Part shown: positions 1-41,081 of the stretch, one piece after another
Layout: each line of letters starts with the position of its first letter
Position numbering within the stretch: the first letter of the stretch is position 1
Assembly (NCBI GenBank): GCA_905480235.1
Contig: CAJQPP010000046.1
Location: 1 to 41,081, forward strand
Source: an uncultured Pirellulaceae bacterium
Lineage (GTDB): Bacteria; Planctomycetota; Planctomycetia; Pirellulales; Pirellulaceae
DNA length: 41,081 bases
Direction of reading: 5' to 3'
Program-made: the position numbers and the translations under genes
The notes under the pieces: generated by a model
Seen by the model: only the letters and a program-made list of their open reading frames with translations
What the model was told of the DNA's origin: nothing
Databases searched by the model: none

Positions 1-371
1 GACGGTAAAGATACCGCCTGATTGGGAGTGCCTGAGCTGATTTGCGGCGTCGGTGAAAGCTGGCTGGTGTTATTACTGTTCCGGAAAAAAAGGCCGTCAT
101 TTCCCTGATTCTGCGGGGCCGTTGCAGGTTGGTTTTTTGAGACCATGCGTAAATTGACGTGCGTTACCCGATTTCGCAATTCCGCAGGAATCATGCTGGT
201 CAATTCCATACCACTTCTTAAATCGGTGAGCATCGACTCCGTGAGCTCCAGATGGTACGTGAAGGTCTCCTGTTGAGGGTTGTTCGACCCAAGGAAATCT
301 TGAGCATTTGAGGAATTTAGAGCACATGTAAGGGCAAGTGCCCCCACAGTCAAAGCGACGAAATTGCGCAT
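1..371 (-). CDS. secreted protein of unknown function, N-terminal part, cut by window edge
   Basis: An open frame runs from an ATG at 371 down to base 1 without a stop, so about 123 residues are visible and the C-terminus lies outside the window. The N-terminus looks like a Sec signal peptide: Arg at residue 2, a hydrophobic core at about residues 4-18, and a likely cleavage site after Ser-Asn-Ala at residues 21-23. A strong Shine-Dalgarno GGAGAAGG (376-383 on the plus strand) sits 4 bases before the ATG and supports this start. The mature part has no recognised motif. It is rich in Asn, Gln, Ser and Thr towards the visible end, which suggests an exported, possibly flexible protein. It is divergent from the glycosyltransferase at 654. 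A shorter frame in another phase over 97-327 is a shadow of it. Function unknown. Confidence 0.7.
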   Translation of the reverse strand, partial: MRNFVALTVGALALTCALNSSNAQDFLGSNNPQQETFTYHLELTESMLTDLRSGMELTSMIPAELRNRVTHVNLRMVSKNQPATAPQNQGNDGLFFRNSNNTSQLSPTPQISSGTPNQAVSLP

Positions 372-641
372 CGATCCTTCTCCAGAGTCAATCTAGTTAC
401 AGATTGTGTTAGTCCTTTAACGAGCCGGCTACATCCAAACCTGTTCCGATGTCCGACATAGGCTGAATCGTAAACGCTTTCTTGGTCGACAGTAAATAGA
501 GATATGCCAATCACGTGGGAATCCAGCTTTCTGCCATGCTTGACGAGATTGATTTCTGCCAATAAACCTGCTTAGATTCTCAAATTGTGAAACCAGGCGA
601 TTCGAACTCGGCACCATGAGTGCAAGCATTTAATTGATAGC

Positions 642-647
642 TATAAT
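642..647 (+). promoter_or_regulatory. possible -10 box close to the glycosyltransferase start
   Basis: A perfect TATAAT lies 6 bases before the ATG at 654. If it is a real -10 element, transcription would begin almost at the start codon and give a leaderless message. No Shine-Dalgarno is visible before this ATG, which fits. I see no good TTGACA-like -35 at the expected distance, so this is only a candidate. Confidence 0.3.
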
Positions 648-653
648 TAAAAG

Positions 654-1643
654 ATGCCTACCAACATTTCCATTGTGATTCCCCTTTTGAACGAAGCCCC
701 CAGTTTGCGGGAATTGCACGCCGATTTGCTTTCGGTGGCGGAGGCCAACGATTATTGCTTTGAGATGGTGTTTGTGGATGATGGTTCCACGGATCAATCC
801 TGGGCCATTATCGATGAACTGGCGGCAGTGGACACGCGTGTAAAAGGTATTCAGCTGCGGCGAAATTTTGGAAAAGCCGCAGCCCTCTCAGCTGGCACTG
901 GCATCGCGCAGCATGCCTACGTGGTGACGATTGACGCGGACTTACAAGATGACCCCCGCGAGATTCCCAACCTGCTGAAAACTATGGAATCTGGGTATGA
1001 CGTGGTCAGCGGTTGGAAAAGAGATCGTCAAGATCCATGGTCACGTCGCTGGGCATCGCGGATTTTCAATGGCCTGGTGAATACCCTGACCAAGGTGAAA
1101 TTGCATGATCACAACTGTGGGTTCAAACTTTATCGAAGAGAAGTTTTTGATGAAGTGGATTTGTATGGTGGCTTCCACCGATTTGTTCCGGTACTCGCGG
1201 CGGCTCGGGGATTTCGCATTGGCGAGGCCGTTGTCAACCATCGACCAAGAAAGCATGGTCGATCAAGGTATGGTCCATTTCGCATCGTGCAGGGACTCCT
1301 CGATCTGATGACGGTCTGTTTCTTGACCGGTTACAGTCAACGTCCGCAACAATTACTGGGCCTGATCGGGCTGGCAAGCTTCCTGGGAGGAATCTCGGGA
1401 ATGTTATTCATGGCAATTTACTGGGTGTTACGAATGAACTTTTATCCTGACTGGACACCGTTACATCAACGTCCTGTCGTGATATATTCAGTGGCTGCTT
1501 TATTGGTTGGTACTCAGTTGTTAACCATGGGCTTTTTGGCAGAATTGCTGGTCGCGAGGGACCAGAAACGCTCACGTCGATATGCGGTCCGTTCGGTGGT
1601 TGGCACTCCTAAAAAGTCATCGTCAACGGTCTCTGCAGATTGA
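654..1643 (+). CDS. family 2 glycosyltransferase, polyprenol-phosphate type (GtrB/DPM1-like)
   Basis: 329 residues. The N-terminal GT2 domain (about residues 4-215) has the nucleotide-sugar site VDDGSTD (41-47) and the metal-binding DADLQDD motif (94-100). The N-terminal stretch SIVIPLLNE is typical of GtrB/DPM1 enzymes. Two membrane helices follow at about 233-258 and 273-300, then a basic tail, the layout of bacterial enzymes that move a sugar from a nucleotide donor to undecaprenyl phosphate on the inner face of the membrane. The donor sugar cannot be read from sequence. The next gene encodes a large polytopic membrane protein and could be the transferase that uses the lipid-linked sugar; this is inferred from adjacency. 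The start rests on the ATG and the conserved N-terminus, without a visible ribosome site. Confidence 0.88.
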   Translation: MPTNISIVIPLLNEAPSLRELHADLLSVAEANDYCFEMVFVDDGSTDQSWAIIDELAAVDTRVKGIQLRRNFGKAAALSAGTGIAQHAYVVTIDADLQDDPREIPNLLKTMESGYDVVSGWKRDRQDPWSRRWASRIFNGLVNTLTKVKLHDHNCGFKLYRREVFDEVDLYGGFHRFVPVLAAARGFRIGEAVVNHRPRKHGRSRYGPFRIVQGLLDLMTVCFLTGYSQRPQQLLGLIGLASFLGGISGMLFMAIYWVLRMNFYPDWTPLHQRPVVIYSVAALLVGTQLLTMGFLAELLVARDQKRSRRYAVRSVVGTPKKSSSTVSAD

Positions 1644-1723
1644 GTTGATGAAAGTTTGACCTGATTGCAACGAGCGGAATGTCTGAGGCAGCGAATATTT
1701 CCATCTGGGAACTTTGACACGAA

Positions 1724-3379
1724 ATGGAAAACGAACTGGAATCACAGCAAGCGGAAACATCGCGGCATATCCAGTTGGATAGTAAAACGCGATGGGCTAT
1801 TTTCTGGTTGCTGATTATCTGCTCAACGGCAGTCGTGTCATCGCGTCTGTGGCAAGTTAGTAGCGTCTCTTACAGCGAAGAAGTACCGTTCTTTAGCGCG
1901 AACGATCGCAGCCGCTGGTGCACGATCCGTTCGTTGGGCGATCACGATACCTACGCTATTGATTTGGTATTGGCGGCGGAAGATGGGGAGTCTTGGGATA
2001 CGATCGACAAGGTCATGCATTGGGGCCGAGATTTTCGACCGCATTTTTATTCCAGCAAGCCAACTTTATTACCTACGCTGGTTACTTACCCCTACATTGC
2101 GCTCAAGTACTGTACGGGCTGGGATCTGGCGAACAATCCCTTTGATGTGGTGCGTTGGCTTTTATTGATCTGCCAGGTGCTGCCACTGATATTGTTCTTT
2201 TGGTCGATCGGCCGGATAAGCGAATTGGTTGCCGAATCGGAATGGTCACGCATGTTCGTGGTCGGCTGCGCCGGGTTTGCGACGTTTGTTACGACATTTG
2301 CGATCTCTCTCAATAATCACCTACCAGCGGTCGTGGCCGTGTCATTGTCCCTGTATGCGTTGGTGATGATTTGGAAGAAGCAGTCGGATCGTGCTGGTTG
2401 GTTTTTGCTGTGCGGGTTGATGGCTGCTTTGGCTGCGGCGTTCGAAATTCCGGCATTGGCCTTTTTATTGACGGCTTTCGTGTTGTGTATGTTACGTAGC
2501 GTATCGAAAACGTTATTGGCGTTTTTACCTCCAGTGCTTGCTGTCGCAGCAGCATTTTTTGTGACCAACTACATTGCCCACGGGACCTGGCAGCCGGCTT
2601 ATGCTCATCGTGGCGACGGTCCCATCCTCAATCTGATCGACGAAATAAATACTGCTGAGTTGGGGCAAGGAACCGTCAATTCTCGATTGCGCGAGTCATT
2701 GCAGGCGGTGCGTGAAGACCTCGATGAAGATGATTTCGATGAAGCGCAAGTCCTCCGTGGTGAGTGGCCTACCTCGAATCCGGCTGAGGTGAAATCCCGC
2801 TGGATCATGTATTTTGACGAAAAAACCGAGCCGCTCGTTTTGGTGGAACGCGGCGACGGTTTCGGTGTGGCGGTGCATCGTTGGAATAACTGGTATGAGT
2901 ATCCGGGTAGTTATTGGTTGGGTGGTAACGAGGGGAAATCTTTGGTGGACCGAGGCGAGAGTCGTTGGGATACCTATCTATTTAACCTCACACTTGGACA
3001 TCATGGCGTTTTCTCGCTGACACCTATTTGGTTTCTCTCAATTTTCGGCGTGCTGATTCTTTGTGTTTCACCCCGCTATCGCTTGAGGCTTTTAGGTTGG
3101 GCCATCTTGACCATTTCTATCGTGGTGATTGTCTTTTATGTCACGAGACCCGAAATCGACCGAAATTATGGCGGTTACTGCTGTGCACCAAGGTGGCTGT
3201 TCTGGCTCATACCGATGTGGCTGCTGGCCATGATTCCTGCTCTTGATGCGATGAGCGAAAGTCGTGGCATGCGATTTTTTGCGTTGCTTCTATTAGCGAT
3301 TAGCATTGGTGCCTCGTTTTACGCTTGGTCGAATCCCTGGGTGCATCCTTGGATTTATCAGCTGATTGGCGGCATTTAG
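1724..3379 (+). CDS. large integral membrane protein, possible lipid-linked-sugar glycosyltransferase
   Basis: 551 residues with about ten hydrophobic segments. The first is at about residues 25-45. It is followed by a long first outer loop that carries acidic and basic residues (NDRSRW, then Asp-His-Asp), the place where PMT/ArnT-like GT-C enzymes keep catalytic acidic residues. A large hydrophilic loop with many Asp/Glu lies at about 305-410, and the C-terminal third is hydrophobic again. The size and helix pattern fit a GT-C type glycosyltransferase, but I see no motif that proves it. It lies 80 bases after the GT2 gene on the same strand, which suggests joint work on lipid-linked sugars or protein glycosylation. 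It could also be a membrane protein of other function. The ATG start has no strong ribosome site. Confidence 0.6.
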   Translation: MENELESQQAETSRHIQLDSKTRWAIFWLLIICSTAVVSSRLWQVSSVSYSEEVPFFSANDRSRWCTIRSLGDHDTYAIDLVLAAEDGESWDTIDKVMHWGRDFRPHFYSSKPTLLPTLVTYPYIALKYCTGWDLANNPFDVVRWLLLICQVLPLILFFWSIGRISELVAESEWSRMFVVGCAGFATFVTTFAISLNNHLPAVVAVSLSLYALVMIWKKQSDRAGWFLLCGLMAALAAAFEIPALAFLLTAFVLCMLRSVSKTLLAFLPPVLAVAAAFFVTNYIAHGTWQPAYAHRGDGPILNLIDEINTAELGQGTVNSRLRESLQAVREDLDEDDFDEAQVLRGEWPTSNPAEVKSRWIMYFDEKTEPLVLVERGDGFGVAVHRWNNWYEYPGSYWLGGNEGKSLVDRGESRWDTYLFNLTLGHHGVFSLTPIWFLSIFGVLILCVSPRYRLRLLGWAILTISIVVIVFYVTRPEIDRNYGGYCCAPRWLFWLIPMWLLAMIPALDAMSESRGMRFFALLLLAISIGASFYAWSNPWVHPWIYQLIGGI

Positions 3380-3530
3380 CCGGTGGTTTTGTACTAGGCA
3401 TACGAAATCTTCCCTGCGCCCCGGCCCGTTTTCGCGAACGCCTGACCGATTCGGCTTGTCGCAATTTGTTGACAGCGTTAGATTTTTCTGTAGATCACTG
3501 ACGCGCAAATCTCTCAGTTAGGCCGCTGGT

Positions 3531-5084
3531 ATGGAAATTCGATTTTATAACTCGCTGACGAACCAACTTGAAGCCTTCCAGCCCATCGAGCAGGGGCAGG
3601 TCAAGATGTACAGTTGTGGCCCTACGGTTTACGACTTTGCGCATATCGGTAACTTCCGCACGTTTCTATTTGGGGATCTGCTGAGACGGTTTATGGAATT
3701 CGCTGGTTACGACGTCCAGCACGTTTCCAATATTACCGACGTGGGACATATGACGGATGATGCCGACGAAGGCGAAGACAAGATGGAGGTCGCCATGTCG
3801 AAATTGAAGGCAGGCAAAAAGTCTTATCAAGTACCTGACGGCGCCATCGAAAATCCCAATGATCCGTATCAGATCGCCGATTTTTATACCGCGGCCTTTA
3901 TCGAAGACTCGAAGCGCCTCGGATATAGGATTGCCTTTGAGAACCCTCAGCAGTGCTTGCCCAAGGCGACGGATAATATTGATGGCATGCTGGCCATGAT
4001 TCGCCAGTTAATCGATCGCGGGCATGCCTATGTGGCTAATGATGGCGTGGTGTACTTCAGTGTCGAAAGTTTTCCCGAATATGGAAAGCTGAGCGGAAAC
4101 ACTTTGGAGCAATTACAAAGTGGCGCTGGCGGTCGTGTTACCGATGAGAATCAATCTTCCAAACGGCATCCGGCTGACTTCATGCTTTGGAAACCAGATA
4201 CCCACCATATTATGAAATGGGAATCTGAGTTTGGCGAAGGTTATCCAGGATGGCACATTGAGTGTTCCGTGATGGCTTCCAAGATGCTGGGCAGCGAAGT
4301 CATTGATATCCACACGGGAGGAGAGGACCTGATATTCCCGCATCACGAATGTGAAATTGCGCAGTCACGCTGTGCCAGTGGGGAGTCAGCGTTTGCAAAT
4401 TATTGGATTCACGCCAGGTTTCTGTTCGTCGAAGGCAAAAAGATGTCTAAGAGCTCCGGAACGTTTTACACCGTGCGCGACGTGATGGAGGGAAATTTCA
4501 AAAAAGGTGCTGAGACGGATGAATTGTGGGGTAAAAAAGTTGACCCTGCCGTGATTCGTTTTGAACTCATTAAATCGCATTACCGTGATAATTTGAATTT
4601 CACCGCCAAAGGCATCGAGGACTCGGCAAATCAGGTGCGAAAATTGATCGAATTTAGAGCCAAGCTTGAACAACAAGCTGGCGATGAAGTGGTCGAGGTG
4701 GGCTTGGACCATCCTGTGCTGCAAAATTTTGGTAAAGCCTTGGCAAATGATCTGAATATTTCCGAAGCGATGGCGGTTGTAAATAAATTTCTTTCGGCAC
4801 CGATTGAGAACCCAGCGGAATCATTGGCAGTGTTTAAGCAAATAAACGCTGTGCTTTCCGTCGCGCCAATTAATGAAGGTATGGATCCCGCCCTGTTACC
4901 CGAAAGTGCCGGCGAGGACGCCGATCTGGAAGCGGTTTTGGAAAATCTCTGCAAGGAGATGGATGCCGCACGCGCCGCCAAGGATTGGGGAACTGCTGAC
5001 GGGATTCGAGATAAGATTCGCGAAATGGGTTTTGAAATACGGCAAACGCCCGAGGGAACGGTTATTCAGAAAGAGTTGGCTTAA
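3531..5084 (+). CDS. cysS: cysteinyl-tRNA synthetase
   Basis: 517 residues. This class I synthetase charges tRNA-Cys in the cytoplasm. The class I HIGH-type motif appears as HIGN (residues 38-41) in [13 protein letters not shown], a common variant in this family, with the zinc-ligand Cys at residue 29. The KMSKS loop is intact at 304-308 ([10 protein letters not shown]). The other expected zinc ligands are seen in WHIECS and in the HHECE stretch. The C-terminal helical domain is complete, ending in a typical short basic and acidic tail. Length is slightly above the usual 460-480 residues because of an insertion after the HIGN region ([13 protein letters not shown], about residues 80-105). A 17-base direct repeat follows immediately after the stop. 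Confidence 0.97.
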
Positions 5085-5092
5085 CGGAACTC

Positions 5093-5136
5093 AAATCGGT
5101 CCCGAACTCAAATCGGTCCCGAACTCAAACCTATCG
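5093..5136. repeat. short 17-bp tandem repeat, about 2.5 copies
   Basis: The unit GAACTCAAATCGGTCCC occurs twice in direct succession and a third time in part, starting a few bases after the cysS stop. It is not a hairpin and has no T-tract, so it does not look like a terminator. It is most likely a slippage repeat. Confidence 0.7.
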
Positions 5137-5572
5137 AACCGTGAGTCTGTGGTGCGCTCGCCGGAATTTCTGATCACGCACGAACCGGGGTTCCGCGATT
5201 TCATGGCCGCCTAGGCGCCTTCCGTTTCGTCAAGCATGCTTTTTTTAAGCTTGGCCGAGGGAGAGCCAGAACCAAGGCCCGGTGTCGCGGCACGACGGCA
5301 AAGCCAACCGACAAAAATCCGCTCTACTGTGGTGCTCAATAACCACTCTGGTAGCCCGCCTAGACTCATTGCAACACTCGGCGATTTTGTGGACTGTGCA
5401 GATTCTAACGCCCTTTAGCAGGGGTTTCTGTTCCAAGCATGGGTGAAATCGAGGTTTGGCCTTCGTTTTTTTATCCACCGCTCCCCCAGTTATTCCTGAC
5501 CTACAGTTCTATGGAGTTTTATCTTTTTACATCACATCCCTCTGTCTACCGAACCATATTTTGAGTGGCGAA
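5137..5572. other. intergenic stretch between cysS and the GGDEF-EAL gene
   Basis: I find no convincing gene here. The short open frames on both strands have no family resemblance and no ribosome site. A weak inverted repeat (CAAGC and GCTTG arms around a T-run) lies near 5232-5254 and could end cysS transcription, but the stem is only 5 bp with a long loop. Confidence 0.4.
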
Positions 5573-7603
5573 ATGCAACATCATGATCCAGCAAACCCTG
5601 AAACTCCCCAAGTTCAGGTGAGAAGCTGTATAGAGACGCCAGACTATTCGGTGGAGGATTTACCGAACGCGCTACTGGATATCGCCTCGTTTTCCCACAT
5701 GGAAACTGATAGCGATGGCTTCTATCGGGCATTACATCGAGTCATCGACAAACTCACACAAGTCGACAGTCTACTAATCGGTCTGGTTGACCCAGAAACA
5801 AGTCAGCTCACCATTCCCTGTCACCTGAACCAAGCGGCTCAGGATCACGATTACCTTGATCCTGACACTTTGGAACGCCGTGCGATATTGAACCTGGTCG
5901 TCCAGTCCCGAGAGCTCGTTCATATCAATCGTGATGACATTTATCGAATCAAAATCAGTCGCGGATTGGATCCCGAAATTAGTCAAATCCCTGAGGACGC
6001 GATCGGCTTACCTTTGCTCGAGGGCAATCGTATCGTGGGTGTCATGTTATTGGAAAGTTTTGCCAAAGACTTCCGCTACAGCGATACAGAAAAAGAAATG
6101 ATGTGGCAGATCAGTGCCCAGGTAGCCAAGTCGCTGCATCAAAAGGACATCATTGGAACTCTGATGCATTCCAAGGCAAACCTCAAAAATGACAATCGAT
6201 ACTTGCAGGGATTGCTTGACGAACGTGAGGAAATTCATCAACGTCTGTTGCACAACGCCACCCATGACGCTCTAACCGGTTTGCCTAACCGGGCACTTTT
6301 TTTGAAGCGTCTTCGCCAAGTCATCCATCGGTCGCGGATGAACGATCAGGTAGGCTTCGCGGTCTTGTTTGTCGATTTGGATCGCTTTAAGGTCGTCAAC
6401 GATAGTCTGGGCCATCCCGTGGGAGACGGTCTATTGGTCGAGGTCGGTTGTCGCTTGAGGCATTGCGTTCACTCAAGTGCGCTGGTTGCTCGGTTGGGGG
6501 GGGACGAATTTTGCGTTTTACTGACCGTGGATACGTCTCCCGAAGTCGTAAAAATGGTGGCAAAACGAATTTTGGAGAACCTGAAACAGCCAATGTATTT
6601 GGATGGTCAGCGTGTCGTGACCAGTTCCAGTATTGGAATCGCATTTGGTCATGAGCGGTACGAAACCGCGATCGATGTACTGCGTGATGCCGATACAGCG
6701 CTATACCAAGCCAAATCCCTTGGTCGATCTAATTTCAGTATCTTTGATCAGTCCATGCGAGATGACGCGGTTTTGCGAATGGAAACGGAGCAGGCGTTAC
6801 GGCAGGCTGTTGAAGAAGACCAAATCACCGTTCATTACCAACCCATTGTCGATTTGCAAACGGGGCAATTGGTTTCTTTCGAGGCACTGGCACGGTGGTT
6901 CCATCCCACCCTCGGCCATGTACCGGCGTCGACATTCATTCCCATTGCGGAAGAAATTCACTTGATTTCGCAACTGACGGGCAACGTTTTTGAAAAAGCG
7001 ATCAGTCAGGTTAGTCGTTGGCGGTGTGAATTTCCCGGCTTGAATGAACTCGGTCTGAATGTAAATATCTCACCCATGCAGGTTGAGAGTGAGGGATTCG
7101 TTGAATCCATTCAGGATTTTTTGACGGGCGTTGGCTTACCGGCGCGAAGTCTGAAATTAGAGGTTACGGAGTCGATGCTGCTCAATAACCCTAAATCTGC
7201 GACTAAGGTTTTAACTGAATTGCATGAGATGAATGTGCGATTGGCGTTGGATGATTTTGGGACAGGCTATTCCTCCCTTTCCTGCCTGAACTCACTGCCT
7301 CTCGATGAACTCAAAATTGACCTTTCGTTCGTGCAGAACATCGTGGATGACGATCGATCAGATGCCATTGTGCAAATGATCGTGGCATTGGCACAAGTTA
7401 TGGATTTGCAAGTGGTAGCCGAGGGAGTCGAAACGGTTGAGCAGTTGCAGATCCTGCGAGATCTCGGTGTGCACCGCGGGCAAGGATATTTATTTGGAAC
7501 GCCTGCGTCGGGGGATTCCATTTACAAACAATTATTCGAAGCCAACCCACGCCGAAATTCAGTTACCGATACGATTCCATTTGTTCCTGCAAGATTCAAT
7601 TAA
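5573..7603 (+). CDS. GAF-GGDEF-EAL cyclic-di-GMP signalling protein
   Basis: 676 residues from the ATG at 5573. The open frame extends 39 codons further upstream to 5456, but that part looks non-coding. Residues about 25-190 resemble a GAF sensor domain. A short linking helix leads to a diguanylate cyclase domain with an intact GGDEF at 309-313, followed by an EAL phosphodiesterase domain with EAL at 437-439 and DDFGTGYSS starting at 560. Both active sites look complete, so the protein may make and degrade cyclic di-GMP. The RxxD inhibitory site expected five residues before GGDEF is absent. No membrane helix is seen, so it is probably cytosolic and controlled by a ligand of the GAF domain. 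Its 3' end overlaps the convergent RidA-like gene by 8 bases. Confidence 0.93.
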   Translation: MQHHDPANPETPQVQVRSCIETPDYSVEDLPNALLDIASFSHMETDSDGFYRALHRVIDKLTQVDSLLIGLVDPETSQLTIPCHLNQAAQDHDYLDPDTLERRAILNLVVQSRELVHINRDDIYRIKISRGLDPEISQIPEDAIGLPLLEGNRIVGVMLLESFAKDFRYSDTEKEMMWQISAQVAKSLHQKDIIGTLMHSKANLKNDNRYLQGLLDEREEIHQRLLHNATHDALTGLPNRALFLKRLRQVIHRSRMNDQVGFAVLFVDLDRFKVVNDSLGHPVGDGLLVEVGCRLRHCVHSSALVARLGGDEFCVLLTVDTSPEVVKMVAKRILENLKQPMYLDGQRVVTSSSIGIAFGHERYETAIDVLRDADTALYQAKSLGRSNFSIFDQSMRDDAVLRMETEQALRQAVEEDQITVHYQPIVDLQTGQLVSFEALARWFHPTLGHVPASTFIPIAEEIHLISQLTGNVFEKAISQVSRWRCEFPGLNELGLNVNISPMQVESEGFVESIQDFLTGVGLPARSLKLEVTESMLLNNPKSATKVLTELHEMNVRLALDDFGTGYSSLSCLNSLPLDELKIDLSFVQNIVDDDRSDAIVQMIVALAQVMDLQVVAEGVETVEQLQILRDLGVHRGQGYLFGTPASGDSIYKQLFEANPRRNSVTDTIPFVPARFN

Positions 7604-8009
7604 TCGTTGCGATGCACTTCAACTCGATGGCAATCGGTGTCGGCAAGGCGCCGACTTCCACCGTCGTGCGGCAGGGTTGCACCTCTCGAAAAAACTCGGC
7701 ATAGACTTGATTGTATTTTGAGAAATCATCCGCCATGTTGGTTAGGAAGACTGTAACGTCGACTAACTGATCCCAGCTTGATCCGGAGGCTTCGAGGATT
7801 ACTTTGACATTGTCAAAGACGCTTCGACATTGAGCTTCAATATCATATTTCTGCACGATTCCCTGCTGATCGACTTCGTTTCCGGGGATTTCATTCGTCC
7901 CGGGTCTGCGGGGCCCCACACCAGAAAGAAACAACAGGTCCCCGACGCGACGCGCATGGGGATATAGGCCGACGGGATTGGGGGCTTTGTCAGTCTCGAA
8001 TTTTTCCAT
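7596..8009 (-). CDS. RidA/YjgF-family protein, probable 2-aminomuconate deaminase
   Basis: 137 residues, the usual size of this trimeric family. The conserved C-terminal region is present, with the key Arg at residue 114 in CRTTVEV and Glu at 118. RidA proteins hydrolyse enamines and imines, and a subgroup acts as 2-aminomuconate deaminase in tryptophan and aminophenol breakdown. The gene begins 1 base after the stop of the upstream aldehyde dehydrogenase, which by its sequence oxidises 2-aminomuconate semialdehyde, so deamination of 2-aminomuconate is the natural next step. That specific role is inferred from the neighbours; the fold assignment is firm. Confidence 0.85.
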   Translation of the reverse strand: MEKFETDKAPNPVGLYPHARRVGDLLFLSGVGPRRPGTNEIPGNEVDQQGIVQKYDIEAQCRSVFDNVKVILEASGSSWDQLVDVTVFLTNMADDFSKYNQVYAEFFREVQPCRTTVEVGALPTPIAIELKCIATIN

Positions 8010-8010
8010 C

Positions 8011-9456
8011 TTAATATTTCACAAAAACGTTTTTTGGTTCGGTAAAGAAACGTAGCGACTCCTGCCCACCCTCCCGGCCGGTCCCGCTGGACTTCATGCC
8101 TCCGAAGGGTGTGCGAAGATCTCGGACCATCCAAGTGTTGATCCAAACGACACCGGTATTAATACGCGCTGCCATGCGATGGCCGCGACTGATATCGCTG
8201 GTCCATATCGACGATGAGAGTCCGTAGCGGGTGCCGTTTGCCAACGCAACTGCCTCGTCTTCGTCCTTAAACGACTGGATGGTCACAACCGGTCCAAAGA
8301 TCTCTTGTTGGTTGGTTTGGCTCTCATTGGCAAGGCCTGTGAAAACCGTTGGCTGAATGAAGAAGCCGTCCGCACAACGGCCCGTCAGGCTGATTGCCGC
8401 GCCACCGCATTGCAATTCTCCGCCCTCCTGCTTACCCGTTTCGATGCATTGCAGGACTTTTTCTTGGTGGGGCTGGGAAACCACCGCTCCCAAATCGCTT
8501 TCGGGTTCGTGGGGGTCGCCAACTTTCATGGCTTTGGCGCGGGTTACGAAATCACTCAGGAATCGATCGTACAGGTCTTTTTGGACGAGAATCCGCGAGC
8601 CGCAGAGGCAGATTTGCCCCTGGTTAGCAAAAGCCGACTGCAAGCTCGTCGCCAAGGCCCGCTCGTAATCACAATCGGCGAAAACCACATTGGGGTTTTT
8701 GCCACCAAGTTCCAATGAGTACTTCTTAAACTGCGGGGCAATGGTACGGGCGATGTGCTCGCCGGTTTGAGTGCCACCGGTAAAGGAGATTGCCTTGATG
8801 CCCGGGTGTGTCAGCATGGCGTTACCCGTTGTCGCACCCCCGCCATGAACAATATTTAAAACGCCCGGCGGCATGCCTGCTTCGATGCAGAGCTGGGAAA
8901 ATAAATAAGCCGTCATCGGAGTGACTTCAGAAGGCTTGGCAACCACACAATTACCGATGGCCAAAGCGGGCGAGATTTTCCAAGACAGCAAATAAAGAGG
9001 AAGGTTCCAGGGCGAGATGATGCCGACCACACCCAGCGGCTGTCGCAGAGTGTAATTGATACCGTCGGGCATCGCATGGGATTCGCTGGCGAAACCCTCG
9101 GACAGGCCAGCGTAAAAACGAATATTGGCCGATACACGCGGGATGTCGACCGCCCGCGCTAAACGCAGTGGCTTTCCGTTATCGTCGGTTTCCGCGTTCA
9201 CCAGGCGTTCCCGATTTTGGTCAACCAAGTCAGCCAGTTTGCGCAAGATTTCTGAGCGTTGAGCCGCGGGCATACCTGCCCATTTGGGAAAGGCTTTTTC
9301 AGCACTTTCGACAGCGGCATCAATGTCGTCAAGTTGCGAATTGGGAACTTGCGAATAGACCTGCCCAATCGCTGGATTGACGTTTTCCAGATAGTCTCCG
9401 CTGCCAGGTTCTAGCAGTTGGCCATCAATATAGTTTTTGATATTTATTAAAGACAC
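8011..9456 (-). CDS. aldehyde dehydrogenase, probable 2-aminomuconate 6-semialdehyde dehydrogenase
   Basis: 481 residues from a GTG at 9456. The frame stays open much further upstream, but that part overlaps the SDR gene. A GGAGGA ribosome site (9465-9470 on the plus strand) lies 8 bases before the GTG and settles the start. The NAD-dependent ALDH fold is clear: Asn in PWN at 151, the catalytic base Glu249 in LELGGK, FTGGTQTG at about 225-232, and nucleophile Cys283 in NQGQICLCGSR. That last motif is typical of the ALDH8 / aminomuconate and hydroxymuconate semialdehyde dehydrogenase group. It would oxidise 2-aminomuconate semialdehyde to 2-aminomuconate, passing it to the adjacent RidA-type deaminase. 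It overlaps the SDR stop by 10 bases, so the three genes are probably translated from one message. Confidence 0.88.
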   Translation of the reverse strand: MSLINIKNYIDGQLLEPGSGDYLENVNPAIGQVYSQVPNSQLDDIDAAVESAEKAFPKWAGMPAAQRSEILRKLADLVDQNRERLVNAETDDNGKPLRLARAVDIPRVSANIRFYAGLSEGFASESHAMPDGINYTLRQPLGVVGIISPWNLPLYLLSWKISPALAIGNCVVAKPSEVTPMTAYLFSQLCIEAGMPPGVLNIVHGGGATTGNAMLTHPGIKAISFTGGTQTGEHIARTIAPQFKKYSLELGGKNPNVVFADCDYERALATSLQSAFANQGQICLCGSRILVQKDLYDRFLSDFVTRAKAMKVGDPHEPESDLGAVVSQPHQEKVLQCIETGKQEGGELQCGGAAISLTGRCADGFFIQPTVFTGLANESQTNQQEIFGPVVTIQSFKDEDEAVALANGTRYGLSSSIWTSDISRGHRMAARINTGVVWINTWMVRDLRTPFGGMKSSGTGREGGQESLRFFTEPKNVFVKY

Positions 9457-10235
9457 GGCGTGCGTCCTCCATCGACGGGGATGTTGATTCCATTTACGTA
9501 TGCTGCGGCTGGCGAAGCGAGAAACGCGACGACGGCCCCTAGTTCTTGCGGCCGACCAAACCGTCCAGCCGGAATGGTCGTTTTCATTTGATTTGTAATT
9601 TGAGCAATCGAGGTACCTGCTTGCTCCGCTTGTGTCTCGATTAAGGACTCGAGGCGAGCGGTCCGACAAAGGCCCGGCAACATGTTGTTGACTGTGATTC
9701 CAAAAGGAGCCAGTTCTCCGGCCAACGTCTTGCCCCAACTAGCCACAGCTCCGCGTATCGTATTGGAAACACCTAATCCGGGAATGGGTGTTTTGGCTCC
9801 GATGGAAATGACGTTGATAATCCGTCCAAATTCCGCAGATTTCATGCCTGGGATTAAAGCTTGGGAAAGGATTTGGCTACAAATTAGGTGGGCATCAAAG
9901 GCATCTCGGAATTCCTGTGAGCGCGATTCGGTGACCGGTCCTGCGGCAGGTCCGCCGGTGTTATTTACCAAAATTTCCGCTTGGTTGCCTTGTTCCGTCC
10001 ATTGGGAAAGCAACGTTTCCAATGCGTTTGGATTGAAAAAATCGGCAACCAAATAACGGTGAACCTGATCTCCTGAGCGAGGCAGCTCTTCCATACGTCG
10101 CTGGAGCCGCGTTTCATTTCGAGCCAGTAGGACCAAGTTGGCACCCAGCTCCGCCAGCTCGCTGGCGCAAGCCCACCCGATCCCTTGGGTGCTCCCGCAA
10201 ACCAACGCAGTGCGTCTTTGGAGGTCAAGATTCAT
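9447..10235 (-). CDS. SDR-family oxidoreductase with altered catalytic residues
   Basis: 262 residues. The Rossmann dinucleotide motif appears as GSTQGIG (14-20), and NNTGG and the C-terminal NGINIPVDGG are also typical of FabG-like short-chain dehydrogenases. The usual active-site Tyr-x-x-x-Lys is replaced: the aligned region reads GVSNTIRGAV, giving Ser-x-x-x-Arg. A known subgroup of SDRs lacks the standard tetrad and contains similar SNT-R sequences, so this is probably a subgroup trait and not damage. It is the first gene of the minus-strand trio with the aldehyde dehydrogenase and RidA-like protein, so a role in tryptophan breakdown is likely, but the reaction is unknown. It might bind a nucleotide without acting as a standard dehydrogenase. 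Confidence 0.82.
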   Translation of the reverse strand: MNLDLQRRTALVCGSTQGIGWACASELAELGANLVLLARNETRLQRRMEELPRSGDQVHRYLVADFFNPNALETLLSQWTEQGNQAEILVNNTGGPAAGPVTESRSQEFRDAFDAHLICSQILSQALIPGMKSAEFGRIINVISIGAKTPIPGLGVSNTIRGAVASWGKTLAGELAPFGITVNNMLPGLCRTARLESLIETQAEQAGTSIAQITNQMKTTIPAGRFGRPQELGAVVAFLASPAAAYVNGINIPVDGGRTPCL

Positions 10236-10467
10236 TCAGTCAATCCAGTGGGTGGCGGAGGCATTCTCGGGCTCGGTAAGCCCAAGCCCCAGATCCTAAC
10301 ATTCTTATCGTGGCTTTGAAATTGGCGGAAAAGAAACTCTAATGATGGGATGCTCTGACGGGAAACGTTCAGCATCGCTGGAGCACGAACACGGCAAGGT
10401 AAAATGGTGGCTCGGACTTCGCATTGATGCGAGTTAAGGGCCGCGAAATCCAGAGAGACGAGTATTC
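10236..10467. promoter_or_regulatory. divergent control region of the kynurenine genes
   Basis: 232 bases separate the minus-strand SDR-ALDH-RidA trio from the plus-strand kynureninase. Promoters for both directions must lie here if the trio and kynU-kmo are read divergently. I do not see a clear sigma-70 promoter or a long operator dyad. A small inverted repeat (GGGCT and AGCCC arms, 5-base loop) lies near 10270-10284. Confidence 0.4.
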
Positions 10468-11754
10468 ATGGCACAAGTTGAAACGTACGAACAGCGGTTG
10501 ATGAGGGCACGATCCTTTGACGCAGGAGATGAACTGGCAGCGTTTCGAGATGAATTCCATCTACCAATACAGGATAACGGTGAGCCGGTTCTGTATTTTG
10601 TGGGGAACTCACTTGGTCTCCAGCCTAAACGCACCGAATCCTATATCGCTGAAGAGCTGACGAAATGGCGAGAACTGGGAGTTCGTGGCCATTTTGAATG
10701 TGAACGACCGTGGATGCCGTATCACGAGTTCTTAACCGAAACGATGGCCGAGCTTGTTGGGGCTCAGGCTAACGAAGTGGTCATGATGAATTCGTTGACG
10801 ACCAACTTGCACCTCATGTTGGCAACGTTTTATCGGCCCACGCCAGCACGGCACAAAATTCTGATTGAGGATCATGCGTTTCCTTCGGACTTCCAAACGG
10901 CAAGTTCGCAAATCGAATGGAATGGTTTCGCACCGGAAAACTCCTTGCTCGTGCTGCCCACGGACGGCGCAAGCGTCACGATCAATGAAGAAGCGATTCT
11001 CGAGACGATTCACAGGGAGGGGTCCCAGCTTGCGCTGGTCATGTTGCCGGGTGTGCAATATTACACGGGCCAAGTTTTTCCGATGGAACGCATTGTGGCA
11101 GCCGCCCACGCGGTGGGTGCCAAAGTCGGGTTCGACCTTGCGCATGCGGCTGGTAATATTCGCTTGAACTTGCACGATTGGGATGTCGATTTCGCCGTTT
11201 GGTGCAGCTATAAATATTTGAATTCGGGCCCTGGATCAGTGGGTGGTTGTTTTGTTCATGAACGGCATGCCAGTAACGTGGACTTACCTCGTTTGGCCGG
11301 TTGGTGGGGACATGACAAAGGCACGCGTTTCAAAATGAAAAATGAATTTAAGGCCATTCCAACGGCAGAAGGTTGGCAGCTCAGCAACCCGCCGATTCTT
11401 TCCCTGGCCGCGATTCGAGCCGCTCTGGACGTTTTTAAGGAGGCGGGAGGTATGAGCCCCTTAATCGGAAAATCGACATTGCTGACCCAGTATCTGGATG
11501 TTCAGTTAAGACAACGGTTGGGCGATAGAATAAAGGTGCTCACTCCGGAATCTAGCCGGGGATGTCAGTTATCGTTGGAAATCGATTGCGGTGATTTGCC
11601 GGGGAAGCAGGTGCATCGCCACCTTGAGGCGTCAGGTGTGGAAACGGATTGGCGAGAGCCGAATGTGATTCGCGTGGCGCCCGTGCCACTATACAACTCA
11701 TTCGAGGATTGTTTTCATTTCGTGGAAAAGCTTGCTAACTGCATGAAACCATGA
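10468..11754 (+). CDS. kynU: kynureninase
   Basis: 428 residues, the usual size. This PLP enzyme cleaves kynurenine or 3-hydroxykynurenine to (3-hydroxy)anthranilate and alanine. The PLP lysine is Lys249 in WCSYKYLNSGPG, and the FDLAHAAGN motif that holds the cofactor ring is present at about 223-231. GNSLGLQPK near the N-terminus is also a family hallmark. With kynurenine 3-monooxygenase 65 bases downstream on the same strand, the likely product is 3-hydroxyanthranilate. The ATG start has a purine-rich GAGAGACGAG stretch upstream. Confidence 0.96.
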   Translation: MAQVETYEQRLMRARSFDAGDELAAFRDEFHLPIQDNGEPVLYFVGNSLGLQPKRTESYIAEELTKWRELGVRGHFECERPWMPYHEFLTETMAELVGAQANEVVMMNSLTTNLHLMLATFYRPTPARHKILIEDHAFPSDFQTASSQIEWNGFAPENSLLVLPTDGASVTINEEAILETIHREGSQLALVMLPGVQYYTGQVFPMERIVAAAHAVGAKVGFDLAHAAGNIRLNLHDWDVDFAVWCSYKYLNSGPGSVGGCFVHERHASNVDLPRLAGWWGHDKGTRFKMKNEFKAIPTAEGWQLSNPPILSLAAIRAALDVFKEAGGMSPLIGKSTLLTQYLDVQLRQRLGDRIKVLTPESSRGCQLSLEIDCGDLPGKQVHRHLEASGVETDWREPNVIRVAPVPLYNSFEDCFHFVEKLANCMKP

Positions 11755-11819
11755 ATCCGCCGCCCAGTTTTTCTCAATAAAATATCTGCAATCCAGTAAA
11801 CGCCTGAAAGGCACGCGTC

Positions 11820-13196
11820 ATGAAAAAACCACACCATATATTGATCGCCGGTGCCGGTTTGGTGGGATCGCTTTTGGCACTCATGTTGGGGCAACGCGGG
11901 TATCGTGTGACCGTTCTCGAAAAACGAGATGACATGCGACGGAAATCTTTGTCAGCCGGTCGCTCCATTAATTTGGCGCTGGCTGAGCGTGGTATGAATG
12001 CGTTGCGGCGAGCTGGTTTGATGGAGGAAGTTGAGAAACTTCTTATCCCGATGAAAGGGCGAGTGTTGCATGGGGTCGATTCGCAACTTCTATTTTCTCC
12101 CTACGGACAAAGACCGCATGAGGTCATTTACTCCGTATCACGGGGCGAGTTGAACCAGTTAATGATGACTGCCGCCGAAACGCATTTCGACGTGGATATT
12201 CTATTCAACCAATCTGTCGAGTCGATCGATTTTGATCGGAACGTAGTCAGCATCAAGGATCACTTGGCAGATAAGACTTCCCAATTGGAATTTGAATTGG
12301 TGATTGGCGCCGATGGCGTTGGGTCGGAAGTTCGCAAAGCCATCATGAAAGCGACGGGCGGAAATTTTCAGGTCGACATGTTGGATCATGACTACAAAGA
12401 GCTGTGCATCCCACCGAGGCCTGGCGGCAAGGAAAACGGATGGCAAATGGAGAAAGAAGCATTACACATTTGGCCACGCGGTGGCTACATGTTGATTGCT
12501 TTGCCAAATTTAGACGGAAGCTTCACAGTGACCCTGTTTTTACCGAGTAAGGGGGAGCCGAGTTTCGAGCTGATTGATGAACCGCATGAGTTGAATGAAT
12601 TTTTTGACAGCCAATTTCCGGATGCCAAAGCATTGATTCCTAATTTCCAAGAGGAGTACTTTGAGAACCCCATCGGTCAATTGGGAACCGTTCGTTGTGA
12701 TCGCTGGGTCTTTAATGACAGCGCTTTTATTCTGGGCGATGCTTCGCATGGAATCGTGCCCTTTCACGGGCAAGGGATGAACGCTGGCTTTGAAGATTGT
12801 AGCGAATTGATTCGTTTACTGGACGAGCATGGAGACGATTGGGCCACCGTGCTTCCTGTTTTTGAAGAGATTCGGATGCCCAACGCAAATGCCATCGCTG
12901 AGATGGCGTTGGAAAATTACGTCACGATGCGGGACAGCGTGACGGACGAAAAGTTTAAGCTGAAAAAAGAAATAGGTTTTGAGTTGGAACGCATGTTTCC
13001 CGATCGGTTTATCCCACGATACTCAATGGTAACGTTTCACCGTTATCCCTATGCGGATGTATTTTCCCGAGGGCAGATCCAGGATGAAATCTTAAACGAC
13101 TTGGCCAGTGGGATTGAATCGGCTGGCGATTTTGATCGTCAGCGCGGAAAAGAGTTGGTCGAGTCGCGTTTGCAAGAACTGGCGCAACCAGCCTGA
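11820..13196 (+). CDS. kmo: kynurenine 3-monooxygenase
   Basis: 458 residues. This FAD-dependent aromatic hydroxylase uses NADPH to turn kynurenine into 3-hydroxykynurenine. The N-terminal FAD site GAGLVG is at 11-16, and the second FAD motif GDASHGIVPFHGQGMN is in the last third, with the wording typical of KMO. The N-terminal stretch KSLSAGRSINLALAERG is also diagnostic. The C-terminal region after about residue 380 contains YSMVTFHRYPYA, seen in KMO. The gene follows kynU on the same strand with a 65-base gap and ends 58 bases before the convergent tryptophan 2,3-dioxygenase. Confidence 0.96.
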   Translation: MKKPHHILIAGAGLVGSLLALMLGQRGYRVTVLEKRDDMRRKSLSAGRSINLALAERGMNALRRAGLMEEVEKLLIPMKGRVLHGVDSQLLFSPYGQRPHEVIYSVSRGELNQLMMTAAETHFDVDILFNQSVESIDFDRNVVSIKDHLADKTSQLEFELVIGADGVGSEVRKAIMKATGGNFQVDMLDHDYKELCIPPRPGGKENGWQMEKEALHIWPRGGYMLIALPNLDGSFTVTLFLPSKGEPSFELIDEPHELNEFFDSQFPDAKALIPNFQEEYFENPIGQLGTVRCDRWVFNDSAFILGDASHGIVPFHGQGMNAGFEDCSELIRLLDEHGDDWATVLPVFEEIRMPNANAIAEMALENYVTMRDSVTDEKFKLKKEIGFELERMFPDRFIPRYSMVTFHRYPYADVFSRGQIQDEILNDLASGIESAGDFDRQRGKELVESRLQELAQPA

Positions 13197-13254
13197 ATCC
13201 GGGACTCGTTGGCGTAGGCCGCGGCACCCCTCCCCGAGCAGAGAAATGTCACTT

Positions 13255-14346
13255 TTAGACACTGAATCGAAACCTCATCGAATCGATCACATTTTCTGGA
13301 AGCGTGGGTAGGTCGCTTCGCGGGATAAGAAACGTGGGCAGATTGAAGAGGTCCAAAAAGACACGGTTTTTCTCGGCCGTGCGATTAAGGTAGTCATGGC
13401 CGGATGACCCACCGGTGCCGATTTTAGCTCCCAGCATGCGATGCACCATCATGGCGTGCCGCGACCGCCAAGTGGTGAATAACTCGTCAACCTCCACCAG
13501 ACAGGTCAGGTATCTGTGTGGCAATTGCAACATAGGTTGATCGCGATACAGATTAATGAATATCGCAGCCAGCATGGCCGAATGCGAGAATCGGAACTCC
13601 CCTTCGCTTCGTAGTTCTTCGAATTTCTCTTCGTCGAGGATAGCCGAAAATCGGGTGTTCGTCGCTTCCAGTTCGTGAAGCTGATGATTTCTAACGACCT
13701 CTGGTAGGGTCGGATTATCTTCGATGATTTTGCGATCTTTCGAGAGCATTAAGGCGACGGCCTTTTCATAAGCATCCCAAAAATCGAAGCCTTTAAAATC
13801 AAGAAAGGGCAACCTTTCCAGCCATTTTTCGGTGACTTCCAAGAGGCTGGGTTTGGCTTCGGCAATTTGCATTTTGCCACGATCGACTTCGCTTAAACGA
13901 GAGCAAATGAACTCGCGATCTACGGGTAAACGCATTTCCCGTTTCAGCCCCAACGATATTTCTAATTCCTTGAATTGAACACTTTGAAATCCTGATGCCG
14001 GAATCAGTAAATCCCGGAATTCCAAGAAATCGAGCGGCGTCATCGTCTCCAAGATATCGATTTGTGAGTTTAGCAAACGCTGGATTTTATGGACACGTTC
14101 GAGCCTCGCGACCATTCGCCCCATTTGCCGATCGTCAACGACGTGGTCGTTAAACATCTCAATGATGGAGCCTATTTCATAGAGCATCTGTTTGAACCAG
14201 ATTTCATAGGCTTGGTGCACGATAATGAACAGCATTTCATCATGTGCTGGGGCGCCCCGTTTTTCGCTTTCGAGTTCTTGGGCACCCAGTACCTTATCAA
14301 GCTGCAGGTACTCGCCGTAATACAAGCCGCCGGGCTTTTTGTTCAT
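13255..14346 (-). CDS. kynA: tryptophan 2,3-dioxygenase
   Basis: 363 residues. This haem enzyme opens the indole ring of tryptophan to give N-formylkynurenine, the first step of the pathway served by the neighbouring genes. The N-terminal signature HDEMLFIIVHQAYEIWF is present, with the active-site His44. LDFLEFRD contains the substrate-binding Arg111, His297 in RSRHAMMVHR matches the haem ligand region, and GTGGSSG (311-317) closes the substrate pocket. It is transcribed against kmo, so it must have its own promoter beyond 14346. No kynurenine formamidase is seen nearby. Confidence 0.95.
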   Translation of the reverse strand: MNKKPGGLYYGEYLQLDKVLGAQELESEKRGAPAHDEMLFIIVHQAYEIWFKQMLYEIGSIIEMFNDHVVDDRQMGRMVARLERVHKIQRLLNSQIDILETMTPLDFLEFRDLLIPASGFQSVQFKELEISLGLKREMRLPVDREFICSRLSEVDRGKMQIAEAKPSLLEVTEKWLERLPFLDFKGFDFWDAYEKAVALMLSKDRKIIEDNPTLPEVVRNHQLHELEATNTRFSAILDEEKFEELRSEGEFRFSHSAMLAAIFINLYRDQPMLQLPHRYLTCLVEVDELFTTWRSRHAMMVHRMLGAKIGTGGSSGHDYLNRTAEKNRVFLDLFNLPTFLIPRSDLPTLPENVIDSMRFRFSV

Positions 14347-14404
14347 TTCCGTGCCTAACTTTGGATACTAACAACTGCCCGGGGCGGACGTGTTGGCGTG
14401 ATAA

Positions 14405-15718
14405 TTATGATCGATCACCGGGAATTGCTACCGGACCCGCATCATAATCGTCCCATTTCCACTCTTCCGGAGCCGGTCCTACCATGGTGTCATCCGTCAA
14501 ATACTCATCCCAGAGAATTTCTTGACCTGTGTAGGATGCTTCGCGACCCATGAGCGCCATCATCGTGCTCTTGCACATGTAATCGCCGTTGTTGATGGGT
14601 TGGCCGCTGCGAATGCTCTTGAATAATTCATCATGTTCGACATCGTACATGCTCCGCTTCCGGTCAGTGTAACGCCATTCCATTTCACTTTTGACAACAT
14701 GCCGAAGGATGTGAGCGTTTCCTTTCGTACCAAAGACATTGCATTCGTTTTCTGACCAACAACCGGACATTTGTCGGCAATGAGAAAAAGCTTTGATGCC
14801 ATTAGCCCACTCATAGACGGTGGCAAAGTGATCGTAAGTATTCCCGTATTTGCTATCGATACGTTTTTGTCGACCGCCCACTCCGTAACATCTTATGGGA
14901 GCCTCGTCGCCCATCAGCCATAAACACTTATCCAATGTATGAATGTGTTGTTCGGCAATAAGATCACCTGACAACCAATTGAAGTAGAGCCAGTTTCTCA
15001 TCTGGTATTCCATTTGGCTCCAATCGGGTTTATTTCCGCGGTGCCACAATTCACTGGTCAAATAATTTGCCTCCATGGCAGTGATATCGCCAATGGCTTT
15101 CTCTTCGAGAATCTGGTTCATCGTGGCGTTCACGCCCAAGTCGTAACGCCAGCACAGTCCTGAAACTAGGCTCTTGCCATTTTCCATGCACTTTTTACTG
15201 GCCTCCATCACTCGACGGATGCCAGGGGCATCGGTAGCAATCGGCTTCTCGCAAAAAATGTGTTTGTTATTGTTGGCCGCATATTCCATCTGCCAGGGAC
15301 GGAAAAACGGGGGGGAACACAGAAGCACGACATCCACATCGGTGTCGATGAGTTGTTTGTAACAGTCAAAACCGGTGAAGCAGTGATCATCTTTGACGTC
15401 CATGAAATCTGCGATGTCGATGTTCAGCAATTCCCGGGTCTCGTCGACCTTGTCCTGGAAAGCATCTGCTAATGCCGTGATTTTGATGTTTTTATCGGCG
15501 TGGGTTGCGTTAACCACGGCTCCCCGGCCCCGGCCACCACAACCAATCAAACCGACCTTGAGGGTGTCATCGACACTGTGGTGAAAACCGTGAGCGATCG
15601 GTAATTCCGTCGACATGGCCGCCGCTCCAGCCGCTGCAGCGACAGAAGCCGTTTTCACAAATTGCCGGCGGCTAGGATTGTTTCCGTTATTTTTGTTTGG
15701 TTGTTTTGCTTGGGGCAT
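14405..15718 (-). CDS. Tat-exported Gfo/Idh/MocA-family oxidoreductase
   Basis: 437 residues. Residues 16-22 read SRRQFVK, a twin-arginine export signal, followed by an Ala-rich hydrophobic stretch at about 24-37. The mature part starts with the Rossmann motif GLIGCGGRGRG (about 56-66), and the EKPIATD stretch near residue 155 supplies the Glu-Lys-Pro typical of this NAD(P)-dependent family. Planctomycetes encode many such exported copies, thought to act on sugars or derivatives in the periplasm with the cofactor bound before export. The substrate is unknown. It lies alone between kynA and the divergent biotin ligase. Confidence 0.92.
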   Translation of the reverse strand: MPQAKQPNKNNGNNPSRRQFVKTASVAAAAGAAAMSTELPIAHGFHHSVDDTLKVGLIGCGGRGRGAVVNATHADKNIKITALADAFQDKVDETRELLNIDIADFMDVKDDHCFTGFDCYKQLIDTDVDVVLLCSPPFFRPWQMEYAANNNKHIFCEKPIATDAPGIRRVMEASKKCMENGKSLVSGLCWRYDLGVNATMNQILEEKAIGDITAMEANYLTSELWHRGNKPDWSQMEYQMRNWLYFNWLSGDLIAEQHIHTLDKCLWLMGDEAPIRCYGVGGRQKRIDSKYGNTYDHFATVYEWANGIKAFSHCRQMSGCWSENECNVFGTKGNAHILRHVVKSEMEWRYTDRKRSMYDVEHDELFKSIRSGQPINNGDYMCKSTMMALMGREASYTGQEILWDEYLTDDTMVGPAPEEWKWDDYDAGPVAIPGDRS

Positions 15719-15815
15719 CGTATAACCTCGAAGTCAGAAGACAGCGATAATGTTTTGTTTGAACCCTTCACACTAACGCACGGCAGCGTTTTTTTCCAGT
15801 CTGACGACAGCAGGG

Positions 15816-16619
15816 ATGGCCGACATACCGGGAATTTTGAATTCTATGGAAAAACGTGAACCGAGTCACATGCTGGATTTGCCTGCCATTAAGAGCCAAA
15901 TTGGCGAGGTGAATTTTTGTTTTCGGCAGGAGGTGACTTCTACCAATGATTGGGCGCGAGATTCTGCTTCTCAGTTAAAAGCCGGCGAAATCAACTTGTT
16001 TTTGGCGGAAAATCAAACTGCAGGTCGCGGGCGAGGCGACCATGTATGGTATTCCGGGCCAGGTAGCCTGACTTTCTCGTTGCTAATGCCCTGCCCTTTC
16101 AATTTGCAAGATCCCCGCAGAGGGCTGCTTGCCTTGGCGACCGGGTGCGGAATTTGTACTGCGTTGCGTTCATGGGGCTTTGAAACGCAAATTAAGTGGC
16201 CCAATGATGTGTTCTTTCGCCAACGAAAGTTAGCGGGCGTCCTCATCGAATCAGTCGACCACAATCGAGTGATCATTGGTTGCGGCATTAACGTAAACAA
16301 CGAGGTGAGTTGCATCGAATCCGCCACAAACCTACGCTCGCACGCCTCAGATCCTGTGGATTTGTCCGAGATTTTGATCGCCTTGGTGCGTGCGATCAAT
16401 TGGCGGGTGAGCAGCATCGAACAGGCCCCCGGCGAGCTTATCGGGCTGGTCGCTCAATACGATGGTTTAGTCGGGAAATTAGTCCAGTGGTCGACTGGTC
16501 GAAAGACCGGAACCGGGGTGGCCCAAGGGATTGCTGATGATGGTTCTCTGAGGATACTCACCGATCAGGGTGAGATCGGAGTCCATTCTGGAAGTGTTAC
16601 CGTCCTAAGTAACCTTTAG
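15816..16619 (+). CDS. birA: biotin--[acetyl-CoA-carboxylase] ligase
   Basis: 267 residues from the first ATG; ATGs at 15846 and 15870 are also possible, and none has a clear ribosome site. The catalytic core is complete: TSTNDWA (about 41-47), the biotinyl-AMP loop GRGRGDHVW (70-78), KWPNDV (127-132), and the lysine in RKLAGVLIES (138). A C-terminal SH3-like part follows. No N-terminal winged-helix DNA-binding domain is present, so it should be a simple ligase that attaches biotin to carboxylase carrier domains and not a BirA-type repressor. Confidence 0.94.
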   Translation: MADIPGILNSMEKREPSHMLDLPAIKSQIGEVNFCFRQEVTSTNDWARDSASQLKAGEINLFLAENQTAGRGRGDHVWYSGPGSLTFSLLMPCPFNLQDPRRGLLALATGCGICTALRSWGFETQIKWPNDVFFRQRKLAGVLIESVDHNRVIIGCGINVNNEVSCIESATNLRSHASDPVDLSEILIALVRAINWRVSSIEQAPGELIGLVAQYDGLVGKLVQWSTGRKTGTGVAQGIADDGSLRILTDQGEIGVHSGSVTVLSNL

Positions 16620-16939
16620 GTCGCGTTTTTCGACATTGCAGGAAAGCCAAAATTTGCCAAAGCAGGGGTGGCACGCCTTTTTTCAGCCGACTTTGTGGCG
16701 GAATATTGCCTCGGCTGGGTAGATGCCATATTGCTTAACTGGGTTGTTATTTGTTGTAATAGGGGTTCCGGTAAGGAGCTTATGGAAATCAAGTATCCAA
16801 CCGGTTCTCCGACTTGGAGAATTCAACTCATACATAAAAATGCAAGCGAATCGTATGACTTCGATCCGAAAGGAAACTCGAAAGTATCTACCATCCGCAC
16901 CGATTCAACTGCCCGTTTCTCGTTCTGGAGGTTCCTAAA
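16620..16939. other. intergenic stretch before the small L7/L12-like gene
   Basis: No gene with family resemblance is seen. An open frame across 16668-16958 has an unlikely composition and overlaps the ribosome site and start of the next gene. The last bases carry the ribosome site GGAGGT (16927-16932) for the gene at 16940. A promoter probably lies here but I cannot point to it. Confidence 0.4.
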
Positions 16940-17266
16940 ATGCCATTGTTTGAAGTAGAGACTGACGCGCACATCATCATTACCTGGGCTGATAACGAGG
17001 ATTTGGCAACTGCCATCGCCACGGAATCTTATCCCAGCGAGTCCATCAAGCGACTAACCAAGCGTCCCCGTGACACCTGGGTCATTTCCAAGGGAGTATT
17101 GGGAATTACGCAGGAAGAGGCAGAGATTTGTGGTGTTGCCAGAGATTGCCTTTCCAAAGCCGCCGGCGATAAAGTTCATGCGATCCGGCTTTACATGCAC
17201 GAAACCGGCACCGATTTGGATGAAGCCCGGAAAGTCGTAGAGTCCAATATGGTCATGGGTTGGTAG
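16940..17266 (+). CDS. small protein with an L7/L12 C-terminal-like segment
   Basis: 108 residues. A strong Shine-Dalgarno GGAGGT lies 7 bases before the ATG and a perfect intrinsic terminator follows the stop, so this is a real, separately transcribed gene. The C-terminal segment AIRLYMHETGTDLDEARKVV (about 81-100) matches the pattern of the ribosomal L7/L12 C-terminal helix pair (AIKLY-x-TG-x-L-x-EAK-x-VE), a segment that also occurs in non-ribosomal bacterial proteins. The N-terminal half (about 1-70) is not recognised. It has no signal peptide or membrane helix. Function unknown; contact with translation factors would be a guess. Confidence 0.78.
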   Translation: MPLFEVETDAHIIITWADNEDLATAIATESYPSESIKRLTKRPRDTWVISKGVLGITQEEAEICGVARDCLSKAAGDKVHAIRLYMHETGTDLDEARKVVESNMVMGW

Positions 17267-17312
17267 CACTTTTTTGTTATCAGGCTGACAATTTGCTTGT
17301 GCACCTTATAAG

Positions 17313-17338
17313 CGCCGAAGTTTTTCGGCGTTTTTTTT
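17313..17338 (+). terminator. intrinsic terminator
   Basis: A perfect 7-bp GC-rich stem (CGCCGAA and TTCGGCG) with a 4-base loop is followed directly by eight T residues. It lies 46 bases after the stop of the small gene at 16940 and is a textbook rho-independent terminator. Confidence 0.93.
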
Positions 17339-17472
17339 GTTGGGTTTTGGTGCGGGCGAAGTCTTGGCCCGGATTTTGGGGGCTGTGCCAGAATTGTCAA
17401 TTTCGCAATTGACACCCTCCGCGGTCTATCGTTAGTTTTCGCTCCTCCAACACCGAGAACTTGGCGAAAATC

Positions 17473-17682
17473 ATGCACGAGACCATCAAGATCATTGCAG
17501 TAAACAATCCCGGCGGCCAACCACGACAATTCTGTGTTCAGGTTCGCGACACACAGTTCCAGAATTGGAAACGCTCGGGCGTGTTCTTAGATCAGGCATC
17601 TGCTGATTCCCGCAATCAGGAACTGCAACAATCAGGCAAAGAGGCTCGCATTGTCCATTATCGGCTTCCTACAGCCGCCTGA
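17473..17682 (+). CDS. small hypothetical protein
   Basis: 69 residues from the ATG at 17473; the frame is open four codons further up to a TTG. The residue mix is that of a real soluble protein (VRDTQFQNWKRSGVFLD, then ARIVHYR near the end). I recognise no family. It follows the terminator of the previous gene, so it would need its own promoter in 17339-17472. Ribosome-site support is weak (GAGAAC about 15 bases upstream), so the call is moderate. Confidence 0.5.
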   Translation: MHETIKIIAVNNPGGQPRQFCVQVRDTQFQNWKRSGVFLDQASADSRNQELQQSGKEARIVHYRLPTAA

Positions 17683-18171
17683 AATGCAGACGGGAAGTTG
17701 TCAATCGTGCTTTAGCAGGGCAAAGCGGCTGGTTGCAATCGCTCTACCGGAATTCATCTGGGTACCGTAGCCGCGTCATTGAAACAGCCAAGCTGACGAC
17801 CATTTTCATGGGTCTGTCGGGGTTCCCACGCATATCTCCAGAATTGGGTGTCGGTCGCCGGTTGTGCATCGAATGTCGGGGCCTCTTTTCAGGACGCACT
17901 TGCAGATCGCGTTTTGCGATCCCCCACACTCTAAGTTAATCGGCACCCCCAGTTTTCGAGAATGCTTCGATGAGTGCTTGTCAGATTGGAAGGCGGTTCC
18001 AGCTAACAACCGTTTGCCTCAGAAAAGCTCAACGATAACGGTACGATTTCACAGGGTCTATGCTGTTGACGACATCGTGAGAACGTTAGGATTAGTCAAT
18101 AACCAACATCTATTTCGCCCTGGCTCAGCTCAGTTTTTGACTGAAATAAAAAAGTACCCGATAAGCCTCTC
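17683..18171. other. long intergenic region upstream of the ABC cassette
   Basis: 489 bases without a convincing gene. Open frames here (for example 17864-18175) lack a ribosome site and family resemblance. A compact inverted repeat, GATCGC and GCGATC around a 5-base loop, lies at 17905-17921 and could be an operator or a small RNA hairpin. The promoter of the ABC cassette is presumably in the AT-richer last 150 bases. No Shine-Dalgarno is visible before the ATG at 18172. Confidence 0.4.
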
Positions 18172-19104
18172 ATGAGTTATCTGATTGAACTCCAAAGCAT
18201 TTCTAAATCCTATCGCAAGATGGTGGCATTGAAGGATGTTTCGTTGCAAGTGGAGCATGGGGTCACCGGTTTACTGGGCCCTAATGGAGCCGGGAAGTCG
18301 ACTTTGATCAAAGTTCTTTTGGGTCTGGTGCGTCTCAATAGTGGAAGCGGGACGGTACTCGGCAAACAATTGGGAAAAGAGGGCCGCGAAATTCGCTCGC
18401 TTGTTGGGTACATGCCCGAGGACGATTGCTATTTCACGGGCATGACGGGAATCGAGATGGTCACCTTTTGCGCGTCTTTGTCGGGGATTGCTGCCGGTGA
18501 AGCGATGCGCAGATCCCACGAAATTTTAGATTTTTGCGGTGTCCAGCAGGAGCGTTACCGAAGTGTCGAAGGTTACTCCACGGGCATGCGGCAGAAAGTG
18601 AAATTTGCAGGAGCGATCGTTCATGATCCTGATTTTTTGATTTTGGATGAGCCAACCTCAGGGTTGGATCCGGAAGAGCGGGAGTCATTGCTTAACCGGG
18701 TCAGTGTATTGTGCAAAGGTTTTCAAAAATCGGCTTTGATATCTACGCATATCCTCCCCGACGTACAAGCCATTTGTGATAACGTGATTATTCTGGCCGA
18801 AGGGGAAGTCAAAGTCGCAAGTAGTTTGAGCGAGTTAAGCAAGCCGACCTCCCCCCAATACACCGCTGCGGTTGTAGAAGGTGAGGAACGCCTGGTTTCC
18901 GGATTGAATCGGGTGGGTTTGCAGGCAGCATTAACTCCCGAAATGAAAGTTAGCGTCAGAGTGGATAAGGAAACGGATCTGCAACGTATCTATGAAGTTT
19001 GCGAGCAAGACCGTATCGTCCTGAAGTCGCTCGTGCCGAGCTTAAATTCATTACAAGAAATATTTATGGCTGCGATTGGCGGGGGTAGTAATGCCAATTC
19101 ATGA
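18172..19104 (+). CDS. ABC transporter ATP-binding protein (first of two)
   Basis: 310 residues. The Walker A GPNGAGKS is at 36-43, the ABC signature appears as YSTGMRQ (135-141), and Walker B FLILDEP is at 155-161, followed by a switch His in STHIL. It belongs to the CcmA/NatA-like branch whose members work with a separate permease of about six helices. About 80 residues after the nucleotide-binding domain form a C-terminal extension seen in this branch. The permease gene begins inside its last codons (14-base overlap), so the two are translationally coupled. Confidence 0.93.
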   Translation: MSYLIELQSISKSYRKMVALKDVSLQVEHGVTGLLGPNGAGKSTLIKVLLGLVRLNSGSGTVLGKQLGKEGREIRSLVGYMPEDDCYFTGMTGIEMVTFCASLSGIAAGEAMRRSHEILDFCGVQQERYRSVEGYSTGMRQKVKFAGAIVHDPDFLILDEPTSGLDPEERESLLNRVSVLCKGFQKSALISTHILPDVQAICDNVIILAEGEVKVASSLSELSKPTSPQYTAAVVEGEERLVSGLNRVGLQAALTPEMKVSVRVDKETDLQRIYEVCEQDRIVLKSLVPSLNSLQEIFMAAIGGGSNANS

Positions 19105-20191
19105 TGTCGGTTATCGCAAGTGGAAGGGCGAATTCACAGCAACGTGGTCGCGTTGGCTGATCATCTCTAGCGCAGGCATCCGTACCGCGCTCAGCAGTCG
19201 TTGGATAAAGCGGATTCTAATTGCCAGTTGGTTGCCCGTGATCTACTTCGCGCTGATCCTGTTCTTCTTGGAAAACGTCTTCATCGCCCCTCAGATGGCA
19301 GCGTTGCAAATTCAAAATTTATCTACCAATGATGCGTCGAGTGGGATTGATAAAGCCGTTGTATTACCATCGGGAATTCAGGCGGAACTAGACGAAAAGA
19401 TTGATCTCGCGGAGGAGGCCGTTGTTCAAAAAACACAAGAACAAGCGCTCATTAATTCTCCGCTTGGTCAATTTTTACCGGGTGATGGTCGAGTATTATT
19501 GGAGAGCTTAAAGAGCAACGATCAATCCGAAATGCGACACACGGTCTGGAGTTATGTGTTTTCCACTTTTTTCCAATACTCTCAGGGTTTCGCGACTTTG
19601 ATGGTGGTGGGATTGATCGTGCCTCCACTGATTTCTCGTGACGTGCGGTCTCGAGCTTTGTTGCTTTATTACTCGCGTCCCATTACCCGCGTTGAATATG
19701 TCTTGGGGAAGCTGGCTATTCCTGGATTCGTCCTGGTCTTGATCACCGTGGCGCCGGCGATGGTGCTTTATTTGGTTGGCGTTTTAGTGAGTCCCAACCT
19801 GAGCGTTTTGGCGGATACATGGGATCTGCCTTTCCGTATTGTTGCCGGAGCGGCCGTCTGTATTATTCCCACCTGTTTGCTGGGACTATTACTTTCCTCG
19901 CTTTCCCAAGAGAGTCGTTTTGCAGGGTTCGCTTGGTTTACGGTTTGGGGCCTCGGGGCGGTCGTGTGGATGGGAATCTACACGTCAAAATCACAGGGTG
20001 GGCAGGTGGCTTACGACAGCGAATGGTCTTTAATTTCCATTTATGCAACTATTGGACGAGTGCAGGCATGGGTCTTTGGATTGGAAGTCGAAGTGGCGCG
20101 TGTCGCACCATCGCTCATCATGTTAATAGTCATTTCAATTTTTTCGGCTATCTGGATGTATCGCCGTGTCTCAGCTCCCATCAGGATCTAG
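19091..20191 (+). CDS. ABC transporter permease (first of two)
   Basis: 366 residues from the ATG at 19091; a GGCGGGGG stretch just upstream can serve as ribosome site. The frame also opens at a TTG five codons earlier. There is one hydrophobic segment at about 44-66, then a long extracytoplasmic loop, then a cluster of about five membrane helices from about residue 165 to the end, as in ABC-2 type (NatB/YhaP-like) permeases. The motif RDVRSRALLLYYSRPITR, typical of ABC-2 permeases, follows the second helix. It is sandwiched between two ATPases. Substrate unknown. Confidence 0.85.
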   Translation: MPIHDVGYRKWKGEFTATWSRWLIISSAGIRTALSSRWIKRILIASWLPVIYFALILFFLENVFIAPQMAALQIQNLSTNDASSGIDKAVVLPSGIQAELDEKIDLAEEAVVQKTQEQALINSPLGQFLPGDGRVLLESLKSNDQSEMRHTVWSYVFSTFFQYSQGFATLMVVGLIVPPLISRDVRSRALLLYYSRPITRVEYVLGKLAIPGFVLVLITVAPAMVLYLVGVLVSPNLSVLADTWDLPFRIVAGAAVCIIPTCLLGLLLSSLSQESRFAGFAWFTVWGLGAVVWMGIYTSKSQGGQVAYDSEWSLISIYATIGRVQAWVFGLEVEVARVAPSLIMLIVISIFSAIWMYRRVSAPIRI

Positions 20192-20194
20192 GTC

Positions 20195-21139
20195 GTGATT
20201 GAATTTCATAAAGTCACGAGACTCTACAAAACCGTCATCGGGGTCAACGATATTTCACTGAAAATCGGGCCTGGTGTTTATGGTTTGCTGGGCCCCAATG
20301 GCTCGGGGAAAACCACCTTTATTAATTTGGTGATGGGACAGCTTCGCCCGACCATGGGACATTTGTCGGTATTTGGGATGGATCCCTGGCAGAATGAAGG
20401 CTTGCTTAATCGGATCGGCCTATGCCCAGCCATTCAGGCTCACTACCCGTTTATTTCGGGAGTGAAATGGGTAGCTTATTTAACTCAGTTGCGTGGTTTT
20501 CCACGTAAGCAAGCTCATCAAATGGCGGTCGAATCCATGACCGTCGTCGGGATGGAGCAAGCCATGAATCGAGCCATGAGCAGTTACTCGCTGGGCATGC
20601 GTCAAAGGACGGTTTTGGCTCAGTCAATCGCCCATAAGCCGGAGTTGTTAATTCTCGACGAACCTTTCAATGGACTCGATCCTAAAGGACGTTATGAGAT
20701 GACCCTTTTCCTGAAATCTTGGGTGAAAGAGGGGCGGAGTGTGATCCTGGCGAGTCATATTTTGCATGAAGTCGAGACGCTCAATCCATCACTGCTTTTG
20801 GTTTCCGGGGGTCGATTGTTGGCCTCGGGCTCTCCCCAGCAAGTACGTTCCATTTTGGCGAATTGCCCAAATTCCATCCGTGTCCGTTGCCGTCAGACCG
20901 CCGAACTGGCCGCCTTGGTGGCAAGTAATTTTGAGATTGCCAGTATTTCCATTGACTCCAAAAAGCAGGAGCTTGCAATTGAAACCATGAGTCCATTGGA
21001 ATTACTCAAGTTATTGCCGGGTCTGGCCATCAAAAACAATTTGCTTATTTCGGAATTAAGATCGTCAGACGATTCGTTACAGAATATTTTTAGCATGCTC
21101 ATGCTGATTCACCGCGGCGGCATGCGTTTACCGGAGTGA
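20195..21139 (+). CDS. ABC transporter ATP-binding protein (second of two)
   Basis: 314 residues from a GTG three bases after the stop of the preceding permease. Walker A GPNGSGKT is at 33-40, the signature is YSLGMRQ (131-137), and Walker B LLILDEP is at 151-157. It belongs to the same branch as the first ATPase but is clearly divergent from it, so this is not a recent duplication. The C-terminal 90 residues form the usual regulatory extension. The next permease begins five bases after its stop. Confidence 0.92.
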   Translation: MIEFHKVTRLYKTVIGVNDISLKIGPGVYGLLGPNGSGKTTFINLVMGQLRPTMGHLSVFGMDPWQNEGLLNRIGLCPAIQAHYPFISGVKWVAYLTQLRGFPRKQAHQMAVESMTVVGMEQAMNRAMSSYSLGMRQRTVLAQSIAHKPELLILDEPFNGLDPKGRYEMTLFLKSWVKEGRSVILASHILHEVETLNPSLLLVSGGRLLASGSPQQVRSILANCPNSIRVRCRQTAELAALVASNFEIASISIDSKKQELAIETMSPLELLKLLPGLAIKNNLLISELRSSDDSLQNIFSMLMLIHRGGMRLPE

Positions 21140-21143
21140 GGGA

Positions 21144-21977
21144 ATGGGGTTGATTAACAGCGTCTTTGCGACGGTCCAATTTGAATTACTCCGCGTGCTC
21201 ACTTTGCGGCGATTGAGCGTTGCTGTCATTATGGCTTTGTTCCCACCGATGATGCTCTTTTTCCTTCAAGCAGGAGGGGCCTTAGCGGCGCCGGTTTTTA
21301 TCATGACGCTTTTTTGCGGCATGATATGTCTCTTGTCGCTTCTGTTGTGGTCCACATCGAATGTGTATGCGGAACTGGAGGGGAAAAGTTGGACCTTCAT
21401 TACCTCTCGACCCTATGGCCGTTGGTCAATTTTGTTTGGGAAATTTTTCGTAGCTTTCTTGGTCTCTTTCCTGATTTCCTGGGTCGCCCTTTCGCTTTGT
21501 ATGTTGGTTACGGCAGATTTGGAATTCAACATACTTCAACTGGTTGACGACACCGATGTATCTAAACTTCGGATATGGCTCTCCTTAAGTGGCCTGCTCT
21601 TTTTAGCGAGTATGGTTTATGCGGCGATTTTTTCCTTATTCGGGGTACTCATTCAAAGGCGAGCGATGGCCGCTGCCGTGGTCTTCTTCGTTGTTGTTGA
21701 GGTTGCGCTTGCGGTAATCCCTGCGGTCGTTGGGAAATTTGCCATGACCTTCCATATGTTTTGTCTACTGACCCACTGGGTGGGTTGGATCCCTCCTGCG
21801 GACTCAACAAACGACGACTCCAACCAAATTCTGAATGATTTTATTTTGGTCTATGGGCGACAGGATTCGTGGGTGCACTTGGCCGTTATTTTTGCGACCA
21901 CGGTTCTCTCGCTTTCTGTGGCTGCTTACGTTATCTGCAAACGCGAGTACATTACCTTGGAAGATTCCCAGGTTTGA
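21144..21977 (+). CDS. ABC transporter permease (second of two)
   Basis: 277 residues with about six hydrophobic segments, beginning at about residue 25 and ending at about residue 265. The loop EGKSWTFITSRPYGRWSILFGK after the second helix is the ABC-2 permease motif, with SRPYGRW comparable to SRPITR in the first permease. It closes the four-gene cassette. It ends 7 bases before the convergent ComEC-like gene. Confidence 0.85.
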   Translation: MGLINSVFATVQFELLRVLTLRRLSVAVIMALFPPMMLFFLQAGGALAAPVFIMTLFCGMICLLSLLLWSTSNVYAELEGKSWTFITSRPYGRWSILFGKFFVAFLVSFLISWVALSLCMLVTADLEFNILQLVDDTDVSKLRIWLSLSGLLFLASMVYAAIFSLFGVLIQRRAMAAAVVFFVVVEVALAVIPAVVGKFAMTFHMFCLLTHWVGWIPPADSTNDDSNQILNDFILVYGRQDSWVHLAVIFATTVLSLSVAAYVICKREYITLEDSQV

Positions 21978-21984
21978 ACAATCG

Positions 21985-24456
21985 TCACCAAGGTTGCTCC
22001 GTCCAAGCTCGAATATTCAGCCGTTCCTTTTTAACTTCAACTCGCAGCGCACCGGTATTTCCGGTGTGGAAAATGCGGGAGTGTAGATCGTCTGGTAGGA
22101 ATAACGGGATTTCAGTGTTTTTCCCCCGACCAGCACTGACGATCACGATGTCCGGACGGCACCACGCCAGGAACTCCGTGGGTCGGCTATTTTTGCTGCC
22201 ATGATGCGGAGCCATCACAATGTCGTAATGGCAATCCTTGGAGGCAAGTAGTTGATCCAATCCAGTCGCCTCCAAATCACCCGGCAGCAACATTCGAAAA
22301 CCGTCAAACTCTATCGCCAAGACAATACTGTTGGCGTTGTCGGATCCTGGAAGTCCCTCGTGGGGGGGACTCAATATTTTCAGGTTGCCTGGAGAAAGAA
22401 AATTTAAAGGGGTGCCTTGAGATACCTGTTGGATATGAATCCCTTGGCTGGCCAACGATTCCAGTAATTGGGACACCATAGGAACTTGGGTGGCTTTATT
22501 TTTCAGTCGAGGTGTGACCAGAACTCTATCGATGGCGAATTTTTCTGCCAGCGCGGGTAAACCATTGAAGTGATCTGAGTCTGCGTGTGAGATGATAACG
22601 GCATCCAAGTGATGAATGCGGTTTTCCCAGAGTAATGCAGAAGCGGTGGTCTGTGCGTGCTTGGGTGAACCGAAACTGCCGCAATCATAAAGCAGGTTTT
22701 TACCACCGGGTAACTGCAACAGCACGCATCCGCCATGCCCGACATCCAAGACCGTGACGAGCAGATTCTGGCGATTTTTCGCCGTCCGGGACGCCCTCCA
22801 GTCCGGTCCCCACCAACCGAGGACAAACCACATTAAAACAGCAACTATTACCCAGTGAATTTTGTGATTATGGAATTTCAGGTAAATCAACCAAAGTGCT
22901 GAATAGAAAACCAGCACGGCAATGGTCGTGGGACCGGCGGTCCACCAGTGACCGCCAGGAATCTGGCTGCTCGTTTGTACGGTCTCTTGGATAAGCCAAA
23001 GCGAGGCATTGCAGCCTGACGCAAGCAAATGAGCAAGCGGAGGAAACCAACTTCCAAATAAAAGAATTCCCAAGCCAAAAACAAGGCTGAAAAAAAGCGG
23101 GACAAGTAATAAGGGGTTAGCCAGCAAAGCAATCGGCGCGACGATGTGAAACTGACTCGCGACTGCCGGTAATGCGAATAACCATATGATGGCGCTCACG
23201 GCAAACGCCGAATAGGTGAACTGCAAGATTTGCCCACGCCAGCGTTCGCAGGTTGAGTGTGAGCTTTCGATCAGGCGATCGATTGGATCCGTCGATCTTG
23301 GCACAGTGATCCAATTTTTGAAAAAGATAAGCGTGCCGACGGCGAGGAAGGAGAGTTGAGCACCTGCGCCAAATAATTGAACCGGATTGATAACGAGGAC
23401 AACGATGCCTGCTAACGCCAAGCTGTTAAATGAAACGGCGGTCCGCCCTATCCAGCGACAATAACAAAAAATACAAATCAAGATGGTCGCTCGAGTAACG
23501 GGCGGTCGGAATTCGACCAGAGCCGCATAGCAGATCACGAATAGCATGGTCAAAAACAAGCCCTGGCGCCTGGAAAGTAAACCGAACCGCGGGAGCACAA
23601 GAAAAAGTCCCGCCAATATCCCTACATGCAATCCAGAAATTGCCAACAAATGCACCGTACCACTGAGCAGGAAATTGTCACGCGTTACGAGTGCCAATTG
23701 ATCGCGGTTGCCCAAAAGCATGGCAGATGCCAGAGGTGCGTTCGTCGGCGAAAGGTAAAGCCACAACAGTTGATCCAAGTGGCTTCGGAAATGGCTGAGT
23801 GACCTGGCCAGGCGATTCCCATGGCTTATGGGTGTCAGCGAATCGGCATGATTGAGATCTAGCCAACAAAGTGTGCGTCGGCCTCGAAAGTAGTCTTGAG
23901 TATTAAAATCGCCTGGATTAGTTGGCGGACCTACCGCGCTCAAACTCCCCGCAACTTCAATCCGATCACCGGCCGTAAGAGCGGCGAATTTTCCGTCCGC
24001 AAAAATTTCTACGTACCCATAGGCGGGGCGGAAAATTCCATGATCGCGAATGGAATCCACTGCTAAAACCAGTCGAGAGCGGGGACCGCGGGGCCGCGAA
24101 TATTTTTGTTGTTCGGTATCCGCTGCCGACCACTTGGGCTGGCCGCGGATTTTTCCGCGCACGACGACCGGGGTTGCATCTAACTGAGCAAACGTCCCGA
24201 TGTCTCGATAGGCAATCCAGTTCCAATGCAGGTTGTGCCAAACACCACCCAGAATAAATAGGGCACCTAGCATTGCGATCGAAGAAGCAACGTGATGCTG
24301 CTTAAAAAAGAGGCTACCCCAGAAAATGAGGCAAGGGATGAATGCGGCCAACCAGATCAACGGGGGGAAACCCAACAAGCGATCGGCAAGGATTCCGAAA
24401 GCGACGGCCAAAAAAACCCTCAACAAAGGTTGGTATAAAGGCGGCGACTTGTTCAC
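21985..24456 (-). CDS. comEC: ComEC/Rec2-family DNA uptake channel protein
   Basis: 823 residues from a GTG at 24456. N-terminal helices and a soluble DUF4131-like part (about 1-200) are followed by the ComEC/Rec2 membrane core (about 215-500), which includes LLAISGLHVGIL, a hallmark of the family. The C-terminal metallo-beta-lactamase-like domain (about 555-823) has DVGHGGCVLL, the metal-binding HADSDH and the APHHGS motif. In competent bacteria this protein carries single-stranded DNA across the inner membrane. All three parts are present, so the gene looks functional. No other competence gene is in the window. Confidence 0.93.
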   Translation of the reverse strand: MNKSPPLYQPLLRVFLAVAFGILADRLLGFPPLIWLAAFIPCLIFWGSLFFKQHHVASSIAMLGALFILGGVWHNLHWNWIAYRDIGTFAQLDATPVVVRGKIRGQPKWSAADTEQQKYSRPRGPRSRLVLAVDSIRDHGIFRPAYGYVEIFADGKFAALTAGDRIEVAGSLSAVGPPTNPGDFNTQDYFRGRRTLCWLDLNHADSLTPISHGNRLARSLSHFRSHLDQLLWLYLSPTNAPLASAMLLGNRDQLALVTRDNFLLSGTVHLLAISGLHVGILAGLFLVLPRFGLLSRRQGLFLTMLFVICYAALVEFRPPVTRATILICIFCYCRWIGRTAVSFNSLALAGIVVLVINPVQLFGAGAQLSFLAVGTLIFFKNWITVPRSTDPIDRLIESSHSTCERWRGQILQFTYSAFAVSAIIWLFALPAVASQFHIVAPIALLANPLLLVPLFFSLVFGLGILLFGSWFPPLAHLLASGCNASLWLIQETVQTSSQIPGGHWWTAGPTTIAVLVFYSALWLIYLKFHNHKIHWVIVAVLMWFVLGWWGPDWRASRTAKNRQNLLVTVLDVGHGGCVLLQLPGGKNLLYDCGSFGSPKHAQTTASALLWENRIHHLDAVIISHADSDHFNGLPALAEKFAIDRVLVTPRLKNKATQVPMVSQLLESLASQGIHIQQVSQGTPLNFLSPGNLKILSPPHEGLPGSDNANSIVLAIEFDGFRMLLPGDLEATGLDQLLASKDCHYDIVMAPHHGSKNSRPTEFLAWCRPDIVIVSAGRGKNTEIPLFLPDDLHSRIFHTGNTGALRVEVKKERLNIRAWTEQPW

Positions 24457-24608
24457 TGGGGGCCCTCGCTCTCGTCACGCTGACATTCCAGATTTTAGTC
24501 TCCGGAATCTCTGGGCACTTGGAAAGGGTGCAAATCGTCCTTCATCGTGTTTTCTGGCGATTGCTGGCGTAAGCCAAGCGAGGTAACCCCTGAGAGAGAC
24601 AAGCGAAT

Positions 24609-25295
24609 TTAGCGACGCACCGAGGGCAGCGACCGCGAACTCCGAAGTTCCGTGGGGCGGTCCAAAAATGTAGATCGAGCGGACCGGGAAGACCCGTCCA
24701 AGGTCGACATTTTCCATGCTGGCGGAGTGCGAGCGGAGCGGTTCGAGGAATCGACGGGCCTCCGGGTGGCTTGGTGTGGCGGAAACCCTGGCGCGACCTC
24801 TGGCGAATCAATCACAACGACGGTCGCTCTACGACTCTCCCCCAAGAGGCCGTATGGATCGCAATCCGGACCACAATAACCGCTATCACGCCTCACGGGC
24901 GGCAACAAACGAATATTTGCCAAGCGATCCAAGCAATCCCGGAATCGGGGGACCATTGTATTGCTACTAGTACGACAAACGTCGCCGAAACAGCTATGAT
25001 CGACGTAGACAGAAAACGGGCTGGGCCAGTGTACGGAGAGATTCTTAAATGAAAGGCCCCGTTTATGTTCGCAACTACAAACTTCATCCATTCGCTCGTA
25101 ATAAGGTTGGCCACGCCAACCATAGCAATTTGCTCGCGGAATTTGGTGGTTGCAATTCGGACAATTCTCCGTGTTTTGGACGTCGATGTACAATTCGCGA
25201 GCTCGTTGTGGGGAAAGCCCCTGAGCGGATAATCCGCCATGGGATTCGCTCAGAACGAGCAAAACGGTAACAGTTAGAACGAATTTCAACCACAT
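24609..25295 (-). CDS. cysteine-rich secreted protein of unknown function
   Basis: 228 residues. The N-terminus is a clear signal peptide: Lys4, a hydrophobic core to about residue 15, and probable cleavage after Leu-Ser-Ala at 22-24. About ten Cys residues are spread through residues 40-150, several in pairs (NCPNC, VCSC, YCGPDC), which suggests disulfides or metal binding outside the cytoplasm. The last 60 residues are rich in Ser, Arg and Pro and may be disordered. No family is recognised. The gene stands alone, with 195 bases to the divergent lipoprotein gene. The signal peptide and the Cys pattern make it more likely real than the overlapping frames. Confidence 0.65.
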   Translation of the reverse strand: MWLKFVLTVTVLLVLSESHGGLSAQGLSPQRARELYIDVQNTENCPNCNHQIPRANCYGWRGQPYYERMDEVCSCEHKRGLSFKNLSVHWPSPFSVYVDHSCFGDVCRTSSNTMVPRFRDCLDRLANIRLLPPVRRDSGYCGPDCDPYGLLGESRRATVVVIDSPEVAPGFPPHQATRRPVDSSNRSARTPPAWKMSTLDGSSRSARSTFLDRPTELRSSRSLPSVRR

Positions 25296-25490
25296 CGCGT
25301 CGCTACCTCAAACAAAATGTCAGGTCCCGTTATTTTCGAGAGCAGACCATCTATAATGAAATCGGCTGTGAGCCCTCCGGTTATTCGACCTGATTGTTAA
25401 ATCCGGCGTATGCGGATCGTAGCGGCTAGGGAAAATACGAAGTATTTGAGATCGAAACAAAATCCGTTTTAAGCAAAGTGTTCAGGTTCC

Positions 25491-27002
25491 ATGAGATTCG
25501 TTTGTGTATTAAGCGTGCTGGCTGTGTTGGCGATGATGGGTTGCGACCAGCAGTCCAAATATGACGTCATTGTGTTGCAGTCCAAGGTAAACCAATTGGA
25601 ATCACAACTTGGCACTCTCGAGGAGGAGGTGGGCAATGCGCGGGATCGCGTCGCCCTACAAAAATCCGTCAACCGGTTGCAGGAGGAAGTCGTTCAATTG
25701 CAACGTGCGTTGCAAGAGCTGAAAGTAAATCCCCAGAATGTTAAGACAGATGCCGGCTCACAAGCGGATTCGGTTGCTGAGGAACCGACTAGCAATAGCC
25801 CGACCGCAGAGCAGATCGCCGAGGCCATCGCTGGTTTTGAAGAGGCCGGAGCGCAGATTGATCGGGATGAGGAGGGAAATGTAATCGCCGTTCGCGCAAG
25901 CGAGTTTCCTGTGGAGCAAGCGGTGATGGCGCAATTGACCAACTTTGAAAAAATCAAGCAGGTGTCCGTGTCAGGGCCTTGGGTCACGCAAGAGATGTTT
26001 GAGATTTTTGGCCAATTACCATCGTTAGAAAGATTAGATGCCGGTGTCACGATTGCAGACGGCAAGGCTTTGGAAAATTTGGTGAGCTTGCCCCGTCTCA
26101 AATACCTGCAGTTGTTTCGCACGGACGTGGATGACGACGCTATGCAAGTGCTGGCGAAAATGCCTGCGTTGGAACAGTTGCGGTGCGGCCAAACTCGCAT
26201 CGGGGACGAGGGGCTTCAACATCTGTCAAATTTAAAGACGTTACGTGCGATTGACTTGAGTGACTGTAATCGCGTCACAGTGGCCGGTGTGGAATCGCTT
26301 TCGAGTCTACCAAAACTCAAGTTTTTGAAAGTTTGGGGCCCGTCCATTCAAGACAGCGCCATGGAATTTGTTGCGAAAATGAAAGCACTGGAAGTGCTGG
26401 GCCTAAATGACACAGCGGTCACCGATGCAGGGTTGGAGAAGTTGGCTGATTTGGAAAATCTAAAAGAGGTCCATCTTGTGCGGACGAGGATAGGAGACGC
26501 CACCTTGGCTGTGCTCGGAAAGATGCCGGGGATTCAAACGCTCCGTTTACGCGATACCCAAATATCAGACGCAGGTTTGGTTGAGCTTGCTGGCCTGGAA
26601 AATCTTAAGAAATTGGATCTCAGCGAAAACAGTTCACCGGGAATTTCTGACGAGGGTCTTAAGTCAATCGCCAAAATGAACAGCCTGCAAGAGCTGAATT
26701 TGTGGACGACTGCGGTCACGGATGAAGGAGTGAAGGCATTGGTGAGCTTACCAAATTTGACGTGGTTAAACCTCGATAAGACGCAAATTACCGATGCCAC
26801 ACCTGAGACGCTTTCTGGAATGGGGCAACTGGCCTGGTTGCACCTCGGTTCCAACGAGTTGACCGATGAGTCCATTGGACCGTTGTTAAAACTTGATCAA
26901 TTGAAATACCTCAACATCTCCTACACCGGTATTTCACAAGATGGTTTTTTCCAACTGGACGATGAGTTAGCCGAACGCGGCGGCGTTGTGGTTCCTCCGT
27001 AA
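25491..27002 (+). CDS. leucine-rich-repeat lipoprotein
   Basis: 503 residues. A lipoprotein signal ends with the lipobox LAMMGC (about 13-18), so the mature protein should be membrane-anchored. A short coiled coil follows (about 30-75, QSKVNQLESQLGTLEEEV), then a Thr/Ser-rich link, then at least ten leucine-rich repeats of about 24 residues in the style L-x-x-L-x-L-x-x-T-x-I-T-D-x-G-L (about 150-495). Such repeats in planctomycetes are common and are thought to bind proteins; the partner is unknown. It is divergent from the Cys-rich protein and convergent with the TIM-barrel gene. Confidence 0.88.
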   Translation: MRFVCVLSVLAVLAMMGCDQQSKYDVIVLQSKVNQLESQLGTLEEEVGNARDRVALQKSVNRLQEEVVQLQRALQELKVNPQNVKTDAGSQADSVAEEPTSNSPTAEQIAEAIAGFEEAGAQIDRDEEGNVIAVRASEFPVEQAVMAQLTNFEKIKQVSVSGPWVTQEMFEIFGQLPSLERLDAGVTIADGKALENLVSLPRLKYLQLFRTDVDDDAMQVLAKMPALEQLRCGQTRIGDEGLQHLSNLKTLRAIDLSDCNRVTVAGVESLSSLPKLKFLKVWGPSIQDSAMEFVAKMKALEVLGLNDTAVTDAGLEKLADLENLKEVHLVRTRIGDATLAVLGKMPGIQTLRLRDTQISDAGLVELAGLENLKKLDLSENSSPGISDEGLKSIAKMNSLQELNLWTTAVTDEGVKALVSLPNLTWLNLDKTQITDATPETLSGMGQLAWLHLGSNELTDESIGPLLKLDQLKYLNISYTGISQDGFFQLDDELAERGGVVVPP

Positions 27003-27030
27003 CGTTAAACGACCCCTTGTTCCACAGGAT

Positions 27031-27930
27031 CTACAACAGGCCTTCGCCCGAGTTGTGATCGGTACGGAAGGGGCTGCGGTTTTTCGGGTTGGACTTTTCC
27101 TGGGGAAAGAACTGAGCGAGGAAGTCAATTGACTGCTTTGCGAATACCGGCGCGTTGTAGCTGTGTCGGCTAAGTTCGACAAAGACCCCACCCTGATAGT
27201 CGATGTCTTGCAATGCGGCAAAGATCGGTGGGAAATGGATGTGGCCATCGCCAAACATCAAATGCTCATGGTCGCCCGCCTTCATATCCTCGATATGCAC
27301 ATTCACAATGCGATCTTTCCAACGCAATATGAAATCAACGATCGGGACTTCGCCCTGGCAAAATAAGTGCCCAATGTCCAAAGTCAGTTGAAACGCGGGA
27401 CTGTCGATCCATTGCAATAATCGCTCATAGGCGTTCATGGTATCGATCAACATTCCGGGCTCGGGCTCAAAACCAATGATGACGTCATTGGTTTCGGCGT
27501 ATTGAATTACGGGGTCCAGCGATTCGGCCAAACGATCCATCGCTGTTTGAAGGTTGATGGTGTCGGGTTTCTTACCTGACCACAAAGAGACGCAATCACT
27601 CCCCAAACTGGCCGCGACATCAATGCAACGCTTGAGGTATTCGATTCGCTGGAAACGGTTCTCGGATCCCTCACTGATCAAAGTGGGTTCGTGTTTGACA
27701 TTGGGGTTCAGGAGAAACCTGGCGCCCGTCTCTACCACGGTCTTTAACCGGTAAAGCTGCAATGCACTCTCGAATTCGCGCAGACGCGCATCGAATTGCG
27801 GGTCGAAAGGATTTAGCCAACCATGGTCTACGGTGATTGCAATCCCGTCGTACCCCAGCTCTGCGATTAACTCGATCGCTTGCAGGGAATGATGATTCGC
27901 CAGTCCGTTCGTGTTGTAACCGAGGTACAC
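27031..27930 (-). CDS. sugar phosphate isomerase/epimerase-like TIM-barrel protein
   Basis: 299 residues from a GTG at 27930. The frame stays open further upstream, but that part would overlap the end of the UbiA-like gene by 100 bases, and homologues of this type begin close to the LGYNTNG motif, so I prefer the GTG. No ribosome site is visible. The metal-binding residues of the xylose isomerase-like barrel are present: Glu in GFEPEPG, Asp and His in LTLDIGHLF, His in VNVHIEDM, and Glu in FVELSRHS. Function could be an epimerase, isomerase or metal-dependent hydrolase. It lies 23 bases after the UbiA-like gene on the same strand, so the two are probably one transcript. Confidence 0.82.
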   Translation of the reverse strand: MYLGYNTNGLANHHSLQAIELIAELGYDGIAITVDHGWLNPFDPQFDARLREFESALQLYRLKTVVETGARFLLNPNVKHEPTLISEGSENRFQRIEYLKRCIDVAASLGSDCVSLWSGKKPDTINLQTAMDRLAESLDPVIQYAETNDVIIGFEPEPGMLIDTMNAYERLLQWIDSPAFQLTLDIGHLFCQGEVPIVDFILRWKDRIVNVHIEDMKAGDHEHLMFGDGHIHFPPIFAALQDIDYQGGVFVELSRHSYNAPVFAKQSIDFLAQFFPQEKSNPKNRSPFRTDHNSGEGLL

Positions 27931-27953
27931 AGGTGCTTTGTCTAAAAAACGGA

Positions 27954-28925
27954 TTAAGTAGCCATGATTCGCCGGCTTGTGATCCACGCTGGAATGATCA
28001 ACAAAGCCACTAATAAAGCATAAATGGGAGTGTTGGATGATGCCAGATAACAAATGGACGCATCTATCATGATGATGGTAAGAAGACTTGTAACCACCGC
28101 TTTTTTCACATCACCGGGTGACCCTGTCGAGATACCGACCAGCAAGTTTCGAAACACCGGAAAGACCATCATGATCAATAAACCAACAAACAGCAGGGGA
28201 CGCTGAAATTGCGTGATGGAGCTTTCCGCTGACACTCCCGCCTGAATCCACATGGAACTATACGGCAAAGTTGCCAAGCCAATGACCGCCAAAACCATTA
28301 GGCTGGCCCCCGCGATCAAGTTGATACGGGAACTGGAGCGGTGCTCGTCGCGAGCATACAGCGTGATCCCCGCGACATAAACACCCACGCAAACAGCGAT
28401 ATAAATTTGGAAAGGTTCAAAAAACGGAAGGCCTGGGTCACCGGTGGTTAGGGAGCACCCCAGCAAAACATTGCCAGCTCGGCACAAACCCATCGCGGAC
28501 GGGCCAAGCCAAGTTGATTTTGCCCAACCGTTGTAAAAATAAACGGCAATTAAAACCAATAAAGCGACCCACACCGGAGTCCATGATGCGCTCTCGGCCA
28601 ATCTGGCGGCTGCCATCGCTGAGACAAGGGCAACGGTTATCAGTCCCAGCAGGAGTCTCTTTGCATGACTAAGGGAGATCACGCCGCTGGGCAGCACTCT
28701 TTCCGGACGCTCCTGACAATCCAAACGAAAATCGCACACGTCATTCATGACCATACCAGCGAGATACAGGCAGCTCGAACAAAGTAGCAATGCAAATAAC
28801 CCCCACCATTGATTAGGCGTCGCCGCGGGCAATGCTGAAATGGCAAATCCCATGAGGATGTTGGACCAAGTCGTGGGAAGAAGTGATATCCGCATCAGGC
28901 GGAGGTAGTCGGAAAATTTGCTCAT
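27954..28925 (-). CDS. UbiA-family prenyltransferase, EboC-like
   Basis: 323 residues from the ATG at 28925; the frame is open 75 codons further but the upstream part is not protein-like. Eight to nine hydrophobic segments are seen. The first Asp-rich motif NDVCDFRLD (61-69) followed by RPERVLPSG is characteristic of the family that binds prenyl diphosphate and magnesium. The second acidic motif is weaker (ARDEH). The wording RPER-x-LPSG resembles EboC-type UbiA proteins, which act in an uncharacterised pathway with a TIM-barrel protein. The aromatic or sugar-like acceptor is unknown. Ubiquinone, menaquinone or haem O roles are not supported by neighbours. Confidence 0.85.
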   Translation of the reverse strand: MSKFSDYLRLMRISLLPTTWSNILMGFAISALPAATPNQWWGLFALLLCSSCLYLAGMVMNDVCDFRLDCQERPERVLPSGVISLSHAKRLLLGLITVALVSAMAAARLAESASWTPVWVALLVLIAVYFYNGWAKSTWLGPSAMGLCRAGNVLLGCSLTTGDPGLPFFEPFQIYIAVCVGVYVAGITLYARDEHRSSSRINLIAGASLMVLAVIGLATLPYSSMWIQAGVSAESSITQFQRPLLFVGLLIMMVFPVFRNLLVGISTGSPGDVKKAVVTSLLTIIMIDASICYLASSNTPIYALLVALLIIPAWITSRRIMAT

Positions 28926-29389
28926 GCAGCAATTAAAGCACGAATGCAGATGTGTGCAAGCGTCGGATTGCTGGTGCAGCCGAGGATTCGGGGGCCAGCG
29001 ACTTGCTTTATCCCATTGTAGAAAGGGTTGCGTGGGAATTGTCTGTGGCGGGAGATTTCGGTCAGCGCAAAAAATAAGCCCGGAAGGCCAAGTGGCTGAT
29101 TCCGGACTAGTCCCCCCCTGGGATACTGCAATGCAGATGCAATTTCCCATTTGTGTTGATCAGGTCAACACAATTAGTTATCGGAGCCTGATGCGAAATA
29201 CTTTGACGATAAACGGAGGGAAAATTGACTCGGAAAAAATAGTTCGAAAAGTGCTATCGGAATTTGGTAAATCTTGGGGAAGTTTGTCAATTCTTTAATC
29301 TGTGCGCCTCGACTTTGCCGATTTTTCCGAATAGCTAAAGTGCCAAAGTTTTATGTCTTCAATTCAACTTGAAACCGGATCTTTTTCGG
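28926..29389. promoter_or_regulatory. divergent intergenic region with two dyads
   Basis: 464 bases between the UbiA-like gene and the ExbB-like operon with no convincing gene. It holds a strong dyad at 29151-29173 (listed separately) and a smaller perfect one, CTGCA-A-TGCAG, at 29126-29136. Promoters for both directions should lie here. Confidence 0.45.
29151..29173. promoter_or_regulatory. operator-like perfect dyad
   Basis: Arms TTGTGTTGA and TCAACACAA, 9 bp each and perfectly complementary, are separated by 5 bases (TCAGG). The size and centre spacing fit a binding site for a homodimeric helix-turn-helix repressor. There is no T-tract, so it is not a terminator. Which gene it controls is unknown; the ExbB-like operon starts about 216 bases further on. 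Confidence 0.5.
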
Positions 29390-30745
29390 ATGAGTTCAAA
29401 ACAGACTTCTCGACCAACTCTGCCTTATAACATCGTATTGCCAATCTTTTTGGGTTTGGCGGCGTTTATCGTGTTATTCGCATCGATTAACAATGGAACT
29501 ATAAACAACGAGATGGTGACTCGATATTTGGCAGGCCATACGGTCTCCAAGGTCACCACGGCGATGTTCATGGTGGGGATGGCGTCATTGTTGTTCATCC
29601 TCTGCGATATTTTCCGACAACGAAGTTTACTGTCGAAAATTTCTTTATCGGCCAATGCTGGCAAATTACAGCAAGAGTCCGAACAAGACGGAGCGACGCC
29701 CGCAACGGGTGAACTGCAGGTTCGCTTAGAGCAACATCAGGGTCGGCGTCGTAGAAGCTATTTTTGGAGGCGACTCTATACGGCTTTAGATTTCGTACAT
29801 CGCAATGGTTCGCCAGACGGTCTCGATGAAGAGTTAAAATACGCTTCAGAATTGGATCAGGACGAGAAACACGATCGTTACTCGTTCGCCAGGATTCTAG
29901 TCTGGGCTATTCCTATGCTGGGATTCCTTGGAACTGTGTTGGGGATTTCTGAGGCGTTGGGTGGGTTGGAAATTGGCGAAGACAATAATTTTCAAGAAAT
30001 GATGGGGGGCTTACGCAGTAGCCTTTATGTCGCTTTTGATACCACGGCGATTGCCCTGACCTTTGCCATTCTTTTGATGTTCACCATGTTTGCGGTGGAT
30101 CGCTCCGAATCGAGCTTGCTTACTCAGGTGGAAGCTCGTACTCGGGAGGAGTTATTGCCGCATTGGGAACTTACCAATCAGGCCAAGGACTCCTATGTGC
30201 AAGCGGTGGAAGCGATTGGCGTGCAGATGCTCGATTCGACCGAGCAACTAGTAGACCGACAGGTCAAGCTGTGGCGAGCTAACATTGACGCGGCCGAATC
30301 CGCCTGGGTCGAATCGGTAAGATCTACGCAAACCGTCGTCCAGGAAAAACTTGAGCATGCACTCAACTCTTCCACGGAGAACCTTGGAGATCGCTTGCGA
30401 GAAACCATTCAGAAAAGTGATGAAGCGGTGGGCCGGCGTTGGGAGCAATGGCAAGTAGCACTTTCGGAGAACGCTCGCCTGTTAGCCGGTCATCAGCAAC
30501 AGCTGGTCGAATATTCCAGGAATATGATGCAGTCGTTGGAGAATATAGGATCCCTTGCGGAAACCAAGCAGGCGATTGCCGACTATCTTGAAAACGTGCC
30601 ATTATCGGCGGAATACTCGGACGCCAGTGATAAACTGGCAACGGCGGTTCGCTTGTTGGAGTTTCGGTTAACCCAATTAGATGCTGCGGAAACGCATGCC
30701 ACACAAGACGATTCCGATCCGGACACCGTGAGACATGCAGCATGA
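29390..30745 (+). CDS. MotA/TolQ/ExbB-type proton channel subunit with long tail
   Basis: 451 residues from the ATG at 29390 (a TTG lies 7 codons earlier). Four membrane segments are seen at about 13-34, 54-75, 166-188 and 212-236. The third contains MLGFLGTVLGI and the fourth SSLYVAFDTTAIALT, the two conserved stretches of the TolQ/ExbB channel domain. A cytoplasmic loop (about 76-165) lies between the pairs. Residues 240-451 form a long, mostly helical hydrophilic tail far longer than in ExbB or TolQ. These proteins form a pentameric ring that uses proton flow to drive a dimeric partner. The next gene overlaps it by 4 bases (ATGA) and encodes one such partner. Confidence 0.87.
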   Translation: MSSKQTSRPTLPYNIVLPIFLGLAAFIVLFASINNGTINNEMVTRYLAGHTVSKVTTAMFMVGMASLLFILCDIFRQRSLLSKISLSANAGKLQQESEQDGATPATGELQVRLEQHQGRRRRSYFWRRLYTALDFVHRNGSPDGLDEELKYASELDQDEKHDRYSFARILVWAIPMLGFLGTVLGISEALGGLEIGEDNNFQEMMGGLRSSLYVAFDTTAIALTFAILLMFTMFAVDRSESSLLTQVEARTREELLPHWELTNQAKDSYVQAVEAIGVQMLDSTEQLVDRQVKLWRANIDAAESAWVESVRSTQTVVQEKLEHALNSSTENLGDRLRETIQKSDEAVGRRWEQWQVALSENARLLAGHQQQLVEYSRNMMQSLENIGSLAETKQAIADYLENVPLSAEYSDASDKLATAVRLLEFRLTQLDAAETHATQDDSDPDTVRHAA

Positions 30746-32481
30746 GTCGAAAACGACAACGGGAAATAGGCGTTGCAGTCAGCTTATTCCCGTTTTTGGC
30801 TGTATTGATCTGCACGATGGGCGTGCTGATCGTGATGCTTGTTTTGGCCGTCAGCAGTTCCGCCAACAAGGCACAGGAAGCCAATCTCGACCGGCTTGAG
30901 GAGCTCCAAAAGGAACGCGAGGTTCTGTTGGATGTCTTGGATTTGGAGCAATTTCGCGTCAAATCACTCTCCAACATGCGGCCCAATTTGAAACGTCGCT
31001 TGGAAGAAGAAAAGTTACGGCGCAGTCACCTCGATGAGGAGATACGCAGGCTCAACGAGGAAACTCGGGTGCTCGAATCCCAGTTTCAAGGGCTTATTAG
31101 TAATGACTCTGAGACGTTGCAAACCCGTCAACAAGACAGCGATCGTATTATTGAAATGCGTCTGCAGATCGAAAAAAAACGGTCTGAGCTTGAGCTGGCC
31201 CGAAATGAAAATATTGGGCAACCGGTACTCTACTCCATCGTTCCCACCCGCACCTCGGGCGGAACCGAGCGGCGTCCCATTTATGTGGAATGCACGGCCA
31301 GTGGCATTCAACTACAACCCTCAGGCATCACGATCGGTTTGGATGATTTCACCAAGCCAATATTACCGGGTAACCCTTTGGACGTAGCTTTGTTGACAAC
31401 ACGCGAACATTGGAACAAGTTCGATACGGGTGGAGCCAAAGGTGAGCCTTATCCATTAATTGTCGTCAGGCCCGGCGGGGCAACGTCCTACGCTGTGGCG
31501 CGTCGCGCGATGACCAGTTGGGATGATGAGTTTGGTTACGAACTGGTGGAAAACGAAAAACGACTTAACTGGGGTGAGGCTGACTCCAATTTGTCGTCGA
31601 GTTTAAGGCAAGCTATTTCCATATCCAAACAACGACAACTACAGCAAGTGGAAGCAGGTCTGGCGACCTGGTTTAATTCAGGGCCAAATCGCGTCGGTTC
31701 GCTAGGAGGGCAACCATTGAGCGGTGGCTCAAGTGAGCGAAAATTCTCCCAAGCAGGTCAATCACAAAGAAATCAATACAAAAATGGCAGGGGGGATGTT
31801 GCTTCGGGGATGGGGTCCCCATCGCAAAACGCCAAGGATTTTGGGCGCTCGGGACCAACCCGCGGTGGGCAGTTCCCAAGCGAAGGTAGCTTCGCAAGTA
31901 ACGCTTCGAAATCGGGTGGTTTGGATACCACAAAAAAGGATAGCCTGACGCGATTTGCTGGTTCGCAACGCAGCTCCAAAGGGCAACGCGGTGGAAGTAG
32001 CGCGAGGAAAAATTCCAATCAACGGGGGATGGGTTCGCCTGGTGATGGTGGGGGGGAAGGCAACATGGCCAGCGCTTTGTCGCAGGATCCAACCAGTTTG
32101 TCGGCCCAAGCTCAACAAACGAAACCGTTGGCAAATTCTCGTGGAGAGAATTGGGCACTGCCCACGCGAACGCCGGGTGCAACACCCTACCGACGTCCCA
32201 TCCGGGTGGATTGTCGAGAGGATCATTATCTGATTTATAGTAGCGACCTCGATAGAACGAGGATTCGCATTGCCATTACCAATTCGGTTGATGTGGCAAT
32301 CGATGAACTGGTTAATGAGGTTTGGAGCCAAATTGAAGGATGGGGGATGGCCGAGATTGGTGGTTATTGGAAACCGGTTTTAAGGCTAACCACCGACGAT
32401 ATCCAAGGCGCTGCCAAGGCTGATGAATTGGCGAGGAAAATGGAAAACAGTGGCATCGAAATTGAGAGGCAGTGGCGATGA
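30742..32481 (+). CDS. ExbD/TolR-like subunit with duplicated domain and Gly/Ser/Gln-rich linker
   Basis: 579 residues. A single membrane helix (about 12-36) reads SLFPFLAVLICTMGVLI. In ExbD and TolR the FLDV position carries the proton-binding Asp; here it is Ala20. A coiled coil follows (about 43-155). Domain A (about 160-290) and domain B (about 470-579) are related: both begin with the pattern PTRT-x-G-x-T, then RRPI-x-V-x-C. Between them lies a low-complexity Gly/Ser/Gln/Lys linker (about 310-455). The gene overlaps both neighbours (4-base ATGA overlaps), so synthesis is coupled. It presumably forms the periplasmic part of a proton-driven machine with the ExbB-like protein. Function unknown. 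Confidence 0.8.
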   Translation: MSRKRQREIGVAVSLFPFLAVLICTMGVLIVMLVLAVSSSANKAQEANLDRLEELQKEREVLLDVLDLEQFRVKSLSNMRPNLKRRLEEEKLRRSHLDEEIRRLNEETRVLESQFQGLISNDSETLQTRQQDSDRIIEMRLQIEKKRSELELARNENIGQPVLYSIVPTRTSGGTERRPIYVECTASGIQLQPSGITIGLDDFTKPILPGNPLDVALLTTREHWNKFDTGGAKGEPYPLIVVRPGGATSYAVARRAMTSWDDEFGYELVENEKRLNWGEADSNLSSSLRQAISISKQRQLQQVEAGLATWFNSGPNRVGSLGGQPLSGGSSERKFSQAGQSQRNQYKNGRGDVASGMGSPSQNAKDFGRSGPTRGGQFPSEGSFASNASKSGGLDTTKKDSLTRFAGSQRSSKGQRGGSSARKNSNQRGMGSPGDGGGEGNMASALSQDPTSLSAQAQQTKPLANSRGENWALPTRTPGATPYRRPIRVDCREDHYLIYSSDLDRTRIRIAITNSVDVAIDELVNEVWSQIEGWGMAEIGGYWKPVLRLTTDDIQGAAKADELARKMENSGIEIERQWR

Positions 32482-33509
32482 AAATTCGGCGGTCTCGAAG
32501 ACACGGGCAAGATAATGTAGGCGGCGAAGATTCTTTTTTGGATATCGTGGCCAACCTGGTGGGGGTCCTGATCATTCTTGTCGTGGTGGTAGGTGCCAAG
32601 GCAGGGACGAAAATTCAGGCCTCTGTAAGTGATGCTGAGGAAGGAGTGGCTATCGCGGAATTGCAAAAGCAGCAAGACAAAACGCAGCGACATGCCCGCA
32701 ACCTGCTAAAGGACAACTACGAGCTAGAGGATAAGATTCTGCTCGAGCAACAAATGACGGCCGATCGTAATGATTTGCGAAATCGTCTACTGGTCCACAT
32801 GGTTTCCGTGAAAAAAGAAATTGAAAATCGCGCTCAGTCGTTGGACGAAAACCAAAAGCAAGCTTTTCAGCAAGCGGAAAAATTGGTGACACTGGAATCG
32901 CAATTTCGCAAGCTAGATAGTGAATACACGGCCTTGAAAGCGGTCAATCGTCGCGAAGAAGCGATCAAGCACTACCCGACTCCGATCGCGAAAACAGTAT
33001 TCAGTGAAGAGATTCATTTTCGTTTACGAGCCGGGCGGATCGCCTACGTACCTATGACGGAACTGACGGAACGCATGCAGGATGAGTGGAAAGAAAAAGC
33101 CAGAAAACTTCAAATCGCAAGTGAAACGGTAGAAACGGTCGGGCCGGTAGGAGATTTTCGCTTGCAATATCACCTCCAAGCCGAAGACCGCGTCTCCACC
33201 ACAGCTTACGGGGAGGCAAAGGAGCGATTCATTGAATTCACTCGATTCGTGATGGTGCCAACGCGTGAGGGCATCGGAGTACCGCTGGAAAAAGCGATCC
33301 AACGGGGGACCGATTTTTCAAATTGGATCGACCTTTCAGTGCCCGAAAAAACCACCGTATCGATTTGGGTTTATCCCGATAGCTTCAATGAATTCAACCA
33401 GTTAAAGCAGTGGTTGTATGAACGGGGGTTTAAAACGGCTTGCTGGCCGCTGTCGCAAAACTCTCCCATTTCTGGCGGTCCCGCCGGGTATCGATCGACC
33501 GCCCAGTAA
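32478..33509 (+). CDS. second ExbD/TolR-like subunit, retaining the membrane aspartate
   Basis: 343 residues from the ATG that overlaps the previous stop (ATGA). The N-terminus is strongly basic (KIRRSRRHG), followed by a single membrane helix at about 20-40 reading SFLDIVANLVGVLIILVVVV. Asp22 stands at the FLD position expected to carry protons in ExbD/TolR. A coiled coil follows (about 55-150), then a C-terminal globular part (about 165-325) with VSIWVYPDSFNEFNQLKQWL, which resembles the periplasmic domains in the preceding gene product in layout. It is the last gene of the overlapping trio. Confidence 0.8.
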   Translation: MKIRRSRRHGQDNVGGEDSFLDIVANLVGVLIILVVVVGAKAGTKIQASVSDAEEGVAIAELQKQQDKTQRHARNLLKDNYELEDKILLEQQMTADRNDLRNRLLVHMVSVKKEIENRAQSLDENQKQAFQQAEKLVTLESQFRKLDSEYTALKAVNRREEAIKHYPTPIAKTVFSEEIHFRLRAGRIAYVPMTELTERMQDEWKEKARKLQIASETVETVGPVGDFRLQYHLQAEDRVSTTAYGEAKERFIEFTRFVMVPTREGIGVPLEKAIQRGTDFSNWIDLSVPEKTTVSIWVYPDSFNEFNQLKQWLYERGFKTACWPLSQNSPISGGPAGYRSTAQ

Positions 33510-33646
33510 CCCTTTGTGGGAAACGTCTCTCAGGGTTTGGTCGGCAACTGGCTTGCATATTCGTCCAGTTTTCGTAACGTAGCATGCATCGTTTCCAAGC
33601 CGTCGGGGTACGGAATCCGTTTCTGCATTTACGACGATTATTGAGA

Positions 33647-34111
33647 ATGGCCCGCAAAAATCCGCGCCGTAACATCTCACGAATCGACATGAGCTCTGCC
33701 AGCGGAAGCCAGCACGGCGGTTGGGAGGTGCGTATGCAGAGGCGCGGAAAAAAATTCGGCAAGTTCTTTGCTGATGGTCAGTTCGGTGGGCGTCGCGCCT
33801 CATTGAATGCAGCGAAAGCCTATCGAGACGGTTTGGAAGCTCGGCTGGCAGGGTATTCAGTAAAAGAGTTGGCGCGAAAACCCTCTACACGCAATACCTC
33901 TGGGATCGTTGGTGTTCGACGCGCAGTGCAAGTCGAAGAGACTGAGGATTACGTTTACACTTACGCGTTTTGGATTGCGCAGTGGATCGACGGTAAGGGC
34001 AAACGAAAAACACGTAGTTTTTCGATTGAGAAGTACGGCGAAGAAGACGCTTTCCAACGCGCTGTTGCGGCACGGACCAATGGGGTCAGCCATGCCAAAC
34101 GTACTTTGTAA
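33647..34111 (+). CDS. small protein with two AP2-like DNA-binding modules
   Basis: 154 residues from the ATG at 33647; the frame opens 21 codons earlier but that part looks non-coding. Two stretches have the look of AP2/ERF-type modules (a three-stranded sheet and a helix): about 24-67, with GGWEVRM, KFFADGQFGG and the helix NAAKAYRDGLEARL, and about 85-143, with SGIVGVRR, YAFWIAQWIDGKGKRKTRSFS and the helix EDAFQRAVAAR. The protein is very basic, which fits nucleic-acid binding. In bacteria AP2 modules are mostly found joined to HNH nucleases or integrases; here there is no enzyme domain. It lies 137 bases after the ExbD-like gene on the same strand. A link is not shown. Confidence 0.68.
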   Translation: MARKNPRRNISRIDMSSASGSQHGGWEVRMQRRGKKFGKFFADGQFGGRRASLNAAKAYRDGLEARLAGYSVKELARKPSTRNTSGIVGVRRAVQVEETEDYVYTYAFWIAQWIDGKGKRKTRSFSIEKYGEEDAFQRAVAARTNGVSHAKRTL

Positions 34112-34159
34112 TCTTGCGAGATGACTTGCGAGATGAAAAAGGGACGCCGTTGTAGAGAA

Positions 34160-34462
34160 TTACCAGATGACCGTGACGGTTTCTCCCACACCGATACCCA
34201 ACATCTCGCTGATGTTGATACCAGTAATACCAATATTCAGGCAGCCCTCTGCGTTGATAATCGCAATCAACGTTCCCGCGGGTTCGTTGTGGTCCGGGGG
34301 ATAGATACCGATTGTTTCATGCCCGCCAACTTGTACTCGGACCTCTTCTTGATTCGGTGCTGCTGCGCATTCCGCTGCCGGAACATCCGTGATCAAATCA
34401 CCCTGGTCGTTTAGCGCTACGACGCGCCCCTCTACCCTTTTATCGATCAAACTACCCCCCAC
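34160..34462 (-). CDS. stand-alone C-terminal-like domain of SAM hydrolase (DUF62) family
   Basis: 100 residues from a GTG at 34462; a TTG at 34450, preceded by a G-run, is an alternative, and a stop lies just upstream in frame. The sequence has VEGRVVALNDQGDLITDVP near the start and AGTLIAIINAEGCLNIG and LGIGVGETV near the end, the pattern of the C-terminal beta-rich domain of S-adenosyl-L-methionine hydroxide adenosyltransferases, where the adenine is bound. The N-terminal catalytic domain is missing, so this is a domain-only protein. It could bind a nucleotide or SAM. It is convergent with the AP2-like gene. Confidence 0.68.
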   Translation of the reverse strand: MGGSLIDKRVEGRVVALNDQGDLITDVPAAECAAAPNQEEVRVQVGGHETIGIYPPDHNEPAGTLIAIINAEGCLNIGITGINISEMLGIGVGETVTVIW

Positions 34463-34702
34463 TGCTGTTTCGCTCGTTGTGCCTTCAGCCTAAACCAATT
34501 GGGAGCGACTCCACAAGGCTATCGTGGTGCGCCGAAGCGTAATCATGATATTCGCGCATTCAGTAGGGGCCACTAAACCGGCCAAATCAATGAACCCAGA
34601 TCGTTGGCAATTTGCAACGGCTTCTCGTGTCTGAACGGTATGCGATTCACGTCGATAGGGTCTGGCCTGCAAGAAGAAATTTTCAGGTCACAATCTGTAA
34701 CG
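34463..34702. other. intergenic stretch between the rpmB terminator and the SAM-domain gene
   Basis: I see no supported gene. A 60-residue frame at 34490-34672 on the minus strand has no ribosome site and no family resemblance. The promoter for the SAM-domain gene probably lies here. Confidence 0.35.
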
Positions 34703-34738
34703 AAAAAAAGGCAAGTGTTCTGTTTAACACTTGCCTTT
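34703..34738 (-). terminator. intrinsic terminator of rpmB
   Basis: A perfect 13-bp inverted repeat (AAAGGCAAGTGTT and AACACTTGCCTTT) with a 6-base loop lies just after the rpmB stop. Read on the minus strand it ends in a run of seven T. Strong rho-independent terminator. Confidence 0.93.
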
Positions 34739-34761
34739 CGATGTTTTCTATTCGCGACAGC

Positions 34762-35031
34762 CTAATCGACTGAGGCGGGCAACTTAAAGGGTTTTGCTTT
34801 AACCGCTTTTTTGATTCTGCCGCTGCGAATGCACTGGACGCAAACCTTCATTGATTTGGCACCGCCGCCCGGTTGTTGAACCTTAACTCTTTGCAAGTTT
34901 GGTCGGAACTGACGGCGTGTAATACCAGTGATCTTCGTACCGACACCACCGAGGTACTTTGCCTTACCGCGGGTCTCTACCGAGTTACCCTTGGACGGTT
35001 TTTTTCCACAAACTTCACACATGCGTGCCAT
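34762..35031 (-). CDS. rpmB: 50S ribosomal protein L28
   Basis: 89 residues from the ATG at 35031; the frame opens four codons further up, but the family starts at MARMCEVCGK. It carries four Cys in two pairs (C5/C8 and C64/C67), the zinc-binding form of L28. The central RRQFRPNLQRVKV is characteristic. A G-rich TTGGGGTG lies just before the start. A strong terminator follows the stop, so it is expressed as a single gene. Confidence 0.96.
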   Translation of the reverse strand: MARMCEVCGKKPSKGNSVETRGKAKYLGGVGTKITGITRRQFRPNLQRVKVQQPGGGAKSMKVCVQCIRSGRIKKAVKAKPFKLPASVD

Positions 35032-35212
35032 GATGCACCCCAAGCCTATTCCGCAAACGGACCATTTTGATTTTCAAGAATTGCACAGTATACCAGTCAA
35101 AAGAGGGCTGGCAACGGCAAAACGAGCAACGATTCCTAGGGATTTTGGGCAGCGAGGGCGTTCTTTGGCCGGCTGTCCCTCGCTTTTCCGAAATCTGCCT
35201 GCCGTGTCGAGG

Positions 35213-36439
35213 TCAGGCCGAGCGTTTGGAACGCTGGGTCGCAGCAGAACCCACGATTTCCTTAAATTTGACGATGGCTTTTGTTTCTTGGGGGTTTTTC
35301 TTGATCCACGCCGCAAGCAGCATCATCAGGTTAATATTCAGATGAGTTTGGGGCACCTGAGCCGGCCGAGCTTGAGCCTCCTGGCAGGCTGGCAGCGATC
35401 TTGCGTCGGCTGGACCCTGTGTGCATTCCGTGATTTGGCCCGCTCTCAGGATCATCCAGTGCTGTTGGTGGTCGAACCCGGGCAAACTCCAAATGCCGTC
35501 CAGTTTCTTAGTCGCGGTAGACATTTGCTTGATCCGACGACTCAGCCATTTGATTTGCCGCGATTGATCCCTCAGTACGCCGGCGCGTTCGAACGACAGT
35601 TGTGCAGCCGCCTTGCGCATTCTTTCCTCCAGACGATCGAGCATCGCATGGTCTTTACCTTTTAGAAATCGCACCGCCTTTTCCACTTTTTGGCGGTAAG
35701 ACTCTCGGCTACAACCACCGGCACAGGGGCCCGGGCAGGTATTTAATTCAAATCGCAGGCATTGAGCGGTTTGCTCGTTTTGAAATAGTTCAAGCTGATT
35801 GTTGAACTGCATTTTGACGCGATCAGGACAATTGCGCAGTTGGAATACGTAATTCAAACACTCGATTACTTCGGTCAGGCGGGCTCTCCCCGCAATGGGA
35901 CCGAATGCGTGAGCAGCTCGTTTGGGAACTTCGCGAGCAAAAAATATCGTCGGTGCAAGGCCTTGGCTAATGCAAATGAAACCCGGTTGTCGGCGCTCGG
36001 GTTTACCCTGCACGTTGTACGAGGGGCGAAATCGGGTAATCAGCTCCTGTTCCCGGATTAATGCCAGTAGCTCATGGGAAATTGGCTCCCAAACTAACGT
36101 GCGGCTGTGACGCCGGATCTTAGCCATTTTGGGATCTGTCGTTTCCGTCGCAAAGTAGGACAGGAGACGATGGCGGAGCGACTTACTTTTGCCTACGTAA
36201 ATCAGCGTGTTATCTCGATTCAGCCAACCATAGACACCGGGGCAAATTGGAATCTGCTCGCGAACTTGTTGGCGTGCCTCGGAAAGTTTGCGCGGCAGCC
36301 TCAGGTGTTGGGAGGGTCGCAGCGCACAAGGGGCGATGAGTGAATCCCCAAATCCCTGGAAAACATCCGAGGGGCGTGTATCAGTTTGTTGGGTAACCGT
36401 CCGTTGGATTCCCACAGCCCAGTCCGTTGAAGTGGCCAT
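35213..36439 (-). CDS. UvrC N-terminal-half / Cho-like GIY-YIG endonuclease
   Basis: 408 residues. The GIY-YIG nuclease domain runs at about 60-145: GVY at 68-70, YVGKS at 81-85 and a downstream Arg. Later Cys residues (RNCPDR, QCLRF, NTCPGPCAGGC) match the four-Cys iron-sulfur cluster of UvrC. A UVR-type helix pair follows (about 265-300, LDRLEERMRKAAAQLSFERA), the UvrB-contact element. The RNase H-like 5' nuclease and helix-hairpin-helix domains of full UvrC are absent. This resembles E. coli Cho, which makes the 3' incision in nucleotide excision repair, though it is longer. A full UvrC may exist elsewhere in the genome. Not the sole repair nuclease if so. Confidence 0.87.
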   Translation of the reverse strand: MATSTDWAVGIQRTVTQQTDTRPSDVFQGFGDSLIAPCALRPSQHLRLPRKLSEARQQVREQIPICPGVYGWLNRDNTLIYVGKSKSLRHRLLSYFATETTDPKMAKIRRHSRTLVWEPISHELLALIREQELITRFRPSYNVQGKPERRQPGFICISQGLAPTIFFAREVPKRAAHAFGPIAGRARLTEVIECLNYVFQLRNCPDRVKMQFNNQLELFQNEQTAQCLRFELNTCPGPCAGGCSRESYRQKVEKAVRFLKGKDHAMLDRLEERMRKAAAQLSFERAGVLRDQSRQIKWLSRRIKQMSTATKKLDGIWSLPGFDHQQHWMILRAGQITECTQGPADARSLPACQEAQARPAQVPQTHLNINLMMLLAAWIKKNPQETKAIVKFKEIVGSAATQRSKRSA

Positions 36440-36525
36440 TGGTTTAATGCTTCCGCAATGGAACTTAACATTGCTGGGAATTCAATGCGAGGCAAAAACA
36501 AGGTCAGAGGGGTTGAGAGGGCCCT

Positions 36526-37152
36526 TCAAGCGTCCGATTTGGGCGACTTGCTGGCTGTCGGATCAGGGACAAAAATTGCGAAAAGGAAGAGCATAACCGC
36601 TCCGGTCACTAATAAACTGTCCGCAATATTAAAATTCGGCCAAGGATCGCAAAGTGGGACTCCTTGCAGACGAAAATGGATCCAGTCTCTGACGTGATAA
36701 GTGTATTGTTCGCCGTAAGAAGCTACGTAACCAAATCCCATGCGATCGTAGAGATTGCCAACGATGCCCCCCGCAATCAGGCCTAGCGCAACGGTTAGCC
36801 AGCGGCTTACCGCCATTTTGAACCAAAATAACCAAACCATAATGCCTATCAAGGCAATCAGCGAAAGTCCGGCCAGTCCAAAGCTTTGGCCTTGGAACAT
36901 CCCAAATAGGGCGCCACCGTTAAACGAGGTTTGTACACCGAGGACACCATTGAACCACCAATCGACATGGTCCGAGGGTTTTATGATGTCGTGATAGCGG
37001 TCAAAAAAGAGGGTTTTGGTGTACAAATCAGCCACCAGACCGGAGACCGCCAACGCGCAAAAAAGGACGTAACGATTGATAGGCAATCGCACGCCCTCAG
37101 TGGTATTCGTTTCAGCCTGAGTTGGCTGATTAGTATCGGTTGGCTGATTCAA
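36526..37152 (-). CDS. lspA: lipoprotein signal peptidase (signal peptidase II)
   Basis: 208 residues from a TTG at 37152, which overlaps the end of the DksA-like gene by 23 bases; a GTG or TTG about 20 codons later, behind a GAGGG, is an alternative start. Four membrane helices are seen. The two catalytic aspartates are present in GNLYDR (Asp136) and FNIADS (Asp178), and TSFNGGALFGMF matches the conserved substrate-binding helix. The enzyme cleaves the signal of prolipoproteins after lipid attachment. The protein is somewhat longer than the usual 160 residues, with extra residues before the first helix and between helices. The DksA-lspA pair is tightly linked. Confidence 0.95.
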   Translation of the reverse strand: MNQPTDTNQPTQAETNTTEGVRLPINRYVLFCALAVSGLVADLYTKTLFFDRYHDIIKPSDHVDWWFNGVLGVQTSFNGGALFGMFQGQSFGLAGLSLIALIGIMVWLFWFKMAVSRWLTVALGLIAGGIVGNLYDRMGFGYVASYGEQYTYHVRDWIHFRLQGVPLCDPWPNFNIADSLLVTGAVMLFLFAIFVPDPTASKSPKSDA

Positions 37153-37510
37153 TCTCGGTAGCGCACTTTACACAATAAGGTGTGTAGGGGATCGCTTTGA
37201 GACGCATTTTAGGAATCCGTCCCGCACACTCGGAGCAGGAACCATAAACGCCTTCTTCGATTCGTTCAAGTGCAGCTTCGATCTGTCCTAAGACTTCTCC
37301 CTCGTTGTTCATCAGACGCAATGTATTGTCTTGCTCGAAGGTATCACTGCCCATATCGGCAATGTGGCTTGGTACCGAAGAAGCGCTTCCGCCGCTGACC
37401 CCGCCTGATTTGGCCAAGGCAGCATCCGCTAGTGTGGAGACATTCCCCCGCAACCTCGAACGCATTGCCAGTAGCATCTCCTTAAACGGTTTCATCTCTG
37501 ACTTTTTCAT
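37130..37510 (-). CDS. DksA/TraR-type C4 zinc-finger protein
   Basis: 126 residues. The C-terminal C4 zinc finger has Cys at 92, 95, 113 and 116 (CSEC and CVKC), preceded by the coiled-coil-like helical region (about 5-30 and 60-88). DksA/TraR proteins bind in the secondary channel of RNA polymerase. The ribosome site AGGAAG is close to the ATG at 37510. It is the first gene of a pair with lspA and overlaps it, so both are probably coupled. Confidence 0.9.
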   Translation of the reverse strand: MKKSEMKPFKEMLLAMRSRLRGNVSTLADAALAKSGGVSGGSASSVPSHIADMGSDTFEQDNTLRLMNNEGEVLGQIEAALERIEEGVYGSCSECAGRIPKMRLKAIPYTPYCVKCATEIESANRY

Positions 37511-37750
37511 CGCTTCCTATTCCTGATCCATTTGGGATGAGACACTGGGGCCATTGTTGGCTTCCGATGGCCCGGGTTCCGAATTTCCCCGTGTCGGGCG
37601 AGGTATTCTATGGAGACGGTTTGCCACCGTCAAACATTTCGTGGTAAAACCTCCTGTCGGTGGCAGGTAAGCCATTGCTGTAAAACGACTTATGCCGTCG
37701 AATTAAAGAATCTTCAAGTTCATCGTCTGTTTTTTCTACCAGAGTTTCCA

Positions 37751-38104
37751 ATGGCAAAATGTGACGAAGGCTACATCTGCCACGTTTGCGGGAAAGATGT
37801 CGAGTCCATTTCTCAAAGCGATTTGTATCTGCGGTACGTGCTCGGGAAGGTGGATCCCGAGGTGTTACATACCACTCCAGAGCGGCACATCCGCTGCAAT
37901 CCCGTTTTGGCTCAGTTCATCAAGGATGACCGATTTGAGCCTGTGCAAATCGAGGGCGCGATGTCGCGGTTGCATCTCGATCCCGGCTACGTCTCAGAGA
38001 AGGAAGCCTTGGTTTCCCGCGGCTATCGCAGGTTGTGGGAATTGAAGTCGGCCGAGGGTGAGTCCATTTTGGACTTTCCGTTGGAGGAGTTCAGGAAAAC
38101 TTAG
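37751..38104 (+). CDS. conserved small protein with Cys motif, unknown function
   Basis: 117 residues from the ATG at 37751; the frame opens 47 codons earlier but that part is Cys-rich and not family-like. It has Cys4, then CHVC (10-13) and a further Cys near residue 49, suggesting metal binding. The stretch SDLYLRYVLGKVDPEVLHTT followed by PERHIRCNP has the look of a conserved bacterial hypothetical protein I associate with planctomycetes. It could be an RNA- or DNA-associated factor, but no function is known to me. It is convergent with the DUF952 gene. Confidence 0.75.
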   Translation: MAKCDEGYICHVCGKDVESISQSDLYLRYVLGKVDPEVLHTTPERHIRCNPVLAQFIKDDRFEPVQIEGAMSRLHLDPGYVSEKEALVSRGYRRLWELKSAEGESILDFPLEEFRKT

Positions 38105-38130
38105 CCGCTGCGGCCGGCTCTAGGGCAGCC

Positions 38131-38511
38131 TCATGCCTCTTCTGACCCGGACAAATCGACGACGTTTCGTCCCTTGGAGTTTTGTTTGATAGGGCGGGTC
38201 CAAGCGACTTGAGTCGTCGATAGTTTGCCGTAGTAATGCGGAAAGGTCTGCCGTTTTCGCTCCTCGGAAATGGCGTCGCCAAGCGGGCTTTCCCATCGCA
38301 GCGATTCCCCCATCGATTCGGTACGAAAGGCGACCAACAGTAGGTCTGGCACGCTCGCGAAGTAGAGATCGATGGTCTTTTGTACCTGCGCTGCAGACGA
38401 CAAATGAATGAATCCATCTTTCAGATCGATACCTGCCCCTGAGAATTCGCCATGGGATTCAGCCGCATGCCAGGTGGCGGCAGGTAAGATTTTGTAGACC
38501 AGTGAGAACAT
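38131..38511 (-). CDS. DUF952 family protein
   Basis: 126 residues. The N-terminus LVYKILPAATWHAAESHGEF and the DGFIHLSSAAQV stretch with a nearby TIDLYFA are typical of DUF952, a small cytosolic family of unknown function. It begins 4 bases after the stop of the thiC remnant, so the two may be on one transcript. The ATG start has no strong ribosome site. Confidence 0.88.
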   Translation of the reverse strand: MFSLVYKILPAATWHAAESHGEFSGAGIDLKDGFIHLSSAAQVQKTIDLYFASVPDLLLVAFRTESMGESLRWESPLGDAISEERKRQTFPHYYGKLSTTQVAWTRPIKQNSKGRNVVDLSGSEEA

Positions 38512-38515
38512 ATTG

Positions 38516-39010
<495 letters not shown>

Positions 39011-39280
39011 TTAATCGCCACTCTCAGTTGCCTCTGTGATTTTGCTGTGAGAACCATCGCAGCGAGGAGGGTTTCCTGTCTGTTTGCAGGTGCAAAGCCA
39101 AGCCGTTTCAGATTTTTCAGCCGTGAAGACTAACGGGGTGTAGTTGCAACCGTCTTGTTTATGTTTTCCATCACAAAATGGTTGGTTTTCCGATAAGCCG
39201 CAGGTGCACCAAGCGTATTTTTTGCCTTCTTCAAGCTGAACTTCGATGGGTGCTGTACCAGCACATTTTGGCTTATCCAT
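39011..39280 (-). CDS. CDGSH iron-sulfur domain protein with two motifs
   Basis: 89 residues from the ATG at 39280; a GGAGC ribosome site lies 5 bases before it and decides against the ATG six codons earlier. Two CDGSH-type motifs are seen: CTCGLSENQPFCDGKH (about 25-40) and CTCKQTGNPPRCDGSH (about 63-78). Each can hold a 2Fe-2S cluster with three Cys and one His. Bacterial two-motif forms are linked to redox or iron stress, but the role here is unknown. No membrane anchor is present. Confidence 0.92.
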   Translation of the reverse strand: MDKPKCAGTAPIEVQLEEGKKYAWCTCGLSENQPFCDGKHKQDGCNYTPLVFTAEKSETAWLCTCKQTGNPPRCDGSHSKITEATESGD

Positions 39281-39476
39281 TTTTTGCTCCGAAAACATGT
39301 TGTGTATTTTGAGTGGATTATCGCAACCTTATCACGATTAGCCAAGATGGTGTAATTCTGTTCCTCTGCGGTAAGGGAAACCGTAAATTCGAGTGCGCAG
39401 CGAACGCGGAGGTTTGGCGGACGTCAAAAAAGAAATCAGCACGCGCCAACGAATCGTTTATCACCAATAAACGGCC

Positions 39477-39568
39477 CCTGAAAAAAGGGGCATGAAAAAA
39501 GGGGCATGAAAACAAAGAGGCATGAAAACAAAGAGGCATGAAAACAAAGAGGCATGAAAACAAAGAGG
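39477..39568. repeat. 14-16 bp tandem repeat
   Basis: Four perfect copies of the 16-base unit CATGAAAACAAAGAGG lie at 39505-39568, preceded by two shorter variants (14 bases, ending in AAAAAAGGGG) at 39477-39504. A minus-strand frame of 81 residues across it is a product of the repeat and not a gene. Likely a slippage-prone spacer between metH and the CDGSH gene. Confidence 0.9.
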
Positions 39569-39583
39569 CCGCAAAAAACGGCC
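39567..39583 (-). terminator. possible terminator of metH
   Basis: Read on the minus strand, GGCCG and CGGCC flank a 7-base loop and are followed by TCTTTGTTTT. The stem is only 5 bp but GC-rich, and it lies 34 bases beyond the metH stop. The T-rich tail comes from the start of the tandem repeat. Moderate support. Confidence 0.5.
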
Positions 39584-39616
39584 GTCTGTGTCATTTTACC
39601 ATCGGCAGGCGAAGGC

Positions 39617-41081
39617 CTATTTCAAAATTGGCGTAAGCCAACGCTCGCATTCTTGCAGCGACATCTTTTTCCGTTTGGCATAGATTTCCAACTGATCGCG
39701 GTCGATGCGGTTTACGGAGAAATACCTGGAATCAGGGTGCCCAAAATACAATCCACAAACGCTTGATCCGGGCCACATGGCAAATGACTCGGTCAGCATG
39801 ATCCCCGTATGACGTTGTACGTCCATCATCTTCCACAGAGTTTTCTTTTGCGAATGGTCGGGACAGGCCGGATAGCCGGGCGCGGGGCGAATTCCTCGGT
39901 AACGCTCTTTGACAATGTCTTCCATGGTCAATTCCTGATCACTACCAAATCCCCAGTCTTGCCGGGCGCGATGATGTAGCAACTCCGCAAACGCCTCCGC
40001 CAGACGGTCTGCTAGAGCTTTGACCATAATGGAATTGTAATCGTCGTTGTCCTTTTCAAATTCAGCGGCGATCTGATCAATCTGGATTCCGGTTGTGACG
40101 GCAAAACCTCCGATGTAATCTTCGCGCCCTGAACCGACGGGTGCCACGTAATCAGCCAAGCTGCGAAACTGTTCTTGACCTTTACGCTGCCATTGTTGAC
40201 GCAGCATGAAAAAGCGTGCCAGTTCGCTTTCGCGACGCTCATCCTGATAGACAATCACATCGTCGCCATCGCTGGCGGCGGGCCAAAATCCGTAGACACC
40301 GGTTGCTTTCACGCGGTGTTCATCAATCAACGATTGCAGCATTTCCTGTGCGTTTTCGTAAAGTTCTCGGGCAACCTCGCCCACGACAGGATCTTCAAAT
40401 ATTTTCGGAAACTTGCCTTTCAGTTCCCAAGTCATAAAGAAGGGAGACCAATCAATATAGGGAACCAATTCGTCCAAGGGGAAATTGTTCAGGTTGCTGA
40501 TACCAGTGAACTGAGGGCGGTTTATTTCGACCGTATCCCAATCCGTTTGGAAACGATTCTCGAGGGCATGCTCATACGTAACCAGCTTGATGTCGCGTTG
40601 TTCATAGGCGGCGACTAACCGCTTTTGCAAACTTTGATTTTCCGCAAGGATCTCCACTCGGCGGTCTTCGTTGAGCAGGCGATCGACCACACCCACGCTT
40701 CGCGAAGCATCCAGTACGTGCAATACCGGCTGGTCGGATTTGGGGGCGATTTTCACAGCCGTATGTTTGTCGCTGGTGGTGGCACCGCCAATTAACAGAG
40801 GTGTCGTCATGCCACGGCGTTTCATTTCACCGGCGACGTGCACCATTTCATCGAGGCTGGGCGTGATTAGACCGGACAGCCCGATGATGTCTGCGCCCTC
40901 TTTGACCGCAGTGTCAAGAATGGTCTCGCAGGGCACCATGACTCCAAGGTCCACAATGCGATAGTTGTTGCAGGCCAGCACAACGCCCACGATGTTTTTT
41001 CCGATATCGTGGACGTCACCTTTCACGGTCGCCATGATGATCGTGCCACGGGCGTCTTCTTTTTGCAGGCCTGCTTCCTCT
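39617..41081 (-). CDS. metH: methionine synthase (B12-dependent), C-terminal part, cut by window edge
   Basis: About 487 residues are visible, with no start inside the window; the frame continues to the right edge ([12 protein letters not shown] precedes the first Met). The cobalamin-binding domain has [12 protein letters not shown] with the B12-ligand His, and [13 protein letters not shown]. The C-terminal reactivation domain, which binds S-adenosylmethionine, has [13 protein letters not shown], its hallmark. The enzyme transfers a methyl group from methyl-tetrahydrofolate to homocysteine through cobalamin. The N-terminal homocysteine and folate domains lie outside the window, as would any cobalamin riboswitch. 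Confidence 0.96.

What the first reader, a model, noticed from the sequence alone, without database searches (positions are those of the whole stretch)
29390..33509. Overlapping ExbB/ExbD-like trio with an asymmetric pair of ExbD/TolR-type subunits
The three genes overlap by 4 bases each and encode a MotA/TolQ/ExbB-type channel and two different single-helix partners. In the second protein the membrane helix reads FPFLAV (Ala20), while the third reads SFLDIV (Asp22) at the position of the proton-carrying Asp of ExbD/TolR. Known stator partners work as dimers inside a channel pentamer, so a heterodimer with only one Asp would be a new kind of proton-driven machine. The channel also has a very long helical tail. 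No TonB, Tol-Pal or flagellar gene is nearby, so the driven process is unknown.
Basis: partly seen in the sequence, partly recalled or inferred. Interest (0 to 1): 0.75.

Follow-up and report, generated by a model that had tools for sequence, protein, structure and literature searches.

The report
One-aspartate rotary motor of planctomycetes
A three-gene set common in one class of planctomycete bacteria encodes a motor-type ion channel and two related partner proteins, only one of which keeps the aspartate that carries ions in known motors, so the two likely pair into a lopsided axle that would use half as many ions per turn.

Summary
Genes at 29390-30745, 30742-32481 and 32478-33509 overlap by ATGA and encode a MotA/TolQ/ExbB channel with a tail of about 215 residues (A), a one-helix partner with Ala20 (B) and one with Asp22 (C). 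Starting from C hits, so that B was not selected on its helix, the B position was Ala in 45, Thr in 3, Ser in 2 and Asp/Glu in 0 of 50 readable loci; C had Asp in 50 of 50. A second set of trios has Ser/Asp (19 of 19 B proteins Ser). A third, more distant set has Asp on both (12 of 12). B and C are homologous, Ala opposite Asp. In one family where B and C are not beside a channel, both motifs are gone (4 loci read). This favours B and C as two strands of one axle: a heterodimer with one ion-carrying Asp, predicted to use five ions per turn. Assembly, stoichiometry and driven process are inferred. Neither partner is a Pfam ExbD member; folds only suggest ExbD/TolR-like domains. Main rival: a C2 axle with B as a TonB/TolA-like arm. 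New variant of a known kind.

The parts
29390..30745 (+). Protein A, MotA/TolQ/ExbB-type channel, 451 aa
   Evidence: PF01618, E 1.1e-11, above cut-off; ATG at 29390 in the open frame
30098..30742 (+). Long C-terminal tail of protein A (residues 237-451), after the fourth predicted helix; cytoplasmic side inferred from MotA-like order
   Evidence: Hydropathy and tail lengths: 163-285 residues in 31 A/T-type rows, 123-231 in 17 S-type rows, 17-58 in 12 D-type rows, 32-72 in 5 conventional ExbB rows of the same genome
30742..32481 (+). Protein B, one-helix partner without the helix Asp, 579 aa
   Evidence: start overlaps the stop of A by ATGA
30784..30822 (+). Helix motif LFPFLAVLICTMG of B (residues 15-27); Ala20 codon at 30799-30801
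   Evidence: 11 of these 13 columns are invariant in 39 aligned rows, against 24 in the rest of the 579 residues
31228..31551 (+). First periplasmic domain of B (residues 163-270), suggestively TolR-like
31654..32136 (+). Low-confidence Gly/Ser/Gln-rich linker of B (residues 305-465)
   Evidence: pLDDT under 50 at 311-360 and 362-456; poorly conserved and gappy
32179..32478 (+). Second periplasmic domain of B (residues 480-579), suggestively ExbD-like, tied with unrelated folds
32478..33509 (+). Protein C, one-helix partner with the helix Asp, 343 aa
   Evidence: start overlaps the stop of B by ATGA
32529..32564 (+). Helix motif DSFLDIVANLVG of C (residues 18-29); Asp22 codon at 32541-32543
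   Evidence: Asp22 invariant in 48 aligned rows
32991..33494 (+). Periplasmic domain of C (residues 172-339), suggestively TolR-like

Best explanation
The three genes encode a MotA/TolQ/ExbB-type channel and two homologous one-helix partners of which only the second has the helix aspartate, and they likely assemble as five channels around one copy of each partner, a 5:1:1 rotary motor whose axle would have a single ion-carrying side. Ions (H+ or Na+, unknown) would load only on Asp22 of C each time it meets one of the five channel subunits. That predicts five ions and 72-degree steps per turn in place of ten, with about half the maximum torque. The Ala helix of B would be the passive half of the axle: it would fill the pore, fix the register, and join its coiled coil to that of C. 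Both continue into periplasmic domains that resemble ExbD/TolR and would grip the wall or an outer-membrane partner; the extra linker and second domain of B would be the reaching arm. The channel pentamer would turn its long tail in the cytoplasm or brace on it. Shown: the three genes, their order, the Ala/Asp rule, B-C homology, the related trios with Ser/Asp and Asp/Asp, and the channel Thr residues. Inferred: one shared pore, the stoichiometry, rotation, the ion, and a role in the cell envelope.
For: (1) Linkage. Channel, B and C lie in that order in 76 of 80 loci of the genome scan (the best 80 of 407 relatives). In the other 4 the channel and B are present and C is missing: 3 at contig ends, and L098, where B is cut and no C lies in the last 2.2 kb. 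(2) The rule holds in a set chosen by C and not by the helix of B: of 57 loci, 50 have a readable B helix: Ala 45, Thr 3, Ser 2, Asp/Glu 0, with C Asp in 50 of 50. (3) B and C are homologous over 152 columns with Ala opposite Asp (hhalign 96.8%, E 2.4e-10). (4) Distant relatives of B carry Asp at that column: 12 of 12 D-type loci, homologous to B over 255 columns (99.3%, E 4.9e-20); their profile finds the window's B at E 3.6e-13. An ancestral two-Asp heterodimer that lost one Asp fits this. (5) S-type trios have Ser in 19 of 19 B proteins read (15 beside a C hit, 4 fetched from B matches) and in 118 of the 120 homologues listed of 869, the other 2 lacking the N-terminus. In six genomes where S-type C has no B beside it, B is present elsewhere in 6 of 6. 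(6) In family f82, B and C homologues are not beside a channel and both helix motifs are gone (B and C read in 4 loci, L223-L226; C alone in L177). In 22 of 22 f82 genomes the B match starts at profile position 65 or later, against position 1-5 in 4 of 5 other genomes searched with them that have a B match (the fifth, G501, started at 38). (7) The B helix is the most conserved part of B: 11 of 35 invariant columns lie in 13 residues. (8) The channel keeps a Thr in TM3 and in TM4 in 78 of 79 rows, the other being a gap. PMC12215075 describes the two Asp in such motors as contacting a conserved Thr or facing the cavity (passages). (9) The window's own genome has paired conventional ExbDs at three loci with Asp on both (L003, L004, L007).
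Confidence: 0.5

Rival explanations
1. C forms the usual homodimer inside the channel and B sits outside the pentamer as a TonB/TolA-like arm that carries force to the outer membrane; the conserved Ala helix docks on the channel's outer face.
For: Known Ton and Tol motors also consist of channel, ExbD/TolR and TonB/TolA, and the TonB and TolA helices bind single channel chains at membrane-exposed surfaces (PMC12215075, passages). B is the longest partner and has a long disordered linker and an extra C-terminal domain.
Against: B is homologous to C over helix and coiled coil, and its distant relatives carry Asp at the same place, which TonB/TolA helices do not need (recalled). The B helix has no His, so no TonB SHLS-type motif (sequence). 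S- and D-type B proteins have only about 260-281 residues in the aligned rows. No TonB/TolA Pfam match.
Confidence: 0.27
2. Two separate homodimeric units share one channel type: C2 units are active and B2 units are ion-dead, acting as a brake, leak plug or storage form.
For: AglQ and AglS of Myxococcus also share one channel, and PMC9389320 says it is not known whether they form heterodimers or homodimers (passages).
Against: Gene order A-B-C with ATGA overlaps suggests equal dosage. An inert homodimer would hardly keep its helix as the most conserved part of the protein.
Confidence: 0.13
3. A Zorya-like phage-defence machine: the long channel tail signals to a cytoplasmic effector.
For: Channel matches PADLOC ZorA2 at E 1.5e-10, tail included; ZorA also has a long tail (recalled).
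Against: NCBIfam ZorA scores 9.9 bits against a cut-off of 500. B and C match no ZorB model at E up to 1. No Zorya effector among the 10 neighbours scanned (the metallo-beta-lactamase hits there belong to a ComEC-like protein). C-family matches occur in 200 of 248 class genomes, which looks too regular for a mobile defence system.
Confidence: 0.03
4. B does carry the ion by another residue, such as the conserved Cys24 or Thr25, so the axle still has two working sides.
For: Cys and Thr near the Ala are conserved: C in 77 and T in 79 of 81 rows.
Against: Cys is replaced by Ser or Ala in 4 of 81 rows, and Thr by Ala or Val in many further loci; neither residue has a carboxylate, which proton-driven relatives need (established for ExbD, TolR and MotB).
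Confidence: 0.07

Closest known systems
AglR-AglQ-AglS gliding motor of Myxococcus xanthus
   Same: One MotA/TolQ/ExbB channel gene with two different ExbD/TolR-type partner genes beside it (PMC3169522, passages).
   Different: Both AglQ and AglS are Pfam ExbD members and both are described with the conserved aspartate (PMC9389320, passages); here one partner has none and neither is a Pfam ExbD member.
ExbB-ExbD-TonB and TolQ-TolR-TolA
   Same: Channel plus one-helix partners with periplasmic domains; fold hints to TolR and ExbD.
   Different: Known axles are homodimers with Asp on both strands (PMC12215075, passages). No TonB/TolA match, no SHLS motif, a tail of about 215 residues and 4 predicted helices in the channel.
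MotA-MotB stator
   Same: Four predicted helices and a large loop between helices 2 and 3.
   Different: No OmpA-type wall-binding domain match on either partner; tail and partners differ.
ZorA-ZorB of Zorya
   Same: Long tail behind the channel core; PADLOC ZorA2 E 1.5e-10.
   Different: No ZorB match, no effectors among the neighbours scanned, common through the class.

Membership tests
MotA/TolQ/ExbB proton channel family (PF01618) | Profile match above the curated cut-off | tested here: met
   Protein A 45.1 bits, cut-off 22.9
MotA/TolQ/ExbB proton channel family (PF01618) | Pore Thr in helices 3 and 4 | tested here: met
   GFLGT and FDTT Thr kept in 78 of 79 rows, one gap; that these are the pore Thr is recalled and fits
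ExbD/TolR (PF02472) | Profile match | tested here: not met
   No match for B or C at E up to 1; control: 8 of 8 conventional ExbDs from the same genome match
ExbD/TolR (PF02472) | Asp in the single helix, protein C | tested here: met
   50 of 50 loci
ExbD/TolR (PF02472) | Asp in the single helix, protein B | tested here: not met
   0 of 50 loci
ExbD/TolR (PF02472) | ExbD/TolR periplasmic fold | tested here: inconclusive
5:2 rotary motors | Five channels around two partner helices, rotation | not testable with these tools
   No complex prediction available
AglRQS-type motor | Two partner genes, both with Asp | tested here: not met
   Two partners present, B lacks Asp; the related D-type trios have Asp on both in 12 of 12 loci
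TonB/TolA | TonB/TolA domain or SHLS-type helix motif | tested here: not met
   No Pfam match; no His in the B helix
Zorya (ZorA/ZorB) | ZorA above curated cut-off, ZorB with OmpA-type domain, effector genes beside it | tested here: not met
   9.9 bits against 500; no ZorB match; no effector among 10 neighbours

The most novel reading that the evidence does not exclude
Planctomycetes run natural 5:1:1 ion motors whose axle is an obligate heterodimer with one dead helix, evolved from a two-Asp heterodimer that some of the same cells still carry. They would take five ions and 72-degree steps per turn, and show that one charged axle strand suffices.
Probability: 0.42. Interest if true: 0.87.

Novelty: new variant of a known kind. 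Interest (0 to 1): 0.72.

Why it matters
[quoted passage not shown] Whether AglQ and AglS form heterodimers is stated there as unknown. A pair in which one strand cannot carry an ion makes both questions testable in a living system, with Asp/Asp, Ser/Asp and Ala/Asp versions in the same phylum and, as in G381, in one genome. The trio also points to an unknown force-driven process common in the class, whose cell envelope and division are unusual.

Tried and rejected
Selection bias: the first evidence for the Ala rule came from searches whose words or patterns contain FPFLA, so it is weak alone. I therefore started again from C and read B next to it. Conservation (Ala 77, Thr 4 of 81) is kept as support only. 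The C profile itself includes the C helix, so the Asp count of C is less independent than the B count.

Rows not counted: of the 57 loci, 7 have no readable B helix (L177 and L223-L226 of family f82; L227 and L231 at contig ends). In L235 the automatic pattern was out of register; the letters read FPVLTVL, hence Thr. In L160 and L240 the automatic C pattern hit elsewhere; searches show DSFLD. L207 and L210 were too partial. From I fetched all 37 hits over 100 bits other than the window's own; of the further class hits I fetched 20, chosen to cover new families. For the trees I used 65 channels and 57 after leaving out 3 long rows and the 5 outgroup rows. L190 and L191 (both Ser) were not in the trees.

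Driven process: shared neighbours within 10 kb in 81 loci are a UbiA-like gene (30), an AP2-like small gene (27), a xylose-isomerase-like gene (21) and a leucine-rich-repeat protein (18). None explains a motor; I take this as synteny.

Folds: Foldseek gave no PDB match under E 0.001 for either model. PDB sequence searches gave nothing useful.

Literature: searches listed, by title and start of abstract, no paper on Asp-less ExbD/TolR partners or on this trio; I read passages of five papers only, and the library holds open-licence papers only.

Full report
What is there. Three genes on the plus strand, 29390-30745 (A, 451 aa), 30742-32481 (B, 579 aa) and 32478-33509 (C, 343 aa), overlap by ATGA at both joints. 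A matches PF01618 MotA_ExbB above its cut-off and has four predicted helices followed by 215 residues. B and C match no curated family above its cut-off in Pfam or NCBIfam. B has one N-terminal helix, SLFPFLAVLICTMG, with Ala20; C has one, DSFLDIVANLVG, with Asp22.

Is the asymmetry kept? In homologue lists, 119 of 120 B proteins have Ala (the other lacks the N-terminus) and 120 of 120 C proteins have Asp. Because those searches use words that include the helix, I repeated the test from C. A profile of C found 53 of 392 genomes of the phylum and 200 of 248 genomes of the class, 193 of 240 of the better ones. These counts include the S-type and helix-less relatives described below. I fetched all 37 hits over 100 bits other than the window's own, and 20 further class hits, and read the gene upstream. 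Of 57 loci, 50 have a readable B helix: Ala 45, Thr 3, Ser 2, Asp or Glu 0. C has Asp in 50 of 50. The channel is beside them in 49, and in the 50th (L176) it is cut by a contig end.

Do the genes travel together? In the best 80 of 407 relatives in the genome scan (79 with planctomycete titles, one titled only 'bacterium'), the order channel-B-C holds in 76, and channel-B in all 80. Of the four without C, three end at contig ends and one (L098) has a cut B and no C in the last 2.2 kb.

Three kinds of trio. The same profile reached two further kinds, where the three genes lie together in the same order. S-type: LFPFLS or a close form in 19 of 19 B proteins read, 15 beside a C hit and 4 (L215-L218) fetched from B matches; C reads DSLLD, with DSLMD in L201 and DSLAD in the distant L208. 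Homologues of S-type B have Ser in 118 of the 120 listed of 869, the other two lacking the N-terminus; where a source name shows a taxon, it is a planctomycete. D-type: B with F-x-F-Q-D (FAFLD in L214), Asp in the very column of Ala20, and C mostly LELLLD or LDLLLD; both Asp present in 12 of 12 loci, and in one more found later, L251. G381 holds all three kinds (L151, L191, L220). In six genomes with S-type C and no B beside it, B is elsewhere in 6 of 6.

Homology. hhalign joins B with C (96.8%, E 2.4e-10, Ala opposite Asp), B with D-type B (99.3%, E 4.9e-20, 255 columns), B with S-type B (99.7%), C with D-type C (99.6%) and D-type B with D-type C (98.8%). The D-type B profile finds the window's B in the whole genome at E 3.6e-13. 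So the two partners are sisters, and the Ala stands where relatives have Asp. On a tree of 57 channels, A-type (with T) and D-type are each one side of a branch at 100/100, and Asp against no-Asp needs one change. With the outgroup and three long rows included the picture is less clean (5 changes among the four states), and the root is not settled. D-type channels have 17-58 residues after helix 4, A- and T-type 163-285, S-type 123-231, conventional ExbB of the same genome 32-72. The tail and the missing Asp change on the same branch, so this is one event and not a statistical association.

A natural control. In family f82, B and C homologues are not beside a channel, and neither has its helix motif (four loci read, L223-L226). 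In 22 of 22 f82 genomes tested, the B match starts at profile position 65 or later; of five other genomes in the same search with a B match, four reached position 1-5 and one (G501) position 38. A channel relative lies elsewhere in the genome (22 of 22, 69-115 bits). I fetched ten regions around such channels: one (L251, G404) is a D-type trio; of the other nine, seven have beside the channel another partner with the helix EDSFVAVVVTKLTGALLFIL, no Asp and a Lys, and two (L249, L252) have none that I could see. Thus the Ala motif of B and the Asp motif of C disappear together when the pair is parted from its channel, which suggests that both serve the channel. It also shows that a channel of this kind can live with an Asp-less partner, which is evidence against a simple rule.

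How it would work. In known motors the two axle Asp have different surroundings, one at a conserved channel Thr and one facing the cavity, and one of the two likely carries a proton at a time (PMC12215075, passages). Five channels passing two strands gives ten ions per turn (PMC9389320, passages). With Asp on one strand only, a 5:1:1 motor would take five ions and 72-degree steps, with about half the torque. The passive strand would keep the pore filled and the register right. The ion, the rotation and the pairing are inferred. The main rival, C2 in the pore with B as an outer arm like TonB or TolA, fits B's length and linker but not its homology to C, nor the Asp of its distant relatives.

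What it drives. Unknown. The trio's C family is common in the class, but I found no conserved partner gene within 10 kb beyond local synteny, and none of the 20 neighbours scanned suggests a pathway. A housekeeping envelope task is my inference. The tables of the P. limnophila essential-gene study would be the first check; its main text does not mention these gene names.

Known or new. AglRQS of Myxococcus is the closest arrangement, one channel with two partners (PMC3169522, passages), but both are described with Asp, and whether they pair is stated as unknown (PMC9389320, passages). A stator-evolution study notes varied non-flagellar A subunits with extra domains (PMC12505986, passages). My eight searches listed nothing on an Asp-less partner of this kind. 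I rate it a new variant of a known kind.

Noticed in passing
L243-L248 and L250 (G402, G418, G444, G377, G408, G395, G412): Family f82 channels with long tails stand beside a partner whose helix is EDSFVAVVVTKLTGALLFIL: no Asp, one Lys, plus further predicted helices; possibly a motor that lost ion drive or uses another residue.
   Followed up: partly
L184, L186, L192, L194, L195, L199 against G048, G069, G238, G299, G350, G385: In genus g5 the S-type B and C genes are split to distant places of the genome, yet both persist in these six genomes.
   Followed up: partly
L003, L004, L007 (window's own genome): Three conventional ExbB loci carry paired ExbD genes, both with Asp.
   Followed up: no
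L227-L232: C proteins of family f112 have an Arg or Lys inside the helix in 6 of 6 loci read, as in DSFLDVVTNVVGIIIRLILV.
   Followed up: no
window 33584-34111: Small AP2-domain-like protein (PF00847, just under its cut-off) follows the trio here; it is shared in 27 of 81 loci.
   Followed up: partly
window 27031-29150, minus strand: UbiA-type prenyltransferase and a xylose-isomerase-like TIM barrel diverge from the trio; they recall the cyanobacterial ebo cluster (name recalled). Shared in 30 and 21 of 81 loci.
   Followed up: no
window 38516-38977, minus strand: A short open frame matches only the last part of the ThiC profile (308-419 of 420); the rest may be frameshifted or lie in another frame.
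   Followed up: no
L214: A distant trio in which both partners read F-x-F-L-D (FAFLDV and FSFLDI), almost a symmetric two-Asp pair.
   Followed up: no
G105: A single-contig, 99% complete genome of family f3 without any match to C, B, the S-type B or the channel: a natural loss worth comparing for phenotype.
   Followed up: partly
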